A stretch of DNA of 64,000 nt from Halorarum halophilum (GTDB lineage Archaea; Halobacteriota; Halobacteria; Halobacteriales; Haloferacaceae), in assembly GCF_013401515.1 (NCBI RefSeq), contig NZ_CP058529.1, positions 2,046,001 to 2,110,000 on the forward strand, in the 5' to 3' direction. The translations under genes and the position numbers were made by a program. Below the pieces are notes generated by a model that worked only from the letters and a program-made list of their open reading frames with translations, was not told where the DNA came from and made no database searches. Positions 1-64,000 of this stretch are shown here, piece by piece. How positions within the stretch are numbered: position 1 is the first letter of the stretch; each line of letters starts with the position of its first letter.

Positions 1-1304
1 TCGTACGTCGGCCGGTCGTGCTCGCCGGGGAACTCGTCCACGGGCGCGGTCGTCTGGTCGCCAGACCGCATGTCCTTCACCGTCACGTTGCCGTCCGCGA
101 GGTCCTGCTCGCCGACGATGACGACAGTCTCGGCGTTCACCGAGTCGGCGTAGCCCATCTGGGCGCCGAAACTCCGGCCCGCGAGGTCCGACTCGACGAC
201 GTTGCCACGCTCGCGCAGGTCGCGGGCGACGCGCGCGGCGACGTCCCGGGTGTCGCCGACCCGGAGGACGTAGTAGTCCGTCGACAGCTCCGCGTCCGGC
301 ATGACGCCGGCGCGTTCGAGCAGGAGCGTCAGCGGGGCGTATCCGGGGGCGACGCCCACCGCGGGAGTGGGCTGGCCGCCGAACTCCTCGATGAGGTCGT
401 CGTAGCGCCCGCCGCCGAACACCGAGCGGGACACCTCGCCCGTCGAGTCGAAGCACTCGAAGACGGCGCCGGTGTAGTAGTCGAGCCCCCGTGCGGTCCG
501 CAGAGAGAGGTCGCAGTGCTCGCCGGCCCCGAAGTCGTCGGTCGCCGCCAGCACCGCCTGCAGGTTCTCGACGGCGTCCGCCAGCCCCTCGGCCTCCGGC
601 GCGAACTCGGTGAGTTCGTCGAGGTTCGCGGGGTCGGTGACGTCGAGCAGCGCGTCGAACTCGCGGGCCTGGTCGTACGCCAGGCCGGCGTCGTACAGCA
701 GGTCGAGGTACTCGTCCTCGTCGACCTTCTCGGACTTGTCGACCGCGCGGATGGCGTCGGTCACGTCCACGTCGGCGTCGAACGAGCGGAGGAGGCTCCC
801 GAGGATGTCGCGGTGGGAGACACGGAACTCGAAGTCGTCCGCCGTGAGCCCCAGGCCGGTGAGCGCGTCGGCCGCCACGGCGAGCACCTCCGCGTCGGCC
901 TCCGGTTCGCTGGAGCCGAAGATGTCGACGTTCGTCTGGTAGAACTCCCTGAAGCGCCCCTGCTGGACCTGCTCGTAGCGCCAGAACGGTCGAGTGGACA
1001 TCCACTTCACGGGTTTGGACAGCTCCTGGGCCTTCGCGGCGTACATCCGCGCGACCGTCGGGGTCAGCTCCGGGGCGAGGGTGACGTGCCGGCCGCCGTG
1101 GTCCTCGAAGGCGTACAGCTCGTCGACGATGTCGTCGCCGCTCTTGTCGGTCCACATCTCGGCCCGCTCGAGCCGCGGGGTCTCGATCTCCCGGAAGCCG
1201 TACCGCCGGCCGGCGTCCTCGACGGCGTCGATGACCTCCCGGCGGGCGGCCATCTCGGGGGGATAGAAGTCGCGGAACCCCTTCAGGCGCTCGTACGTTG
1301 GCAT
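1..1304 (-). CDS. hisS: Histidyl-tRNA synthetase, 3' end cut by window edge
   Basis: This class II aminoacyl-tRNA synthetase charges tRNA-His with histidine in the cytoplasm. The protein begins MPTYERLKGFRDFYPPEM, the usual archaeal HisRS N-terminus. It continues with the class II motif 2 region around WRYEQVQQGRFREFYQ, in which the arginines bind ATP. About 434 codons are visible and the last ones read as the C-terminal anticodon-binding domain, so only a few residues should lie beyond the left edge. The ATG at 1304-1302 is chosen because the conserved N-terminus starts there. The gene is transcribed leftwards and has a repeat-containing spacer upstream. Identification is firm; the exact end cannot be seen. 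Confidence 0.95.
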   Translation of the reverse strand, partial: MPTYERLKGFRDFYPPEMAARREVIDAVEDAGRRYGFREIETPRLERAEMWTDKSGDDIVDELYAFEDHGGRHVTLAPELTPTVARMYAAKAQELSKPVKWMSTRPFWRYEQVQQGRFREFYQTNVDIFGSSEPEADAEVLAVAADALTGLGLTADDFEFRVSHRDILGSLLRSFDADVDVTDAIRAVDKSEKVDEDEYLDLLYDAGLAYDQAREFDALLDVTDPANLDELTEFAPEAEGLADAVENLQAVLAATDDFGAGEHCDLSLRTARGLDYYTGAVFECFDSTGEVSRSVFGGGRYDDLIEEFGGQPTPAVGVAPGYAPLTLLLERAGVMPDAELSTDYYVLRVGDTRDVAARVARDLRERGNVVESDLAGRSFGAQMGYADSVNAETVVIVGEQDLADGNVTVKDMRSGDQTTAPVDEFPGEHDRPTY

Positions 1305-1474
1305 GGTTCGGGGTTTCGCGTGATTCGGTTTAAGGTCGTGGTTCTTCGGTGTGGGCGCGTGCTATCTCGAACCGTCGTCCACGAAGGTGAACACGATCAC
1401 CTCGAACGTGCTCGCCGCGATAGCCCCCCGGTGTTCGGATTCGCTGTCAAATTGGTTGCCGGTCCTCAGTTCCC

Positions 1475-1702
1475 GAAAGCCCCCGCGGCTGTCGGCTCCC
1501 GCGAGACACGCTATGCTCCTCGGCTCGCTGTACTCGCCTGCGGTGCTTGCGGCCTTGGGGGTCGCCGACAGCCGCGGCCCCTTTCAGTCCCACCCGACCG
1601 CAGCCTCGCCCTCCCCAGCCGATTCGCTCGTCGCTGCGCTCCTCGCTCATCCCTCGCACGACGTCGGCCGCGCACAGGGCGCGGCCGCCGCGCGCCACCG
1701 CG
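1475..1702. repeat. Dispersed intergenic repeat, copy A
   Basis: This copy fills most of the spacer between hisS and the N-acetyltransferase gene (1305-1704), in which I see no gene. It opens with GAAAGCCCCCGCGGCTGTCG at 1475. It carries the near-inverted counterpart GCCGACAGCCGCGGCCCCTT from 1563, then the core CTCCCCAGCCGATT near 1611, and ends with short GCTCG-type inverted repeats. Copies B (10201), C (17064) and D (47266) share the core. It produces spurious open frames on both strands. Function is unknown. Confidence 0.8.
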
Positions 1703-1704
1703 AG

Positions 1705-2508
1705 TCAGTTCGCACGATACCGAAGCCCGAACTCGCGTTCGAGCACGTCGTGCCAGTCCTCCTTCGCAACCGAATCCTCGGACTCGTTGCCGTCGACGAT
1801 GCGCGTCAACGAATCCGCGCGCAACTTCACGTGGCCCTCGTCGGTCGCCATCGAGACGACCGGGTCGCCGGTGAACGGCGATTCGGGGGCGGACTGGAGG
1901 TAGTCGCAGGTCGCCTCGAAGTAGGAGAGCTCCCGGGGGACGTCGCTGAACAGGTAGCGGTCCTGCCAGTCGTCGTCGCCGGGTTCGCGGTACTGTGTCA
2001 GGTACGTCTCGTCCGGGCGGTCGCTCTCGACGACGCGCCAGGCGTAGCCGACCTCGTCGGTTCGGACCTCGCCGTCGACGGGGAGCGGCCGGCGCATCGT
2101 CGGGACGCCCATCCCGACGTCGACGAGGTACCGGCGGCCGTCAAGGTCGATGACGTTCGTGTGGTGGTTCGCCGGCGGCCGGCCGGCGCCGTCGTCGCCG
2201 ACCATGCGGGCGGCGATCCGGTCGACGTCGAATCTGAGGGCGTCGAGCAGCGTGTGGAACAGGCCGTTGAGTTCGAAGCAGAACCCCCCGCGTTCGCGCT
2301 CGACGATCTTCCCGTAGAGGTGGGGGAGCGCGAGCGTCACGCCCTCCCCGTCGTCGGCGCCGTCGTAGGGGTCGCCGGTGACCGAGAGCGTCTCGAACGG
2401 GACCGTCGTGACGTGTGCGCGCTGGAGGCGTTCGGCGACCGCCAGGCTCGGCCGGTCGACGTCCGTCGGGTCGAGCCCGATTCTGGCGAGGTAGCGGTCT
2501 GCGTCCAC
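1705..2508 (-). CDS. Arylamine N-acetyltransferase family protein
   Basis: This 267-residue protein belongs to the NAT family, which moves an acetyl or other acyl group from CoA to arylamines or hydrazines through a catalytic cysteine. The Cys-His-Asp triad is visible: the cysteine in RGGFCFELN (near residue 77), the histidine in NHHTNVI and the aspartate in YLVDVGMG. The N-terminus (DADRYLARIGL) and length match bacterial NATs. The gene runs leftwards with hisS behind it and an EamA transporter ahead. The true substrate in haloarchaea cannot be read from the sequence. The ATG at 2508 opens directly into the family N-terminus. Confidence 0.9.
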   Translation of the reverse strand: MDADRYLARIGLDPTDVDRPSLAVAERLQRAHVTTVPFETLSVTGDPYDGADDGEGVTLALPHLYGKIVERERGGFCFELNGLFHTLLDALRFDVDRIAARMVGDDGAGRPPANHHTNVIDLDGRRYLVDVGMGVPTMRRPLPVDGEVRTDEVGYAWRVVESDRPDETYLTQYREPGDDDWQDRYLFSDVPRELSYFEATCDYLQSAPESPFTGDPVVSMATDEGHVKLRADSLTRIVDGNESEDSVAKEDWHDVLEREFGLRYRAN

Positions 2509-2576
2509 AGTTCTCGGGTGTCGGTACTTCGGGTGGGCACAAAAGGCTCTCCGAACCCCGCTCCGCGCTACTTCCG

Positions 2577-3455
2577 TCAGACAGCCAGCAGGCCGACGCC
2601 GACGACCGCGAGCGCGGCGGCGACGAGGCGCGTCCCGAGTCGGGTCTCCCCGAGGAGGACGCCGCCGAGCACTACCGCGACGACGGCCTGGGTGTTCACG
2701 ATGGGCGAGGCGATGCTGGCGGGCACCTCCGCGAACGCGATGGAGGTGAAGTGCTCGGCGCCCGCGACAAGTAGCCCGACCGCCGCGAATGCGCGGTACG
2801 GCGGGCGCTCGGCGGGCCAGTTTCGGACGGCGCTGGGGAGCAACAGCAGCACCACGCCGCCGAGTACCGTCGGAACGAGGGCTTCCGGCGGAACCCCGAC
2901 CTGGTCGAGCACGGCGCGCTTGGCCACGTCGCCGACGGCGAAGACGGCGGCCGAGAGGAGCGCGAGCTGTGCGGCCCGCGAACTCGCGGCCCGCCTGAGC
3001 GGTTCCGTCGGGTCGCCGCCGCGGTAGTTCGCGACGTACACCGCGAAGGTGACGACGACGATCCCGGCGACCGCGAGCGGCGGCACGTCGGCCGCGAGCA
3101 GCGCCACCTCAAGCGGGAGGACGAACACCGGGACGACCTTGTTGATCGGCGCGACGTAGGAGACCTCGCCGAGCGCGAGCGCGTGCAGGAACAGGACGAA
3201 CCCGACGCCGACGCCGAGGACGGCGCCGACGAGCGCCAGCGCGTCGGTAGGTCCGAGTCCCTCGACTGCCGGGAGGTCGGCCGGCGTGACGCGCGTCGAG
3301 ACGACCGGCAGGTACCAGACGAGCGCGAAGCTGTTGACGAGAACCGTCAGCACGGTGGCCGGGTACGCGTCAAAGTAGCGCTTGAGCGCGAAGAGGTAGA
3401 CGCCCCAGAGCAGCGCGGCGGCGAGGGCGAAGAGGACGCCCGGCTGAACGTACAC
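2577..3455 (-). CDS. EamA/DMT-family transporter
   Basis: This 292-residue integral membrane protein has about ten hydrophobic helices in two similar halves, the pattern of the EamA (drug/metabolite transporter) superfamily. Helices begin at once (MYVQPGVLFALAAALLWGVYLFALKRY). The end of the second half is the typical SPIVNTQAVVAVVLGGVLLGE stretch. Members export or import small metabolites, amino acids or sugars, and the substrate here is not predictable. It lies between the NAT gene and the PP-loop ATPase, all transcribed leftwards, with spacers of about 70 to 100 bp on each side. Confidence 0.85.
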   Translation of the reverse strand: MYVQPGVLFALAAALLWGVYLFALKRYFDAYPATVLTVLVNSFALVWYLPVVSTRVTPADLPAVEGLGPTDALALVGAVLGVGVGFVLFLHALALGEVSYVAPINKVVPVFVLPLEVALLAADVPPLAVAGIVVVTFAVYVANYRGGDPTEPLRRAASSRAAQLALLSAAVFAVGDVAKRAVLDQVGVPPEALVPTVLGGVVLLLLPSAVRNWPAERPPYRAFAAVGLLVAGAEHFTSIAFAEVPASIASPIVNTQAVVAVVLGGVLLGETRLGTRLVAAALAVVGVGLLAV

Positions 3456-3550
3456 GGGTGCCGGTCACGGGGGCGGCGGGAAAGCGGCACGGTTTCGACG
3501 CGCCGTCCCGCCAATCCGGTCCCTGCGCGCCCGGCCGGGATCGACCCCGG

Positions 3551-4144
3551 TCAGTCCAGCGTCCCGCGGACGTACGTCTGCTCGTGGGCCGGGAACACGT
3601 CGACGACCGCCTCCTCTCCCCCCTCGGCGCGGAGGAGTTCGCGGAGTTCCCCCTCGTAGTCGGCCTTGGGGATCTCCTCGCTGGGGCCCGACTCCACGTC
3701 GAGCGTCTCCTCGACGAGCCGGTCGACCGCGTTCCGGCCGAACCCCGAGAGGGGCGCGATGTAGTCCACCTCGTGGCGGTCCTCCAGCGACTGGGCGAAC
3801 GCCCGGGACACCGAGGGGACGCGGTCGTCGCGCCGGGTGCCGTCCGCCACGGCGTCGACGTCGAGCGCGGCGACCTCCTCCAGGGCGTGCTCGTGGACCC
3901 ACTGGATGCCGTTCCGCGGGTAGCCGTCCTCGCGCATGGTCCCGACCGCTTCCGCGGCGACGTCGCGATCGAGTTCGTGCGTCTCGAACGGGAGCCCGAG
4001 CGCGGCGGCCGCCCGACGCGCGTGCTCGTGATCGTCGGTGACGTCGAAGTGAGCCGTGACGAGCCGCACGTCGTAGAAGCCGTCGAGCACGAGCGCCGCG
4101 AGCGAGGAGTCCTTCCCGCCGCTGTACAGGAGCGCGAGGTCCAT
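3551..4144 (-). CDS. PP-loop (N-type ATP pyrophosphatase) protein
   Basis: This 197-residue protein starts MDLALLYSGGKDSSLAALVL. SGGKDS is the PP-loop that binds ATP in enzymes which adenylate a substrate and release pyrophosphate, such as asparagine synthetase and tRNA-modifying thiolases. The rest resembles an archaeal family of unknown role (I recall it as DUF7411, not checked), with conserved ADGTRRDDRVP and PLSGFGRN stretches. Its ATG directly follows the stop of the PDCD5 gene, so the two are almost certainly co-transcribed and translationally linked. A link to translation or RNA modification is therefore plausible but inferred. Confidence 0.8.
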   Translation of the reverse strand: MDLALLYSGGKDSSLAALVLDGFYDVRLVTAHFDVTDDHEHARRAAAALGLPFETHELDRDVAAEAVGTMREDGYPRNGIQWVHEHALEEVAALDVDAVADGTRRDDRVPSVSRAFAQSLEDRHEVDYIAPLSGFGRNAVDRLVEETLDVESGPSEEIPKADYEGELRELLRAEGGEEAVVDVFPAHEQTYVRGTLD

Positions 4145-4495
4145 TCAGCGACGACGGATGTCGAAGCTCTTCTGGTCGGGCTGGAGCTCCCGCAGCAGCG
4201 ACTTCATCTGCTCCTCGTCGATCCGGTCGTTGAGTCGGCCGCTCTGGGCCAGGGCCGTGACCTGCTTTTTCACCTGCTGTGCGAACTCGGGCTTGCTCAT
4301 CTCCACGGCGTTGAGCCGCTGGCGGGCGCCATCGGTGAGGTACTGCTTGAGCAGCGCGTCCTGCTGACGTTCCGCCTGTTCTTGAGCGGCCTGCTGGGCC
4401 TCCTGGTCGGCCTCGTCGCCCGCCTGGTCCTGGAGTTCCTGCATCTTCTGTTCCCGAAGCTCCTGAATTCGCTCGTCGTCGGGGGTTTCACTCAT
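4145..4495 (-). CDS. DNA-binding protein of the PDCD5 (TFAR19) family
   Basis: This 116-residue, charged, helical protein matches the archaeal homologues of human PDCD5. It has a long N-terminal helix rich in Glu, Gln and Lys (residues 5-50) followed by a compact helical core containing [31 protein letters not shown]. It ends [15 protein letters not shown], the hallmark tail. Archaeal members bind DNA in vitro and usually sit next to S19e, as here (S19e is 224 bp upstream on the same strand). The stop codon abuts the ATG of the PP-loop gene. Confidence 0.93.
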
Positions 4496-4719
4496 ACTAG
4501 GTGTGCGTTACTGTGGCGCGGCCAAAACGATTGCGGGTGAGGACGAGACCCGAGCGCGGAGGGCGCGAGGTCTCGACGATACTGACGGTGGAAAACTGCG
4601 ACCGGTGCGCCGGTGCTGACCACCCCAGCACCCGCGTCTCCGCTCCGATTCGTGGGGGAGACGAACGACTCCCGTCGCTCACGAACTGGCCATCGCAAAA
4701 CGCGCCGCCGAAAATCGAG

Positions 4720-5175
4720 CTACGCGTAGCGTTCGAGCTCCGGCCGATCGAGCTCCTCGAGCACGTCGCCGGCGGCCTCGTCGAGGAAGCCGCGACCCTC
4801 GTCGGTGATGCGGCGACCCTCGCCCTTGGCCGTCTCGACGAAGCCCTCCTCCTCGAGCTGCTGGAGCGCGACGCGGATGATCTTCTTCGAACCGGCGGCG
4901 TGGCCGGCGGGGGCGACGCGGTAGCGCGTCGAGCCGTCCTTCGAGCCGCCGTACTCGGTGGCGAGGCGCTCGACGCCGATGGGGCCGTTGTCCGCGACCT
5001 TGCGGAGCAGCGAGGCCGTCCGGACGAACCAGAAGTCCTCCTGCTGAGGCGGGAGTTCGCGGTCCGAACCCGTCTTCGTGAAGCCGGCCCACTCCGGCTC
5101 CTCGATGCGATCCTCGAGCCGGTCGGCGACCTCCTCGATGAGGTCCGCCGCCGGGACGTCGTAGAGAGTGACCAT
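4720..5175 (-). CDS. rps19e: 30S ribosomal protein S19e
   Basis: This 151-residue protein is the small-subunit ribosomal protein S19e, found in archaea and eukaryotes and needed for late 18S/16S processing. The sequence starts MVTLYDVPAADLIEEVADRLED. It includes the conserved EWAGFTKTGSDRELPP and DFWFVRTASLLRKV stretches, then GPIGVERLATEYGG and the RNA-binding region KIIRVALQQLEEEGF. The ATG at 5175 is about 27 bases downstream of a TATA-like GTTTAAAC, so the transcript is probably leaderless. The protein continues to the stop at 4722-4720. It heads a leftward translation cluster with PDCD5. Confidence 0.97.
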   Translation of the reverse strand: MVTLYDVPAADLIEEVADRLEDRIEEPEWAGFTKTGSDRELPPQQEDFWFVRTASLLRKVADNGPIGVERLATEYGGSKDGSTRYRVAPAGHAAGSKKIIRVALQQLEEEGFVETAKGEGRRITDEGRGFLDEAAGDVLEELDRPELERYA

Positions 5176-5198
5176 ACGGGCGAATTCAGTATCCCGGC

Positions 5199-5206
5199 GT
5201 TTAAAC
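5199..5206 (-). promoter_or_regulatory. TATA box for rps19e
   Basis: GTTTAAAC lies about 27 bases upstream of the S19e ATG, the normal distance from an archaeal TATA box to the transcription start. The mRNA would begin at or next to the start codon. Confidence 0.6.
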
Positions 5207-5288
5207 TCGTCGTATCTCCGTCGGGGCGGCAGATCCGGGGACGCGGTACGACGGTGGGGTCCATCAGCACGGAAGTGCGGACCGGATC

Positions 5289-6317
5289 TCACCCCAACCT
5301 GTCCGCGCCGACGACACTCACGACCGTTCCGCCGATGAGCACAGGCACCCAGTAGACCGCACCGCGATAGATGACCACCGCCGCGAGGGCCGTCCCCGGC
5401 GAGATCATGACCCCGGGGAGCGCCGAGAGCACGGCGACGAGCACCGCCTCGATGCCGCCCGCGCCGCCGGGCAACGGCGTCACGCCCGCGATGGCGCCCA
5501 TCGGGACGACGAACAGCACCGCCGAGAGGGGGATCGAGGCGCCGATGGCCTCGAAGGCGAACCAGAGCCCGAGCATCTGGAACGCCCAGCCGAGCGTCGA
5601 GGCGGCCAGCGAGACCGCGATCCCCTCCCGGTCGGTGGCGACCCGCTCGATGGCGCCGAAGAAGTGGCCGATGCGCGATTCGATGGCCGCCGGGTCCGGG
5701 ATCGTGACGCCCGGAATGACGCCTGTCAGGCGCTGGACGACGGGGGTGAACGCCGAGACGACGCGGCGCTCCAGCGTGTAGCGGTGCTGCCAGCCGACGT
5801 ACACCAGTCCCGGGACCGCGACCGCGATCAGCACGACGATTCCCGTCGCGAACCGGAGCCTGGTTCCGAACGTCGTCTCCGTCGCGAAGTAGCCCGCGCC
5901 GACGAGCGCGAGCGTGATCGAGGGGACGAAGTTCAGCGTGTCCACGCTGGCGATGGCGGCCAGCCCCTTCTCGTACTCGGTGTCCGCGATCTTCGAGATG
6001 AGGAGCGCGGTCACCGGCTCCCCGCCGGCCTGCCCGAACGGGGTGACGTTGTTCGAGAACATGGCGCCGTTGAACACGAGGAACGACTTCACGACCGACA
6101 GCTCCACGCCGAGCACGCCGAGCACCGTCCGGAGCGCGATGGCCCAGGCGGCGAGCCAGGCGACCGTGAACCCGATGACGAGCAGCACCAGTCCGGTGTC
6201 TGCTCGGGAGAGTTGCGTCAACAGGTCGTCGACGCCGACGACGTACAGCATCACGGCGAGGACCGCGAACGCGCCGAGGAATCCGAGCACCGTGGCGCGC
6301 ATCTGGTCCCGATCCAT
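5289..6317 (-). CDS. UPF0104/YbhN-family (lysylphosphatidylglycerol synthase TM region-like) membrane protein
   Basis: This 342-residue polytopic membrane protein resembles the flippase-like transmembrane region shared by MprF and YbhN (PF03706). It has eight or more helices. The conserved core reads FNGAMFSNNVTPFGQAGGEP, and near the end there is GVTPLPGGAGGIEAVLVAVL, which matches the family's paired glycine-rich motifs. No soluble synthase domain is attached, so it is probably a lipid or lipid-linked substrate translocase rather than an aminoacyl transferase. The ATG at 6317 (MDRDQMRATVLGFL) is preferred over longer upstream frames, which are repetitive and uncharacteristic. It is divergent from thiL. 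Confidence 0.88.
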   Translation of the reverse strand: MDRDQMRATVLGFLGAFAVLAVMLYVVGVDDLLTQLSRADTGLVLLVIGFTVAWLAAWAIALRTVLGVLGVELSVVKSFLVFNGAMFSNNVTPFGQAGGEPVTALLISKIADTEYEKGLAAIASVDTLNFVPSITLALVGAGYFATETTFGTRLRFATGIVVLIAVAVPGLVYVGWQHRYTLERRVVSAFTPVVQRLTGVIPGVTIPDPAAIESRIGHFFGAIERVATDREGIAVSLAASTLGWAFQMLGLWFAFEAIGASIPLSAVLFVVPMGAIAGVTPLPGGAGGIEAVLVAVLSALPGVMISPGTALAAVVIYRGAVYWVPVLIGGTVVSVVGADRLG

Positions 6318-6501
6318 GCACCCGAATCGGGCAGGATACGGTATCAAGCCGTCGGAAAGAATCGGGCGACGTACGTCCGCTCGACGGCCACGACGTGGCC
6401 TCCGAGGATGCTTCGGCTGGTTCCTCGGCGAATGGGGGCCGAGATCACTGATCGAGCGGACGCCGAAAGCGTTTCGGGGTGGCCACGCGGACGGGAGAGC
6501 G

Positions 6502-7431
6502 ATGGACGAACGCGAGGCGCTGTCGCTGCTCACCGCGGAACTCCCGGGCGCGGGCGACGACTGCGCGGTCGTCGGGGATCGGGTCCTCACGACGGACATG
6601 CTCCACGAGGCGACCGACTTCCCCGACGGCGTCACCCGCTACACGGCCGGCTGGCGCTCCGTCGGCGCTTCGCTCTCCGACGTCGCGGCGATGGGCGCGG
6701 AGTCCGAGGCGGCCGTCGCCGCCTACGCGTCCCCGGAACTGGACGCGGAGGAGCTCCTGGCGTACGTCCGCGGCGCGCGTGACGTCTGCGAGGCGGTCGG
6801 CGGCGAGTACGTCGGCGGCGACCTCGACCGGACCGACGAGTTCACCGTCGCGACCACCGTCCTCGGCCTCGCACCCGAACCGGTCCTGCGCTCGGGCGCG
6901 AGTCCCGGCGAGGCCGTCTGCGTGACGGGGTCGTTCGGCCGGAGCGCCGCGGCCCTCAGGCTCTTCCAGCGCGGGAACGGGGAGGGAGAGGACGGCAGAG
7001 TCGAAGACGGTGAAGGCGATGACGGCGACGGCGGGGACGTCGAACGCGGAAACGAACTGTTCCGGTTCACGCCCCGCGTCGCCGCCGGAACGGCGCTCCG
7101 ACCGTACGCGACCGCGATGATGGACTCGAGCGACGGCCTCGCGCGCTCGCTTCACCAGCTCGCGGAGGCGAGCGACTGCGGGTTCGACGTCGAGGAGGCC
7201 GCCGTTCCGGTCCACCCGGCCGTGACGGACGTCGCGGACACAGCGGCAGAACGGAGGGAGCTCTCGCTGTTCTTCGGCGAGGACTTCGAACTCGTGTTCA
7301 CGGTTCCCGAGGAGGAGTTCGACGCGGCGCGCGAGGCGTCACCGACACCCCTCGCGCGGATTGGGACGGCGACCGCGTCCCGCGTCGAGATGGACGGCGA
7401 TCCGCTCCCCGACCGCGGGTACGACCACTGA
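6502..7431 (+). CDS. thiL: Thiamine-monophosphate kinase with an acidic insert
   Basis: ThiL phosphorylates thiamine monophosphate to thiamine diphosphate, the last step of cofactor synthesis. The 309-residue protein has the AIR synthase-like fold markers: GAGDDCAVVG near residue 15, TTDMLHEATDF, SVGASLSDVAAMGA, the GGDLDRTDEFTVATTVLG stretch, and MMDSSDGLARSLHQLAE in the C-terminal half, then FFGEDFELVFTV. Between the two domains sits a low-complexity stretch of about 25 residues (near 165-190) made almost only of Gly, Asp, Glu and Arg, which is absent from typical ThiL. It is probably an exposed loop. The ATG at 6502 precedes the conserved start. Confidence 0.94.
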   Translation: MDEREALSLLTAELPGAGDDCAVVGDRVLTTDMLHEATDFPDGVTRYTAGWRSVGASLSDVAAMGAESEAAVAAYASPELDAEELLAYVRGARDVCEAVGGEYVGGDLDRTDEFTVATTVLGLAPEPVLRSGASPGEAVCVTGSFGRSAAALRLFQRGNGEGEDGRVEDGEGDDGDGGDVERGNELFRFTPRVAAGTALRPYATAMMDSSDGLARSLHQLAEASDCGFDVEEAAVPVHPAVTDVADTAAERRELSLFFGEDFELVFTVPEEEFDAAREASPTPLARIGTATASRVEMDGDPLPDRGYDH

Positions 7432-7492
7432 TTCGTCGGAAGAGCCGGTTACGGGACCGAACGTGTGATCCAGATGTCTCTACTCCGACCGT

Positions 7493-8629
7493 TCAGAGCG
7501 TCGCCACCTCGATCGGGACGAGCATGAAGCACGCCAGCCCGAGGAGGAAGGTGACGACGCCGACGACCATTCGCCTGGCATCGAGCGACGAGTCGTCGAT
7601 CGGGTTCGCCGGCCCGCGGTAGGCGATGAACGCCGAGAACAGGCCCCAGAACGCCCAGAGCCCGACGGACTCGTTGACGCCGAAGTCCCTGACGTAGTGG
7701 AGGTAGGCGGCGACGCCGAACAGGGCGACCGGCACGAGCGCCGCGACCGTCTCCTGGCGCTCGCCGACCATCGCGCGGACGATGTGGCCGCCGTCGAGCT
7801 GGCCGACCGGCAGCAGGTTCAGCACGGTGAAGAACATCCCGACCCAGGCGCCCATGATGACGGGGTGGGCCGTCTTCGTGGGGTCGTCGTAGCCCGTCGG
7901 CTGTCCGATGGCGTCGGCGATGAAATCGAGCAGTGGCGGGTTGTTGAACACGATGACGCGGCCGCCCTCCTGCATGACCTCGGGCGGAACCGAGAACGGG
8001 CCGAGCAGGAGGCCGACGACGGTGACGACGATCGTCGCCGCCAGCCCCGCGAGCGGTCCCGCGACGCCGATGTCGAACAGCGCCTTCCGGTCGGGCATCT
8101 GCCCGCGCATGCGGATGATGGCGCCCATCGTCCCGAACGGGAGCACGAACGGGATGACGTACGGGAGCGAGACGTCCACGTCGTGGTACCGACCCATCAC
8201 GTAGTGTCCGAGTTCGTGGGTCAATAGCACGCCGAGGACGGCGGCGGTGAACGGCCAGGCCTCGAGCACGACCAGGGGATCCGCCTGGATCTCGGCGAAC
8301 GACTTGTAGTACCACGCCGTCGCCCCGACGAGCAGCGTCGAGACGACGGTCGCGCAGAACAGGAACAGGTTCGTCCACGGGATCCCGTCGATCCCCGTCG
8401 AGTACGGGCGGGCGACGACGACGTCGAGGCCGCGCTCCGTCTGGACCACCTGCACCTCGTAGCCCTGCTCGCGGAACGCGGGCCAGATCCGCTCCACCAG
8501 CGCGTCCTCCCCCACCTCGCTGATACCGTAGTAGAGCATGCGCTCGCCGTCGGTCCGGACCTCGGACAGGTGGAAGACGGCGTCGAGTTCCGGGGGGCGG
8601 GGGACGTCACGCTGTGCCGCGTCGCTCAT
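7493..8629 (-). CDS. Site-2 protease family (M50) intramembrane metalloprotease
   Basis: This 378-residue membrane zinc protease cleaves substrates within the bilayer. A soluble N-terminal part of about 110 residues (MSDAAQRDVPRPPELDAVFHL...) is followed by helices. The zinc motif HELGH lies in LLTHELGHYVMGRY and the second metal-binding motif in NLLPVGQLDGGH, both hallmarks of M50. The N-terminal extension resembles the FtsX-free archaeal and cyanobacterial EGY1-like group. The ATG at 8629 is used because the extension upstream (GASGGLILCRVKTPP) is unlike the family. The gene converges on thiL and its start region faces the small gene at 8804. Its substrate is unknown; such proteases often act on anti-sigma-like or signalling membrane proteins. 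Confidence 0.9.
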   Translation of the reverse strand: MSDAAQRDVPRPPELDAVFHLSEVRTDGERMLYYGISEVGEDALVERIWPAFREQGYEVQVVQTERGLDVVVARPYSTGIDGIPWTNLFLFCATVVSTLLVGATAWYYKSFAEIQADPLVVLEAWPFTAAVLGVLLTHELGHYVMGRYHDVDVSLPYVIPFVLPFGTMGAIIRMRGQMPDRKALFDIGVAGPLAGLAATIVVTVVGLLLGPFSVPPEVMQEGGRVIVFNNPPLLDFIADAIGQPTGYDDPTKTAHPVIMGAWVGMFFTVLNLLPVGQLDGGHIVRAMVGERQETVAALVPVALFGVAAYLHYVRDFGVNESVGLWAFWGLFSAFIAYRGPANPIDDSSLDARRMVVGVVTFLLGLACFMLVPIEVATL

Positions 8630-8803
8630 CGGCGGTGTTTTGACCCGGCAAAGGATAAGTCCTCCCGATGCTCCCATGGGCGGATGCGTGCCGTTCGCTG
8701 AGCGGCGGGGGTGGGAGAGTGACGGATGCGGGAACCGTCATCGGTTCGACGCACGGCGGGGACCGGCGGTGGCTGTGCATACCCATCTGCGGTCCTGGCC
8801 GGC

Positions 8804-9061
8804 TTACGCGGGTTCGATGCGCCACGTGGTCGCGCTCGTGTACGACCACTTCTCGATGGTAAGCTCCGAGGCGGAGTCGGTAAGCTTCACCATCAGGGCG
8901 CCGATCTCCTTCGGGGAGAGACCGACCTCGTCCGCGATGAACTTGCTCTTGAAGTAGAGCTCGCCGTCCTGCGCCTTGGCGAGTAGGAAGTCCTTGAGTC
9001 GCTCTTCCTTGGAGGGGCTATCGACGTCGGTTTCAGTGGAGGGGTTTGCGGTTGCGCTCAT
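8804..9061 (-). CDS. Small winged-helix-like haloarchaeal protein (DUF7123-like)
   Basis: This 85-residue protein begins MSATANPSTETDVDSPSKEERLKDFLL. It has a Ser/Thr-rich, probably flexible N-terminus, then a helix-turn-helix-like segment (KFIADEVGLSPKEIGALMVKL, residues about 43-63) and a short beta tail (WSYTSATTWRIEP). I recall such proteins as DUF7123 in haloarchaea, but this was not checked. The segment pattern suggests DNA binding, for example as a transcription or chromatin-associated factor. It has a clear Shine-Dalgarno GAGGTGAC and a TATA box upstream, which is unusual care for so small a gene here and suggests it is well expressed. Confidence 0.8.
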   Translation of the reverse strand: MSATANPSTETDVDSPSKEERLKDFLLAKAQDGELYFKSKFIADEVGLSPKEIGALMVKLTDSASELTIEKWSYTSATTWRIEPA

Positions 9062-9066
9062 CCTGG

Positions 9067-9074
9067 GTCACCTC
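9067..9074 (-). promoter_or_regulatory. Shine-Dalgarno site of the DUF7123-like gene
   Basis: The minus strand reads GAGGTGAC, ending about six bases before the ATG at 9061. It is complementary to the 16S rRNA 3' end and fixes this start codon. Most genes in the window lack such a site. Confidence 0.65.
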
Positions 9075-9098
9075 ATCCCTCCCTACCCGCCAGGGGAT

Positions 9099-9107
9099 GT
9101 TATAAAG
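9099..9107 (-). promoter_or_regulatory. TATA box of the DUF7123-like gene
   Basis: The minus strand reads CTTTATAAC about 40 bases upstream of the ATG at 9061. With a start site some 26 bases downstream, a short 5' leader of about 15 bases would carry the ribosome binding site. Confidence 0.7.
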
Positions 9108-9327
9108 GAGAGTCCATTACCGGTAATTCGACTTCGTTCATGAGATGGTTGACGTGAAAGAGGGGAAAATGATTCGTTCAGGACGTTTCACACGGAGCTT
9201 AGACCCTTCATAGAGCCATTAGAGCTCGTCATTTGGCCCGGACGCCACCCGTCAGACAGGCGCCCGACGGGGCGAGGATTAGGAAGGGGTTGCCGGTTAG
9301 TCGGGTCCGAGCCCTGTCGGGTGCGGC

Positions 9328-10107
9328 TCACGCGCGGTCGTGGACCCAGAACTCCTCGTCGGTCGTCGTTTCCTTCTTGAATATGGGGACCTCGTCCTTC
9401 AGGCGGTCGATCCCGTCCTCGACGGTCCGGAACGCCTCGCGCCGGTGGCCGGCGAGCACGACCACGAAGACGATGTCCTCCCCGTCCTCGATGACGCCGA
9501 CGCGGTGGTGCATCCGCACTGCGAACACCCCCTCCCGCTCGGTCAGTTCCGCCTCGATGGTCGCCATCCGGTCCTCGGCGACACCCTCGTACTTCTCGAA
9601 CGCGAGGTGGGTCGTTCGGTCGTCGTCGGGCGAGTCCTTCGCGCGTACCCGGCCCGTGAACGTCGCGATGGCGCCCGAGCGTTCGGCGTCCGGGTGGGTC
9701 TTCACCTCCCGGACGAGTTCCTCCAGCGTGACGTGTGGCTCGACGTCGTCGATCAGGTCCGCGAGGGCGTCGAGGTCGAGGTCGCCGACCTCGTCGTCGC
9801 GCTCGACGACCTCGCCCGGCACGGACTCCTCGCCGATGACGACAGTCGGCAGCCTGAGTCGCGAGAACCCGGCGACGATGGCGTAGTCGTACTCCGGCGC
9901 GAGCCGGTCGAGGAGCGCATCGAAGGAGTCGCCCCGTCCGGCGGCGTGCCACCGCCCGTCGTCGCTCAGGTGGACGTCGAGGTCCTCGGGGCCGAGATCC
10001 ATGTCCCGCTCGCCCCGACGGACGGTCGCCACGCGCCCGTCGAGGCGCGCGGCGAGCGAGTCGAGCACGGTGTAGGCGTCGGGCCCGACGATGCTCAGAG
10101 CTTGCAT
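9328..10107 (-). CDS. moaE: Molybdopterin synthase catalytic subunit MoaE with degenerate MobB-like N-terminus
   Basis: MoaE transfers sulfur, carried by MoaD, to precursor Z to make molybdopterin. The C-terminal half of this 259-residue protein (from about residue 120) is MoaE: GAIATFTGRVRAKDSPDDDRTTHLAFEKYEG, then VRMHHRVGVIEDGEDIVFVVVLAGHRREAF, and the catalytic lysine region FKKETTTDEEFWV. The N-terminal half resembles MobB (DYAIVAGFSRLRLPTVVIGEE) but its start (MQALSIVGPDAYTVLDSLAARL) has no GxxGSGKT P-loop. GTP binding therefore looks lost and that domain may now only be structural. The ATG at 10107 opens both domains. The gene is transcribed leftwards and stands alone. Confidence 0.92.
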   Translation of the reverse strand: MQALSIVGPDAYTVLDSLAARLDGRVATVRRGERDMDLGPEDLDVHLSDDGRWHAAGRGDSFDALLDRLAPEYDYAIVAGFSRLRLPTVVIGEESVPGEVVERDDEVGDLDLDALADLIDDVEPHVTLEELVREVKTHPDAERSGAIATFTGRVRAKDSPDDDRTTHLAFEKYEGVAEDRMATIEAELTEREGVFAVRMHHRVGVIEDGEDIVFVVVLAGHRREAFRTVEDGIDRLKDEVPIFKKETTTDEEFWVHDRA

Positions 10108-10200
10108 GGTCGTGGGAGGGCGACCGAGCGGCTTAGACCTTCGGCCATTCGTTTCGGCTGGCGACGAGAGGGAATCGTTGGTTCGTCCGGGGACCACCTC

Positions 10201-10470
10201 GAAAGCCCCCGCGGCTGTCGACGAAGGCGCGGACCGACAAGCACCGCAGGAGCGAACGGAGTGAGCGACGAGGAGCGCAGCGGCCGCACCGAGTCGACAG
10301 CCGCGGCCCCTTTCAGATCCACCCGACAGCACACACCACGCCCTCCCCAGCCGAGTCCTTCGTTCCCTCGCGCGTACCCGGCTGGCACTACCCGAGACCT
10401 TCGGTCTCGTGAGTTCACCCTCACTCACTTCGTTCCCTCGCGTGAACGGAGGCTCGCCGGCACGCGCCAA
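10201..10470. repeat. Dispersed intergenic repeat, copy B
   Basis: This copy lies in the 469-bp spacer between moaE and pyrH, which holds no gene. It begins GAAAGCCCCCGCGGCTGTCG like copy A. It has the inverted partner CGACAGCCGCGGCCCCTTTC near 10294, then the core CCCTCCCCAGCCGA near 10341. It is extended by extra short inverted repeats (CGAGACCTTCGGTCTCG near 10393) and two TTCGTTCCCTCGCG units. Function is unknown. Confidence 0.8.
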
Positions 10471-10576
10471 AGAGTTAGATGCTCCGACGGGATTCCCGCC
10501 GAAACCCTCGTCACCGCGACCCACACGAACGCCCACTCCGGGAGCCTTAAGAGCGAATCGCGGCAACGCCGTTGCA

Positions 10577-11293
10577 ATGAGAGTCGTCATTTCCCTCGGC
10601 GGGAGCGTGCTCGCGCCGGAACTCGACCCGGAGCGCGTCGCGGGCCACGCGTCCGTCATCGAGCGCCTCGCGGACGAGGGGTGCGAACTGGGGACAGTCG
10701 TCGGAGGCGGGGGCGTCGCCCGTGACTACATAAGCGCCGCCCGAGAGATCGGTGCCAACGAGGTCCAGCTCGACCAGATCGGCATCGACGTGACCCGCAT
10801 CAACGCCCGCCTGCTCATCGCGGCGCTCGGGCAGATCGTCGACCCGACGCCCGCCCGCGACTACGACGAGGCCGGCAACGCCATCCGCCGGGGCGACATC
10901 TCCGTCATGGGCGGCGTGATGCCCGGCCAGACGACCGACGCGGTCGCCGCCGCGCTCGCCGAGTACGTCGACGCCGACCTGCTCGTGTACGCGACCGGCG
11001 CGGACGGCATCTTCGACGCCGACCCGAACGAGGTCGACGACGCCGAGCAGTACGGCGAACTGTCTCCCGCCGAACTGGTCGAGGTTATCGCGCCGATGAG
11101 CCGGGATGCCGGCGCCTCCGCACCGGTCGACATCCTCGCGGCGAAGCTCATCGAGCGCTCGGGGATGCGCACCATCGTCCTCGACGGGCACGACCCCACC
11201 GCCGTGGAGGACGCCGTGCTGCGCGGCGAGCACACGGGCACGGACATCGTCCCGGCGGGCGGCGGGGAGCCGACCTACTGGGCCCAGCGATGA
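10577..11293 (+). CDS. pyrH: UMP kinase
   Basis: UMP kinase of the amino-acid kinase fold turns UMP into UDP for pyrimidine nucleotide synthesis. The 238-residue protein starts MRVVISLGGSVLAPELD and has the phosphate-binding glycines in GTVVGGGGVARDYI. It also has the conserved DQIGIDVTRINARLL, the GGVMPGQTTDAVAAALAEY loop, and YATGADGIFDADPN near the nucleotide site. Its length is typical of archaeal PyrH. The stop codon overlaps the ATG of lysS (ATGA at 11290-11293), so the pair is an operon with coupled translation. Upstream is repeat copy B. Confidence 0.96.
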   Translation: MRVVISLGGSVLAPELDPERVAGHASVIERLADEGCELGTVVGGGGVARDYISAAREIGANEVQLDQIGIDVTRINARLLIAALGQIVDPTPARDYDEAGNAIRRGDISVMGGVMPGQTTDAVAAALAEYVDADLLVYATGADGIFDADPNEVDDAEQYGELSPAELVEVIAPMSRDAGASAPVDILAAKLIERSGMRTIVLDGHDPTAVEDAVLRGEHTGTDIVPAGGGEPTYWAQR

Positions 11294-12996
11294 GCACTGA
11301 CGCCGACGACGGCGGCGACGGCCGATCCGACGACGCCGGGCAGGTCGACCCCCACGCGGTCGGACGTGGCGGCGGGGAGGACGACGAGGGCGAGTACCGC
11401 GCCTTCTGGGCCGACGAGGTCGCCGACGAGATCGAGGCCCGCGACCCCGAGGACCCGATCGTCATCAAGGGCGGCGTCTCCCCCTCCGGCATCGCCCACA
11501 TCGGGAACTTCAACGAGATCATCCGTGGCTACTTCGTCGCCGCGGTGCTTCGCGAACGCGGCCACGAGGTCCGGCAGGTGTTCACCAGCGACGACAGGGA
11601 CGCGCTGCGGAAGCTCCCGCGGAAGCTCGCGGACACCGACGGGAACATCGTCGAACTCGGCGACGTGAACGCCGGCGCGCTCGGGCAGAACCTCGGCAAG
11701 CCGTACACCGACATCCCCGACCCGTTCGAGGACGGCCACGACTCGTACGCGGCCCACTTCGCGGCGCTACTGGAGGCCGACGCCGAGGCGCTCGGCATCC
11801 CGGTCGAGATGGTCTCGAACACGGAACTGTACGCCGACGGCGCGTTCGACGAGGTGGTCGAGCACGTCCTCCGGAACGTCGACCGCGCCCGCGAGACCCT
11901 GGCGAAGTACCAGGACAAGGTCGACGCCGACTACGTCCCCTTCATGGCCCAGTGCTCCGAGTGCGGCACCCTGACCCAGGACGTCACGGGCGTGAACGTC
12001 GACGAGGGGACCGTCGAGTACCGCTGTTCGGGTATCGAGGCGGGCGGCCGCCACATCGAGGGCTGCGGCCACGAGGGGACCGCCTCGTTCCACGAGGGGA
12101 AGCTGCCGTGGCGCTTCGAGTGGCCGGCCCAGTGGCAGGTGCTCGACGTCGACTTCGAGCCGTTCGGGAAGGACCACGCCGAGGGTTCGTGGCCCTCGGG
12201 GGTCGACGTCGCCCGGAACGTGCTCGGAATCGAGCCGCCGGTGCCGATGGTGTACGAGTGGTTCACGCTCGACGGCGAGTCGCTCTCGTCCTCCGAGGGC
12301 CACGTCGTCACCGTGTCGGAGGTGCTCGACCTCGTCGAGCCCGAGGTGCTGCGCTACTTCTTCGCCCGGAACCCGAAGAAGGCGAAGGACCTCGACCTGG
12401 AACGGCTCGACCTGCTCGTCAACGAGTTCGACCGCTTCGAACGGGTCCACTTCGGCGAGGAGGGGGCCGACGGGGACCTGACCGCGTTCGCCGAGCGGGC
12501 CTACCCCTTCGTCGTCGACGAGGTGCGCCCTGACCGCGTTCGGCTGCCGTACACGTTCGCGGCCGTGCTCGGCATGGTCGAGGACCGCGACTTCCGGGTG
12601 AAGATGGCCCGCGACGAGGGGCACTTCACCGAGGGGACGCCCGAGTGGGCGATCGAGGACGCCCTGAAGCGGGTCGAGCGCGCCCGCCGCTGGGCCGAGC
12701 GCAACGACAACGAGTACAACTATCGACTGCAGACGGAGCTCCCCGACCACGAGTTCGACGCCGACGTCGCGGCCGCGCTGGACGACCTTGCCGACTTCGT
12801 CGCCGACGGCCACGACGGCGAGGAGATCCAGGGCGAGATCTACGAGACGGCGCGCCGGCACGACGTGCCGGTCGGCGACTTCTTCGAGGCGGGGTACCGG
12901 CTGTTCTTCGACGAGACGCAGGGACCGCGGCTCGGGGAGTTCCTCGGCGAGCTGGAGTGGGAGTTCGTCGTGCGACGGCTCCGGCGCGAGGGATAG
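11290..12996 (+). CDS. lysS: Lysyl-tRNA synthetase, class I
   Basis: This is the archaeal class I LysRS, unrelated to the bacterial class II enzyme; it charges tRNA-Lys. The 568-residue protein has an acidic N-terminal tail of about 35 residues. The class I HIGH-type signature follows in GVSPSGIAHIGNFNEI near residue 60. A zinc-ribbon-like cysteine region comes next (CSECGTLTQDV ... RCSGIEAGGRHIEGCGHEG), and the KMSKS equivalent is LSSSEGHVV near residue 330. The end carries the helical anticodon-binding domain. It overlaps pyrH by four bases. The cognate tRNA-Lys(TTT) is also in this window. Confidence 0.97.
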   Translation: MSTDADDGGDGRSDDAGQVDPHAVGRGGGEDDEGEYRAFWADEVADEIEARDPEDPIVIKGGVSPSGIAHIGNFNEIIRGYFVAAVLRERGHEVRQVFTSDDRDALRKLPRKLADTDGNIVELGDVNAGALGQNLGKPYTDIPDPFEDGHDSYAAHFAALLEADAEALGIPVEMVSNTELYADGAFDEVVEHVLRNVDRARETLAKYQDKVDADYVPFMAQCSECGTLTQDVTGVNVDEGTVEYRCSGIEAGGRHIEGCGHEGTASFHEGKLPWRFEWPAQWQVLDVDFEPFGKDHAEGSWPSGVDVARNVLGIEPPVPMVYEWFTLDGESLSSSEGHVVTVSEVLDLVEPEVLRYFFARNPKKAKDLDLERLDLLVNEFDRFERVHFGEEGADGDLTAFAERAYPFVVDEVRPDRVRLPYTFAAVLGMVEDRDFRVKMARDEGHFTEGTPEWAIEDALKRVERARRWAERNDNEYNYRLQTELPDHEFDADVAAALDDLADFVADGHDGEEIQGEIYETARRHDVPVGDFFEAGYRLFFDETQGPRLGEFLGELEWEFVVRRLRREG

Positions 12997-13053
12997 GCTG
13001 CGAGGAGCGCGGGCCGGAACCACGTTTTTCCACTTCCGTCCCGTCGTTCCCGT

Positions 13054-13593
13054 ATGAGCGACCAGGGGGAGACGTGGCTCGGTCTCCGACGACGCGTGAA
13101 ACCGCTCGTCCTGGCCGGGGTGTCCCTCGGGCTGGGGTTGGGCGGGTTCTTCGACGGGATCGTCCTCCATCAGATCCTGCAGTGGCACCACATGCTCTCC
13201 TCCCATCCCGACCCGAGCATCGCGGCCGACCTGCGACTGAACGTGCTGGCCGACGGCCTCTTCCACGCCGCGACGTACGCGTTCACCGTCCTCGGGATCG
13301 GCCTCCTCTATCGCGCGTGGCGGAACCCCGCCGTGCCGCCGTCGGGCCGGACGCTGTTCGGGTCGGTGGTCCTCGGCTGGGGCGTGTTCAACCTCGTTGA
13401 GGGGATCGTGAACCACCAGCTCCTCGGCATCCACCACGTCTGGCCAGCCGGCCCCGGATCCGTGCTCCTGTGGGACGTCACGTTCCTCGTCTGGGGCCTC
13501 CTGTTCGTCGGCGGCGGATACGCCATCGTTCGGGGTGACGACGCCGCCTCATCGGTCCGCGAGGCGGAGCGGGACCGGGCGGAGCGGACTTGA
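13054..13593 (+). CDS. DUF2243 family membrane protein
   Basis: This 179-residue protein has four predicted membrane helices. It carries the DUF2243 signature early, in GLGLGGFFDGIVLHQILQWHHM (near residues 28-49), followed by a second histidine-containing stretch NLVEGIVNHQLLGIHHV. The paired histidine motifs inside membrane segments suggest metal or haem binding, but no function is established. The C-terminus is short, charged and cytoplasmic. The ATG lies about 30 bases after a T-rich element, consistent with a near-leaderless transcript. It follows lysS with a 57-bp gap and could be a separate unit. Confidence 0.87.
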   Translation: MSDQGETWLGLRRRVKPLVLAGVSLGLGLGGFFDGIVLHQILQWHHMLSSHPDPSIAADLRLNVLADGLFHAATYAFTVLGIGLLYRAWRNPAVPPSGRTLFGSVVLGWGVFNLVEGIVNHQLLGIHHVWPAGPGSVLLWDVTFLVWGLLFVGGGYAIVRGDDAASSVREAERDRAERT

Positions 13594-13834
13594 GCGGGAG
13601 GAATCGTCGAGTTGGACCGGGAGAGCGAGTGGTCAGCACCATTGTACTACGTTCCTTTTGACACTTCTCGCGACCCCCGGATTCCGTCGTTTTCCGGCTT
13701 CCGTTGCACTAACACGCAACTAGAGCAACTGGGGTCCGGGGTCCGAGTTCGAAGGCGCGAACGAACTGACCGGCCAGTAAGCGGCGTTGTACGGACCGAA
13801 ACCCTTACCCTCCGAACTCGGGAAACGAAGCCCA

Positions 13835-14446
13835 ATGCGGAAGAGCGGCCCGCCGCGTGGGCTCATCTCGTATCTCGTGCTCGAACTACTGGAGGAGAAA
13901 CCGCGGTACGGGTACGAGATCCTCAAGGAGATCACGGAGATCAGCGGCGGGCACTGGGAGCCGTCCTACGGCTCCGTCTACCCCATCCTCTACAAGTTCG
14001 AGGACGAGGGGTGGGCCGAGCGCATCGAACGCGAGGACGAACCCGACCGGAAGTACTTCGAACTGACCGACGCGGGCCGCGAGCACCTCGCCGAGAAGCG
14101 CGTCGAGACCGGCGGCAAGGCCCGCGACTTCGCGGACGTCATCCTCGGCTTCTACCACGTGTACGTCGCGTTCGCCACCGACGACCGGTTCCGGACCGAC
14201 GCGCCCCCCGACGAGTGGCGCTTCGACGACACCTTCTCCGCCTGGATCGTCGAGCAGATGATCCGCCACCACGAGCGCGACTTCGGGGAGTTCGAGCGCA
14301 TCCCCGACACCCCCGACGAGTTCTACGGGAAACACGGCGGCTCGTGGGAACCGGCGGGTAGTAGTTCGGGATCGGAGAACGCCGACGACGGCAAGGACGG
14401 AGGGGCCGACGGCGCCGAGGCGGAGAGCCCTCCGAGCGACGACTGA
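13835..14446 (+). CDS. PadR-family transcriptional regulator
   Basis: This 203-residue regulator has the PadR winged helix at its N-terminus: RGLISYLVLELLEEKPRYGYEILKEITE, then HWEPSYGSVYPILYKFEDEGWAERIE, where the recognition helix lies, and the wing DRKYFELTDAGREHL. The remainder is helical and probably dimerises. The tail after residue 175 is low-complexity Gly, Asp, Glu and Ser. PadR proteins usually repress a nearby gene in response to phenolic or lipophilic ligands. The neighbouring M50 protease is convergent, so no target is evident. The ATG at 13835 is preferred because the fold begins within ten residues. Confidence 0.9.
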   Translation: MRKSGPPRGLISYLVLELLEEKPRYGYEILKEITEISGGHWEPSYGSVYPILYKFEDEGWAERIEREDEPDRKYFELTDAGREHLAEKRVETGGKARDFADVILGFYHVYVAFATDDRFRTDAPPDEWRFDDTFSAWIVEQMIRHHERDFGEFERIPDTPDEFYGKHGGSWEPAGSSSGSENADDGKDGGADGAEAESPPSDD

Positions 14447-14515
14447 GCGGTCGGACGGACCCGACAGAACCCGGCGGCAACGGAACCGGTCCGAATCGAG
14501 CCGACCCTTCGACGA

Positions 14516-16303
14516 CTACCCCGAGATCAGTTGCGGGCCGAACACGATGACCAGCAGCGCCGCGAGCATCGTCAGCCCGACCGAGGTGGTGAGCGTCCTG
14601 ACGAGCCGCGGGCGGTCCGACACGGGGAGCCGGGCGACGATTCCCTCCATCACCATGCGGAGGATTCGTCCGCCGTCGAGCGGGTAGCCGGGGATGCAGT
14701 TGAAGATGCCCAGCTGGACGTTGATCCACGCCGTCCAGAAGAGGACGTTCGCGGCGAGGAACACCGGCGTCTCGCCGAACGCTGCCAGCGGCCCGCTCAC
14801 CTCGAAGAAGTTGGTGAACACGCCGTAGAAGCCGGCGAAGTTGTACGGCAGGTAGCCGACCGCGCCGGCGAGCGGGAGCACGAGTGCCAGGTACGCGAGA
14901 CCGAGGAAGGACCCGGCGAGGCCGCTGAACTGCGGCGGCGCGTCGGCCGTGTCGCCGCCGAGCAGCGCGAGGTACGACTCGGCGGGGTACTCGCGAACGC
15001 CGAAGTCGTCGACGATCAGCCCGGAGACGCCCTGGGCGCCGTAGACGCCGATCTGCGGATCGTCGGCGGTGCCGCCGAGGGTGAGTTCGTACTCCCGGAA
15101 CTCCCCGTCGACGTACGCCCGGAGCGTCACGGTGTCGCCGGGCGCGTGGTCGGCGAGCGCCGAGTCGAGGTCGGAGAAGTCGACCACGCGCTCGCCGGCG
15201 ACCCGGGTCACGACGAACGAGCCGTTCAGGTTCGTGGCGTTGTCCAGCGGGCCACCGTCGGCGACGCTGGAGACGTAGACGCCGAGCGGGAGCGTCCGCG
15301 GGCCGGCGCTCGTCTCGAGGCGGGCGTACTCGTGCTGGGCCGCCACCTCGCGGAACTCGGCGTAGGTGCCGACCTCGGTGCCGTTGACGGCGGTCACGTT
15401 CACGGGCGCCTCGCCCTCGGTGATGGAGAGGTTCGCCGGGTTCCCGCCCACCGTGCCGACGACGACTACCCGCCGGTCGACGGTCACCGTCTCGTCGCCG
15501 TTCACCTCGACTTCGACGGACTGTTCGGGCGCGTCCGCGAGCGCCGCGCGGAGGTCCGACTCGTTCTCGACGGACGCACCGCCGACGGCGGTGATCCGGT
15601 CGCCGCCCTCGATGCCCGCCGCGAATGCGGGGGCACCCTCGTAGGCGCCGCCGACCGCGACGCCGGGGGCGGCCGAGATGGCGCCCACGACGGGGCCGAA
15701 CAGGAGCGCGAAGGCGATGAACGTGATCGCGAAGTTGTTCGTTACGCCGGCGGCGAACATCCGCGAGCGCGAGCCCCGGTCGGCGGACTGCTGGCTCTCC
15801 TCGTCCGGTTCGACGAACGCCCCGATGGGAATGATCGCGAGCAGGACGACGCCCATCGAGTCGATGTCGATGTTCTCGACGCGGCACAGCAGGCCGTGGC
15901 CGCCCTCGTGGACGACGAGCGCGACGAGCAGGCCGAGCACGATCTCGGGCGCCACCGCGAGCGGGAGGAAGTCGTTGACGCCGGGGATGACGAGGAAGTT
16001 CTGGGGCTGGTTCGCCTGGGTCGAGACGGGGTTCTGGAACGTCAGGACCGCCGCCTGGACCAGGAAGTAGAACATCCCGAACATCACGACGAGGGCGATG
16101 CCGACGCCGACGTTGCTCCAGGCGCGCCAGAAGCGCCGCGGCGTCGCCAGCCAGTCGAGGAACGCCCGTCCGTGTTTCGTGTGGATCGTCGTCAGCGGCC
16201 CCTGAACCCGGACCGAATCGGGGAGGAGGCCCCGCGACTCGAGCGCGATCAGGATCGCGGAGTACGCGATCACGCCCGCGAGAACCCACAGCAGCGTATT
16301 CAT
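14516..16303 (-). CDS. PDZ-containing site-2 protease (RseP-like, M50)
   Basis: This 595-residue membrane metalloprotease has the zinc motif HEGGH in LLVALVVHEGGHGLLCRVENIDI near residue 130 and the distal motif NCIPGYPLDGGRILRMVMEG near residue 545. Between them lies a large extracytoplasmic part of roughly 200-480 with two PDZ-like units (one containing GGNPANLSITEGEAPVNVTAVNG). The glycine in place of the usual leucine in HEGGH is common in archaeal members. The enzyme is expected to cleave membrane-tethered regulators after a first cut. It converges on the padR gene. The start MNTLLWVLAGVIAYSAI is itself a membrane helix. Confidence 0.9.
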   Translation of the reverse strand: MNTLLWVLAGVIAYSAILIALESRGLLPDSVRVQGPLTTIHTKHGRAFLDWLATPRRFWRAWSNVGVGIALVVMFGMFYFLVQAAVLTFQNPVSTQANQPQNFLVIPGVNDFLPLAVAPEIVLGLLVALVVHEGGHGLLCRVENIDIDSMGVVLLAIIPIGAFVEPDEESQQSADRGSRSRMFAAGVTNNFAITFIAFALLFGPVVGAISAAPGVAVGGAYEGAPAFAAGIEGGDRITAVGGASVENESDLRAALADAPEQSVEVEVNGDETVTVDRRVVVVGTVGGNPANLSITEGEAPVNVTAVNGTEVGTYAEFREVAAQHEYARLETSAGPRTLPLGVYVSSVADGGPLDNATNLNGSFVVTRVAGERVVDFSDLDSALADHAPGDTVTLRAYVDGEFREYELTLGGTADDPQIGVYGAQGVSGLIVDDFGVREYPAESYLALLGGDTADAPPQFSGLAGSFLGLAYLALVLPLAGAVGYLPYNFAGFYGVFTNFFEVSGPLAAFGETPVFLAANVLFWTAWINVQLGIFNCIPGYPLDGGRILRMVMEGIVARLPVSDRPRLVRTLTTSVGLTMLAALLVIVFGPQLISG

Positions 16304-16457
16304 CTGTCAGTAGGAACCGCCCGCTCGGCCAAATGCATTCGGGTACGGCCCCGCCTCCGGATCCCGATTCGTTCCGCCGGCGGAGTCGAACGCCGACGCC
16401 TCGGCGGCGCCGTCCGGAGGTCCGAACGTTCTTGTCCCGGGGCGCGACAGTGCCGCC

Positions 16458-16994
16458 ATGTTCGAGGGGTCGCGGTACGAGGTCCGCCAGAAGATCGCCA
16501 TCGGCAACAAGTACGTGATCTCCGAGGGGGGCGAGGACATCCTCCAGTCCGCCCAGAAGAAGCTCCGCCTGAAGGAGGACTTCCGGTTCACCGACGTCGA
16601 CGGCGGCGAGGAGCTGTTCAAGGTGAAGGCCGACAGCGTGCTCGATACCGCCGCGGCCTACGACATCGAGGACTCCCGGACGGGCGAGCGCGTGGGCTCG
16701 GTGAAGCGAAGCGTGATGTCGATGTTCAAGCACGAGTACCAGCTGCTCGGCCCGGACGGGAACGTCGTGGCGACGGTGAAGGAGGACAGTTGGCTGCGCG
16801 CGTTCGTCCGCCGACAGCTGACGACGTGGCTCCCGTTCGCCTACGGCGTGGAGGCCTCCGACGGGAGCGAGGTCGGTCGTATCGAGGGCGCGTTCTCGCT
16901 GCGCGACCGCTACTCGGTGACGGTGACCGGCGACGTGGACCCGCGGCTGCTCGTCATCGCGGCCGTGGTCATCGACGCCATCGAGGGGAACTAG
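16458..16994 (+). CDS. LURP-one-related / scramblase-fold protein
   Basis: This 178-residue protein matches the LOR (PF04525) fold, a tubby-like 12-strand barrel around a central helix, shared with phospholipid scramblases. Typical pieces are YEVRQKIAIGNKYVI at the start, a repeated FRFTDVDGGEELFKVKAD unit, GERVGSVKRSVMSMFKHEYQLLGPDG, and the hydrophobic helix PRLLVIAAVVIDAIEGN at the end. The terminal helix may insert into or touch the membrane. The biochemical role in archaea is unknown. It is divergent from the PDZ protease, with 154 bp between the start codons. Confidence 0.85.
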   Translation: MFEGSRYEVRQKIAIGNKYVISEGGEDILQSAQKKLRLKEDFRFTDVDGGEELFKVKADSVLDTAAAYDIEDSRTGERVGSVKRSVMSMFKHEYQLLGPDGNVVATVKEDSWLRAFVRRQLTTWLPFAYGVEASDGSEVGRIEGAFSLRDRYSVTVTGDVDPRLLVIAAVVIDAIEGN

Positions 16995-17063
16995 TCGGGT
17001 GAGAAATCGCTGATTCCGTGTCGAACTAGCAGACCGCTGCTGCTTAGCGTGACGAGACACCAC

Positions 17064-17174
17064 CGGCCTCCCCAGCCGATTGCGATGCTCGCTCGCTGGC
17101 GCTCGCTGCCTCATCCCTCGCACGCGTTGGTGCTCGCGCCGGAGGCGCTCGCGGTCACGCGCGCCAACCGCGAG
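17064..17174. repeat. Dispersed intergenic repeat, copy C
   Basis: This shorter copy in the 420-bp spacer before the pitA gene begins GGCCTCCCCAGCCGATTGCG and has several GCTCGCTCGCTGGCGCTCGC palindromic units. It ends near GCGCGCCAACCGCGAG, the same end motif as copies A and D. No gene is present in the rest of the spacer (16995-17415). Confidence 0.75.
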
Positions 17175-17415
17175 ATGGTCTCCGCCGAATTGCCCGGCAC
17201 GACGCTTCCGGGAGTCGGACGGGCGACCGTCCCGGAGGACTACCGACGGCGCGTAAGTGGTAGTTGGGACACTTCACTCGGTCGAGGCGATCACCGGGTG
17301 GGTCTTTCGAGCTGTTCCACCTCGTCGGAGTGTGTCGAGCTGGAACTGCCGAACGAACGACCCACCACAGAATCGAAGGAAAACAGGCAAATCCCCCGCC
17401 TCCCAACGGCCGAAC

Positions 17416-18981
17416 ATGACCGAAGCACCGCGGACCGACGAAGGGTGGTACGTGCTCCACGACTTCCGGCAGGTGGACTGGAACGCCTGGCGGGAGGCGC
17501 CACAGCGCGAGCGCGACCGGGCGATCGCCGAGGGCGTCGACTACCTCGAACGCCACGAGGACCTCGTCGACGCCGAGGAGGGCGCCTCCGCCGTCTTCTC
17601 CGTGCTCGGGCACAAGGCCGACCTGCTCGTCCTCCACTTCCGGCCGACGCTCGACGCGCTCTCGACGGCCGAGCGCCGCTTCGAGTCCACCGCGCTCGCG
17701 TCGTTCACGAGCCAGCCGACCTCCTACGTCTCCGTGACCGAGGTGTCGGGATACGTCTCGGACGACTACTTCGAGGGGAACGAGGAGGAGATCGACGAGG
17801 GACTCCGCCGCTACATCGAGGGGAAACTGAAACCCGACATCCCCGACGACGAGTACGTCTCCTTCTACCCGATGAGCAAGCGGCGCGGCGAGGAGTACAA
17901 CTGGTACGACCTCAGCTTCGAGGAACGTGCCGACCTCATGTCCGGCCACGGCGACGTCGGCCGGGAGTACGCCGGGAAGATCAAGCAGGTCATCGCCTCG
18001 TCGGTCGGCTTCGACGACCACGAATGGGGCGTCACCCTGTTCGCCGCCGACCCCGCCGACATCAAGGACATCGTGTACGAGATGCGCTTCGACGAGGCCT
18101 CCTCGCGCTACGGGGAGTTCGGACAGTTCTACGTCGGCCGGCGCTTCCCGCCGACCGACCTCGGCGCGTACCTCGCCGGCGAGTCCGTGCCGACGAGCGA
18201 GCACGGGGACGCGGGACACCACCACGCCGGCGACGAGTCGAGTGCCGCCGGCGGTCACGCCCACGGCCAGTCCGCACACGGCGACCACCCGCACGGCGGC
18301 GGCCACAGCGGCGACGGCGACCACCCGCACGCGGAGGGGAGCCACCACGACGGCCACGACGACGAGCACGGCGGTGGCGACGATGCCGACGAGGAGGAGG
18401 CCAGCATCCGCGCCGAACTGGAGGATCTAGACATCTACGCGGGCAAGCCCCACGGCGAGGACGTGTTCGCCACCGTGCTCTACTCGGAGGCCGACCCGGA
18501 CGAGCTGTTCGAGGAGGTCGATGGCCTGCGGGGGAACTTCGAGCACTACGGCACGCACGTGAAGACCGCGGTGTACACCGGGACGGGGACCGACCGCGCG
18601 GCGGTGGTCTCCATCTGGGAGACGGCGAGCGCGGCCGAGACGGCAGCGGGGTTCCTCTCGGAGCTCCCCGGAATCGTCGAGCGCGCCGGCGAGGAGTCCG
18701 GGTTCGGCACGATGGGGATGTTCTACGCCGTGAAGCCCGAGCACCGCGACGACTTCGTGGAGAAGTTCGAGACGGTCGGCGACGTCCTCGACGACACCGA
18801 GGGACACCATGAGACCGACCTGATGGTGAACCTGGAGGACGAGAACGACATGTTCATCGCCAGCCAGTGGGCCTCGCGGGAGGACGCGATGGGGTTCTTC
18901 CGCTCGGACGCCTTCCGCGACACGGTCCAGTGGGGACGGGACGTCCTGGCGGACCGACCGCGGCACGTCTTCCTGGCCTGA
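17416..18981 (+). CDS. pitA: PitA: chlorite-dismutase-family domain fused to ABM-type domains
   Basis: This 521-residue protein has the haloarchaeal PitA architecture. Residues 1-255 are a chlorite dismutase/HemQ-like haem-binding domain (GWYVLHDFRQVDWNAWRE ..., and SFYPMSKRRGEEYNWYDL near 155). A His/Gly/Asp-rich linker of about 55 residues follows (near 265-323), then ferredoxin-like antibiotic-biosynthesis-monooxygenase (ABM) units to the end (MGMFYAVKPEHRDDFVEKF ... MFIASQWASREDAMGFF). The fusion is known from Haloferax volcanii. Relatives of the first domain decarboxylate coproheme, so a role in haem synthesis is plausible but not shown here. The linker may bind metal ions. The ATG at 17416 opens the Cld domain. 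Confidence 0.92.
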   Translation: MTEAPRTDEGWYVLHDFRQVDWNAWREAPQRERDRAIAEGVDYLERHEDLVDAEEGASAVFSVLGHKADLLVLHFRPTLDALSTAERRFESTALASFTSQPTSYVSVTEVSGYVSDDYFEGNEEEIDEGLRRYIEGKLKPDIPDDEYVSFYPMSKRRGEEYNWYDLSFEERADLMSGHGDVGREYAGKIKQVIASSVGFDDHEWGVTLFAADPADIKDIVYEMRFDEASSRYGEFGQFYVGRRFPPTDLGAYLAGESVPTSEHGDAGHHHAGDESSAAGGHAHGQSAHGDHPHGGGHSGDGDHPHAEGSHHDGHDDEHGGGDDADEEEASIRAELEDLDIYAGKPHGEDVFATVLYSEADPDELFEEVDGLRGNFEHYGTHVKTAVYTGTGTDRAAVVSIWETASAAETAAGFLSELPGIVERAGEESGFGTMGMFYAVKPEHRDDFVEKFETVGDVLDDTEGHHETDLMVNLEDENDMFIASQWASREDAMGFFRSDAFRDTVQWGRDVLADRPRHVFLA

Positions 18982-19189
18982 ACGGTCGGCGCGCAGTTCC
19001 CGTCGAAACGTATCGATAATCTCCCATCCCGCACCGGACCTCCACTCTTTCGGAATCCACGTGAAGAACACCGTACGGCAGCCCCACAGCGACGAACTCG
19101 CGTCGGGACCGGAAGCGGGCGGTGGGATTCTCAGAATCCGGTAACTGAAGGTGTGGGGTTTATCAACGCTGATTCGGTACCCCGTTTCG

Positions 19190-20767
19190 ATGAGTTCCCG
19201 CGACGGCCAGGACGTCGGCAGCAACCGGGTGACGGCGCTGTACGCCGCCACGCGGGACCTGCTGACCGCTCCCGATCGGGAGGCGCTGTGTGCCGTCGCG
19301 GTCGAGACCGCCGAGGAGATCCTCGGGTTTCCGTTCACCAGCATCCACCTCCTGGACGACGATGGGCTGGAACCGGTCGCCACTACCGACGTGATTGGCG
19401 GCGAGTCGGGCGACGTACGGGCGTTCGTGCGTGGCGGTCCGGTGTGGGACGTGTACGCCTCGGGGGAGGCGCTCACCGTCAACGGCGTGGAGTGGGCGGG
19501 CCACGAGGTCCACGCCGGCGTCGTCGTCCCCATCGGCGAGCACGGCGTCCTGGTGGCCGGCGGCGGCGAGTCCGACGGCGTCTCGGACGCGACCCTGAAG
19601 CTCGCCCGACTGCTGGCCGAGAACAGCGCGGTCGCGCTCGACAGGCTCGAACGCGAGCGACAGCTCGACCAGCTCCACAAGGCGGCGAGGGAGCTGATGG
19701 CGGCCCGGGACACCGCGGCCGTCGCCGCGGCCGCGACGAACGCCGCCCACGAGATCCTCGGGTTGCGCGTCAACGCCGTCCACCTCGTCTCCTCGGCCGG
19801 TGAGCGCCTCGTCCCCGTTAGCGTCACCGAGGAGGCCCGGGAGCTGCTGGGGGACGTTCCGGACCTCGAACCGGGGAGCGTCGGATGGCGGGCGTTCGAG
19901 TCGAAGGAGACGATCGTCCACGACGACGTCCGGAACGCGGATAGCGTCCAGAACCCGGACACGCCGTTGCGAAGCGAGGTCGTCCTCCCGCTCGGCGACC
20001 ACGGCGTGTTCATCGCGGGCACCGACGAGGTGGACGCCTTCGACGAGTCCGATCTGGGCCTCGCGCACGTCTTCGCCGACAACGTCGAGGCGGCGCTCGA
20101 CCGCGCCGAGCGGGAGGCGACGCTCCGGACCCGCGAGGCGGAGCTGAAACGGCAGAACGAGCGCCTCGAGGAGTTCGCCTCGGTCGTCAGCCACGACCTC
20201 CGGAACCCGCTCAACGTCGCGCAGGGACGACTCGAACTCGCCCGGGACGAGGTCGACAACGAGCACCTGGGCCACATCGAGGAGGCCCACGACCGGATGG
20301 CCGACCTCATCGAGGACCTGCTCTCGCTGGCCCGGACCGGCCAGGCCCTCGGCGAGGTCGAGTCGGTCGCGCTCACCCCCCTCGTCAGGGAGGTCTGGAC
20401 GACCGTTCCGGGCGGGGACCTCACGATGAACCCCGACCTCGGGACCGTGGACGCGAACGCCTCGCGGCTCCGCGAACTGCTGGAGAACCTGTTCCGGAAC
20501 GCGGTCGAACACGCCAGCGAGGACGTCGCCGTCGAGGTGGACACCCTCCCCGACGCGGCCGGGTTCTACGTCGCCGACGACGGCCCGGGCGTCCCCCCGG
20601 AGGACCGCGAGGCGGTGTTCGAGCGCGGGTTCACCACGGCAGCGGAGGGCACCGGCTTCGGGCTCCCCATCGTCCGGGAGATCGTCGAGGCCCACGGCTG
20701 GCGCATCTCGCTGACGGAGAGCGACGGCGGCGGCGCCCGCTTCGAGATCCGGACTGACCCGGAGTGA
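19190..20767 (+). CDS. Sensor histidine kinase with two GAF domains
   Basis: This 525-residue soluble kinase has no membrane helices, so it senses a cytoplasmic signal. Residues about 15-150 and 165-303 are two GAF domains, each ending in a helix that leads on. A coiled-coil (305-330) joins them to the HisKA helix with the phospho-acceptor His335 in VVSHDLRNPLNVAQG. The ATPase part has the N box (ENLFRNAVEHA), the G1 box DDGPGVP and the G2 box GTGFGLPIV. The ATG at 19190 is chosen; a GTG 39 bases upstream is a possible alternative. No response regulator is adjacent, which is common in haloarchaea. Confidence 0.93.
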   Translation: MSSRDGQDVGSNRVTALYAATRDLLTAPDREALCAVAVETAEEILGFPFTSIHLLDDDGLEPVATTDVIGGESGDVRAFVRGGPVWDVYASGEALTVNGVEWAGHEVHAGVVVPIGEHGVLVAGGGESDGVSDATLKLARLLAENSAVALDRLERERQLDQLHKAARELMAARDTAAVAAAATNAAHEILGLRVNAVHLVSSAGERLVPVSVTEEARELLGDVPDLEPGSVGWRAFESKETIVHDDVRNADSVQNPDTPLRSEVVLPLGDHGVFIAGTDEVDAFDESDLGLAHVFADNVEAALDRAEREATLRTREAELKRQNERLEEFASVVSHDLRNPLNVAQGRLELARDEVDNEHLGHIEEAHDRMADLIEDLLSLARTGQALGEVESVALTPLVREVWTTVPGGDLTMNPDLGTVDANASRLRELLENLFRNAVEHASEDVAVEVDTLPDAAGFYVADDGPGVPPEDREAVFERGFTTAAEGTGFGLPIVREIVEAHGWRISLTESDGGGARFEIRTDPE

Positions 20768-20941
20768 AGGTGGAACGGAACACCGGTCCGGGACACCGCC
20801 CGCTATCGCTTCTCTAGTCGAAAGGAAGGGGCTCCGCTGGTCGAGGACGCGAGGGGTACGAGGAGGGGGTGGCCGAAGAGCGGCCGGAGTAACGTACGCG
20901 GTCCGCCTCGCAGACACTCGATGGTCGCTCCGCCGGCCGTC

Positions 20942-21109
20942 CTATCGAGTCGCGCGATACGCAAGCGCACCGATGACACCCGTACCGAGCGTGACGAGCC
21001 CCCACAGGCGCGCGTCGCGGTCGCGCTGGCGGGCGTCACGAACCACGAACCCCGCGAGCAGCGCGTGACAGACGAGCGTGAGTGCCGCGAACGTCCGGCG
21101 ACGCCCCAT
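20942..21109 (-). CDS. Small two-helix membrane protein coupled to the reductase
   Basis: This 55-residue protein (MGRRRTFAALTLVCHALLAGFV ...) has two hydrophobic stretches, residues about 7-21 and 35-50, separated by a charged loop (RDARQRDRDARLW). It belongs to no family I recognise. Its ATG shares one base with the stop of the upstream aldo/keto reductase (TGATG on the minus strand), a strong sign of translational coupling. It is below usual annotation length, and the coupling plus clean hydropathy support it. Function is unknown. Confidence 0.65.
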   Translation of the reverse strand: MGRRRTFAALTLVCHALLAGFVVRDARQRDRDARLWGLVTLGTGVIGALAYRATR

Positions 21110-22176
21110 CAGTCGTCGGCCGACTGGGCCGGCAGGATGCCCGCGTCCCGGAGGTCGTCGCCGTCGACGGACGTCCGGAAGTCCTCGGGGTTCATGCCGT
21201 CGTCGCGGCCGACCCCGAAGTTCCGGGCGTACAGGTCGGCGACGCGCTCGAACTCCTCGTCGGAGAGCGCGGGCGTGTCGGGCGCGGCGGCCCACTCGTC
21301 GACGTCCTCGCGCGAGCGGAACGTCGGCGTCACCGAGGCCACCTCGTCGTGGGCGAGCAGCCACTGGATGGCCGCCTGGCCCATCGTCCGTTCGCCGTCC
21401 CGTTCGAGGAACCGGATCTCGTCGAGCTTCTCCCAGCCGGTCTCGAACCACGCGTCCGGGCGGAACGAGCGGTGGTCGCCGTCCCCGAGTTCGGTGTCGG
21501 GCGTGACCTGCTCGTTCAGCAGGCCCGAGGAGTGCGGGACGCGGGCGATGAGGCTCGTATCGGCGCCGAGCTCTCGGGCGGTGTCGATGAAGTGGTTTCC
21601 GGGCGTCTGCTCGAACAGGTTGTAGACGGTCTGGACCGCGTCGAAGTCGAGTTCTGCGGCGCGGTCGCCCTCGGCGAGCCAGCCGATGGAGGGGCCGAGC
21701 GCCCAGCCGAGCGCGTCGACGAGCCCCTCCTCGCGGAGGTCGTACAGCGTCTCGAGCACCTCGTCGGTCACCTCGTCGACGTTCGCGTTGTGGAGGAACA
21801 GCACGTCGACGTACTCCATGTCGAGCCTGTCGAGCGACTTCTCCACCGCCTCGCGGACGTACTCCGCGTTCAGCTCCTTCGGGAGTTCGCCGTGGCCCGC
21901 CTGCGGGTTGTTGTAGAAGTCGTAGCCGACCTTCGTGCCGACCGTGACCTCCTCGCGGTGCTCGCCGAGCGCCTCGCCGATGAGCTCCTCCGACCGGCCG
22001 TGCCCGTACACGTCGCCGGTATCGAAGAACGTGATCCCCCGGTCGAGCGCGTACTCGACAAGCTCGACTGCGTCCTCGTCGGTGCGGTCACCCCACCAGT
22101 CGGTGCCGACCACCCACGCGCCGAAGGCGACCTCGCTCACCTCGACGCCCGAGTCACCGAGTTCGCGGTAGTGCAT
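21109..22176 (-). CDS. Aldo/keto reductase
   Basis: This 355-residue AKR-superfamily NAD(P)H oxidoreductase starts MHYRELGDSGVEVSEVAFGAW. The catalytic tetrad is visible: the aspartate and tyrosine in FFDTGDVYGHGRSEE, the lysine in VGTKVGYDF and the histidine in VLFLHNAN. The barrel continues to the cofactor loop near SVTPTFRSREDVDEW. The closest general type is the YajO/Tas-like (AKR11-14) group; the substrate is unknown. The ATG at 22176 matches the family start. Downstream, overlapping by one base, lies a 55-residue membrane protein. It is divergent from the gene at 22277. Confidence 0.92.
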   Translation of the reverse strand: MHYRELGDSGVEVSEVAFGAWVVGTDWWGDRTDEDAVELVEYALDRGITFFDTGDVYGHGRSEELIGEALGEHREEVTVGTKVGYDFYNNPQAGHGELPKELNAEYVREAVEKSLDRLDMEYVDVLFLHNANVDEVTDEVLETLYDLREEGLVDALGWALGPSIGWLAEGDRAAELDFDAVQTVYNLFEQTPGNHFIDTARELGADTSLIARVPHSSGLLNEQVTPDTELGDGDHRSFRPDAWFETGWEKLDEIRFLERDGERTMGQAAIQWLLAHDEVASVTPTFRSREDVDEWAAAPDTPALSDEEFERVADLYARNFGVGRDDGMNPEDFRTSVDGDDLRDAGILPAQSADD

Positions 22177-22276
22177 GCGCGGGTGTCGGTCGTCCGGGAA
22201 CTTAGCCGAACCGGTTGAGTTGGCGGCCGTATCCGGCCCGGAGATTAAGCACAGCGAGGCCGTGGTACGACCTGTC

Positions 22277-23287
22277 ATGACTCCAATCAGCAGGCGCGCG
22301 TTCGGACGCCTACTCGGCACCACGGCGGGCTTCGGACTCGCCGGCGTCACCGGGGCCGACCCCGGCGATGGCGGTCGCCGACGCGGACAGGACGGGTCCG
22401 ACGCCGTGGAGACGTTCGTGTCGATGCCGGGGGAACGCACGCCGGAGAACCTCGCAATCGGGCCGGGGGGCGACCTGTTCTTCGGCGTCACGGACGGGCA
22501 GGTGCGGCGCGTCGCCCGGGAGACGGCGGCGAGCGCGACGGACCTGACGCTCGCGGACACGGACCTGATTGGGGAGCCGCCCGCGGCCGCGGGCGTCGAG
22601 GCGACCCCCGAGGGACCGCTGTACGTGGCGGTGAACGCCGACGGCGTCCCGAGCGGGGTCTGGACGGTCCCGCTCGACGGCGGCGAGCCCCGGCCGTACG
22701 CGACGGTGTCCGGTCAGTTCACGAACGACATCGTGTACGACCCCGGACGGGACCGGCTGCTCGTCACGGAGTCGTTCGCGGGAGCCGTCTACGAGGTGCC
22801 CGTCGGCGAGGGCGGCGTTCCGGTCGACGACGCGGAGGCGACCGAGTGGCTCGACGCGGGCGTCCTCGACACCGAGAGCTTCGGCGCGAACGGGCTGACG
22901 TTCCGCGGCGCGGACGAGCTGCTCGTCGCCGTGACCCGCGCGACCGACGGGGAGGGAGCCGACGTGGGACGGCTCGTCCGGGTCCAGATTAGGGACGACG
23001 GTGCTGCAGGCGAGCCTGAACTGTTCCTCGAGTCACCAGCGATCTTCGGCGCGGACGGGATTACCGTCCGGGGGGAGCAGGTGTACGTCGCTGCCAACGG
23101 ACGGAACGAGGTGGTCCGCGTGACGACGGCCGGGGAGTCGGCCGTCGTCGCGGACGCAGACGACGGCCTCGTGTTCCCCTCGGACGTCGTCTTCGGCGCG
23201 GGATCCGGGGGCTCCGCCGACCTGTTCGTCTGCAACTTCGCCACCACGGATCCCGGCAGCGCCGGCATCCTCCGAACCCGTCCGTAG
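22277..23287 (+). CDS. Exported SMP-30/strictosidine-synthase-like beta-propeller protein
   Basis: This 336-residue protein starts with a twin-arginine signal (SRRAFGRLLGTTAGFGLAG, residues 5-23), so it is exported folded. The mature part is a six-bladed beta-propeller of the SMP-30/gluconolactonase type. It has repeated glycine-led blades such as ENLAIGPGGDLFFGVTDGQVRRV, FTNDIVYDPGRDRLLVTESFAGAVYEV and GADGITVRGEQVYVAANGRNEVVRV. Such proteins often bind calcium and hydrolyse lactones or simply bind ligands; the substrate cannot be named. The ATG at 22277 opens the signal peptide. It is divergent from the aldo/keto reductase with a 100-bp shared promoter region. Confidence 0.84.
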   Translation: MTPISRRAFGRLLGTTAGFGLAGVTGADPGDGGRRRGQDGSDAVETFVSMPGERTPENLAIGPGGDLFFGVTDGQVRRVARETAASATDLTLADTDLIGEPPAAAGVEATPEGPLYVAVNADGVPSGVWTVPLDGGEPRPYATVSGQFTNDIVYDPGRDRLLVTESFAGAVYEVPVGEGGVPVDDAEATEWLDAGVLDTESFGANGLTFRGADELLVAVTRATDGEGADVGRLVRVQIRDDGAAGEPELFLESPAIFGADGITVRGEQVYVAANGRNEVVRVTTAGESAVVADADDGLVFPSDVVFGAGSGGSADLFVCNFATTDPGSAGILRTRP

Positions 23288-23351
23288 GCGCCCACGTGTG
23301 GCATATGGAGCGTGAGAAAGAGTCAACTCGGTGGGTCGAGCACGCCGAGGC

Positions 23352-23543
23352 ATGCCCTCCGACGCGGTCGCGGCCCGATTGGACATCATCGTCGTACTGC
23401 TGGCCGGCATCCTCGGCGCGCTGCTGGTCCTCCTCCTGGCGAACCACGGGTTCGAGGAGGTCCTGGCCGGCGTCGTCGCCGGGAGCGCGCTCGCCTGGCT
23501 GGCCGTCGCAGGGGTGAACGAGCGGATCGGGCGCGGCCCCTGA
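23352..23543 (+). CDS. Small two-helix membrane protein
   Basis: This 63-residue protein (MPSDAVAARLDIIVVLLAGILGALL ...) has two clear membrane helices at residues about 11-30 and 37-54, and short charged ends (NERIGRGP). I recognise no family. The ATG at 23352 directly precedes the first helix. It sits between the propeller protein and the acyltransferase on the same strand, but gaps of 64 and 108 bp give no proof of an operon. Confidence 0.6.
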   Translation: MPSDAVAARLDIIVVLLAGILGALLVLLLANHGFEEVLAGVVAGSALAWLAVAGVNERIGRGP

Positions 23544-23651
23544 CGCGCCGCGAGCGACTCCACCCCGTAATCCGCGGCCTACCGACTGACCGCTCCGGCG
23601 AGGCGTGTGCACATCCGAATCCCTTTGCCCTCCGACTGCGAAGCCGGCACC

Positions 23652-24575
23652 ATGACCAAGCGTCACGCGTCCCTCCCGGACGACGCCGAGGAGGGCCTCG
23701 CGACCTTCATCGAGCAGGTGGACGAACGGCTCTCGGGGGAGGAGGACACCTGCGAGGTGGTGCGCGACACGCTCGTGGACCTCTTCGGGGACCGTGACGC
23801 CTACGAGCGCTGGCAGGCCGGCGGCGACGTGACCCCCGCAGAGCGCGTCCGCCTCCAGGGGTACGACCCGTGCAATGCGACCCTGGAGTCGGAGTACTAC
23901 GCCGAGAAGGACGAGGAGGCGTTCAGGCGCTCGAAGCACCTCCAGTGGCTCTGGCGCCAGTTCGACACGACGCCGATGGCCGACAACATCGAGTTCGCGC
24001 TCCGCTTCCGCGAGATGCTCGCGGGACACCTGTTCGCCGAGGCCGGCGAGAACCTCCGGCTGTTCAAGGGCATCTCGTTCACGTACGGCCACAATATCGA
24101 GATCGGCGACAACACCGTCATCCACGACGACGTCCACCTCGACGACCGGGGGAGGCTGACCATCGGCGACCGCGTCTCCATCTCCGATTCGGCCCACATC
24201 TACAGCCACGACCACGACATCAACGACCAGACGGCGATCGAGAACTTCCACACGATCATCGGCGACGACGCGCGGATCACCTTCGACACGATGATCCGCG
24301 CCGGGGTGAAGGTCGGGGAGAACAGCGTCGTTGGGGCCAAGTCGGTCGTGCAGGGCGACGTCCCGGCCCACCACGTCGCCGTCGGCAGCCCGGCGCGCAG
24401 CGTGAAGGTGAAGCCGGGCTGGGAGTCGGTCGCCGAGCCGGTCGGTGACAGGCTCGAGAACCGCTCGGACGAGCGCCGCGTCGAGTACGAACTCCCGGAG
24501 GACCTCGACGTCTTCGACGAGTTCGAACGCGACCTCACGCCGCCGGACCTGGACGCCCCAGGCGCCGAGGACTGA
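23652..24575 (+). CDS. Left-handed beta-helix acyltransferase (hexapeptide family)
   Basis: This 307-residue protein has an N-terminal helical part of about 130 residues followed by hexapeptide repeats of the LbH fold: HNIEIGDNTVIHDDVHLDD, LTIGDRVSISDSAHIYSHD, VKVGENSVVGAKSVVQGDV and VAVGSPARSVK. This matches the maltose/galactoside acetyltransferase group, which acetylates sugars or similar hydroxyls with acetyl-CoA; a histidine in the IYSHDHD segment is a candidate base. The tail after residue 260 is acidic. The next gene starts 16 bases downstream on the same strand, so they are probably co-transcribed. Confidence 0.87.
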   Translation: MTKRHASLPDDAEEGLATFIEQVDERLSGEEDTCEVVRDTLVDLFGDRDAYERWQAGGDVTPAERVRLQGYDPCNATLESEYYAEKDEEAFRRSKHLQWLWRQFDTTPMADNIEFALRFREMLAGHLFAEAGENLRLFKGISFTYGHNIEIGDNTVIHDDVHLDDRGRLTIGDRVSISDSAHIYSHDHDINDQTAIENFHTIIGDDARITFDTMIRAGVKVGENSVVGAKSVVQGDVPAHHVAVGSPARSVKVKPGWESVAEPVGDRLENRSDERRVEYELPEDLDVFDEFERDLTPPDLDAPGAED

Positions 24576-24591
24576 GTCCCCACCTGCTCCC

Positions 24592-25341
24592 GTGCCCCGA
24601 GCCGTCGCCATCAACGTCGCCGCGAACACGAACCTGCCGGGCGCGCGCGGCCCGGTGTACCCCGACGGCTCCTTCGTCTACGTCCCCATCCCCGAGCGCG
24701 AGTCGACCGTCGAGCCGGCGCCCACCTACGACGACCTCGGGCTGACCGAGCACGTCCCGACGGACGCCCACGACCTGCCGGTCCACCTCGACCCGGAGTT
24801 CGCCGGGGCGCTCGACCGGGAGTCGTACACCTACGGCGACCCGCACGGCGTGAAGGCCGGACCGCTCTCGCGGCTGGATCCGGGCGACTTCCTGCTGTTC
24901 TACGCGACGCTCTCCCGCGTCGACGGAGCGAAGCAGGCGGACGAGACGGCGCGGGAGGTCGAGCCCGCACGGGACTGGCTGGCGCCCGAATGGGGCGCCT
25001 ACCTCGTCGGCGAGTTCGAGGTGGCGGACGTGCTGACGGGCGAGGAGTACCGCGAGGCGGGGGCCGCGACCCGGGAGCGGTTCGCCTCGAACGCCCACGC
25101 CCGGCGCGACCCGTTCGACGCGGCGGTGCTCGTCCGCGGCACCGACCGGTCGCGGCTGTTCGACCGCGCGGTCCCGCTCTCGACGCCGACCGCCGGCGCC
25201 GACGCGAACCGGCTGGTCACCGACCTGTCGAACGACTCCGGGAAGGGACCCTGGTGGCGCCGGGTGTTCCGCTACGACGAGGACGCGACGGAGGAGTTGC
25301 GCGAGTACGTCGCGGCCGATCCCGCCGAGTGGCTCGGCTGA
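24592..25341 (+). CDS. Nmad3-like putative nucleotide-modification-associated protein
   Basis: This 249-residue protein starts at GTG 24592 (read as Met: PRAVAINVAANTNLPGARGP). The N-terminus with a conserved Asn, then VYPDGSFVYVPIPE and the distal PLSRLDPGDFLLFYATL and WGAYLVGEFEVADVL segments, resembles the domain called Nmad3 (nucleotide modification associated domain 3), found with DNA-base-modification genes. I cannot prove it from sequence alone, and its biochemical role is not known. It follows the acyltransferase closely. No upstream ATG fits the frame, so the GTG is preferred. Confidence 0.65.
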   Translation: MPRAVAINVAANTNLPGARGPVYPDGSFVYVPIPERESTVEPAPTYDDLGLTEHVPTDAHDLPVHLDPEFAGALDRESYTYGDPHGVKAGPLSRLDPGDFLLFYATLSRVDGAKQADETAREVEPARDWLAPEWGAYLVGEFEVADVLTGEEYREAGAATRERFASNAHARRDPFDAAVLVRGTDRSRLFDRAVPLSTPTAGADANRLVTDLSNDSGKGPWWRRVFRYDEDATEELREYVAADPAEWLG

Positions 25342-25504
25342 CCGAACTTCTCGTGTGGCCGAACTGATGGGTCTGCCGGTCGCCCGGCCGACGACCCCGA
25401 ACGGTCCCCGTCCGCGGGTCTCCACCCGAAACGCGGCGCACGGGCGTCTGACGCCCGCAAGACACCGACAGAGTCCTTATCCCTACTGGTTCGCAATCGG
25501 ACAC

Positions 25505-25975
25505 ATGAACACGACGCGACGCGAGATGCTCGCGGCCGCGGGCGCGCTCGGCGCGGCCGGGTTCGCGGGCTGTCTCGGCGAGGACACGGCGAACCAGGCG
25601 GGCGTGGGCGGCGACGACGGCGACTCCAGGCTCGCGTACCTGCGCGTGGCGAACGAGGATAACCGGGACCACACCGTCCACCTGCTCGTGCAGCGGGACG
25701 GCGAACCCGTCCACTGGTCGTCCCACGACCTCGCGGCCGGGAACGACAGGGTGACGAGCCGGACCATCGAGCAGTCCTGGGTCGGTGCGAGCGGCGAGGT
25801 CACCGTCTACTTCAGGCTCGACGGCGCCGACGAGTGGGACTCCTTCGACATCGACGACGGCAGGGGCGACTGCTACGGTGCGATGGCGAAGGTCGACGGG
25901 GACGGCGAGTTCGGCGTCTGGTTCCAGAAGGACCCGCCGGCGTGCGAGCGGACGCCGACGGCGACGTCCGAGTAG
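25505..25975 (+). CDS. Tat-exported lipoprotein, unknown function
   Basis: This 156-residue protein starts MNTTRREMLAAAGALGAAGFAGCLG. The twin arginines and the lipobox AGC (cysteine near residue 23) mark it as exported by the Tat route and lipid-anchored, the usual haloarchaeal pattern. The mature part is a compact beta-rich domain with a likely disulfide (the cysteines in GDCYGAM and PPACERT). It contains RVANEDNRDHTVHLLVQRDGEPVHW, typical of immunoglobulin-like haloarchaeal lipoproteins. Function is unknown. The ATG at 25505 is fixed by the signal. Confidence 0.8.
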   Translation: MNTTRREMLAAAGALGAAGFAGCLGEDTANQAGVGGDDGDSRLAYLRVANEDNRDHTVHLLVQRDGEPVHWSSHDLAAGNDRVTSRTIEQSWVGASGEVTVYFRLDGADEWDSFDIDDGRGDCYGAMAKVDGDGEFGVWFQKDPPACERTPTATSE

Positions 25976-26013
25976 AACGGGTCGCCGCCGGGAGGGTGGC
26001 CCGGCCCGAGCGT

Positions 26014-26529
26014 TCAGTCGTCGGCAGTCGAGACGTCCGCGTTTCGCGGCGACGCGACGGCACGGAGGCCGGCCCGGGCGAGCGCGCCGAACGCCCCGCC
26101 GGCGAGGAAGACGCCGACGGCCCGGACGATGCCGCTGGACGTACCGAGCGCCGCGATGCCCACGGCGAGCAGTCCGGCGACGAGCGCGAGCAGTTCCGTC
26201 ACGGGCGAGGTCTCCGAGCGGCGGCGGCGTTCGACCGCGACGCCGGTGACGATGCCGCCGAGCACGAGCACGGTGCCGATACCACGGCCCACGCCGGCGA
26301 CCCAGAGCGCGAGGACCGCCGCCAGCGTCGCGGCGGCGCCGTTGGCCGCCGCGAGCAACACGGTCTCCCCGTTCGCGGACCACCCCTCGCGCTCGGCGAG
26401 GCGGCGGAAGACGTCCGGGAGCGTGAATCGGGCGACGCCGAAGACGACGACGAACGTGATGGTGGCGAGGACGAGCGGGACGACCCCTCGGACGAGGGCC
26501 GCGAGCGCGTCGAGCTGAAGCGGGACCAT
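26014..26529 (-). CDS. Multi-pass membrane protein, unknown family
   Basis: This 171-residue protein has about five hydrophobic helices (residues 12-34, 50-75, 77-95, 107-125 and 130-150) joined by short loops, with one longer cytoplasmic loop FTLPDVFRRLAEREGW. I do not recognise the family, and no catalytic motif is visible. It converges on the lipoprotein gene at 25505 and diverges from the PH-like protein at 26683. Confidence 0.72.
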   Translation of the reverse strand: MVPLQLDALAALVRGVVPLVLATITFVVVFGVARFTLPDVFRRLAEREGWSANGETVLLAAANGAAATLAAVLALWVAGVGRGIGTVLVLGGIVTGVAVERRRRSETSPVTELLALVAGLLAVGIAALGTSSGIVRAVGVFLAGGAFGALARAGLRAVASPRNADVSTADD

Positions 26530-26682
26530 GTCGGGGTGGCCGGCCGGGATCGGCTTAAACTCCTCCGCTTCCGGCCGAAGGGGAGCGGATTACCCCGCCG
26601 GTTCCTCGTCCACCCCGGGGGGGACCGCCCCGATGTCGTAGGATGCAGATAACAATGGCCGAAACTAAAGTACGGGGCCCAC

Positions 26683-27501
26683 ATGAGAGTCCCAGCGAAC
26701 GAGTTCCAGGAGTATCTCGCGCCCGACGAGTCGGTCGTCGAGGCGGGGACGGGAGCGCTCCTGGAGAACGCCTACCGGACGGACGGCTTCGTCGGGATCA
26801 CCGACCGACGAGTGCTGTTCGTCTCCGACGAGGACGGGTTCGTGGGCATCTCCCAGGACGGCATCCACTCGATACGGAGCCGACCGGGGACGGCTGCGAC
26901 ATCGCACGGGACCGGATACCGGCTGGTATCGGTCGCCGGCGCCGTCCTCGCCGTCCTGTCGTTCGTCGGCGTGCTGGCGCTGGGAGCGAGCGGGCTCGCG
27001 TCCGTCCTGGCGCTCGTGACCGTCGGCGGCCTCGTAAGCGCGGAGTACCTCCGGAGAAACGGTGTCGAGACGGACTGGGCGGTGCTGGCCGACCTCGAAG
27101 CGGACCTCTCCGCCCGGCTCGGCGACGTCGAGTTCCTCCGGGCGCATCTGGACGACTCGTGGGACGTTGACCGTCAGCAGCTCCTGATCCTCGGGAGCGG
27201 TCTCGTCGCCCTGACCGCGTTCGCCGGCCTGGTCGCCGTCACGGCGAGCCTCCTCGCGATCCCGCTCACGCTCGTCACGCTCGGTGGGATCGCCGTCATG
27301 GACTACGCCCATCGCAACGGGCGTGATGCGGGGAGGCTCGAGCGGAACCGACGGGCGGAGCGGAACGTGAGCATCCACCTCGCCAGCGGGCAGGTCGTCG
27401 AGTTGCGAGTCGACTCCCGGGAGCGAATCGACCGCGCGCTCAGCAGGGCAGCAGCCGGGAGGGCGCACGAGGCCCCGACCACGAAGTTGACCCGTCCGTA
27501 G
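26683..27501 (+). CDS. PH-like domain protein with two membrane hairpins
   Basis: The first 70 residues of this 272-residue protein form a bacterial PH-like unit (NEFQEYLAPDESVVEAGTGALLENAYRTDGFVGITDRRVLFVSDEDGFVGI). Then come two hydrophobic hairpins (about 84-125 and 165-205), a linker between them with a second PH-like strand set, and a basic tail (NRRAERNVSIHLASGQVVELRVDSRERI). Such proteins are membrane-associated and of unknown function. The ATG at 26683 is chosen; no Shine-Dalgarno is evident. Confidence 0.65.
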   Translation: MRVPANEFQEYLAPDESVVEAGTGALLENAYRTDGFVGITDRRVLFVSDEDGFVGISQDGIHSIRSRPGTAATSHGTGYRLVSVAGAVLAVLSFVGVLALGASGLASVLALVTVGGLVSAEYLRRNGVETDWAVLADLEADLSARLGDVEFLRAHLDDSWDVDRQQLLILGSGLVALTAFAGLVAVTASLLAIPLTLVTLGGIAVMDYAHRNGRDAGRLERNRRAERNVSIHLASGQVVELRVDSRERIDRALSRAAAGRAHEAPTTKLTRP

Positions 27502-27602
27502 CCTCCGGAGACTGTCCGACTCACTGTCGCGCCCGAACGAGCCCCGGTGAGTCCGATCTGTGGACCCCATCGCCGAGGCTGTTCGTTCGTGTTCGGGAGG
27601 AG

Positions 27603-27673
27603 TGCGCCGTCCGGGAATTGAACCCGGGCTATTGGCTTGGGAAGCCAATGTCCTACCACTGGACCAACGGCGC
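27603..27673 (-). tRNA. tRNA-Gly (anticodon CCC)
   Basis: Reading the minus strand gives a full cloverleaf: acceptor GCGCCGT/ACGGCGC, anticodon stem TTGGC/GCCAA with loop TTCCCAA, and a T arm with the invariant GGTTCAATTCC. The loop places CCC at positions 34-36, so it reads glycine GGG codons. There is no intron and no encoded CCA. Confidence 0.93.
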
Positions 27674-27871
27674 TCACTACGGTCGCACCGGGATCCACCA
27701 CACGTCGGTCGGTGAACCGGCGGCGCACCGCTTTCGTACCACGGAGTACCCCATCCCGCCACTTCAACTAATCGGTAGCGCGGGACCGCCCGACGCCGGC
27801 GAAGTGGGCACTCGTCCAGCCGTCGCGGCCGACGCGTGACTATTAGTCCGTCGACACAGAACCAATCGGCG

Positions 27872-28705
27872 ATGAGCGACACCGTTCTCCTCGACGAATC
27901 GAACACCCCCCTCGACCTCCGGCTCTCGGAGGCCGAACTGGAGGCGACCCGCGAGCACGTCATCGACTTCGTCGCCGACCAGGTCGAGTCGGCGGGGCTC
28001 GACGGCGCCGTGCTCGGGCTCTCCGGCGGTATCGACTCCACGACCGTCGCCTACATCGCCGCCGAGGCGCTCGGCGCCGACGCGGTTCACGGACTGGTGA
28101 TGCCCGGCGAGGTGAACACCGAGGGGAACATGAGCGACGCCGAGCGCGTCGCCGAGGACCTCGGCATCGAGTACGACGTGGTCGGCATCGAGTCGATCGC
28201 CGAGACGTTCTACGAGGCGTTCCCGGCCGCGACCGAGGACCGGATGGCGAAGGGGAACGTCCGCGTGCGCGTCCGCGGCGTGCTCAACTACTTCGTCGCG
28301 AACGCGGAGGACAAGCTCGTGCTCGGCACGGGCAACCGCAGCGAGGCGCTGGTGGGCTACTTCACGAAGTACGGCGACGGCGCGGTCGACTGTCACCCCA
28401 TCGGGAACCTCTACAAGCAGCAGGTGCGCCAGCTGGCCGACTTCGTCGGCGTCCCGCGGGACCTGGTGATGAAGACCCCCTCCGCGGAGATGTGGGAGGG
28501 ACAGACCGACGAGGAGGAACTGGGGCTCACGTACGACACGCTCGACGCCATCCTCGCGCTCCACGTCGACGGCCCGCTGTCGACGAGCGCGACGGTCGAG
28601 CACCTCGGCGTCCCCGAATCGGCCGTGGAGCGCGTCGAGGAGCTGTACGAGGTCTCGAAGCACAAGCGATCGATGCCGCCCGCACCCGACGAACTCCGGC
28701 TGTAG
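27872..28705 (+). CDS. nadE: NAD synthetase (ammonia-type)
   Basis: NadE adenylates nicotinic acid adenine dinucleotide and amidates it to NAD. The 277-residue protein has the PP-loop GLSGGIDSTTVAYIAAE near residue 50 and the conserved GTGNRSEALVGYFTKYGDGAVDCHPIGNLYKQQVRQLA block. It ends with the C-terminal EELYEVSKHKRSMPPAPDEL, which is typical. There is no glutaminase domain, so it uses ammonia. The ATG at 27872 opens the family N-terminus. It is convergent with the enoyl-CoA hydratase-like gene, 34 bp apart. Confidence 0.95.
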   Translation: MSDTVLLDESNTPLDLRLSEAELEATREHVIDFVADQVESAGLDGAVLGLSGGIDSTTVAYIAAEALGADAVHGLVMPGEVNTEGNMSDAERVAEDLGIEYDVVGIESIAETFYEAFPAATEDRMAKGNVRVRVRGVLNYFVANAEDKLVLGTGNRSEALVGYFTKYGDGAVDCHPIGNLYKQQVRQLADFVGVPRDLVMKTPSAEMWEGQTDEEELGLTYDTLDAILALHVDGPLSTSATVEHLGVPESAVERVEELYEVSKHKRSMPPAPDELRL

Positions 28706-28739
28706 AAGCGTATTCCTACCCTCGACGGGACGCGACCGC

Positions 28740-29441
28740 CTAGTTCGTCCGTCCCCGGGCGATGTCGGCGGCGTGGGCATCGTGAAGCCGAGCGAACGCC
28801 TCGCGCTCCGTTCGCTCCCGCTCGTCGACCGGGGCGTCGTCGCGAATCAGTCCCTTCACCGCCGCGAGGGCGTCCGGTTCGTTACCCGCGAGTTCCGCGG
28901 CCACGGCGGCCGGGTCGGGGACGACCCGGGAGACGAGTCCGAGTCGACGGGCTTCCTCGGCGTCGACGGTCCGGGCCGAGAGCGCGAAGTCGAGCGCGTC
29001 GCCCTCGCGCATGACCCGACGGAGGCGAGCCGTCCCGCCCCAGGCGCCGAACAGGCCGAAGCGAACGCCGGTCTCGGCGAAGGTCGCGTCGGGGGTAGCG
29101 ACCCGGACGTCGCAGGCGAGCGCGAGTTCGACGCCGCCGCCACGGGCCGCCCCGTCGATCCCCGCGACGACGACGGCCTCGGCGTCCTCAATGCTCCGCG
29201 CGACGCGCTGGCCGTGACCCGCGAAGGCGGCGGGGTCCGAGAGGTCGGTCACGACGTCGAGGTCGGCGCCGGCACAGAAGGCGTCGCCGGCGCCCCGGAG
29301 GAGCACGACCGGTTCGGTCGCCTCGGCCACGGCCGCCTCCAGCGCGTCGAGGTCGGCCGGGCGGAGCGCGTTCCGGGCCGCGGGCCGGTCGATGGTGACG
29401 GCCCGGTAGGCGCCGCCGTCGGCGCGTTCGGAGCGGATCAT
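28740..29441 (-). CDS. Enoyl-CoA hydratase/isomerase family protein
   Basis: This 233-residue crotonase-fold enzyme has the oxyanion-hole region RNALRPADLDALEAAV, the GAGDAFCAGADLD loop and the core GGGVELALACDVRVATPDATFAETGVRFGLFG. In typical hydratases two glutamates are catalytic: the one in the VELAL strand is present, but the second position in FAETGVRFG lines up with a glycine or threonine. It may therefore be an isomerase, decarboxylase or another variant rather than a classical hydratase. Its ATG at 29441 faces the gene at 29502 in a 60-bp shared promoter region. Confidence 0.87.
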   Translation of the reverse strand: MIRSERADGGAYRAVTIDRPAARNALRPADLDALEAAVAEATEPVVLLRGAGDAFCAGADLDVVTDLSDPAAFAGHGQRVARSIEDAEAVVVAGIDGAARGGGVELALACDVRVATPDATFAETGVRFGLFGAWGGTARLRRVMREGDALDFALSARTVDAEEARRLGLVSRVVPDPAAVAAELAGNEPDALAAVKGLIRDDAPVDERERTEREAFARLHDAHAADIARGRTN

Positions 29442-29501
29442 GCGACGGGGTTGCGGGCCGTTTCCAAAGGTCTTTGCCCATGCCGGCGGAACGTTGGCGC
29501 G

Positions 29502-30167
29502 ATGGACGACGCCGTGCGGGTCCGCGAGGCCGCCGAGGGGGCGCTGGCGGACATCGAACCGGCGCGGCTCAGGGGGTTACTCGCGGGCCGGGTCGCCGAC
29601 GCGGAGATGACGCCGGGGGTGCTCACGCTCGTGAGCGCCCGCGCGCTCGATCCGACCGCGACCGGCGACGGCGTCGCGGAGCGGGCCGCTGGGGTCCAGC
29701 TCATCTACGAGGGACTTCGACTCACCCGCCGACTCGCACACGAGGAGCCGTGGGACGACGTCGACCTCGACGCCGTCGGCGACGTGGCCGCCGACATGGA
29801 CGTGCTCGCGGCGGACGTGTTCGTCGCCCGCGGCTTCTATCTGCTCGCGCGAACCGACGCAGCGGAGAAGGCCGTCGAGACGGTCCGGGCGTTCGGCCGC
29901 GACCAGACGCTCCGCCGCGAAGCGACTCGGGAGGCCGAGCGATCCGCGCTCGATCGGAACCTCGAGGCCGACGTGTTCGAACTCGCGGTCGTCGCCGGGA
30001 CTGACACCGTCGGCGCCGACGCCCCCGCGGACCTGCTGACGTACGCCGCCGCGCTCGCCGGCGACGACGACGACCGGATGCCCGCGGAGGGTGCGCTTCC
30101 GGAGTCGGCAGGTGATCGGATCGCCGCGCTGGCCGACGAACGAGTGGCCTCGTCCGTCGATCCGTGA
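29502..30167 (+). CDS. Haloarchaeal protein of unknown function (DUF7114-like)
   Basis: This 221-residue, mainly helical, acidic protein begins MDDAVRVREAAEGALADIEPARL and has no membrane segment. It has repeated helices (RAAGVQLIYEGLRLTRRLAHEE, DVAADMDVLAADVFVARGFYLLARTDAAEKAVETVRAFGRD) reminiscent of the all-helical prenyl-synthase-like or squalene/phytoene fold, but the aspartate-rich catalytic motifs are absent. I recall a haloarchaeal family called DUF7114 with this look; that was not verified. It is divergent from the enoyl-CoA hydratase-like gene and ends just upstream of tRNA-Thr. Confidence 0.72.
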   Translation: MDDAVRVREAAEGALADIEPARLRGLLAGRVADAEMTPGVLTLVSARALDPTATGDGVAERAAGVQLIYEGLRLTRRLAHEEPWDDVDLDAVGDVAADMDVLAADVFVARGFYLLARTDAAEKAVETVRAFGRDQTLRREATREAERSALDRNLEADVFELAVVAGTDTVGADAPADLLTYAAALAGDDDDRMPAEGALPESAGDRIAALADERVASSVDP

Positions 30168-30246
30168 GACGGCGTCATTCCGTAACACGGCGACGCGACG
30201 CCAATCGAAACGCCTAAAGACGACAGCGGCGAACCGATGGTTGCCT

Positions 30247-30318
30247 GCCTGGGTAGCTTAGCGGTAAAGCGCGTCCTTGGTAAGGACGAGACCCCGGGTT
30301 CAAATCCCGGCCTAGGCT
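30247..30318 (+). tRNA. tRNA-Thr (anticodon GGT)
   Basis: The cloverleaf is complete: acceptor GCCTGGG/CCTAGGC with one G-T pair, anticodon stem CGTCC/GGACG with loop TTGGTAA (anticodon GGT), and the T arm containing GGGTTCAAATCCC. It reads ACC and ACT codons. The AT-richer island starts immediately after its 3' end, so it may be an integration site. I could not find a repeated 3' end at the far side. Confidence 0.93.
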
Positions 30319-30466
30319 TGCGCCTGCGGCGCAGACAGTAATTCCTACACAGCGGCGCCCTAGCATAAGTATTCCGCCGATTAGCACCATCAATCCCACC
30401 CGTCTTCCAGAGAGAATTGCCGCCTTTGTTCATTAGCTAAGGACACCCGTGAGCGCGGTCACCCCC

Positions 30467-30844
30467 ATGCGTCTCACGGTTTGCCAAAATGAGTGTATCT
30501 ACGCGGGAAGCGACGAAGAGATCGCGGCCGCCCTCACAGAATCCGGTAGGTGACGCCGGAGTTGTGACATTGAGACAATGCCGCCGCCAATCGAGAACGT
30601 TACTCCGGCTCGCAAATTTGCAGAATCTCGCGCTGGTTGGAGTCACTGATTAGATTTCCCACAATTAGAGGCTCTTCGAGAGCGTGAGCAGAAGGAACTC
30701 ATCAAAAAGCTTGAATCGGGGAATGATATCACGAGGCCGGATAAAGAGCCTCCGAAGCACGTGTCACTGCGTGTTGACAGTGTGTATCTTCGCCGGAAAG
30801 CGCGAGATATGTTCGGGATCGATATCGATACACGAGGAGCATAA
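30467..30844 (+). pseudogene. Degraded gene with two in-frame stops
   Basis: In one frame the sequence reads MRLTVCQNECIYAGSDEEIA..., a TGA at 30551, about 31 codons, a TGA at 30647, then a well-formed 64-codon tail LDFPQLEALREREQKELI ... that runs cleanly to TAA at 30842. The McrC-like gene starts four bases later. The stop-interrupted frame, the operon-like junction and the poor GC content suggest a dead partner gene, possibly the ATPase partner of the nuclease. I cannot name the family. A GTG at 30449 is a possible original start. This is the only coding-like content in the 528-bp gap after tRNA-Thr. Confidence 0.45.
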
Positions 30845-30847
30845 CCC

Positions 30848-32173
30848 GTGAGTCGGACCTCTGCAGAAACACTGCGTAAGACAGTCACAGCAGAGCTCAT
30901 TACCTATCTTGGTGCCGGTAGAATCAACACCACTCAACTCGCTCAAACGATCGATTATCGAGATCAGAATATCGAATCTTTAGAAGAATTGAAACGACTT
31001 CGGTTTGTGCTTCACGAGCCGGTCCTGAAGTATATTGAGCAAGTCCCCAAGTGGTTGCGCCGGATTAAGACTGACCACCGAACAGAAACACAGACTGTTC
31101 AGGGAGAGGTACGGGGTCGAATCGACTGGCCGCAGACTACGCAGATTCGGTCGCAAGCTGGGTTTACAGACCCATCACAGTTCGCCATCACATCTCCAGT
31201 ATTACAGTATGATCTGCCAGAAAATCGTGTTATCAAAAAACTCCTCTCGGAGATAATGCTAACCGTCAACCAGGAGATCGCCGGAACGACATATGACTGG
31301 AGCCAGTGGGACAAACCTGCTATCGATCGGCTTACAACAACCGTCACGGAGAACCGATATCTGAACGAACTGCCGGATGCAGATGCGATCAACATTACAA
31401 ATCGAGATCTAAAGGCTGCGAAGCAGTCGCGACATGAACTGTATCGTCGGAGTGAACAGCTCTACCGATTACTCGATGACCTTCTAAACGACCGGTATGA
31501 ACAGCCGCAGGTGCAATCCGTCCTCAAGGAGACTGTTATTGCTCCCACAAAGAACCACAAGCTCTTCGAATTATTTTGCCTATTTGCGTACGTCGAACAG
31601 CTACAAAAGGCACACTCTGGAATACAGCTCCATCCAATTCGATCAGGGATGGGTCCATTCGCAGTGTTACAGGGTGACACACAACAGATCGAAGTATACT
31701 ATGACCAGACTGGGCCATTGACATTTCGCGAGTCATTCGACAGCTTAGGCCCGGTTGATGAACTCCCCGAAACAATTCAGCGGCATGTAGAGGCTGTTGA
31801 GCGCCACTCTAAATTAGCCGAACAGTTCCTTAAGCGCAAGAATCAGGATGCGTTCTACGAGGGCCGTCCTGATTTGCTTGTACTCAAGTATAGGACCGAT
31901 GAAGGTAAACGGATCCTCGAACATGTAACGATTGGAGAATTCAAGTACACCAAGTCAGAGGAAACGTTCTCCCAAGGGCTCCGAGAGCTGCTCGAGTATA
32001 TCCAGTTCGCCAAGTCAGAGTCCGAGTATCTAATTGATAACGGTAGTCACAACCAACGTCTGGCTATTCGCGGAATTCTTTGTACCGATGGTGTTGCGAC
32101 AGAGCAGGACACAGTAGATACGGTCACCCACTATACGTCAGAAACACTCAAAAGCATGCTTCAGTGTCACTGA
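30848..32173 (+). CDS. McrC/DUF2357-like restriction nuclease component
   Basis: This 441-residue protein starts at GTG 30848. An N-terminal helical part leads to VQGEVRGRIDWPQTTQIR (residues 84-101), the hallmark of McrC-like and DUF2357 proteins, which partner an AAA/GTPase subunit in modified-DNA restriction. The C-terminus carries a PD-(D/E)XK nuclease core: Asp342 in GRPDLLVLKY, then Glu364 and Lys366 in IGEFKYTKSE, followed by a glutamine/glutamate helix (FSQGLRELLEYI). Base composition is much poorer in GC than elsewhere, a sign of transfer. No intact McrB-type ATPase is in the window; the gene upstream is broken. A stand-alone nuclease or one using a distant partner is possible. Confidence 0.72.
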   Translation: MSRTSAETLRKTVTAELITYLGAGRINTTQLAQTIDYRDQNIESLEELKRLRFVLHEPVLKYIEQVPKWLRRIKTDHRTETQTVQGEVRGRIDWPQTTQIRSQAGFTDPSQFAITSPVLQYDLPENRVIKKLLSEIMLTVNQEIAGTTYDWSQWDKPAIDRLTTTVTENRYLNELPDADAINITNRDLKAAKQSRHELYRRSEQLYRLLDDLLNDRYEQPQVQSVLKETVIAPTKNHKLFELFCLFAYVEQLQKAHSGIQLHPIRSGMGPFAVLQGDTQQIEVYYDQTGPLTFRESFDSLGPVDELPETIQRHVEAVERHSKLAEQFLKRKNQDAFYEGRPDLLVLKYRTDEGKRILEHVTIGEFKYTKSEETFSQGLRELLEYIQFAKSESEYLIDNGSHNQRLAIRGILCTDGVATEQDTVDTVTHYTSETLKSMLQCH

Positions 32174-32238
32174 CCAATACCGGCAATGTTCAGGTTTATC
32201 TCATATTGAATCTTAAATCAATTTGAACACGAGTCTGT

Positions 32239-32244
32239 AAAAAA
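32239..32244 (-). terminator. Possible oligo-T terminator between convergent genes
   Basis: A run of six A on the plus strand gives T6 on the minus strand about 60 bases past the toxin stop, where archaeal transcription often ends. The 133-bp spacer is AT-rich and otherwise empty. Confidence 0.35.
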
Positions 32245-32306
32245 GAACGTTATCGACAGTGACGTTCCTATCCAGTCGCGCAGCCGATTCGTGGACAGGG
32301 TCGCAT

Positions 32307-32819
32307 CTACGAGTCGTCGAGGAGCAAGCGCGCTCGCTCGACGTAGCTGTTTGCCTCCCAGCTTCGGGCGGTACTGATCTCGTCGAGCAATGTACGTGCG
32401 TTCTCGGACGTCAGCGTCTCAGTCCGCACGAACACCGAAAGCAGCGTTGGCGTCGTCACGAGCCGTGTGTCAGCCAGTGAGGCGTGGATCAATCCAAGCC
32501 GGATGAATTCATCACAGAGCACGAGTTCGGCGCCGATGTCATTCGCAAGTGTCACCGCAGCGTTCTCACCATCGTCAAGCGGGAACTCGGCGTCGAGCTC
32601 CACAGACTGGACAGTATAGTGAGCCGAATGGTCGAGGACCGCGTTCGCGGCCCGGCCGTGATCGTCGTCGTATGACGCAACATCGTGGAGTTCCTCGACG
32701 ACGTGGTTCGGGACTCGTACATCATACTCGTCCAAGCAGAGCGAAAGCGGATCGGGAGAGGACTCCGAGGCGATGCCGAGACTGACCAGTGCGGAGGTAT
32801 CTGCGATCAGGATCGGCAT
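32307..32819 (-). CDS. PIN-domain ribonuclease (VapC-like toxin)
   Basis: This 170-residue protein has the acidic PIN-domain residues: Asp7 in MPILIADTSALV, the glutamates in VPNHVVEELHDVA, the DDGENAAVTLAND segment near residue 81, and the aspartate in ELVLCDEFIRLG near 104. PIN toxins cut RNA, often tRNA or rRNA, using Mg2+. The gene starts directly after the stop of a ribbon-helix-helix-like antitoxin gene, the classical antitoxin-first order. The protein is slightly longer than typical VapC (about 130-150 residues). The target is unknown. Confidence 0.8.
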   Translation of the reverse strand: MPILIADTSALVSLGIASESSPDPLSLCLDEYDVRVPNHVVEELHDVASYDDDHGRAANAVLDHSAHYTVQSVELDAEFPLDDGENAAVTLANDIGAELVLCDEFIRLGLIHASLADTRLVTTPTLLSVFVRTETLTSENARTLLDEISTARSWEANSYVERARLLLDDS

Positions 32820-33122
32820 CTACAGCTCGGCGACCTCGTCGACGAAGTCCTCGTCAAGCTGCTGTTTCAACACCCGGAGGTTGGCCGCTTCCTCCGCGCC
32901 GACGAGCGCCTTGAGTTGGTCGAAGGTGATCTCGTCGTCGTAGTAGGCAGCGGCGATCTCCTGCGTGAGCGTGTCGTCATGGGTAGCGTCCTGGAGGTAC
33001 TCACGGAGCGCGGTCACGAGGATGTCTGTTCGGTCCTCCCCCAGGACCGCGGCGAGTGCGTCGGTCCGATCAATGAGTCGGTTCGGGGCCCTGAACTGGA
33101 CCCGCTTCTTCTCCGTGCTCAT
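32820..33122 (-). CDS. VapB-like ribbon-helix-helix antitoxin
   Basis: This 100-residue protein begins MSTEKKRVQFRAPNRLIDRTDALAAVLGEDRTDILVTALREYL. A basic beta strand (KRVQFRAP) followed by two helices is the ribbon-helix-helix fold that binds operator DNA as a dimer. The acidic C-terminal part (about 60-100) should wrap and block the PIN toxin encoded next. The chosen ATG at 33122 fits a near-leaderless start. A longer frame (from 33170) would run into the operator repeats and is unlikely. Two 18-bp repeats flank its promoter. Confidence 0.78.
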   Translation of the reverse strand: MSTEKKRVQFRAPNRLIDRTDALAAVLGEDRTDILVTALREYLQDATHDDTLTQEIAAAYYDDEITFDQLKALVGAEEAANLRVLKQQLDEDFVDEVAEL

Positions 33123-33124
33123 GA

Positions 33125-33179
33125 TGTGTACATTGTGAGCCAGCGTACTTAACGGTTTTCGTGTGTACAATGTGAGCCA
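33125..33179. promoter_or_regulatory. Twin 18-bp operator repeats around the vapBC promoter
   Basis: TGTGTACATTGTGAGCCA at 33125-33142 and TGTGTACAATGTGAGCCA at 33162-33179 are direct copies that differ at one base. The centres are 37 bp apart. Between them lies the likely promoter core (minus strand GTTAAGTAC) about 25 bases upstream of the antitoxin ATG. Each unit contains a palindromic TGTACA. This is the layout expected for dimers of the antitoxin covering the TATA box and start site, that is autorepression. Confidence 0.7.
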
Positions 33180-33382
33180 CTACGGCCCAGTGAACCCATC
33201 GGACAGTGACACGGCATCGCCTCCAACTGCACCACGCTCACCCGGCGCCACGGCTCCTCCTCCAGGTCTCGCTGCAGTTCAACGCGATTCCACCCACCGC
33301 CGGCAGGTGACGGCTGAAACACGAGGCGACGCTGGCCACCGCCGTCGAGCTGGAACGTGATGGTGAACCGATGCGCCGGCAT
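33149..33382 (-). CDS. Small haloarchaeal protein, possibly truncated
   Basis: This 77-residue frame begins MPAHRFTITFQLDGGGQRRLVF. The first 55 residues (to VVQLEA) look like a genuine small beta-rich domain of a type I vaguely recall from haloarchaea. The last 20 (MPCHCPMGSLGRSGSHCTHENR) run through the operator copy of the vapBC promoter and look random. The real protein may have lost its C-terminus when the toxin module was inserted. Function is unknown, and the frame could be accidental. Confidence 0.4.
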   Translation of the reverse strand: MPAHRFTITFQLDGGGQRRLVFQPSPAGGGWNRVELQRDLEEEPWRRVSVVQLEAMPCHCPMGSLGRSGSHCTHENR

Positions 33383-34405
33383 AGTTCACCACCAGCCACG
33401 AAACAGCGGTGGCGCCGAAACGAAATCCGAGTCAGCAACGTCCCGCACCGCTCACAGCAGCCCAGGAGGTCACCCTGGAACAGGGCGACCGACCGGTCCG
33501 TAAACCTGTGAGGGCGGTGGTTCGGAAAGCCCACCAAGGAATCACTGCGTCGCCGCTGGACGACGGGCGTGAGTCCTAGATCGGTTCCAAACTCGGTTTT
33601 ACGGGTATGCAGCGGCGAAGAGCGTCCCTCGGACGCACACGGCGACGCGTGTGGAATCCAAAATCGGGCCGCTGGTCCGCAAGGAATGCGGTGAGATACG
33701 TCCGAGGTGAACTAGGACGGAAGCGGCGCGTTCCTGCGTCTGTGACCGACGTGAGCAAGGATAGCTCCCGAACGGCACAGGAGTCGGAGCCCGATGACGT
33801 GATTGCTGGTGGCCACGTCACCACGTTTAGGGTTCATCGATCGCGCTCAGAAGGGTAAAACCGCATGACTGCAACCGTGTTTGGAACTGATAGCGGATGC
33901 GTGTGCGCACTGGCCGTTAGGCTGGTCATTCGGAAATGTCCCGCAAGCGGCACTCTTCCAGTTGTGAGCGGCCGTTGCGCCTCCATCCATCGGGGGGATG
34001 CCCCGTCCTAGTTCGAGTTCAACGCGTGGTGTGGTGTGTTCTTGCGGACGATAGACGGGGTTTGGAACCGTTCGTGACTGGATGTGGAACGTCGAGAGAT
34101 GTTGTCGTCGTCTCTCGGCCGCTTACTGCAAGCCAGGGAACCGAGTTTGGAAGCGAGGGACGATCACCGAAGGGTATAGTACGGACAAGAGGGACCAACG
34201 CGGTCCTTCAGCGTGACTCCATCACGGGAAAATCGCATGTTCGGCAATCGGTGATTCGGTCAGGGACTTCGACGGCGCCCTACGATAATGAGGTCAGGCT
34301 GCGGTCTAGGCTCTTCTCGATCCCTCACAGTCACACGAGCAGTGGCGGTGGACCGCGACCCATTACCTCCCCGTGACTTCGAACAGAATATGCCGCTGAT
34401 CGAAT
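33383..34405. other. Gene-poor stretch within the island
   Basis: Over 1 kb I see no frame with coding character on either strand. Short open frames are rich in Arg, Ser and Thr and lack haloarchaeal acidic bias or recognisable motifs. There is no tRNA or clear transposase remnant. It is probably decayed mobile DNA or regulatory sequence, but nothing can be named. Confidence 0.5.
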
Positions 34406-36487
34406 TCACACAGACATCACAACCTCTGCGAGTACGAAGGGAAACACGGGTCCACTGCCGGCATCTCGCAACGCCATAGTTGCTTCAGTAAGCGTCCACC
34501 GCGAGTCGACGAGGTCGTCGACTAACAGTACAGGTTCAGTTCGGACAGAACCGGTTACTTCGATTGCGCCCTCTACGTTCCACCGCTTCTGGTAGGAGTT
34601 CGCCAACTCCTCCTGCGGTTCGATCTCTCCGGTCTGCCCGAGCGAGTCCACGTACGGAATATCCAACCCCTCCGCGATCCGTTGGGCGAGGTCCACGATT
34701 TGATGGCTGTTCGCCCTCGTGGGCACAGCAGTGACCCACTGAGGGGTTGGTGAGGGTTCCCAGTCTCGGATGTGGCTTACCGCGGCCGCCACGAGTTCGT
34801 CGTCGTACTGGTCCGCTCCGCGACCGTGTTCTACGAGCGAACCCCATCCCGGACCGCCGTAGCTCGAGAGGACGCGGCCGTCCTCGTGTTTCAACTCCTC
34901 CGGAATCTTCGAGCGCCCACCTTCCTGCTTGGGTTCGTAGTAGCGTGCAGAGATCTCGTCCCAGGAGTTTTGTTGGTAGTGTTGAACGGCGATGTCGATC
35001 AGGTCCTCCCGTTCGACCGTACGGGGGACGAAATCTCCGGCACAGTTCGCACACTGGCCACAGTCGGCCTCGAGTGAGCCGTCCAACTCGTCGTCGATGA
35101 ACCGGGTGAGACACCCGTCCGTCGCGACGAACTCCTGAACGCGTTCGAGTTCGTCCCAGCGGTGTTGCGTGACCGATTCGATCCGTTCGTAGTCGTAGGA
35201 CCACTCCTTTGCCGTCCGTTCGAACCCGTTCTCCCCTTCGAAGATAGCGTTCTCGACCCGGAGAATGCTGAGACAGGTAGATGCGGCCCCCCACGTAACG
35301 TTCACCTCCTTTAGCAGTTCGTACTTGTAGAGCTGCTCGTCGCTCTCTTCGAGAACCGAGAGTATCGCGTGAAAGTCCTCGGGGGCCGGAAACGCCTGTT
35401 CGATGAAGTACTCCGCGATGTCATCGTCCTCCGCTCCGCTCAACAGCACTGCATACGACTGGTCAAGCCCTCGTCCTGCTCGGCCGATCTCCTGGTAGTA
35501 TCGAATGAGGTTCGGAGGCCGCTGGTAGTGGACGACCCATCCTAGATCGGGTTTGTTGAACCCCATTCCTAGCGCATTGGTGGCGACGAGCGCATCCACC
35601 TCGTTCGCCATCAGTCGCTCTTCCAGCTCCTCACGCCGGTCACCGTCCATTCCGCCGTGGTACGGTTCGACGTCATGGCCGAACATTCCCAGCCAGCCGG
35701 CGACAGCCTCGACCTCGGCAGTGGTCAGACAGTACACGATGCCCGAATAGTCGAAGACCCCGAGGTTCTCCGCCAACCATGCCAACCGCTCGGCCCGCGA
35801 GTCGGTTTCTATGGTCTGAATCCGGAGGGAATCTCGAACGAGTTCGCCCCGGATCGCGTGAAGGTCCGGCACTTGGCTGGTGATGTCCTCGACGACCCGG
35901 TCGTTGGCCGTCGCCGTGGTCGCGGCGACGGGGATGTGATCCGGGAACTCCTGGAGAATACGCCTGATACGCCGGTAGTCCGGTCGGAAGTCGTGCCCCC
36001 AGTCCGAGATACAGTGTGCCTCGTCGACGACGAGGAGACCGAATTGCTCGTCCATCTCCAGAAGGACCTCCTTTTGGAATTCGGAGTTCGCGAGCCTCTC
36101 GGGAGAGATGAGGAGGAGATCACACTTCCCGTCAACAACTGCGGTCTTTGCTTCGTTCCAGTCGTCGGAGTTGTTGGAGTTGATCGTCCACGCCGCGAGA
36201 CCCAGTTGCTTCTCAGCGTCCTGAATCTGATTACGCATCAAGGACAGAAGCGGGCTGATAATGAGGGTCGGCCCTGCACCCCGCTCTCGGAGCAGTTTCG
36301 TCGCGGTGAAGTACACCGTACTCTTCCCCCACCCGGTCCGCTCGACGATGAGCAATCGTTGCTTTCGGTCGACAAGTCGCTCGATCGCTTCCCACTGCTG
36401 GGGGCGGAACTCCGCATCCGGGCCGATGCTCCGCTCGAGTAGTTCCTGGCCTCGGGCGCGTAACTCGGACCCGGCGTCAGCATCCAT
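34406..36487 (-). CDS. RecQ-type DNA helicase fused to a phosphoribosyltransferase-like domain
   Basis: This 693-residue protein has a complete superfamily 2 helicase core: Walker A TGWGKST (51-57), DEAH (155-158) in VVDEAHCISDWGHDFRPDY, TTATAN (191-196), LVATNALGMGFNKPDLG near 300-316, and motif VI QEIGRAGR (332-339). A RecQ zinc site follows (Cys459, 476, 479, 482). After a linker the C-terminal 120 residues form a PRTase-like domain with the PRPP loop VLLVDDLVDSRWTLTE (653-668), as in ComF-type proteins. RecQ unwinds DNA 3' to 5'. The fused domain's role is unknown; it may bind a nucleotide signal. Isolated in an AT-richer island beside nuclease and toxin genes, it looks like a defence-related helicase rather than housekeeping RecQ. 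Confidence 0.88.
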   Translation of the reverse strand: MDADAGSELRARGQELLERSIGPDAEFRPQQWEAIERLVDRKQRLLIVERTGWGKSTVYFTATKLLRERGAGPTLIISPLLSLMRNQIQDAEKQLGLAAWTINSNNSDDWNEAKTAVVDGKCDLLLISPERLANSEFQKEVLLEMDEQFGLLVVDEAHCISDWGHDFRPDYRRIRRILQEFPDHIPVAATTATANDRVVEDITSQVPDLHAIRGELVRDSLRIQTIETDSRAERLAWLAENLGVFDYSGIVYCLTTAEVEAVAGWLGMFGHDVEPYHGGMDGDRREELEERLMANEVDALVATNALGMGFNKPDLGWVVHYQRPPNLIRYYQEIGRAGRGLDQSYAVLLSGAEDDDIAEYFIEQAFPAPEDFHAILSVLEESDEQLYKYELLKEVNVTWGAASTCLSILRVENAIFEGENGFERTAKEWSYDYERIESVTQHRWDELERVQEFVATDGCLTRFIDDELDGSLEADCGQCANCAGDFVPRTVEREDLIDIAVQHYQQNSWDEISARYYEPKQEGGRSKIPEELKHEDGRVLSSYGGPGWGSLVEHGRGADQYDDELVAAAVSHIRDWEPSPTPQWVTAVPTRANSHQIVDLAQRIAEGLDIPYVDSLGQTGEIEPQEELANSYQKRWNVEGAIEVTGSVRTEPVLLVDDLVDSRWTLTEATMALRDAGSGPVFPFVLAEVVMSV

Positions 36488-37523
36488 GCGCAGCGATAAG
36501 CGAACACCGTCTTATAGGCATACCGCCTGGAGGGTGGTGCGCGAGTCAGCGGAGATCGTTGGTGACGCTGCGATGCCGTAGTCGTCCCGACTGATCGAAG
36601 TTGAGGGCGGCAAAGTCACGTTCGCACCTCCTGACTCGATGACTGTCGCGCATCGAACCGCCGACTCGTTCGAGTGACAGTCGGCAGATGTTCGACGAGC
36701 CGCATCCCACCGGTCATCACGACCGGCTCGAAGGTCGTTCAGTGTGTGCATGACCATGTGAGCGGGGCTCGGCACGGCTGCGACCGTTCACGATCGGTGA
36801 AATCATCCGGAAGAACGCTCCCTCACCGTGTGTAGTGGTGAGTGTGAGATGGAGCCTTCGAACGGGTTCAGCGATACCAGCATTCCGAGTTCTGTTGATA
36901 GAGAGCCTGAGGCGCCCAGGGTGCGGAGGTTCTCATCCTAAACAGCAGGTGGCAGGTCGGGAGCATCGACCGTTCACCGACGGGTGGTGTCGCGAATCGA
37001 TAGACTGCAGCCGTGTGTGAACCCAGCCCTGTGTCCAGTGGGTGGTAACGAGGAGGTGCGACAACGCCACGTGATTCGTGTTCGGATTCCCGCTCACGCT
37101 CCGTTAGGGCGGCTCGCACTGCCGTTGCGCATCTGCGGAGCTCCGGTTCGCACGCCAGTCCATCGGGTTCACAGCTCGTTCCATCGTAGGGTAGCAGGTC
37201 TCTTGCGGTCGGGTACACCGTTTGTGTGCAATCGATGGAAGGGCGAGTACCGGTGAGAGACTCGCTACGCAGTTCTCACCTGTCCTGTCTGGTTGTGAGT
37301 ACCCCCTGAGAGGATGCGTCTCCGACGACCGGTCACCAGAGCGTGCGCGGCGGCGAGCGCGAAGGCGATCGTGACGCCGGGTCGAGGAGGACGAGGAAGC
37401 CACGGCGGGAGGGCATCATACGCCGAGGAGAGCCGTCGTCCGTAACTGCGTTCTTCCCGTCATCATGTCCCGGAGAGCAAGAAAACGAGATTTACGTGTG
37501 CGCGACTACATCGTCGGATAGCG
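36488..37523. other. Gene-poor stretch at the right end of the island
   Basis: About 1 kb with no convincing gene on either strand. Base composition climbs back towards the genome average on its right side. Open frames are short and Arg-rich. A 3' copy of the tRNA-Thr end, which would mark an integration boundary, was looked for by eye and not found. Near 37340-37445 a short frame with MMPSRRGFLVLL and a membrane-like continuation in another frame hints at a decayed small membrane gene. Confidence 0.45.
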
Positions 37524-38048
37524 ATGGGCTGGCTCAGAACCAACCTCCTCTGGATATCCCTCGTGGGGCTGCTCGTCTCCGGCGGCCTGTTACTCGTCGT
37601 CGTCGGCTTCCTCGGACTCGTCGTGTACAGCGCGCTCGGAACGGGGACGCCGATCGTCGGCGAACTCCTCGACGTCGCCGCCCCAGTTCTCGCGGTCACG
37701 TCCGTGCTGCTCGTCGCGACCGTGCTCTCGGGCGTCGGGTTCGTCTGGGCGCTCCTCCGGCGAGCCTCGGTCCCGCGGAGTTCGCGGCTGGCGGCGCTCG
37801 CGGATCGGATCGAGCGCGAGTATCCGCCGCTTCGGCCGTTCGGGCTCTCCGACGCACTCGCGCCGCCGAAGCCGTCGGCCGAGGAGCAGTCCGCGAACGC
37901 GCTCGCGGAGCTCAAACGGCAGTACGTCGACGGCGAACTGAGCGAGCGCGAGTTCGAACGCAAGGTGGACCGCCTCGTCGCGAACGAGTCGGTCGACGAG
38001 GCGCGCGCCGAACGCGAACGACGGGCCGTGCTGGACGACCGGTCGTGA
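37524..38048 (+). CDS. Membrane protein with C-terminal SHOCT domain
   Basis: This 174-residue protein has two long membrane helices (residues about 8-36 and 48-75), a cytoplasmic region rich in Arg and Pro, and a SHOCT motif near the end (LAELKRQYVDGELSEREFERKVDRLV, about 127-152). SHOCT is a short helical pair thought to bring proteins together, common in haloarchaeal membrane proteins. The function is unknown. It is the first ordinary-GC gene to the right of the island. The ATG at 37524 opens the first helix. Confidence 0.8.
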   Translation: MGWLRTNLLWISLVGLLVSGGLLLVVVGFLGLVVYSALGTGTPIVGELLDVAAPVLAVTSVLLVATVLSGVGFVWALLRRASVPRSSRLAALADRIEREYPPLRPFGLSDALAPPKPSAEEQSANALAELKRQYVDGELSEREFERKVDRLVANESVDEARAERERRAVLDDRS

Positions 38049-38209
38049 GGGATTGGACCGGCAATCGTGAACCGGCAAAACCGAACCCGGGCCGAGCATC
38101 CAAGTGAAGTGAACCAGGATCCGAACGGGGACGGAGGGAGGAGGACGGGAGGGCGAGCGGGAAGAACCGAAGACGGGGACCGGGTGGCGGCGGAGCCTGC
38201 GGAGCGAGC

Positions 38210-38479
38210 TCAGTTCCCGGAGCCGTAGCCGTGCCCGACGAGGATGGTGACCGCGTGGAGGGCGAGCAGGGCCACGAACGCGACGGCGTACTCGCCGACG
38301 AGGTCGACCGCGAACAGCGGGAGGTACGTCAGCGGGAGGAACGCCGCGAGCCAGAACGCCACGACCTGGACGGATTCGACGGCGCCCGCGAGGAGGGTTT
38401 CGGCCCCGTGTCGGAGGGAGGCGGCGGGGGCGTTCGCGGCGACGGTGCGGAGGGCGTCAGTTGGTTCGGACGTGGACAT
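38210..38479 (-). CDS. Small haloarchaeal membrane protein
   Basis: This 89-residue protein (MSTSEPTDALRTVAANAPAASL ...) has about three hydrophobic helices: GAVESVQVVAFWLAAFLPLTYLPL, which may form two, and VGEYAVAFVALLALHAVTILVG near the end. I recognise no family. A TATA-like sequence (minus strand CCTTATACG) at 38515-38523 would start transcription near 38492, downstream of the longer possible start at 38500. This is why the start at 38479 is preferred. Confidence 0.65.
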   Translation of the reverse strand: MSTSEPTDALRTVAANAPAASLRHGAETLLAGAVESVQVVAFWLAAFLPLTYLPLFAVDLVGEYAVAFVALLALHAVTILVGHGYGSGN

Positions 38480-38514
38480 TGTCTGGCTCCAACTACCCAT
38501 CAGATGGCAACCAT

Positions 38515-38523
38515 CGTATAAGG
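38515..38523 (-). promoter_or_regulatory. TATA box deciding the start of the small membrane gene
   Basis: CCTTATACG on the minus strand lies about 40 bases before the ATG at 38479 and only about 19 before the alternative ATG at 38500. This leaves the latter outside the transcript. Confidence 0.5.
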
Positions 38524-38682
38524 TACATTTCCTTGCAACTGGTTCACGTCAGTTCGTACTCCGCTGACCTTTCAGCGACCCTTCAGGGACCGTTCACGAG
38601 TGAGCTGCGACGTTTCACGAGCGCCCCATAATCCATTAGAACGTTCATAAATACTTCTCGTCGCGTAGCGCTAATTCGAAGA

Positions 38683-39303
38683 TCAGTTGTCGTATCCGGT
38701 GCCCGTCGCCGCATCCGGAACCTCCGCGCGCTCGACCGGGAGGTCCAGTTCCTCAAGCGCGGCCTGCATGTGCTCGTCGTCGACGTAGTCGGCGCCGGCC
38801 GCGACGCGCTTGGACTGCGAGAGCGCGAGCACCTCGCCGCGGCGGTCGTCGGGGATGGCGTACTTGTCGACGACGAGTTCGATGGTGAGGCCGTTGTGAT
38901 CGCGGGTGTACAGCGAGTGGAACGCGCCGCGATCGAACTCGCTGAAGCCGTGGCCCTCCTCGTTCAGCGCCGTCTTGATGTTCTCCAGTTCGCCCGCCTC
39001 GATGCTGAACGCCAGATGGTGGACGGCGCCGACGCCGGTCCGCTGGGGCGCGGGGTTGGAGTCGCGGTCCTCGTTGACGAAGAACGTGAGGACGCGGCCG
39101 TCGCCCGTGTCGAAGAACAGGTGGGTGACGTCGGGCGCGTCGAGGTTTGGCTGGCGGAGCACGAGCGGCATCCCGAGGACGTCGCGGTAGAACGCGACGG
39201 TGTCCTCCTCGTTGCTGCCGATGAGCGTGATGTGATCGGTTCCGGTCGTGTGGAGCGCGCTATCCGGCGTCTCGGCGGTGACGGGAATCTCGGAGTCGGC
39301 CAT
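38683..39303 (-). CDS. VOC (glyoxalase/dioxygenase-fold) family protein
   Basis: This 206-residue protein has the vicinal-oxygen-chelate fold of two beta-alpha-beta-beta-beta units. The first has DHITLIGSNEEDTVAFYRDVLGMPLVLRQPN, and the second begins GVGAVHHLAFSIEAGELENIKTAL and contains SLYTRDHNGLTIELVVD. The histidines and glutamate in HITL, VHHLAF and IELVV would bind a divalent metal, as in glyoxalase I or ring-cleaving dioxygenases. The substrate is unknown. The ATG at 39303 (MADSEIPVTAETPDS) is used. Confidence 0.87.
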   Translation of the reverse strand: MADSEIPVTAETPDSALHTTGTDHITLIGSNEEDTVAFYRDVLGMPLVLRQPNLDAPDVTHLFFDTGDGRVLTFFVNEDRDSNPAPQRTGVGAVHHLAFSIEAGELENIKTALNEEGHGFSEFDRGAFHSLYTRDHNGLTIELVVDKYAIPDDRRGEVLALSQSKRVAAGADYVDDEHMQAALEELDLPVERAEVPDAATGTGYDN

Positions 39304-39393
39304 ACCCGAGGGACGTGCGCCAGACACTTAGCCGGACAGGAGACATCGGTGTCACCGGGTGACGACGGCGGCACAGCGACGGAAAACGACCGA

Positions 39394-40005
39394 TTACCGT
39401 AGATCCTCGATGAGCGTCTCGGGGATCAGCCGGAGCACGCGCGGTGGAAGCCGGCCGACCAGTAGTTCGCCGCCGTCGACGAGCGGCCGACGGACCATCG
39501 CGTACACCCCCGAGAGAGCCAGGAGCGCCACGACGCCGAGCCGCGGGAGGCCGTCGAGCGCGGCGAACGCCGGCAGACCCAGCGCGAGCGCCAGCATGAA
39601 GTCCTCAGGGGCGCCGTCGTACCGGATCCACCGCCGCGGACGCCGCCAGCGACCCCTGAGGTGGTCGTACAGCGCACGGTCGGAGGTCCCCTCCCAGGGC
39701 CGGAGTTCGAGGCCCCCGCCGAACACGTCCGTCGCGGCGTGGACCGACGCGGCCGCGAAGAACACGGCGACGGGGATGGCGAGCCACGCGGGGCCGACCA
39801 GCGCGGAAGCGGCCGCGCCCCCCGAGAGGACTGCGTAGCCGAGCGGGAAGTGTAGCGTCCGCCGGTGAACTGCGAGAATATCGAGGTCGGGGAACGCCCC
39901 GCCGAGCGCCCCGGCGAGGAGCACAGGTGCGCCGGCTTCCGGGACCGTCGCCAGCACCCCGAGCCCGATCAGCACGCCCGCCAGGGCGTGCGTCGTCGCC
40001 ATCAT
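39394..40005 (-). CDS. YdjM/DUF457-type membrane-bound metal-dependent hydrolase
   Basis: This 203-residue membrane protein has the family pattern THALAGVLIG at residues 5-14, PDLDILAVHRRTLHFPLGYA near 40-58 and VHAATDVFGGGL near 90. The spaced His and Asp residues suggest a metal site facing the membrane surface. Related proteins (YdjM, YfhO-like) are described as inner-membrane hydrolases, with no agreed substrate. Six or so helices are predicted. Two adjacent ATGs (40005 and 40002) are equivalent starts. Confidence 0.83.
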   Translation of the reverse strand: MMATTHALAGVLIGLGVLATVPEAGAPVLLAGALGGAFPDLDILAVHRRTLHFPLGYAVLSGGAAASALVGPAWLAIPVAVFFAAASVHAATDVFGGGLELRPWEGTSDRALYDHLRGRWRRPRRWIRYDGAPEDFMLALALGLPAFAALDGLPRLGVVALLALSGVYAMVRRPLVDGGELLVGRLPPRVLRLIPETLIEDLR

Positions 40006-40096
40006 CGGAAACGTGTACGTCGTTGAGGGGGATAAGCCACCGGGGCCGGTCAGTTCGGGACGTAGGTTTTTGTCGTGCTATCGCGTACCACGCCCC

Positions 40097-40750
40097 ATGC
40101 GTCTCATCATCGTCGGGTTCGGGCGGGTCGGCTCCCGGACCGCCCGGGTGCTGCAGGAGGAGGGCCACGAGGTCGTCGTCGTCGACAACGACGCCGAGAA
40201 GATCGACCGAGCCCGTTCGCGCGGGTTCACGGTCGTTCCGGGGGACGGCAGTGACCCCGCCGTACTGGACGAGGCGGACGTCGAGGGAGCCGACGCGGTC
40301 GGGGCCATCACCGGCGACCCCAACGTAAACTTCGAGGTCTGCATGATCGCGAAGGATCATGGCTGCCGAACGGTCATGCGCATCTCCGAGGACTTCAGCG
40401 AGGACGTGTACGACGAGTACGCGCGCGCCGTCGACGAAGTGATCTACCCCGAGCGGCTGGGCGCGGCGGGCGCCAAGACCGCGCTCCTCGGGGGGAACTT
40501 CAACGCCATCGGGGAGCTGACAGAGCAGCTCCAGCTGGTCGCGGTCGCGGTCCCCGACGACGCGCCCGTGGTCGGGACACGCGTCCACGACATCGAACTG
40601 GACGGCGCGAGGGTGTACGCACACGGTCGGCAACGCGAGCCGCTGACGATCCCGCTTCCCGGAACGGCGGTCCAGGCGGGGGATCGCCTGGCGCTCATCA
40701 CCGAGATCGCACGTGCCGACGACACCCGGAGCGCGCTGCTCGGCGGCTGA
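40097..40750 (+). CDS. TrkA-type NAD-binding protein with C-terminal RCK domain
   Basis: This 217-residue protein starts directly in the Rossmann motif MRLIIVGFGRVGSRTARVLQEEGHEVVVVD, where the glycine-rich loop binds NAD(H). It continues through GDGSDPAVLDEADVEGADAV and a C-terminal TrkA_C/RCK module (QLVAVAVPDDAPVVGTRVHDIEL ... IPLPGTAVQAGDRLALI). Such proteins gate potassium or other cation channels and transporters by sensing nucleotides. No channel gene is adjacent; a related TrkA-N domain ends the antiporter at the right edge of the window. The ATG at 40097 is fixed by the motif. Confidence 0.9.
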   Translation: MRLIIVGFGRVGSRTARVLQEEGHEVVVVDNDAEKIDRARSRGFTVVPGDGSDPAVLDEADVEGADAVGAITGDPNVNFEVCMIAKDHGCRTVMRISEDFSEDVYDEYARAVDEVIYPERLGAAGAKTALLGGNFNAIGELTEQLQLVAVAVPDDAPVVGTRVHDIELDGARVYAHGRQREPLTIPLPGTAVQAGDRLALITEIARADDTRSALLGG

Positions 40751-41207
40751 GTCGTCGAGGGACGGTCGAAGAACGTCGGTTTGCGAGTCCGTGACTGATG
40801 GAGCGTGTTTCGAAAGGGGTGGGGTGTGGGTGTGCCGGGCGCGCGGTGTGGTAATCGAACTGTGGTAAGTCCGGGAACGAACCCGACCCCAGTGAACTCA
40901 ACCACGGGGTCGTATCGTCGCGCCCAGTTCGTGGATGCGACGGATGGACCATAAATCATCGTCAGACGCATGACCTCCGTCAGACGCGAAGCGGACGCTA
41001 CGGGACGCATGTATCCCCACGTCGGCCGAGACACCGCTCGGTGCTCACGCTGACCTCACTATCAGTGAACACTCGCGTCGGCGCTCCACAGTCGAGAGGA
41101 CCTGCAACGTTCGACCCGACCAACCGAATTCGGTTGCGGAACCGAGGACGGGAGCCCGATTCCGGTTCCTGGAAACACACAAGCCTCCGGTACAGAGACG
41201 TACGTCC
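40751..41207. other. Spacer without visible gene
   Basis: This 457-bp spacer has no coding-like frame. It contains a short direct pair CGTCAGACGC near 40962 and 40978 and a TATA-like CCATAAATC near 40949. Nothing else is recognisable. Confidence 0.4.
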
Positions 41208-42293
41208 GTGGCGTTCACGTGGGAGTACCGCTCGGGCCGAACCCTCGATCTCGGCTGGAACGAGTTCACGGGCGCGCTAGGTGATTCGCTTACCGTCCTC
41301 CCGATCGTCGTCGCCCTGGCGGCGCTCACCCCGGTCTCGCTGGCGCACGCCCTCGTCTTCTTCGGCGTCTTCCAGGTGGTGTGGGGGCTCGCGTACGGCC
41401 TCCCGCTCTCGGTCGAGCCGATGAAGGCGCTCGCGGGGCTCGCCATCGCTGGGACGCTCGGCTACGGGGAGTTCCTCGCCGCCGGGTTACTCGGCGGCGG
41501 CGTGCTCCTGATCGGCGGCGCGACGGGGACGCTCGAACGGGTCCAGCGCTACGTCGGGGAGGACGTCGTCCGCGGCATCCAGCTGGCGGTCGCGCTCCTC
41601 CTGTTCCGGACCGGGGTCGACCTCGCCGCCGCTGACATCCGGCTGGCTGCGATAGCCGCGCTCGTCGCCGTGGCTGTCACCGCGATGGGGTACCGCCGAG
41701 CGGCCGCGCTCGTCGTGCTGGGTGTCGGCGCTGGTATCGCCGTCTGGTCGGCCGGCCTGCCGGCGCTCGCCGTTCCGGCCCTGACCCCGTTCTCGGCCGG
41801 GTGGCCGAGGGTCACGGGAGCGGCGCTCAGCGGGATGGCCGGCCAGCTCGCGATGACCGTCGGGAACGCCGTCGTCGCCACGGCGCTCCTCTGTAAGGAC
41901 CTCTTCGACAGGGAGGTCTCGCCGAACCGCCTGTCGCGGTCGATGGGCGGGATGTGCCTCCTCTCCGTGCCGTTGGGTGGCGTCCCGATGTGCCACGGCA
42001 GCGGTGGGCTCGCCGGGAAGCACGCCTTCGGCGCGCGGACGGGCGGCGCGAACGTGGTGCTCGGCGCGCTCTACCTCGTCGCAGCACTGTTCGCGGGCGT
42101 CGTCGCCGGCTTCCCGATGGCGGTGCTCAGCGTGCTGCTCACGGTCGTCGCCGTCCACCTCGGGCGGCGGGGGCTGGACACCGACCGCCGCTGGCTCGTC
42201 GTGGCGATCGGCGTCGTCGGTCTCGCGTGGAACGTCGGCGCGGCGTTCCTCCTCGGCGTGCTCGCGGACGCCGTTGCCCGACGGCTCGGGTAA
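41208..42293 (+). CDS. MOT1-type molybdate (sulfate-permease-like) transporter
   Basis: This 361-residue membrane protein starts at GTG 41208. It has the MOT1 (PF16983) signatures ELNGALGD-like at residues 17-29 (WNEFTGALGDSLTVLP), SVEPMKALAGLAIAGT near 67, and GVPMCHGSGGLAGKHAFGARTGGANVV near 262. About ten helices are seen, with no STAS domain. Plant and algal relatives take up molybdate with high affinity. A role in molybdate supply fits the moaE gene elsewhere in the window, though the two are distant. No ATG lies upstream in frame. Confidence 0.9.
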   Translation: MAFTWEYRSGRTLDLGWNEFTGALGDSLTVLPIVVALAALTPVSLAHALVFFGVFQVVWGLAYGLPLSVEPMKALAGLAIAGTLGYGEFLAAGLLGGGVLLIGGATGTLERVQRYVGEDVVRGIQLAVALLLFRTGVDLAAADIRLAAIAALVAVAVTAMGYRRAAALVVLGVGAGIAVWSAGLPALAVPALTPFSAGWPRVTGAALSGMAGQLAMTVGNAVVATALLCKDLFDREVSPNRLSRSMGGMCLLSVPLGGVPMCHGSGGLAGKHAFGARTGGANVVLGALYLVAALFAGVVAGFPMAVLSVLLTVVAVHLGRRGLDTDRRWLVVAIGVVGLAWNVGAAFLLGVLADAVARRLG

Positions 42294-42325
42294 CCGTCTT
42301 ACCCGACGCGGACGCAGATCCGGAC

Positions 42326-42421
42326 ATGGAGACGTGGGCACGACTCTTCGAACGGGCGACGGCGGTCGAGGTAGATCAGGACGACGTGACGACCGCCCTC
42401 CAGGAGCGTCGCGATGAGTGA
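42326..42421 (+). CDS. Micro-ORF (31 residues) coupled to the PIN-like gene
   Basis: This frame reads METWARLFERATAVEVDQDD... ending ALQERRDE. It is a helical, acidic peptide typical of a haloarchaeal gene rather than noise. Its stop overlaps the next gene by eight bases (the ATG at 42414 precedes the TGA at 42419), so the two are translated together. It could be an antitoxin-like or accessory helix to the PIN-like protein. I recall no proven family. The start at ATG 42326 lies shortly after the transporter stop. Confidence 0.55.
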   Translation: METWARLFERATAVEVDQDDVTTALQERRDE

Positions 42422-42929
42422 CCGGCGGGAACGGTCACCGGAACGGGGGGTAAGCGACGGGCCGGACCCCTCACCGGCGCGCGTCGTCGCGGACGCGGAC
42501 GTGCTCGCGGCCGACCTGCTGGTCGGCGGCGCTGCGCGGGAGGCGCTGGATCACCTCCGACGACACTCGTGGACGACGCTCGTCGCGAGTGACCCGGTGC
42601 TGGCGGACGCCGAGGCCGTCGTGGCTGACCTGGCCGACGCGTCGCTCGCGGCGGACTGGCGCGAGCGCGTCGAGGCCTGGCGCGAGTCGGTCGACCACCC
42701 GGCGGACGACCACCCGGCGCTCGCCTCGGCGTACCGGGGCGGCGCGATGCACGTCCTCTCGTTCGACGAGCGACTCACCGGCTCGCGAGCGGCCGTGGGG
42801 CTGAACGACCGCTTCCCGGTGAGCGTCCGCGAGCCGAAGGTGTTCGCGACGCTGTTCGACGCGGAGAGTCTCTACGAGGAGGTGGTTGGCGAGGACTACC
42901 CGGGACCGGACGGAGACCCTCGGAAATAG
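42414..42929 (+). CDS. PIN-like protein (DUF7384-like)
   Basis: This 171-residue protein has a disordered N-terminus of about 22 residues, then ARVVADADVLAADLLVGGAAREALDHLRRHSWTTLVAS, the PIN-like first strand with Asp27 and Asp29. A distal MHVLSFDERLTGS segment supplies the other acidic residue. It lacks a full set of standard PIN catalytic residues between them, so activity is uncertain. I recall a haloarchaeal family DUF7384 with this look, not checked. It overlaps the micro-ORF upstream, with which it is probably co-translated. Confidence 0.7.
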   Translation: MSDRRERSPERGVSDGPDPSPARVVADADVLAADLLVGGAAREALDHLRRHSWTTLVASDPVLADAEAVVADLADASLAADWRERVEAWRESVDHPADDHPALASAYRGGAMHVLSFDERLTGSRAAVGLNDRFPVSVREPKVFATLFDAESLYEEVVGEDYPGPDGDPRK

Positions 42930-43261
42930 CTGACAGGCGGCGCTTTTGGATACCCGCGCCGGTGCGCTGCACACCCGCCTCGGCCGGCTCGGGGTTCCGG
43001 TTACGTCACGGGGGCGCTGGTCCCGGCTTCGGATAAGAAGGTTCGTCCGTCGGTTCCGGCGATGCTTGGGCAGGCGACGATTGTCGGGACTTGTCGAGAA
43101 TACCGTGAGAGCCAACCCCCGATCAGTTCGGCCAAGCGTCGCGCGAGGAGAAGCCGGTCGAACGCACCGCCGGTCGTTCGACCTTCCATCGGCCCCTATC
43201 GCTCGGCGAGCCACGCCGAGACGGTCACCTCGCTATGCTCGGTGTTGCGACTCGTCTACGT
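42930..43261. other. Spacer without visible gene
   Basis: This 332-bp spacer separates two genes that end towards each other. No coding-like frame or RNA is seen. Confidence 0.4.
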
Positions 43262-43900
43262 TCAGTCGCTGCGCTCCTGAAACCACTCGGCGAACTTCTC
43301 CAGTGCCCGACCGCGGTGGGAGACCGCGTTCTTCTCCTCGGCGTTCATCTCCGCGAACGTCCTCCCGTCGTGCTCGAAGATGGGGTCGTAGCCGAAGCCG
43401 CCGTCGCCGCGGGGTTCCACGATCCGACCGCGGACGGTGCCGGTGAACAGTTTGACCGGGAGCGCCCGCCCCTCCTGTTCGTCCCGCTCGGCGCCCGTGG
43501 CCGCGGCGGCGACGCGGTCGTCGCGGTCGACCGGGTCGGGGGTCGCGTCGAACTCGTCGCCGTCGCAGTAGGCCAGCGTGCAGTCGAACGCGGCCCGGCG
43601 CTCGTCGTCGAGTTCCCTGGCGGCGAGTCGCTGGACGGCCCCGACGCCGAGGGTGTCCTCCACGAACGCGGAGTACGGGCCGGGGAAGCCGTCGAAGCCG
43701 TCGATGAACAGCCCCGCGTCGTCGACGAGGACCGGTTCGCCGGCGTGGCGGTACGCCTCGCGGGCGCCGTGGGCGGCGATGGGACCGAGGTCGTCGGCCT
43801 GCACCTCGGTGTAGTCGAAGTCCAGCTGTTCGACGCCGTCGCCGAGGTACTCGCGGGCCTCGCGCACCTTCCCGTCGTTCGTCGTGACGTACCGGAGCAT
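43262..43900 (-). CDS. HAM1/RdgB non-canonical purine NTP pyrophosphatase
   Basis: This 212-residue enzyme hydrolyses ITP, dITP and XTP to monophosphates and so keeps deaminated purines out of DNA and RNA. Signatures are MLRYVTTNDGKVREAREYLGD at the start, the conserved LVDDAGLFIDGFDGFPGPYSAFVEDTLG block, and GFGYDPIFEHDGRTFAEMNAEEKNAVSHRGRALEKF, which carries the catalytic and binding residues. It has a short insertion in the middle (PDPVDRDDRVAAAATGAERDEQ). It stands alone and runs leftwards. Confidence 0.94.
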   Translation of the reverse strand: MLRYVTTNDGKVREAREYLGDGVEQLDFDYTEVQADDLGPIAAHGAREAYRHAGEPVLVDDAGLFIDGFDGFPGPYSAFVEDTLGVGAVQRLAARELDDERRAAFDCTLAYCDGDEFDATPDPVDRDDRVAAAATGAERDEQEGRALPVKLFTGTVRGRIVEPRGDGGFGYDPIFEHDGRTFAEMNAEEKNAVSHRGRALEKFAEWFQERSD

Positions 43901-44040
43901 CCGTAGGCTGGCATCGGAGGGCGCGGTGTTAGCCGCGTCGATACTCAGGCGCGGAAGCCGGGCGGACGTACGAGTCGGGGGCCGGGACGGGACCGTGGCG
44001 AGCGAGCGACGGGAGTGCGGCGAGTTCGGTCACGCCCGCG

Positions 44041-44052
44041 AACCTTTTATTA
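44041..44052 (+). promoter_or_regulatory. TATA box of the DUF7119-like gene
   Basis: AACCTTTTATTA lies about 30 bases before the ATG at 44079, so transcription should begin within a few bases of the start codon. Confidence 0.6.
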
Positions 44053-44078
44053 TCGCCACCCGACGCCACGGGTGTACC

Positions 44079-44753
44079 ATGTCCCGCGAGCCTCCGGCGG
44101 ACCGCGAGGCGGCCGTCGGCGACCCCGTGGTTCGGGGCGACCCCGAGATCACGGGCGAGCGCGCCGACACGGCCGTGGGGTTCGACCCGGAGGACGAGGA
44201 GAGCCTCGCCGAGGCGGCCGAGACGGTCGCACGCTTCGCCACCGACGAGGTCGGCGACGACGACAACGTGCTCATGCTCCGCGGCGCGGCCGCGTGTGCG
44301 GCCCTCGTCAGGGGGACCGGCTCGTACAAGGCCGCCGCGGAGCGCGCGAGCGAACACACCGACGAGGGGGTCGACGTGCCCGTCTCGTTCATCCGGAAGT
44401 GGGCGCGCGTCCACGACCTCCCGCAGGCCATCCGCCGACACGTCGCCCGCGGGGAACTGGCGCCCACCGCCGCGAAACACATCGCCCGGACCGCCGGCGA
44501 GGCCCGGTTCGCGCTCGCCTGGGCGGCGCTCGACGCCGACCTCACCGTCAGGGAGATCCGCTCGCTCGCCTCCGACGTGAACGACGGGACGCCCGCCGAG
44601 GCCGCGCTCCGGAGCCAGGGCATCCCGCTCGGCCGCATCGAGGTCGACCTCCCGTTCGAGACGTACCGACTGCTCCGCGCGCAGGCGTCCCTCGAGAACC
44701 GCGACCCCGGCGAGGTGCTCGCCGAAGCGCTCGACGTCTACCGATCCGAGTAG
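44079..44753 (+). CDS. Haloarchaeal protein of unknown function (DUF7119-like)
   Basis: This 224-residue protein begins with a disordered acidic part and continues with a helical core: VLMLRGAAACAALVRGTGSYKAAAERA (about 67-93), FIRKWARVHDLPQAIRRHVARGELAPTAAKHIARTAG, and a C-terminal LPFETYRLLRAQASLENRDPGEVLAEALDVY, which resembles a ribbon-helix-helix or ParB-like DNA-binding helix set. The middle resembles the HTH of ParB/Spo0J-like proteins. I recall the name DUF7119, not verified. A role in DNA or RNA binding is plausible. It is leaderless from a clear TATA box and divergent from the HAM1 gene. Confidence 0.75.
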   Translation: MSREPPADREAAVGDPVVRGDPEITGERADTAVGFDPEDEESLAEAAETVARFATDEVGDDDNVLMLRGAAACAALVRGTGSYKAAAERASEHTDEGVDVPVSFIRKWARVHDLPQAIRRHVARGELAPTAAKHIARTAGEARFALAWAALDADLTVREIRSLASDVNDGTPAEAALRSQGIPLGRIEVDLPFETYRLLRAQASLENRDPGEVLAEALDVYRSE

Positions 44754-44985
44754 TCGCTCGCACCCCTGACCGTTATCCGTTCTCCTGACCGCCATCCGTC
44801 CTCCTCGTCGTTGGCAGCCGACGGTACGCGTCCGAGGTGATCGTTCGGGCCGGAGTCGCCGATGACCGGTGGCGTTCGTGCAAGCTCGGGGACGGTGCCC
44901 GGGGAACGACCGACCGGGAACTGGGAGCCGGCCCTTGCCGTTGCAACCCCAACCAGTACCGCGGTTCCCGCTCGCGTTCGTGTGC

Positions 44986-45324
44986 ATGCAAACAGTCTTC
45001 CACCTCATCACCGGCGACCCGGACCAGCAGCAGACGGCGCTGACCCTCGCGGAGAACCTCTCGGAGGACGACACCGTCGACATGGACGACATCGTCGTGC
45101 TGGCCCAGGCCGACGGCATCGAACCGGTCAGGGCCGGCGGTTCCGACGCGGACCGCGTGAAGTCGCTCCAGGAGAAGGGGATCGCCTTCAGCGCCTGCGG
45201 TAACACCCTCGAGATGAAAGGGATGGAGGAGTCCGACCTCGTCGACGACGTCGACGTGGTTCCCTCGGGGGTCGGGGAGCTCACCCGCCTGCAGGACGAG
45301 GGGTACGCGTACATCAGGCCTTAG
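44986..45324 (+). CDS. DsrE-family protein
   Basis: This 112-residue protein begins MQTVFHLITGDPDQQQTALTL and has the DsrE/DsrF sulfur-relay fold. The conserved cysteine lies in KGIAFSACGNTLEMKG, and a second conserved element is EESDLVDDVDVVPSGVGELTRLQ. DsrE proteins carry persulfide sulfur between enzymes; partners are not known in haloarchaea. The ATG at 44986 is used. The next gene, a disulfide reductase-type flavoprotein, starts 24 bases after the stop, so the two are probably in one transcript and both tied to thiol chemistry. Confidence 0.85.
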   Translation: MQTVFHLITGDPDQQQTALTLAENLSEDDTVDMDDIVVLAQADGIEPVRAGGSDADRVKSLQEKGIAFSACGNTLEMKGMEESDLVDDVDVVPSGVGELTRLQDEGYAYIRP

Positions 45325-45348
45325 GGTCGGGAGGCCGTCTTCCCGGCC

Positions 45349-46797
45349 GTGACCGACTTCGACCTCGTCGTGCTCGGCGGAGGAACCGGCAATCTCGTCG
45401 CGGCCGAGGCCGTCGAGGCGGGACTCGACGTCGCGCTCGTCGAACGGGGCCGCCTCGGCGGAACCTGCCTCAACCGGGGCTGCAACCCCTCGAAGAAGCT
45501 CATCCACCGGGCGAACGTCGCCGAGACGGTCAGGGAGGCCGAGGCGGTCGGCGTCGACGCCACGCTGAACGACGTCGCCTTCCGCGAGATCGTCGACCAC
45601 GTGACGGACGTCATCACTGAGGAGGCGGAGTCGAAGGCCGAGGAGGCGCGCGAGACCGACGGCCTGACGTTCTACCAAGCGACGGGACGGTTCGTGGACG
45701 AGCGGACCGTCGAGGTCGACGCGGGCGGTTGCAGCGGCGATACGGGCGGAGATGGCGAGGACGGCGATGGGGGCGATGGGGGCGATGACACCGAGCGGAT
45801 CACCGGCGACCGGATCGTGCTCGCCGGCGGGTCCCGGCCTCGGGTTCCCGACTCCATCGCCGGCACGGACGAGGTCGACTTCCTGACGAGCGACGAGGCG
45901 CTCGGGCTCCGAGAGCGCCCCGACAGGCTCGTCATCGTCGGCGGCGGCTACATCGCCGTCGAGTTGGCCCACTTCTTCGGGCAGATGGGGACCGAGGTGG
46001 TCGTCGTCGGCCACGGCGACGTGCTGGTCGACCGCGAGGACCGCGACATCGCCGAGCGCGTGACCGAAGTCTACGAACAGGACCACGAACTCCACCTCGG
46101 CTTCGAGGTCACGGCGCTCGCCGAAGCGGCCGGCGAGACGGTCGTCACCGCCGAATCGGAGGACGGGGAGGAGATTCGGGTCCGGGGCGACGAGGCGCTC
46201 CTCGCCGTCGGCCGCCGGCCGAACTCGGACACCTGGAACGTCGATGCAGCGGGGATCGAGACCGACGAGAAGGGGTTCGTGGAGACGAACGAGTACCTCG
46301 AAACGTCGGTCGACGGCGTGTGGGCCATCGGCGACATAGCCGGCAACTACATGTTCAAACACTCGGGCGACAAGGAGGCCGAGTGCGTCGTCGAGAACGC
46401 GGTTCGCGGGAATCGGACGGCCGTCGAGTACCCGGGGATGGCCCACGCCGTCTTCGGGTCGCCCCAGGTCGGGAGCCTCGGGAGGACCGAGTCGGAACTC
46501 GACGACGGGACCGACTACGAGGTCGGCACCTTCGCGTACGACCGGACCGCGCTCGGGGAGGCGATGGCGACCGACGGCGGGTTCGCCAAGGCGATCATCG
46601 GGCCGGACGACGAGGTGCTCGGCTTCCACGTCGTCGGCCCCCACGCGTCGATGCTCGTCCACGAGGTGAGCACGGCCGTGGCGGTCGGGGGCCGGGCGAG
46701 GGACATCGCCGAGACCATCCACGTCCACCCGGCGCTCTCGGAGGTCGTTCAGGGCGCGTTCCGCGACGTCCACGACGTCGCCGCGTCGGGGCTTTGA
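45349..46797 (+). CDS. Flavin-dependent pyridine nucleotide-disulfide oxidoreductase with an acidic-glycine insert
   Basis: This 482-residue class I enzyme starts at GTG 45349. It has the FAD motif VLGGGTGNLVAAEAVE, the redox pair in GGTCLNRGCNPSKK, the NAD(P) motif IVGGGYIAVELAHFFGQMG near 200, and the dimer-interface HPALSEVVQGAF near the C-terminus that provides the catalytic His. It resembles lipoamide, glutathione or mercuric reductases. In haloarchaea a bis-gamma-glutamylcystine reductase of this kind was once annotated as mercuric reductase, a possible identity. A low-complexity insert of about 22 residues (Gly, Asp and Cys, near 125-148) is unusual. It follows the DsrE gene closely. 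Confidence 0.87.
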   Translation: MTDFDLVVLGGGTGNLVAAEAVEAGLDVALVERGRLGGTCLNRGCNPSKKLIHRANVAETVREAEAVGVDATLNDVAFREIVDHVTDVITEEAESKAEEARETDGLTFYQATGRFVDERTVEVDAGGCSGDTGGDGEDGDGGDGGDDTERITGDRIVLAGGSRPRVPDSIAGTDEVDFLTSDEALGLRERPDRLVIVGGGYIAVELAHFFGQMGTEVVVVGHGDVLVDREDRDIAERVTEVYEQDHELHLGFEVTALAEAAGETVVTAESEDGEEIRVRGDEALLAVGRRPNSDTWNVDAAGIETDEKGFVETNEYLETSVDGVWAIGDIAGNYMFKHSGDKEAECVVENAVRGNRTAVEYPGMAHAVFGSPQVGSLGRTESELDDGTDYEVGTFAYDRTALGEAMATDGGFAKAIIGPDDEVLGFHVVGPHASMLVHEVSTAVAVGGRARDIAETIHVHPALSEVVQGAFRDVHDVAASGL

Positions 46798-46859
46798 ACC
46801 GGCGCGTCTCGCCGTCGTATCGTAAACGCTTATGCGGGCACGCCGGCAAGACCGGGCGA

Positions 46860-46933
46860 GGGCTGGTAGCTCAGTTAGGGAGAGCGTCCGGCTTTTAACC
46901 GGACGGTCGGGGGTTCGAATCCCTCCCAGCCCG
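46860..46933 (+). tRNA. tRNA-Lys (anticodon TTT)
   Basis: A complete cloverleaf: acceptor GGGCTGG/CCAGCCC, D arm with AGCTCAGTTAGGGAGAGC, anticodon stem TCCGG/CCGGA with loop CTTTTAA (anticodon TTT), and T arm GGGGGTTCGAATCCC. There is no intron. Its 3' end, from GGTTCGAATCCC onward, is repeated twice downstream at 122-bp steps. Confidence 0.95.
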
Positions 46934-47175
46934 CTGTTCTCGCGAACGAAGTGAGCGTGAACAGCGATAGCTGGGGGGATTCGAAGCAGGGAGCACGCAG
47001 CGCCGAGCGCGAGCGAGGCGACCGTGCGACCGTGGTTCGAATCCCTCCCAGCCCGCTGTTCTCGCGAACGAAGTGAGCGTGAACAGCGATAGCTGGGGGG
47101 ATTCGAAGCAGGGAGCACGCAGCGCCGAGCGCGAGCGAGGCGACCGTGCGACCGTGGTTCGAATCCCTCCCAGCC
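46912..47175 (+). repeat. Tandem 122-bp repeats carrying the tRNA-Lys 3' end
   Basis: Two consecutive units of 122 bp (46912-47033 and 47034-47155) are identical by eye, followed by 20 bases of a third. Each begins with the tRNA T-arm end GGTTCGAATCCC and acceptor end, runs through a hairpin (CTGTTCTCGC ... GCGTGAACAG), and ends CGTGCGACCGTG. The second and third copies are tRNA 3' halves only. They look like duplication by recombination at the tRNA end or remnants of site-specific integrations. They also create false reading frames. Confidence 0.85.
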
Positions 47176-47265
47176 TGCGATTTCGGTTCGCGTGCTGCCC
47201 GTACGGACGCTGGCGGTAGGTTGGTCAGCGCGGTCAGTCCGTTCGTGAAGTGGCAGACCACTACT

Positions 47266-47453
47266 CCCAGGCGTCATGGGGCCACGTCCTCCCCAGCCGA
47301 TTCGCTCGGTCGGCTCCCTTCGGTCCCCTCCCTCGCTCATCTTACCTCGGAGCAAGCTCCTCGGAACTCACGTTCGCTACGCTCACGTGAGCCTGGTGCG
47401 CGTGTGCTCGCGCCCAGAGGCGCTCGCGTCACACGCCCCAACCGCAAGCTACC
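47266..47453. repeat. Dispersed intergenic repeat, copy D
   Basis: This copy in the 340-bp spacer after the tandem repeats has the core GTCCTCCCCAGCCGATTCGC near 47285. It continues with short inverted units (GAACTCACGTTCGC and its neighbours near 47359) and ends near CGCCCCAACCGCAAG. It shares the core and end with copies A to C. No gene is present in the rest of the spacer up to 47515. Confidence 0.75.
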
Positions 47454-47515
47454 GTACATGCAAAACGACGAAAAACACCGACGAGCAACCGGCCCTCCTC
47501 GATGTTGCCCCCGGT

Positions 47516-49282
47516 TCACCGGGCAAGTTCGTCGCGAAGGAACGCCACCGCCTCGTCGACGAACTCCGGCTCGCCGCCGCCGCGCGGCAGCGGGAGTTCG
47601 ATCCGGCCGCCGTCCGTGTGGAGCACGATCGCGTCCGCACGGCGGCCGACACCCGCGACGTTGGAGTACGGAACCGTCCACTCGCCGCCGTCGGCGCCGT
47701 CGGCGACGACCCGGACCGACTCGTCCGTGAACAGCGCCGCCGCGTCGCCACGGAGCAGGACGGCCCCGTCGTCCCGGAGCCCGGCACTCCGGCGGAGCCG
47801 AACGAGGTGGTGGGGCTGCTCGTACGCCCCGAGGACGGCGGTCGCGTCGGGGAGCCACCGGGCCTCGCCGCGGAGGCGGGCCGGCGTGACAGAGTCGCCC
47901 GCCGCCCCCGCCGCGAGGTCGGCCGCCCGGTCGAGGTCCGCCACGTCGTCCGTCTCGGCGGTGGCAATAGCGGTATCGGCATCCTCCGTACCCCTGGCGG
48001 CGTCCCCCGAACCCCCCGTGGCGTCCCCGGTCGCCTCGATCGCCCCGACCGCTTCGGCCGCCTCCATCGCGTCGATCCCGTCGGCGCCCTCGGCAGGCCG
48101 GTCGTGTTCCGCTTGCGCGTCGCCGTTCCACTCCGTGAGCGGTTCGGTCGCTACCTCCTCCCGGTTCCCGCCGTTCCCGGTGGGGTCGGCGTCGACGACG
48201 CCCTCGGCGCCGTCGGTCACCTCCCCCTCGGCGGTCCAGCGGTCGGCGTCGCCGGGCGCCGACGCGGACGTCCCCGGCGGACGGAAGTGGAGTTCGAACA
48301 CCGTCCCCTCGGGCTCGTTCGCCCGCACGTCGACGGAGCCGCCGTACATCTCCATCAGCCGATCGACGAAGAAGAGGCTCAGGCCCTCGCCGTGGTCGAC
48401 CTGCGTCCGCTCGTCGCGACCGAGCACCCGGTCGTGGCGCCGGGGCTCGATGCCGGGGCCGTTGTCGGCGATGGAGAGGGTCACCCGGTCGGGCCCCTCC
48501 TCGACGCCGATCTCGATCCGCGGGACCTCCTTATCGTTGTGCTCGACCGCGTTCTCCACGACCGCACGGAGCGCCGGCGCGAGCATGTCGTCGGCCACGA
48601 CGTCGACCGAGTCCGCGGTCCCGGAGACGGAGACGGCGACCTGCTGGGTCGGGGCGTCCTCCAGCGCGTCGCCGACCGCGGTCGCGAGGTCGACCGGCTC
48701 CAGCGAGTACGAGTCGCCGCCGGTGAGGATGCCGCCGAACCGGCGCGTCGTCCGCGCCCGGCCGAGCATGTCCTCCACGCGCGTCGCGGCGGTGTCGAGC
48801 GAGGCCGTCAGTTCTGGGTCGGAGACCGCGTCAGCGACGCGCTCGACGTGTCCAAGCACCACGTTGGCGTCGTTCCGGAGGTTGTGCCTGAGCACCCGGT
48901 TGAGGATCCGGAGCGACTCCTCGTAGCGCCGGTGGCTCGTCATGTCGGTGAACACCGCGACGTACCCCCGCGTCTCCCCGTCGAGGACGAGCGGCGTCGC
49001 GGAGCCGCGGCCGTAGACGAGCTGGCCGTCCTTCGTCGTCGTCTCGAAGTTCCCGACCCACGACTCCCCCTTCGAGAGCGCGTCGATGACGTCCTCGTAC
49101 ACCGAGTCGTCGTCGATGAGCATGAGGGGGGTCGAACCGAGCAGTTCCTCGCGCTCGTAGCCCGTCACGTCGAGCAGGGCGTCGTTCGCGTCGGTGATGA
49201 TGAACTCCGTGTCCGCGATGAGGGTGGGGCTCGCCGTTTCGTGGAAGGCGCGACGGTGGAGCTCCGATGTACCCTGTGGCAT
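47516..49282 (-). CDS. PAS-domain histidine kinase with a C-terminal PH-like module
   Basis: This 588-residue protein starts MPQGTSELHRRAFHETASPT. It has one PAS domain (10-115) and then a histidine kinase with the HNLRND-type phospho-acceptor His133 in NRVLRHNLRNDANVVLGHVE. The ATPase part has an N box (ENAVEHND, 245-252) and a G1 box DNGPG (275-279). Unusually, a low-complexity acidic linker of about 130 residues (340-470) is followed by a 110-residue C-terminal module that looks beta-rich (GAVLLRGDAAALFTDESVRVV ... VGRRADAIVLHTDGGRIELPL), a PH-like or immunoglobulin-like fold. No membrane helices are present. No response regulator is adjacent. Confidence 0.87.
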   Translation of the reverse strand: MPQGTSELHRRAFHETASPTLIADTEFIITDANDALLDVTGYEREELLGSTPLMLIDDDSVYEDVIDALSKGESWVGNFETTTKDGQLVYGRGSATPLVLDGETRGYVAVFTDMTSHRRYEESLRILNRVLRHNLRNDANVVLGHVERVADAVSDPELTASLDTAATRVEDMLGRARTTRRFGGILTGGDSYSLEPVDLATAVGDALEDAPTQQVAVSVSGTADSVDVVADDMLAPALRAVVENAVEHNDKEVPRIEIGVEEGPDRVTLSIADNGPGIEPRRHDRVLGRDERTQVDHGEGLSLFFVDRLMEMYGGSVDVRANEPEGTVFELHFRPPGTSASAPGDADRWTAEGEVTDGAEGVVDADPTGNGGNREEVATEPLTEWNGDAQAEHDRPAEGADGIDAMEAAEAVGAIEATGDATGGSGDAARGTEDADTAIATAETDDVADLDRAADLAAGAAGDSVTPARLRGEARWLPDATAVLGAYEQPHHLVRLRRSAGLRDDGAVLLRGDAAALFTDESVRVVADGADGGEWTVPYSNVAGVGRRADAIVLHTDGGRIELPLPRGGGEPEFVDEAVAFLRDELAR

Positions 49283-49555
49283 GACGTATTCCCTCGTGGA
49301 CGTGTTGGTACGAAGTAACGAATGACCTGATAACAATCTTTCGTCAGACGTACACATTTGTCGGACGACACGAGCCGCCTGAAACGAAGGTCCATCCTCG
49401 CGTCGTCCCCCGTTTTCCCGGGTCGTGGTCCACGTCACCTCACCCCACCCGCGTGTGAGATTCCAGCACACGTTCGAAGTACTGGTACTTACACCCAGGA
49501 CGAAAGCACGAGGGATGGACCCGAAAGCAGTCCTTCCTCGGACAGGTCTACGGGT

Positions 49556-50017
49556 TCACGTTCGTTCGCCCTGGTACTCCCCCTCGTACCTGCCCTCGTG
49601 GTCGGCCTCGGCGAGCACGAACTGGGCGATTCGAGCGCCCGGTTCGAGTTTGATGGGGTGGTGGACCTGCAGCAACCCCTCCCCGCGACCCTCGTAGCCG
49701 GCGTCCCAGACGGCGGTGTTGAGCATGCAGGAGTTGCGCAGCAGCGTCGAGCGCGGGTAGACGAACCCGACGTGTCCCTCGGGGACCGCGATCCGCTCGG
49801 CGTACTGGACGACGTAGCCACCGCGGTCGAGCCGGTAGTAGCCGTCCTCGGGGGAGCACTCCTCGCGCTCGCCGACCCGCTTGCCGTCCCGCGAGAGGCG
49901 ACCGGGCGCCGTCTGGACGTGGACGCTGTCGAGGGTGAGGTCGACGCCGTTCGGCTGGACCTGCTCGTCGGCGACCGGGTCCAACCGGGCCGCCACGAAC
50001 GCGCCGGATTCGAACAT
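49556..50017 (-). CDS. dCTP deaminase / dUTPase-family protein
   Basis: This 153-residue protein (MFESGAFVAARLDPVADEQVQPNGVDLTLDSVHV) has the DCD/dUTPase trimeric fold. The active-site loop VGFVYPRSTLLRNSCMLNTAVWDAGYEGRGEG holds the Arg-Ser and Asp-Ala-Gly elements that bind the nucleotide. Such enzymes deaminate dCTP to dUTP, hydrolyse dUTP, or do both, and so supply dUMP for dTMP synthesis and keep uracil out of DNA. Which activity dominates cannot be decided here. It is divergent from acnA. Confidence 0.88.
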   Translation of the reverse strand: MFESGAFVAARLDPVADEQVQPNGVDLTLDSVHVQTAPGRLSRDGKRVGEREECSPEDGYYRLDRGGYVVQYAERIAVPEGHVGFVYPRSTLLRNSCMLNTAVWDAGYEGRGEGLLQVHHPIKLEPGARIAQFVLAEADHEGRYEGEYQGERT

Positions 50018-50151
50018 GCGTGGTCGTGGCGCGAGCGAGGGGAAAAGCGCGCTGGTCGACCGTTCACTCGGAGGCGGGTGAACACAAAATTCGCCGCAAG
50101 AATCGCCACGAGGAGCTATTCTTCACGATTGTCGAGGTCATAACTCGCCGG

Positions 50152-50159
50152 ATTTATAT
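50152..50159 (+). promoter_or_regulatory. TATA box of acnA
   Basis: ATTTATAT lies about 30 bases before the ATG at 50186, the standard archaeal spacing, so acnA mRNA should start a few bases before its ATG. Confidence 0.7.
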
Positions 50160-50185
50160 CCGAGCGAGGCCGAACTTCGGACGAT

Positions 50186-52174
50186 ATGGGACAGACGATT
50201 ACGGAGAAGATCCTCGATGATCACCTCGTCGAGGGCGAGCTGACGCCCGGCGAGGAGATCGGCATCGAGATCGACCAGGTCCTCACGCAGGACACGACCG
50301 GGACGATGGTGTGGCTCCAGTTCGAGGCGCTCGACCTCGACGAAGTCCAGACGGAGCTCGCCGCGCAGTACTGCGATCACCAGACGTACCAGTTCGACTT
50401 CAAGAACACCGACGACCACCGCTTCCTCCGCTCCGCTGCCGGCACGTTCGGCGCGTACTTCTCCCGGCCCGGCAACGGCATCTGCCACCAGGTCCACAAG
50501 GAGAACTTCGCGGCGCCGGGCAAGACGCTGCTCGGCTCCGACTCGCACACGCCGACCCCCGGCGGGCTCGGCCAGCTCGCCATCGGCGCCGGCGGGCTCG
50601 ACATCGCCGTCGCGATGGGCGGCGGCCCGTACTACGTCGAGATGCCCGAGGTCGTCAACGTCCAGCTCGAGGGCGAGCTCCCCGAGTGGGCGACGGCGAA
50701 GGACGTCGCGCTCGAACTGCTCCGCCGGCTGACGGTGAAGGGCGGCGTCGGCAAGGTGCTGGAGTACACCGGCTCCGGCGCAGAGGCGCTCACCATCCCC
50801 GAGCGGACGACCATCACGAACCTCGGCACTGAACTGGGCGCCACCTCCTCCATCTTCGCGACCGACGAGAAGACGAAGGAGTGGCTCTCCCTGCAGGGCC
50901 GCGAGGACGAGCACGTCGACCTCGAGCCCGACGAGGACGCCGAGTACGCCGACACCATCGAGGTCGACCTCTCCGAGCTCGAACCGCTCATCGCGAAGCC
51001 CTCGATGCCCGACAACGTCGTGCCCGTCCGCGAGGTCGCGGGCGAGTCCGTCGACCAGGTCATCATCGGCTCCTGTACGAACGGCGCCTACGAGGACATC
51101 CTCCCGGCCGCGAAGATGCTCGAGGGTCGCGAGGTCGGCCGCAAGACCGAGATGATCGTCGCGCCCGGCTCCAAGCAGGCCTCCGAGATGCTGGCCCGCG
51201 AGGGCTGGACGGCCGAACTCATGGCCGCCGGCGTGAACTTCTCCGAGGCGACCTGTGGCGCCTGCATCGGCATCGGCCACGTCCCCGCCTCCGACTCCGT
51301 CTCGCTGCGCACGTTCAACCGCAACTTCGAGGGCCGCTCGGGCATCGAGGACGACTCCGTGTTCCTCTGCTCGCCGGAGGTCGCCACCGCGGCGGCCATC
51401 GCGGGCGAGATCGTCGACCCGCGCGATCTGGCCGACGAACTCGGCGACCTCGAGGACCCCGGCCTGGAGATGGGCGGCAACTACGGCCCCGGCATGGGCG
51501 AGTCCGACCCCGACATCATCAGCCCCGACGAGGCCGTCGACGACGACCTCATCAAGGGCCCGAACATCGGTGACGTCCCCCTGAAGGACGAGCTGTCCTC
51601 GGACATCAAGGGGCCGGCGCTCCTGAAGATGGAGGACAACATCACGACCGACCACATCATCCCCGCGACGGCGGACATCCTGAAGTTCCGCTCGAACATC
51701 GAGAAGCTCTCGGAGTTCACCCTGAGCCGCGTGGACGAGACGTTCGCCCAGCGCGCGCTCGACGCCGACGGCGGCTTCCTCGTCGCCGGCGAGAACTACG
51801 GCCAGGGCTCCTCGCGCGAACACGCGGCCCTGTGCCCGATGTTCCTCGGCATCGAGGGCGTGCTGGCACAGAGCTTCGCCCGCATCCACAAGGCGAACCT
51901 GTTCAACTTCGGCCTCGTGCCGCTCACCATCGACGAGGAGACGTACGAGCGCATCGAGCAGGGCGACGACGTGCAGATCGTCGACGACGTCGGCGAGGGC
52001 GTCCGCGAAGGTCGGGAGGAGTTCACCATCCGCGTGAACGACGACTGGGAGGCCACGGCACAGCTCGACGCCTCCGAACGCGAGCGCGACATCCTCGCGG
52101 CCGGCGGCAAGCTCTCCTGGACGAAGGCGCAGCACGACTCCGGCACGGGCGGCGCGGCCCCCGCGGACGATTAG
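50186..52174 (+). CDS. acnA: Aconitate hydratase
   Basis: Aconitase isomerises citrate to isocitrate through cis-aconitate in the TCA cycle, using a [4Fe-4S] cluster. The 662-residue protein has the conserved GICHQVHKENFAAPGKTLLGSDSHTPTPGGLGQLAIG block. Cluster ligands are Cys297 in GSCTNGAYED and Cys357 and Cys360 in CGACIGIGHVPASDSVS. The C-terminal swivelling domain carries VAGENYGQGSSREHAAL. Its length is close to that of mitochondrial-type archaeal aconitases. The transcript is likely near-leaderless. It stands as a single gene with an empty spacer downstream. Confidence 0.95.
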   Translation: MGQTITEKILDDHLVEGELTPGEEIGIEIDQVLTQDTTGTMVWLQFEALDLDEVQTELAAQYCDHQTYQFDFKNTDDHRFLRSAAGTFGAYFSRPGNGICHQVHKENFAAPGKTLLGSDSHTPTPGGLGQLAIGAGGLDIAVAMGGGPYYVEMPEVVNVQLEGELPEWATAKDVALELLRRLTVKGGVGKVLEYTGSGAEALTIPERTTITNLGTELGATSSIFATDEKTKEWLSLQGREDEHVDLEPDEDAEYADTIEVDLSELEPLIAKPSMPDNVVPVREVAGESVDQVIIGSCTNGAYEDILPAAKMLEGREVGRKTEMIVAPGSKQASEMLAREGWTAELMAAGVNFSEATCGACIGIGHVPASDSVSLRTFNRNFEGRSGIEDDSVFLCSPEVATAAAIAGEIVDPRDLADELGDLEDPGLEMGGNYGPGMGESDPDIISPDEAVDDDLIKGPNIGDVPLKDELSSDIKGPALLKMEDNITTDHIIPATADILKFRSNIEKLSEFTLSRVDETFAQRALDADGGFLVAGENYGQGSSREHAALCPMFLGIEGVLAQSFARIHKANLFNFGLVPLTIDEETYERIEQGDDVQIVDDVGEGVREGREEFTIRVNDDWEATAQLDASERERDILAAGGKLSWTKAQHDSGTGGAAPADD

Positions 52175-52509
52175 GTAAGGCGAGGGCAGCCGGGCGAGGC
52201 CCCGTCGCGCCTTCGCGGTAGGCGGTACCGAGATCCCTTTTCGATTCGGCTTCCGTACCCGGGACGGGACGAGTTTGTTCGCTCAGTAGGTCCGCGTATC
52301 TCCCGCCCCGTCCGGTCCGAGACGAGCACGATCCCCCCTCGATCGCAGGTCTCCCTCGAAGCTTCCGGTCACTCCCCCGGCATCGGGGAAATCCGGCCGT
52401 ATAGACGCATGTGAACACATAACAAAGCCGTCTCGGCCCGTACCCTCGAGCCAGACGAAGCCCCGGATCTACCCGCTGGCCATCCCGGGTACCGTCCAGG
52501 AGGAACACC
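52175..52509. other. Spacer with promoter-like region of the NTF2/oxidase operon
   Basis: The 335-bp spacer holds no gene. A TATA-like ACACATAAC near 52416 and a strong Shine-Dalgarno GGAGGA at 52499-52504 precede the ATG at 52510, so the next operon has a leader of perhaps 65 bases. The left part is acnA trailer. Confidence 0.5.
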
Positions 52510-52971
52510 ATGTCCGAAGCCACGACGGAAAACGAACGCATCGCACGGCGCGTGCCCGAAGATATCGCCACCGAGGGGAACCTCGATATGGTCCGCGAGG
52601 TGTACGCCGAGGACGCCGTCGAACACGGCCCGTTCGGCCGGGACGTTCGCGGCAGGGAGGCCATTGAGGAAGCCCTGGCCAGCTATCGACACGCGTTCCC
52701 CGACTTCAGCGCGACCGTCGAAGACGTCGTCACGGACGGGGACACCGTCGCCATGCGGGTGACACTTCGAGGGACCCACGAGGGCGAGTTCATGGGGATG
52801 GAGCCCACGAACCGCTCCTTCAAGATCCGGAACATGGTGTTCACCCGCATCGAGGACGGGAAGATCGCCGAACGGTGGGTCCAACCCGATACGGCCGCGA
52901 TGCTCCAGCAGCTCGGCATCGTCCCGGAGGACCTCTCTTCCGAACGCGGTCCGCGGGCGAGTAACGAGTAA
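52510..52971 (+). CDS. SnoaL/NTF2-like ester cyclase-family protein
   Basis: This 153-residue protein has the cone-shaped alpha+beta NTF2-like fold typical of SnoaL polyketide cyclases and related small-molecule binding enzymes. It contains VREVYAEDAVEHGPFGRDVRGREAIEEALASYRHAFPDFSATVEDVVTDGDTVAMRVTLRGTHEGEF, with an acidic and histidine-lined pocket. It may bind or transform a small hydrophobic compound. Its stop is nine bases before the FAD oxidoreductase start, so the two form an operon and probably share a substrate pathway. A good Shine-Dalgarno fixes the ATG at 52510. Confidence 0.88.
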   Translation: MSEATTENERIARRVPEDIATEGNLDMVREVYAEDAVEHGPFGRDVRGREAIEEALASYRHAFPDFSATVEDVVTDGDTVAMRVTLRGTHEGEFMGMEPTNRSFKIRNMVFTRIEDGKIAERWVQPDTAAMLQQLGIVPEDLSSERGPRASNE

Positions 52972-52980
52972 CCGAGCACT

Positions 52981-54408
52981 ATGACCCAACCCACCATCGC
53001 CACCCGAGACGGAAGTACGACCACGGTGACGGCGGAGACGCTGGAGGACGTTCGCCAACGGCTGCGTGGCCCGCTCCTCACCCCGGATGACGAGGGGTTC
53101 GAGGAGGCGACCAGAATCTGGAACGGGATGATCGAGCGGACGCCGGCGCTCGTCGTCCAGCCGACTGGGACGGCCGACGTCGTCGCCGCGGTCGATTACG
53201 CTCGTGAGCACGACCTCCTGCTCTCCGTGAAAGGCGGCGGACACAACATCGCCGGCACGGCCCTGGCCGACGGGGGGGTGACCATCGATATGTCCCGTCT
53301 CCGCGGGGTTCTCGTGGACCCCGAGGAGGGGACCGCCACCGCCCAGGCGGGCTGTCTCATCGGCGACATCGACCGGGAGACCCAGCTCCACGGCCTGGTC
53401 ACGCCGGGGGGATTCGTCTCCGAGACCGGGCTCGCGGGCCTGACGCTCGGCGGGGGCTTCGGCTACCTGACCCGGCGGTTCGGATGGACGGTCGACAACC
53501 TGCTCGAGGTCGAGATCGTCACCGCCGCCGGGGAGGTCCGGCGCGCCAGCCGCGACGAGAACGAGGACCTCTTCTGGGCGATCCGCGGTGCCGGTCACAA
53601 CTTCGGGGCCGTCACCTCGTTCACCTACCGACTGCACGAGGTCGGGCCGACCGTCTACGGCGGGCTCGTCGCCTGGCCCTTCGAGCGGGCCGACGAGATC
53701 CTCGAGGCGTATCGGGAACTCACCGCCGAGGCGCCCAGGGAACTGACCGTGTTCACGATCCTCCGTCGGGCGCCGCCGGCCCCCTTCGTGCCCGAGGAGT
53801 GGCACGGCAAGCGGATCTGCGCCATGAGCGTCTGCTACAGCGGCGATCTCGGCGACGTCGACGAGGTGCTCGCCCCGATCCGGGCGCTGGAGGACCCCGT
53901 CGTGGATCAGCTTCGAGAACTACCCTACACGCGGCTCCAGTCGTACCTCGACGCGACCCAGCCGAAGGGCAACCACTACTACTGGAAGACGGAGTTCGCC
54001 GCCGAGCTGAGCGACGATCTCCTGTCGACCGCGCGGGACTTGACGGGGGAGAACCCGATTCCAGGGGGGCAGATGGTCTTCGCACACATCGGCGGAGCGC
54101 TCAATGAACACGACCCCGGAGACGGGGCCGTCGGCAACCGGGACGCCCGGTTCGCGTTCGGTGCGGCCGGGATGTGGCAGCCCGACGATCCCAACGGGGA
54201 CCGGTACCGGGAGTGGGTCCGCGACGCGTGGGAGCGGTTCCGCCCCTTCTCGACCGGCGGCAACTACATCAACTTCCAGACCGCTGACGAGAGCGAGGAT
54301 CGCATCCGGGCGACCTACGGCGACAACTACGACCGACTCGTCGAGACCAAGAAGCGGTACGATCCGGAGAACGTGTTCCGGGTGAACCGGAACATACGGC
54401 CGGAGTAA
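52981..54408 (+). CDS. FAD-binding oxidoreductase (berberine-bridge/6-hydroxynicotine oxidase type)
   Basis: This 475-residue flavoprotein belongs to the PCMH/BBE family that oxidises alcohols, amines or sugars with covalently bound FAD. The FAD_binding_4 domain has SVKGGGHNIAGTALADGGVTIDMSRLRG. His88 in GGGHN is the usual histidyl-FAD link, and the second FAD-linking cysteine typical of bicovalent enzymes is not evident. The loop GGGFGYLTRRFGWTVDNLLEVEIV follows. The C-terminal BBE segment ends GGNYINFQ ... YDPENVFRVNRNIRP. The substrate is unknown. It is coupled to the NTF2-like gene upstream. Confidence 0.91.
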   Translation: MTQPTIATRDGSTTTVTAETLEDVRQRLRGPLLTPDDEGFEEATRIWNGMIERTPALVVQPTGTADVVAAVDYAREHDLLLSVKGGGHNIAGTALADGGVTIDMSRLRGVLVDPEEGTATAQAGCLIGDIDRETQLHGLVTPGGFVSETGLAGLTLGGGFGYLTRRFGWTVDNLLEVEIVTAAGEVRRASRDENEDLFWAIRGAGHNFGAVTSFTYRLHEVGPTVYGGLVAWPFERADEILEAYRELTAEAPRELTVFTILRRAPPAPFVPEEWHGKRICAMSVCYSGDLGDVDEVLAPIRALEDPVVDQLRELPYTRLQSYLDATQPKGNHYYWKTEFAAELSDDLLSTARDLTGENPIPGGQMVFAHIGGALNEHDPGDGAVGNRDARFAFGAAGMWQPDDPNGDRYREWVRDAWERFRPFSTGGNYINFQTADESEDRIRATYGDNYDRLVETKKRYDPENVFRVNRNIRPE

Positions 54409-54542
54409 GCCGGGATTCCGGATCAGGACTGAGAGGGCCGGAGGCCCTCGAATCGCTCCCGTCCCGTCGAAAGGTTCCACGCACGAACGACCGGATCCGA
54501 ATGGCCGCTGCGCTTATCAGTCGGACATTCATACTCCGTCCA

Positions 54543-55115
54543 ATGACAACCCCGAGTCGCGCGATGCCGGGAGGTGAGGACGACGCGGACGGCGGGGCCG
54601 AACCGGCGAGTTCGGTGGAGATCCGACCGGCGACGCGGGCCGACCTGCTCGACGTGTTCCGCATCGAGAAGGCCGTGTTCGAGCAGCCCTGGCCGTTCGC
54701 CGCCTTCGAGAGGCTCCTCGAGGCACCGGCGTTCCTCGTCGCGGACGTAGGGGAGACCGGCTTGCCGGCCGGTGACGACGGCGTCGCCGCCGGCAACGCC
54801 CTCGGCTACGTCGTCGCCGACGTGACCCCGAACCACGGCCGCGACATCGGCCACGTCAAGGACATCGCCGTCCGGCCTGGCGCGCAGGGGCGCGGACTCG
54901 GCCGGCGCCTGCTCCGCGAATCGCTCGGGGAGCTCGCGGCCGCCGGCGCCGCCGTGGTCAAACTGGAGGTGCGTGAGTCGAACCACCGCGCACAGTCGCT
55001 GTACGCCGACGAGGGGTTCGAACCGGCCCGCCGGATCCAACGCTACTACGCCGACGGCGAGGCGGCGTTCGTGATGGCGCTGGACCTCAATTCGTGGCCC
55101 GCGGAGCGAGCCTGA
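54543..55115 (+). CDS. rimI: GNAT acetyltransferase, RimI-type
   Basis: This 190-residue GNAT enzyme resembles RimI, which acetylates the N-terminal alanine of ribosomal protein S18 or other protein N-termini. An N-terminal tail of about 20 residues precedes VEIRPATRADLLDVFRIEKAVFEQPWPFAAFERLLE. The acetyl-CoA loop is IAVRPGAQGRGLGRRLLRESL and the terminal element VRESNHRAQSLYADEGFEPARRIQRYYADGEAAFVMAL is typical. An insertion (GETGLPAGDDGVAAGNA) sits in the core. The ATG at 54543 is used; an alternative is ATG 54564. Whether it acts on S18 or on archaeal protein N-termini cannot be known. Confidence 0.84.
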   Translation: MTTPSRAMPGGEDDADGGAEPASSVEIRPATRADLLDVFRIEKAVFEQPWPFAAFERLLEAPAFLVADVGETGLPAGDDGVAAGNALGYVVADVTPNHGRDIGHVKDIAVRPGAQGRGLGRRLLRESLGELAAAGAAVVKLEVRESNHRAQSLYADEGFEPARRIQRYYADGEAAFVMALDLNSWPAERA

Positions 55116-55294
55116 ATGGACGGTTCGACGGCCGAGTCGGGCGTTCGGTTCCGTTTCGCCCGGATCGAACGGAAGCAAAACACGTTAACCACTGGGGCTG
55201 GTACCCCCCCGAGAGTGACCCGCGGCAACGCCGCGTCGAAGGGGTGGGTGAGCCGGCGGGACGACGCATGCGACCGCGAGACCGTCACACCGAC

Positions 55295-56764
55295 ATGAGC
55301 CACACACCACCGGAGGCCGAGAACGTCCTCCTCGTCACGGTCGACTCCCTCCGAGCGGACGCGCTCGGCGGCGGCCGCACGCCGGTCATCGACGACCTGG
55401 CGGCCGGCGGGACGACCTTCGAGAACGCGTTCGCCACCGGGAACTGGACGCCGTTCTCCTTCCCGGGCATCCTCACCTCCCGCCCCGTCTTCGCCGAGGG
55501 CCCCGACATCGGCACCCCGTCGACGCCGACGCTGGCCGAGGCGCTCTCGGACGCGGACATCGAAACCGGCGGGTACAACGCCGCGAACGGTTTCCTCACG
55601 GAGCACTGGGGGTACGACCGCGGCTTCGACGAGTTCGACTCGTTCGTCGGGGACGCCTCCAGCCGCTACAGTCGGTACCTCGCCGCCCACCCGACGGTCC
55701 AGGGGTGGCTGCAACTGCTCCGCTCGCCGTTCCGACGGGCGGCCGCGAAACTCAGCCGGTCGGACGACGGCCGCCCGTTCGCGGACACGTCGAAGATGCT
55801 CGACGTGGAGCGGGGCGCCATCTCGTTCATCGAGGAGTCCGACGGCCCGTTCTTCCTCTGGGTCCACTACATGGACCCGCACACGCCCTACGTCCCGGCG
55901 CCGCGCTACCTCAGGGCGGTCTCCCCGGACCACCTCGGCACGACGCGGATGCTCCGGGCGCACATCCGTACGGGACTCGGGCGCGCCGTCGGTCCGCGAA
56001 CGCTCGCGGACCTCCGGACGCTGTATCACGGCGGCGTGCGCCAGGTCGACGCCAGCGTCGGGCGTCTCCAGGAGGCGCTGTCGGCGGCCGGCCACGCGGA
56101 CGACACGGCTATCGTCTTCGCCGGCGACCACGGCGAGGAGTTCCAGGAGCACGGCCACTTGGCGCACTACCCGAAACTGTACGACGAACTCGTCCACGTC
56201 CCACTGGTGGTCGACGTACCGGGCGCCGACGCCCGGACCGTCGAGCGAACGGTCGGCCTCGACGCGGTGCCGCCGACGGTCGCGTCGCTGCTGGGCGCGG
56301 ACGCGCCGGACGCCTGGGAGGGCGAGGACCTCGTCGATGCTATTACGGGGGACGAGGAGGCCGACGCCGGTGTGCGCGACGAGCCGGTGGTCTCGGTCGC
56401 CGTCCGCGGCGAGGAGGTGACCCAGCAGCCGATCCCGCGGTCGCTCCACGAGGGTGACCTGCTCGTCTCGGCCCGGACGGCCGAGTGGGCGTACATCGAG
56501 AACACGGAGACCGGCGTCGCCGAACTGTACGACCGGGAGAGCGACCCCGAACAGAAGCACGACCTGCTGGCCGAACCGGACGCCGACCGCCCGGAGATCC
56601 TGACCACGCTCAGGGGCGCGGTTCGAGAACACGCCGGGCGCATCGGCGGCGACGGGGGTGGCGACGGACGCGGCCGGAGCGACGGCGAATCGACGACCCC
56701 GTCGGAGGACGGGGAGATGGACGCGGCCATCGCCGACCGACTGGACGCGCTCGGCTACCGCTGA
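55295..56764 (+). CDS. Sulfatase-fold hydrolase without the usual formylglycine cysteine
   Basis: This 489-residue protein has the alkaline phosphatase/sulfatase fold: NVLLVTVDSLRADALGGGRTPVIDDLA, the metal-binding VIFAGDHGEEF-like element at about 270 (IVFAGDHGEEFQEHGHLAHY), and LYDRESDPEQKHDLLA. In true sulfatases a CxPxR motif holds the cysteine that becomes formylglycine; here the position reads NWTPFSFPGILTSR, with no Cys or Ser in place. A threonine may act as the nucleophile, as in phosphoethanolamine-type enzymes. The substrate is unknown. The ATG at 55295 is chosen; ATG 55268 is possible. The gtrA gene starts seven bases after the stop. Confidence 0.87.
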   Translation: MSHTPPEAENVLLVTVDSLRADALGGGRTPVIDDLAAGGTTFENAFATGNWTPFSFPGILTSRPVFAEGPDIGTPSTPTLAEALSDADIETGGYNAANGFLTEHWGYDRGFDEFDSFVGDASSRYSRYLAAHPTVQGWLQLLRSPFRRAAAKLSRSDDGRPFADTSKMLDVERGAISFIEESDGPFFLWVHYMDPHTPYVPAPRYLRAVSPDHLGTTRMLRAHIRTGLGRAVGPRTLADLRTLYHGGVRQVDASVGRLQEALSAAGHADDTAIVFAGDHGEEFQEHGHLAHYPKLYDELVHVPLVVDVPGADARTVERTVGLDAVPPTVASLLGADAPDAWEGEDLVDAITGDEEADAGVRDEPVVSVAVRGEEVTQQPIPRSLHEGDLLVSARTAEWAYIENTETGVAELYDRESDPEQKHDLLAEPDADRPEILTTLRGAVREHAGRIGGDGGGDGRGRSDGESTTPSEDGEMDAAIADRLDALGYR

Positions 56765-56770
56765 CCACCC

Positions 56771-57187
56771 ATGGCGACACCGACAACATCCGTGAACGGA
56801 ACGACCACCGGACGGCTCGCGCGGTTCGTCACCGTCGGGACCGGCGCGGCCGCCGTCCAGACCGGACTGCTGTGGTCGTTCGTCGAACTCGGACGGATCA
56901 ACTACCTCGTGGCAGCCGCCGTCTCCATCGAGATCACCATCCTGCTCCAGTACGTCGTGAACAACGCCTGGACGTTCAGCGCCTCGCGACACACCGGACG
57001 CAGCGACTTCCTCCGCGGGCTCGTCCGCACGAACGTGGTCCGCGGGTCGGCGATCCCCATCCAGCTCGGCCTGCTCGCCGCGTTCGTCCAGTGGGTCGGG
57101 CTGGTGTACGTGGTCGCCAACATCGGCGCCATCCTTATCAGCGGCATCTACCGCTACCTGCTCGACGCACGCTGGACCTGGAAGTGA
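56771..57187 (+). CDS. GtrA-family membrane protein
   Basis: This 138-residue protein has four membrane helices and the GtrA signatures: RLARFVTVGTGAAAVQTGLLWSFVELGRINYLVAAAVSIEI, then ILLQYVVNNAWTFS, with a conserved NNAWTF element, and YRYLLDARWTWK at the end. GtrA proteins move undecaprenyl- or dolichyl-linked sugars across the membrane in glycosylation pathways. Because it follows the sulfatase-fold gene by six bases, they probably form an operon concerned with cell-surface glycan or lipid modification. Confidence 0.9.
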   Translation: MATPTTSVNGTTTGRLARFVTVGTGAAAVQTGLLWSFVELGRINYLVAAAVSIEITILLQYVVNNAWTFSASRHTGRSDFLRGLVRTNVVRGSAIPIQLGLLAAFVQWVGLVYVVANIGAILISGIYRYLLDARWTWK

Positions 57188-57336
57188 GTCGGTGACGGCA
57201 GGAACGCGGATGACGGGCCCGATTTAGCGGTTTAGCGGAGTCGCGTACGAGCGCCGCCCAACGGAGCCCGACCGCGACCCGCGTGGCGGTCGCTCTCCGG
57301 CGCTGCGGTTCGGAGGACGCGTGTGTCGTGGGGTCG

Positions 57337-57939
57337 TTACAGCTGCTCGACGCTGCCGCCGTCGTCGCGCTCGCGGAACACCTGGCCGTCGATGAGCGTC
57401 ACCATCGTCTCCTCGTCCTGCCACGCCGTCGGGGAGAGTTTCGCCTTCCGGCAGACGCGAGAGAGGAACTGCTCCTTGCTCCAGCCGTTCTCGACCGGGA
57501 TCGTCGGGTAGAGCCAGCCGTGTTTCCCGCCGTGGTCGATAGCGACGCCGTGGCGACCCAGTTCGAGGTCGGCGACGGGGTCGTTGGTGAGCGTGACGTT
57601 CGAGACGATGCAGGCGGAGACGAGAATGGAGTCGAGTTCCTTCGGTTCGACCTCGGAGCCGCCCGTGTCGGACGATGCGGCCTTGATGGCCGCGTCGACG
57701 ATGGCGTGACCGAGCTGATCCTTCCCCCGATACGACCCGGCGCAGCCCCGCATTCGACCGCGGCCACGTGTGGACTGGAGTCGAACGAAGGCTCCGGTTC
57801 GCGCGTAGAACGCGTCGCGCATGCTCCCCGGGTGTTCCCGTTGCCCGTGAAGAACGTACGATTCGACGGCTTCCCGAGCGAGTTCGACCGCGCGATCACC
57901 GTCCTCGTAGGTGAGTCGTACGGTCTGCGCCTCGGACAT
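57337..57939 (-). CDS. AMMECR1 domain protein (TIGR00296)
   Basis: This 200-residue protein belongs to the AMMECR1 family of archaea and eukaryotes. The hallmark LRGC-type motif appears as MRGCAGSYRGKDQLGHAIVDAAIKAASSD (near 85-113), followed by DSILVSACIVSNVTLTND and LGRHGVAIDHGGKHGWLYPTIPVENGWSKEQFL. The conserved cysteine and glycines suggest an active site, but the family has no proven activity. In archaea it is often found near radical SAM or MEMO genes; none is adjacent here. It runs leftwards. Confidence 0.9.
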   Translation of the reverse strand: MSEAQTVRLTYEDGDRAVELAREAVESYVLHGQREHPGSMRDAFYARTGAFVRLQSTRGRGRMRGCAGSYRGKDQLGHAIVDAAIKAASSDTGGSEVEPKELDSILVSACIVSNVTLTNDPVADLELGRHGVAIDHGGKHGWLYPTIPVENGWSKEQFLSRVCRKAKLSPTAWQDEETMVTLIDGQVFRERDDGGSVEQL

Positions 57940-58261
57940 AGACCACTGGAAGGCTTCACGTAACTTGAACTCTTCCCTTCAGGTGTACAACCGTTATAAT
58001 CAGCGTACAGTCCCGGAGCCAGCCGCTGGCGGCGGGTTTCGCCCGATTCGCTCGCCCGGTCGGTGAGGCGACCGATTCGATCGATCCGGCGGCGGAACGG
58101 TCCGGTAGGCGACCATTTCGAGTCGCCTATCCGGCACCTCGACACCCTACTCGGCCCGTTCCCTCGATCGAGATAACCCTCCCACCGTCGCCTCCGTTCC
58201 CGCGCCCCAGGAACGGGGGACGCGGCGAACCGCTTAAACCGCGATGCGGCGTAGCTAGCGA
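57940..58261. other. Spacer between AMMECR1 and rnpB
   Basis: The 322-bp spacer carries a TATA-like CCGTTATAATC near 57988 that cannot be assigned and the rnpB promoter at its right end. No gene is seen. Confidence 0.45.
58231..58238 (+). promoter_or_regulatory. TATA box of rnpB
   Basis: CGCTTAAA lies about 27 bases before the predicted 5' end of RNase P RNA, the normal spacing. Confidence 0.55.
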
Positions 58262-58690
58262 CGGCAGAGGGAGCCCGATCCCCGTGCGTCCCCGGGCGGC
58301 CGCGGGCCGCGCCGGCGACGCATGAGGAAAGTCCCCCCACCGCCCGGACGGGCGACCGGACGCAAGTCCGGAGCCGGAGACGGCTGGCGCTGGAACAGAA
58401 ACGAGACCCCCCGGCCCGACCGATGAGGTCCGCGAACCGACCCGCAAGGGGAGGGAGCTAACCGACCGAGGGCGGGGTCGCGGCGGACGTTCGGTTCGCC
58501 GCGGCCCCACGGGACGCCGCGTCCCGTCGACGGCCGGGAACGGGTGGAACGGCGAATCCTCGCCGGTGCAAGTCCGCGCCGACGGGGCGCACTCGCGCCC
58601 CCGATGGTAGTCCGGGCCGCCGCTTCGCGGCATGGCGCGGACGCACAGCCGAATGTCGGGACGAACAGAAGGGGGCTTACTCCCCTCAGC
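58262..58690 (+). ncRNA. rnpB: RNase P RNA
   Basis: The catalytic RNA of RNase P, which trims tRNA 5' ends. Conserved region I is plain at 58324-58334 (GAGGAAAGTCC). Conserved region V appears at 58665-58680 (ACAGAAGGGGGCTTAC), and the terminal helix P1 pairs GAGGGAG near 58267 with CTCCCCTC near 58681. Between them lie long GC-rich stems typical of haloarchaeal type A RNA. The length of about 430 bases fits. Ends are estimated to within a few bases. Confidence 0.92.
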
Positions 58691-58847
58691 CGCTACCGTC
58701 GCCGAGCGACCGCCTCGGCGCTCACCGATCTGGATCCTCCGAGAGCGACGGCCGTCCCTCCTTGTCGGCCCCGCCGTCCGACGATGGTCGTGCGAGTGTC
58801 TGACACGCACCCGGCGAACTCAAAAGCGTGGAGTGCGAACCCCATCC

Positions 58848-59141
58848 GTGGACAGTCGAGAACTGATGGCGGCGCTCGAACTGGAGTTCGGCGGCGAGGA
58901 GACCCACCGTCGGGTCGTCGCGCGCCAGGCGCGCGACCTCGCGGACGCGGGGAAGATCGAGGCGGACCGCGGCGAGCCGCTCACGGTGGAGGACGTCGTA
59001 CGTAACATGGCCGACGCGCCCGAGGACAAGGACCTCGTGGAGCGCTGGAACTGGTGGCTCGGCTCGCTCGAGACCGCCTACGGCGGCTACGACCGGTTCA
59101 CCGTCCGATTCGTCGACGACGGGCCGGACGTGAACGCGTAG
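58848..59141 (+). CDS. Small haloarchaeal protein of unknown function
   Basis: This 97-residue protein starts at GTG 58848 (read as Met: DSRELMAALELEFGGEETHRRVVARQARDLADAGKIEADRGEPLTVEDVVRNMADAPEDKDLVERWNWWLGSLETAYGGYDRF). It is acidic and helical, with a tryptophan-rich element (RWNWWLGSLE) and a short beta tail (FTVRFVDDG). I recognise no family name. A TATA-like CTCAAAAG about 26 bases upstream makes the GTG a leaderless start; ATG 58866 is an alternative. Placement right after rnpB does not prove a link. Confidence 0.72.
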   Translation: MDSRELMAALELEFGGEETHRRVVARQARDLADAGKIEADRGEPLTVEDVVRNMADAPEDKDLVERWNWWLGSLETAYGGYDRFTVRFVDDGPDVNA

Positions 59142-59306
59142 CCGGGTCGACGGCGGGGGGGTCCGGGCCCGAGACGGCCGAGTCAGTCACGCGGACGGTC
59201 GAGTCGCGTTCTCCGATCGGAAACCGTGTCCCGCGACGGCCGAGTTCGCGGGTTGCCCCCGCCCTCGTGGGGAACGCTTTTGCGTCGCGCTCGCCCGTCG
59301 GGAACC

Positions 59307-60215
59307 ATGGAGCCCGGCGACGTGGAGGCGGTCCCCGACTGCACCGACATCTACTACCTCGACACGGGGATGTACGACACCCCGAACTACGGCGCCGTCT
59401 ACGTCGTCGACGCCGAGCGCCCGGCCGTGATCGACACGGGCATCGGGACGAACCGCGAGTACCTCTTCGACGCCCTCGACGACCTCGGCGTCACCCCCCA
59501 CCTGATCCTCCCGACGCACGTCCACCTCGACCACGCAGGCGGCGCCGGCTTCCTGGCCGAGCGCTACCCGGACGCGACCGTGATGACCCACGAGATCGGC
59601 GTCCCGCACCTCGTGGACCCGGAACAGCTCGTCGCGGGCACCAGGGCGGCCGTCGGGGAGCAGTGGGAGCACTACGTCGAGCCGAAGCCGATCCCCGAGG
59701 ACCGGATCGAACCCCTCTCGGGCGGCGAGACGATCGACCTCGGCGACCGCGACCTCGACGTCCACCACGCGCCGGGACACGCCCCCCACCAGGTGATCTT
59801 CCACGACCGCGGCGACGACGTCGTCTTCGCGGGCGACGCCGCCGGCATCTACGTCCCGGCGTTCGACGAACTGCGACAGACCTCGCCGCCGTCGACGTTC
59901 GACCTCGACGGCTGCCACGAGGACGTCGACACCATCCGCGAACTCGACCCGCGGTACGTCTGTTACGGCCACTTCGGTCCCCGCGAGTTCGACGACGCGC
60001 TGGCGGCCGAGTACAAGCGAACCCTGCTGGAGTGGGTCGAGGCCGTCCGGCAGCGGCGCGAGGCGCTCGGCGACGACGAGGCGGTCGTGGCGCATTTCGC
60101 CGACCACGCCTCCGAGCGCTACGTCGACCTCTGGGGCGAGCAGAAGGCGCGCGCCGAGGAGCGGCTGAACACGCGCGGCGTGCTGGCGTACCTCGATTAC
60201 ATCGACGACGCCTAG
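59307..60215 (+). CDS. Metallo-beta-lactamase-fold hydrolase
   Basis: This 302-residue protein has the MBL hallmark THVHLDHAGG near residue 71 and further metal ligands in APGHAPHQVIFHDRGDDVVFAGDAAG (His and Asp) and YVCYGHFGPREF (His). This fits two-zinc hydrolases such as lactonases, glyoxalase II-like or quorum-quenching enzymes. The N-terminus (DIYYLDTGMYDTPNYGAVYVVD) and the C-terminal helical cap are family-typical. The substrate is not predictable. The next gene, an acyl-CoA ligase, starts 139 bp downstream on the same strand. Confidence 0.9.
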   Translation: MEPGDVEAVPDCTDIYYLDTGMYDTPNYGAVYVVDAERPAVIDTGIGTNREYLFDALDDLGVTPHLILPTHVHLDHAGGAGFLAERYPDATVMTHEIGVPHLVDPEQLVAGTRAAVGEQWEHYVEPKPIPEDRIEPLSGGETIDLGDRDLDVHHAPGHAPHQVIFHDRGDDVVFAGDAAGIYVPAFDELRQTSPPSTFDLDGCHEDVDTIRELDPRYVCYGHFGPREFDDALAAEYKRTLLEWVEAVRQRREALGDDEAVVAHFADHASERYVDLWGEQKARAEERLNTRGVLAYLDYIDDA

Positions 60216-60353
60216 CCCGTCCTCGCGCCGGCCGAATCCCGGCCGGGTGACGACGACGATCCCCCGCAGCGACCGGCGACGAGCCCCGACAACGCCGAAC
60301 AACGCGCTTCCGGTGGAGGCACCGTTAAGACCCCGCCCTCGCCACACGTTCGC

Positions 60354-62312
60354 ATGGACTGGAGGCAGGCCGAGCGTGAGTACGAGCCCGACATCACGCG
60401 CGACTCGCTGGCGGCGACGTTCGACGCGAGCGCCCGGCGCAACGCCGAGCGCGTCGCCCAGCGGTACAAGGGCGGGGTGTACGACCGCTCGCTCGTCCGC
60501 GAGGGCGTCGTCGACGCGGCGCCCGACGGCGACTACGCCGACCTGACGTACGGCGAGATGCACGACCTCGTCCGGCGGCTCTCGGCGGGATTCCGTGACC
60601 TGGGGGTCGCGCCCGGCGACCGCGTCGGGGTCTTCGCGCACACCCGGATGGAGTGGGCCCAGTCGGACTTCGCGCTGCTCGGCGCCGGCGGCGTCGTCAC
60701 GACCGTCTACACCTCGTCGTCCACGGAGCAGGTCCGCCACCTGCTCGCGGACCCCGGGGCGACGGGCGTCGTCGTCGAGAACCGGGAGTTGCTCGACCGC
60801 GTGATCGCCGTCGAGGACGACCTCGACCTGGAGTTCGCGGTCCTGCTCGACGGCGAACCGCACGAGCGCGACGACGTCCACACGCTCGCGGAGGTCCACG
60901 ACCGCGGGGCCGACCTGGACCCCGGCGACGGCTGGGTCGTCGACCGCGACCTGGACGACCTCGCGAGCCTCATCTACACCTCGGGGACCACGGGCATCCC
61001 GAAGGGCGCGGAGCTCACCCACCGGAACTTCCTCGCGAACGTCGACCAGTGCTACCGACGGTTCGGCCCGCGGCCGGACAAGGACGGCGCCGACGTCGCC
61101 CGCATCGACACGTCGACGACGACGCTGTCGTACCTCCCCCTCGCACACGTGTTCGAGCGGCTCGCCGGCCACTTCCTCATGTTCGCGGCCGGCGCGACCG
61201 TCGCCTACGCGGAGTCGCCCGACACGCTCCGGGAGGACTTCGGGCTGGTGCGGCCCACCTCGGCCACGAGCGTCCCGCGCGTGTACGAGAAGCTGTATGC
61301 GGCCATCCGCGAGCAGGCGAGCGAGTCGAGCGTGAAGGAGCGCATCTTCCACTGGGCGACCGACGTCGGGCGCGAGCACCACCGGGCCGACGACCCCGGA
61401 CTCGGGCTCCGCCTCAGGTACGCGCTCGCCGACCGGCTCGTCTTCTCCTCGGTGAAGGAGGCGCTCGGGGGTAACGTCGAGTTCTTCATCTCCGGGGGCG
61501 GGTCGCTCTCGGCGGAGCTCTGCGAGCTGTACCACGGGATGGACGTCCCCATCCTCGAGGGATACGGCCTCACCGAGACGGCGCCGGTCGTCGCGGTCAA
61601 CCCCCCGGAGGAGCCGAAGGTCGGGACCATCGGCCCGCCGGTCGTCGGGGTCGACGTGAAGGTGGACTCGACCATCGCGGTCACCTCCGAGGACGACGGG
61701 GGGGACGGTGACCGAGGCGGTACCGATGACACCGCCGAGGTCGGGGAACTGCTCGTGAAGGGGCCGAACGTGTTCCGCGGGTACCGCAACCTCCCGGAGA
61801 AGACCGAACAGGCGTTCGACGAGGACGGATGGTTCCGAACCGGCGACGTGGTCGAGATCCGGCCCGACGGCTACATCGCCTTCCGCGAGCGGGCCAAGCA
61901 GCTGATGAAGCTCTCGACCGGGAAGTACGTGCCCCCGGGCGCCATCGAGGACGCCTTCGCCGCCTCGGAGTACGTCGAGCAGGCGATGGTGCTCGGCGAC
62001 GCCCGGCGGTTCGTGAGCGCGCTCGTCGTCCCGAACTTCCCGGCCGTCAGGGAGTGGGCCGCCGAGGAGGGCATCGACCTCCCCGAGGACCCGGCCGGAA
62101 TCTGCCGAAACGACCGGGTGAACGCGCTCGTCCAGGAGGAGGTCGATCGGGTGAACGGGAACTTCGAGCGGCACGAACGGATCAAGCAGTTCCGCCTCGT
62201 CCCCGAGGAGTTCACCGAGGACAACGACCTGCTCACGCCGACGATGAAGAAGAAGCGCCGGAACATCCTCGACCGGTACGCGGACGACGTGGACCTCCTC
62301 TACGAGGCGTGA
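60354..62312 (+). CDS. Long-chain fatty acid-CoA ligase (AMP-forming)
   Basis: This 652-residue adenylate-forming enzyme activates carboxylic acids, probably long-chain fatty acids, to CoA thioesters. The AMP/phosphate loop YTSGTTGIPKGAELTHRN lies near residue 207. The adenine-binding GYGLTETAPVVAVNPPEE comes at about 400, and the hinge and CoA region FRTGDVVEIRPDGYIAFRERAKQLMKLSTGKYVPPGAIED near 490-530. An acidic low-complexity loop (EDDGGDGDRGGTDDTAE) interrupts the region near 445-460. Haloarchaea have ether lipids, so the enzyme likely serves breakdown of external fatty acids. Confidence 0.92.
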   Translation: MDWRQAEREYEPDITRDSLAATFDASARRNAERVAQRYKGGVYDRSLVREGVVDAAPDGDYADLTYGEMHDLVRRLSAGFRDLGVAPGDRVGVFAHTRMEWAQSDFALLGAGGVVTTVYTSSSTEQVRHLLADPGATGVVVENRELLDRVIAVEDDLDLEFAVLLDGEPHERDDVHTLAEVHDRGADLDPGDGWVVDRDLDDLASLIYTSGTTGIPKGAELTHRNFLANVDQCYRRFGPRPDKDGADVARIDTSTTTLSYLPLAHVFERLAGHFLMFAAGATVAYAESPDTLREDFGLVRPTSATSVPRVYEKLYAAIREQASESSVKERIFHWATDVGREHHRADDPGLGLRLRYALADRLVFSSVKEALGGNVEFFISGGGSLSAELCELYHGMDVPILEGYGLTETAPVVAVNPPEEPKVGTIGPPVVGVDVKVDSTIAVTSEDDGGDGDRGGTDDTAEVGELLVKGPNVFRGYRNLPEKTEQAFDEDGWFRTGDVVEIRPDGYIAFRERAKQLMKLSTGKYVPPGAIEDAFAASEYVEQAMVLGDARRFVSALVVPNFPAVREWAAEEGIDLPEDPAGICRNDRVNALVQEEVDRVNGNFERHERIKQFRLVPEEFTEDNDLLTPTMKKKRRNILDRYADDVDLLYEA

Positions 62313-62457
62313 CCCCACCACCCGTTCATGTATTCGTTATCTCGCATCGATAGGTTCCGGAATCGTTCCCGAACGCGCCGGATGGCTGGCGAAACATCCG
62401 GGTAACGGTGGACTTATCGGATTCCTCCGAGAATCTGCCGCCAATGGAGGGGCGATA

Positions 62458-64000
62458 GTGGCTGGCGACGGAACGCTCATCGCGCTGGTCGCCGCGATCA
62501 TCGGGGTCGGGGTTGTCGCGCAGATCCTCTCCGATCGCTATCAGGTCCCGAGTATCATCTTCCTCCTGGCGGCGGGCATCACGCTCGGCCCGGAGGGACT
62601 CGGCGTCATCTCCTCCGAGTCGTTCGGCGACGCGCTTCCCGCCATCGTCGGGCTCTCGGTCGCCATCATCGTCTTCGAGGGGGCGTTCCACCTCCGCATC
62701 GAGAAGCTGCGCGAGGCGCCCAAGGAGACGCTGCGGCTCGTCACGCTCGGCGCGATCATCGCCTTCGTCGCGACGACCGTCGTGGTGCGGTACGCACTCG
62801 GCATCCAGTGGGGCATCGCCGCGCTCATCGGCGCGCTCCTCGTCGCGACCGGGCCGACGGTCGTCACCCCGATCCTCGAGGTCGTCCCCGTCCGGGACCG
62901 GGTGGAGGCGGCCCTCGAGACGGAGGGGATCGTCAACGACGTGACCGCGGCGATCCTCGCCGTCGTCATCTTCGAGGCCATCCTCGCCGGCACGACGGCT
63001 CCCGGCGCGCTGCTCACGCTGTTCGTCGAGCGACTCGGCACCGGCGTCGTCATCGGCGGGATCGTCGCGGCCCTGGTGTTCTACGCCCTCCGGTACGTCG
63101 ACCTGTCGCCGGGGAACGCCCCCCAGAACGCTCGCCTGCTGGTGCTGGCCGGCGCGCTCGTCTCCTACGGCGCAGCCGACTTCATCGTCCGCGAGGCAGG
63201 CATCGCGGCGGTCGCGACCGCGGGGATACTGCTCGGGAACATGGACATCCCGTACGAGGAGGACGTCACCGACTTCAAGGGCGACGTGACGCTGCTGGTG
63301 CTCTCGTTCGTGTTCATCGCGCTGGCCGCGCTGCTGCGGTTCGAGGACCTCCTCCTGCTCGGCTGGGGCGGAATCGCCGTCGTCCTGGCGATCATACTCG
63401 TCATCCGGCCTGCGCTCGTGTTCCTCTCGTCGGTCGGCGACCGCTTCTCGCGGCAGGAAAAGCTGTTCATGTCGTTCGTCGGCCCGCGCGGGATCATCCC
63501 GGCGTCGGTCTCGACGCTGTTCGCGGTCGAACTCACCGAACTGGGGATGGCGGGGGCCGCGAACGTGCTCGTCGGCACGGTGTTCCTCGTCATCCTCGCG
63601 ACCGTCGTGCTCGAGGGCGGGTTCGCCCGCCGCATCGCGGAGACGCTGGACGTGATACCAATGCGTGTACTCATCATCGGGGGCGGTACCGTGGGACGAA
63701 CCCTCGCGACCCGCCTCGAAGACCGGGGAGAGAACGTCGTCATCATCGACGACGACGAATCACAGGTGCAGCTAGCCCGCAACGAGGGCCACACCGTCCA
63801 CCACGGGGACGGGACCGACACGGGCGTGCTCCAGTCGGCCGGCGCCGACAACGCGCGCATCGTCGTCGCCGCCACGGGGGACGACGACGTCAACCTCCTC
63901 GTCTCCCAGCTGGCCGCCTCGAAGTTCGAGCCCGAGACGATCCTCGCGCGTGCGAACAACCCGGAGAACGTCGAGGCGTTCGAGGAACTCGGCGTGCGGA
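62458..64000 (+). CDS. Na+/H+ antiporter (CPA1-type) with TrkA-N domain, cut by right edge
   Basis: The visible part starts at GTG 62458 (read as Met: AGDGTLIALVAAIIGVGVVAQILSDRYQVPSIIFLLAAG). It has twelve or so membrane helices of the Na+/H+ exchanger family, including the ion-binding DVTAAILAVV-type element in ETEGIVNDVTAAILAVVIFEAI, and GPRGIIPASVSTLFAVEL. Beyond residue 400 a soluble Rossmann-type TrkA-N domain begins (MRVLIIGGGTVGRTLATRLEDRGENVVIIDDDESQ), which senses NAD(H) or other nucleotides and controls transport. The gene runs past the right end. It would control sodium and pH balance in brine. Confidence 0.88.
   Translation, partial: MAGDGTLIALVAAIIGVGVVAQILSDRYQVPSIIFLLAAGITLGPEGLGVISSESFGDALPAIVGLSVAIIVFEGAFHLRIEKLREAPKETLRLVTLGAIIAFVATTVVVRYALGIQWGIAALIGALLVATGPTVVTPILEVVPVRDRVEAALETEGIVNDVTAAILAVVIFEAILAGTTAPGALLTLFVERLGTGVVIGGIVAALVFYALRYVDLSPGNAPQNARLLVLAGALVSYGAADFIVREAGIAAVATAGILLGNMDIPYEEDVTDFKGDVTLLVLSFVFIALAALLRFEDLLLLGWGGIAVVLAIILVIRPALVFLSSVGDRFSRQEKLFMSFVGPRGIIPASVSTLFAVELTELGMAGAANVLVGTVFLVILATVVLEGGFARRIAETLDVIPMRVLIIGGGTVGRTLATRLEDRGENVVIIDDDESQVQLARNEGHTVHHGDGTDTGVLQSAGADNARIVVAATGDDDVNLLVSQLAASKFEPETILARANNPENVEAFEELGVR

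Follow-up and report, generated by a model that had tools for sequence, protein, structure and literature searches.

A tandem array behind a tRNA-Lys gene of Halorarum halophilum may belong to a family of hairpin units tailored to haloarchaeal tRNA genes

The window, a stretch of 64,000 nucleotides from contig NZ_CP058529.1 of Halorarum halophilum (positions 2,046,001 to 2,110,000; genome of 4.28 Mb in four contigs), contains a tRNA-Lys(UUU) gene that is followed directly by a short tandem array. The gene spans 46860–46933 according to Rfam and 46860–46934 according to ARAGORN, and its last 22 nucleotides recur twice downstream. The features of the array, all on the forward strand, are as follows:

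46860–46933 (+): tRNA-Lys(UUU), host of the array; the repeated tail is 46912–46933 (tRNA positions 52–73)
46934–47055 (+): unit 1, 122 bp; begins with the first base past the tRNA and closes with the first tail copy
46932–46966 (+): H1, the first hairpin; its stem opens with the last CG of the tRNA, with tandem G.A pairs and a GAA loop (by eye)
46970–46987 (+): T', an inverted copy of the tRNA-Lys T-arm/acceptor tail, found as inverted-repeat pairs and overlapping the first base of the core
46987–47035 (+): core of unit 1, consisting of CAGGGAG, a variable hairpin and CGACCGTGG (core-pattern match)
47034–47055 (+): first direct tail copy, 22/22 positions identical to the tRNA tail
47056–47177 (+): unit 2, an exact repeat as far as 47175
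47109–47157 (+): core of unit 2 (core-pattern match)
47156–47177 (+): second direct tail copy, 21/22 positions identical to the tRNA tail

TRF reported a period of 122 with 2.2 copies and 100% matches over 46912–47175, and a repeat search found 46912–47033 to be identical to 47034–47155, with a third copy of 23 nt at 47156–47178 (96%). An earlier note on this DNA had described a tandem repeat of the tRNA-Lys 3' end with a 122-bp step and two complete, identical units, and both the coordinates and the step proved exact. Its description of a trailer of about 100 bp with one strong hairpin needs amending, as the trailer between the tail copies is indeed 100 bp long, identical in both units and strongly folded, but contains two hairpins. 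The tail repeat and the trailer had been seen correctly, while the inverted arm, the conserved core and the host-specific arms were overlooked. The 122-nt unit folds as DNA 6.0 SD below dinucleotide shuffles, with T' pairing with the direct tail copy, and the tRNA-Lys together with a unit folds as RNA 6.8 SD below shuffles. In an Rfam scan of 46000–48000 the tRNA alone passed the gathering score, and a known RNA family was rejected for the unit. Further downstream, at 47270–47440, lies a GC-rich segment whose reverse complement resembles, by eye, the CTGGGGAGG repeat found behind tRNA-Leu units of a Halorubrum-like genus.

Judged from the sequence, the grammar of the units is direct tRNA tail, H1, inverted tail (T'), CAGGGAG-hairpin-CGACCGTGG and direct tail: a spacer hairpin is followed by an inverted copy of the tRNA T-arm/acceptor, CAGGGAG, a variable hairpin, CGACCGTGG and a direct copy of tRNA positions 52–73. 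The same kind of trailer, which the earlier note had proposed to look for after other tRNA genes, is present there. In nine of the 44 chromosomal tRNAs of the window genome, the tail recurs in direct orientation within the next 450 nt with 16 or more of 22 positions matching, and in eight with 20 or more. A reversed-tail control gave 0/44 at 16/22, and random placement in the window gave 3/880 at 16/22 and 0/880 at 17/22; because both controls are nearly empty, the tail copies in this genome are not chance matches. A foreign-tail control (165 matches in 1892) was set aside as uninformative, since tRNA tails resemble one another and the loci contain other tails, and was replaced by the shuffle, reversed-tail and random-placement tests. 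Units occur, for example, behind Arg(CCG) and Lys(CTT), where the arm copies match each gene, and behind Val(TAC), where T' and the core are present and the tail copy has decayed. Contig C4 of this genome (148.9 kb, tRNA-rich) gave no match to the core pattern, and no unit was seen by eye in the 70 nt behind 31 tRNAs; within C4:45000–60500 (L038), 31 tRNA genes lie in about 13 kb, and the segment looks like a tRNA-rich halovirus or plasmid.

To compare arms and cores across genomes, we collected units that have a CAGGGAG-type core and lie no more than 450 nt from a tRNA called by ARAGORN, which yielded 110 units, 106 of them distinct; other core types, seen by eye at tRNA-Lys loci, lie outside this count. 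Units are about 86–170 bp long across loci, and their host tRNAs represent 27 ARAGORN anticodon types. On the left of the copied block, identity stops at G52 in 97 of the 106 units, which had been selected for GG at that place; on the right, the matching run is most often 22–24 nt, i.e., it reaches the gene end (38 units). Tail copies match their own tRNA at 17.8 of 20 positions, compared with 13.5 for tRNAs of other amino acids, and in 79 of the 106 no other tRNA comes as close to the 11 distal nt as the own one. The inverted arm behaves likewise: T' scores 11.2 against its own tRNA and 8.8 against others, the own tRNA beats the mean for other amino acids in 103/106 units, and none of 200 shuffles was as good as the observed T' sum. 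tRNA base 57 and its partner in T' agree in 96 of the 106 (A-T in 64, G-C in 32, otherwise in 10).

The cores, by comparison, are shared between tRNAs. Five exact cores are each found with tRNAs for at least two amino acids, and among 40 long-core pairs that are nearly identical, 18 bring together different amino acids, although these pairs were drawn from 48 units that recur among them and are not independent. In all 36 comparisons of near-identical-core pairs the tail matched its own tRNA, and since the tail thus follows its tRNA despite nearly the same core, cores appear to travel or to be shared while the arms are reset. CAGGGAG is constant in 101/106 units and CGACCGTGG in 80/106, a constancy that is partly by construction because CAGGGAG was in the fetching pattern and only near variants were accepted.

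We also scanned the GTDB species genomes for GGATTYGAAYCAGGGAG, a pattern that includes part of T' and CAGGGAG and hence yields selected loci, and obtained at least 119 loci. Among the 122 matches listed, 81 (79 loci) follow a tRNA of the same strand at a distance of 32–290 nt; all 81 are from Halobacteria, with at least 24 genera named and 14 matches that have no genus. Seven more listed matches in Halobacteria are second units, attachment-like ends or incomplete loci, and 34 of the 122 are in bacteria; every named locus with the unit comes from Halobacteria. A core pattern free of arm letters matched 94 times in 40 genomes of the family, against three matches for the reversed pattern. When 30 loci from the core scan were opened, 23 proved to lie behind a complete tRNA no more than 285 nt upstream, two (L221 and L236) had the unit anatomy with no complete tRNA found, and five were chance matches lacking TTC past the core. 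In a sample of 148 genomes from the phylum, the core was present in 14 of 24 Halobacteriales and in none of the 124 others.

Unit number and arrangement vary between related species. Applying the 16/22 rule to 29 tRNA-Lys loci of relatives, we counted no unit in eight, one in 16 and two in five; since these loci are the best matches to a unit-containing query and therefore biased towards units, 21 of 29 with units is not a frequency. Two of the eight without a copy by this rule (L042 and L060) contain a decayed unit by eye, and L056 carries an exact tandem of a different unit. Two units stand in the order A-B at L041 and B-A at L044, with similarities of 0.91 and 0.88 between matching units and 0.39 and 0.60 between non-matching ones; the B unit of L041 has no tail copy. 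This opposite order would also be explicable by an ancestor with more units that suffered different losses. Arrays of four units were found at L210 (units of 86–87 bp) and at L235 (diverged units).

The tRNA-Leu(CAA) locus of one genus offers a closer view, as its 52 species comprise 23 occupied, 17 empty, six chimeric, three variant and three unread sites. At empty sites the tRNA is directly joined to what elsewhere comes after the tail copy (three of the 17, G204, G214 and G227, have N nearby, and G227 is uncertain), and at chimeric sites the junction falls at the inverted arm, with H1 taken from the first unit and what follows from the second. Each of these two states looks like the loss of a single unit, with the crossover at a different point. 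When the states of 47 species are placed on a one-gene tree of 50, at least 17 changes are needed, or 11 if sites are scored as occupied versus not; the well-supported branches alone force five occupied-versus-not changes, 24 of the 47 inner branches of this quick single-gene tree being open. G209 (no marker match) and G225 (partial marker) are absent from the tree, G229 has a partial marker, and three rows have no state. Exchange between species could mimic state changes on such a tree. The occurrence of occupied, exactly empty and chimeric states, together with arrays of up to four units, supports the earlier suggestions that duplication by recombination took place at the tRNA 3' end and that the repeats supply ready crossover points. 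In four Halorubrum-like tRNA-Leu(CAA) loci (L248, L253, L258 and L265), a second tRNA-Leu-like copy was seen downstream by eye; its 5' part is altered, and an insert rich in hairpins sits in its variable arm. A second unit-like tRNA-Leu(CAA) trailer, with a short tail copy, is alike by eye in the window genome (G000, C1:574012) and in the Halorubrum-like genus.

C(GNA)G loops and PyGAPu tandems form very stable DNA hairpins. In the inner stems of our units we counted 3 G.T against 8 A.C mismatches and 43 tandem GA, and, leaving aside one conserved T.G pair, 40 G.T and 39 A.C mismatches in the helix of T' and tail, in a strand test that rests on a crude stem walk. Among the commonest inner loops were GNA triloops (25) and TTC, TCT, TTT and TCC (16), which are purine triloops on the other strand. 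Because the inner stems lack the excess of G.U expected of RNA, we lean towards structure at the DNA level, so that the units would be mainly DNA hairpins. The T.G pair that adjoins the core, kept in 78 of the 106 units, looks like the result of selection on one strand, and together with the sharp 3' edge at the tRNA end it would speak for a role as RNA.

Mobile DNA of prokaryotes often inserts at the 3' ends of tRNA genes. The closest known system to the haloarchaeal units is the 178-bp repeat of E. coli tyrT (rtT RNA), which we take to be Rfam RF00391 (rttR, tpr); Bosl and Kersten, in 1991 and 1994, are reportedly named in connection with the tyrV/rtT repeats. At tyrV of E. coli K-12, three 178-bp units each end in a tRNA-Tyr tail, and an ncRNA, RttR (171 nt), and an ORF, tpr, are annotated. 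Two traits of this type recur in the haloarchaeal units, namely tandem units behind a tRNA that end in its tail (19/22 positions in three copies in E. coli) and an inverted tail arm within the unit (GGGGAAGGAT, 10 nt, a match that 17 of 10,000 base shuffles reach). Past the arm, E. coli units 1 and 3 have CGACCAAGGTTCGA, which resembles the haloarchaeal right core CGACCNNGGTTC by eye and post hoc; unit 2 has CGACTAAGGTTCGG at this place. The E. coli repeats differ in occupying one locus in the one genome examined, in a longer unit, in an insert that splits the tail copy (by eye) and in the annotated ncRNA and small ORF, whereas the haloarchaeal family has CAGGGAG and 27 anticodon types.

Other repeats are further removed. 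Integron attC cassette arrays consist of tandem hairpin-forming units that undergo exact excision and reordering; the haloarchaeal units resemble them in this outline only and are without cassette genes. Repeats of the REP/REPIN and MITE types are short, gene-less, hairpin-forming and intergenic, as our units are, and have ends of fixed sequence, whereas the arms of a haloarchaeal unit copy whichever tRNA hosts it. Assignment to MITEs was rejected, as the arms follow the host tRNA and fixed, target-independent terminal inverted repeats were not found. Haloarchaeal proviruses and other elements integrated into tRNA genes create a second copy of the tRNA 3' end, 22 or 43 nt long, and repeat-bounded deletions in haloarchaea proceed by loss between direct repeats; as far as the excerpted account goes, such elements are kilobases long and carry an integrase (PMC3119063), unlike units of the present size. 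In Haloferax gibbonsii LR2-5, partial tRNAs that directly adjoin a full tRNA were termed remnants, and the excerpted account names no inverted arm, core, array or family (PMC7921747). Searches of open-licence PMC full text, among them one for literal motifs, turned up no account of the unit or of either its inverted arm or its core.

We propose, with a probability of roughly 0.5, that the array consists of two tRNA-tailored hairpin cassettes of a Halobacteria DNA repeat family that resides behind tRNA genes and is shaped by recombination and arm rewriting, its structures being kept mainly as DNA hairpins. At the level of sequence comparison, we could demonstrate that units are tailored to the tRNA, that cores are shared, that units are exactly present or absent, and that exchange occurs. 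Copy number would shift through slipped-strand or unequal recombination between the tail repeats, possibly assisted by the hairpins. A core could move to another tRNA by template switching via the near-palindromic T-arm that tRNAs have in common, and fold-back (quasipalindrome) copying may rewrite both arms to fit the new tRNA. Because the structures seem to be kept mainly as DNA hairpins, the family could largely be selfish or neutral DNA in a safe site. An enzyme that recognizes CAGGGAG/CGACCG is likely, since both motifs vary so little. It counts against the proposal that the constancy of CAGGGAG and CGACCGTGG across the class exceeds what passive copying would predict, a hint of an enzyme or of a function as RNA. 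A bolder reading is that of class-wide, perhaps cross-domain mobile DNA, in which arm-rewriting cassettes are moved by a putative CAGGGAG-hairpin-CGACCG enzyme and E. coli rtT is either a relative or convergent; we regard this as speculative and rather less than probable.

The units could alternatively be mini integrative elements, gene-less and with the tail copy and T' serving as core sites for tRNA-targeting tyrosine recombinases that act in trans, perhaps on a folded strand as in integron attC. The sharp-edged block from tRNA position 52 to the gene end would suit such elements, as would the exact empty sites, the tandem arrays and the differing unit order; the units do combine a direct repeat of the tRNA 3' end with an exact empty site, the latter known from the tRNA-Leu(CAA) locus only. 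At one locus, L161, a tyrosine recombinase gene (PF00589, E 1.4e-7) adjoins a tRNA tail fragment. We nevertheless consider this origin unlikely, for one integrase normally has one core sequence, whereas here the arms differ at 27 anticodon types and the core of the unit is constant, and exact deletion between direct repeats that flank a hairpin needs no integrase. No integrase gene lies in the unit, 122 bp being too short and longer mechanical frames merely crossing it. At E 1e-5, BLAST with a 145-base query of the window unit matched none of 72,556 plasmid and none of 50,697 phage records, a search that distant units could escape, and none of 20 viral-contig matches was a unit by eye. The end of the L161 element is, moreover, unlike the unit. 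Of the integration site suggested by the earlier note, tail repeats with an exact empty site therefore remain, but an integrase-made scar or an array of attachment sites is not supported for a unit so short, unmatched in the plasmid and phage records searched and unlike the end of that element. At L161 the recombinase gene (6730–7749, minus strand) lies upstream of the tRNA tail fragment, and behind the fragment comes a unit; the element with the integrase ends at the fragment and leaves the unit outside, and we rejected the idea that a unit is the end of a real integrated element. L172 has a similar but weaker layout, in which a short ORF matches integrase N-terminal domains only, and both loci look as if an integrated element, of which this would be the right end, had separated a tRNA from its unit.

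A functional trailer RNA is similarly doubtful. The unit would be co-transcribed with the tRNA, and the acceptor-like helix of T' and the tail copy would act as a second RNase Z site, releasing a small RNA whose 3' end is tRNA-like, as with rtT RNA in E. coli. The tyrV units, with their tails, inverted arms and annotated RttR, argue for this, as do the RNA fold (z −6.8), the conserved T.G pair and a best fold in which the 5' acceptor strand of the tRNA pairs with the tail copy and its own 3' strand with T'; the unit-like tRNA-Leu(CAA) trailer common to the window genome and the Halorubrum-like genus would also suit a function. These points have to be set against inner stems without an excess of G.U over A.C, a patchy presence between related species, and cores that differ, by eye, at the tRNA-Lys gene of relatives. 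If the array were no more than a local tandem duplication of the tRNA trailer, or an error of assembly, the exactness of the two window copies would be accounted for, yet this is very improbable in view of the same grammar, with arms matching each tRNA, in at least 24 named haloarchaeal genera and in metagenome genomes. An assembly artefact, which the earlier note had named as the finding that would count against it, is an unlikely source of the structure because units and arrays are present in many other genomes, while the copy number given here is that of the assembly.

If the array does belong to a family of tRNA-tailored DNA hairpins, a tiny repeat family would be using the tRNA 3' segment, tailoring itself to each tRNA and varying in copy number between related species, and its natural occupied, empty and chimeric sites would allow gain, loss and arm rewriting to be measured. 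Such a family may explain partial tRNAs that lie beside intact ones in haloarchaea, and would place a shared grammar under the long-known tyrT repeats of E. coli. In both L066 and the E. coli locus L353, a further insert interrupts the tail copy by eye.
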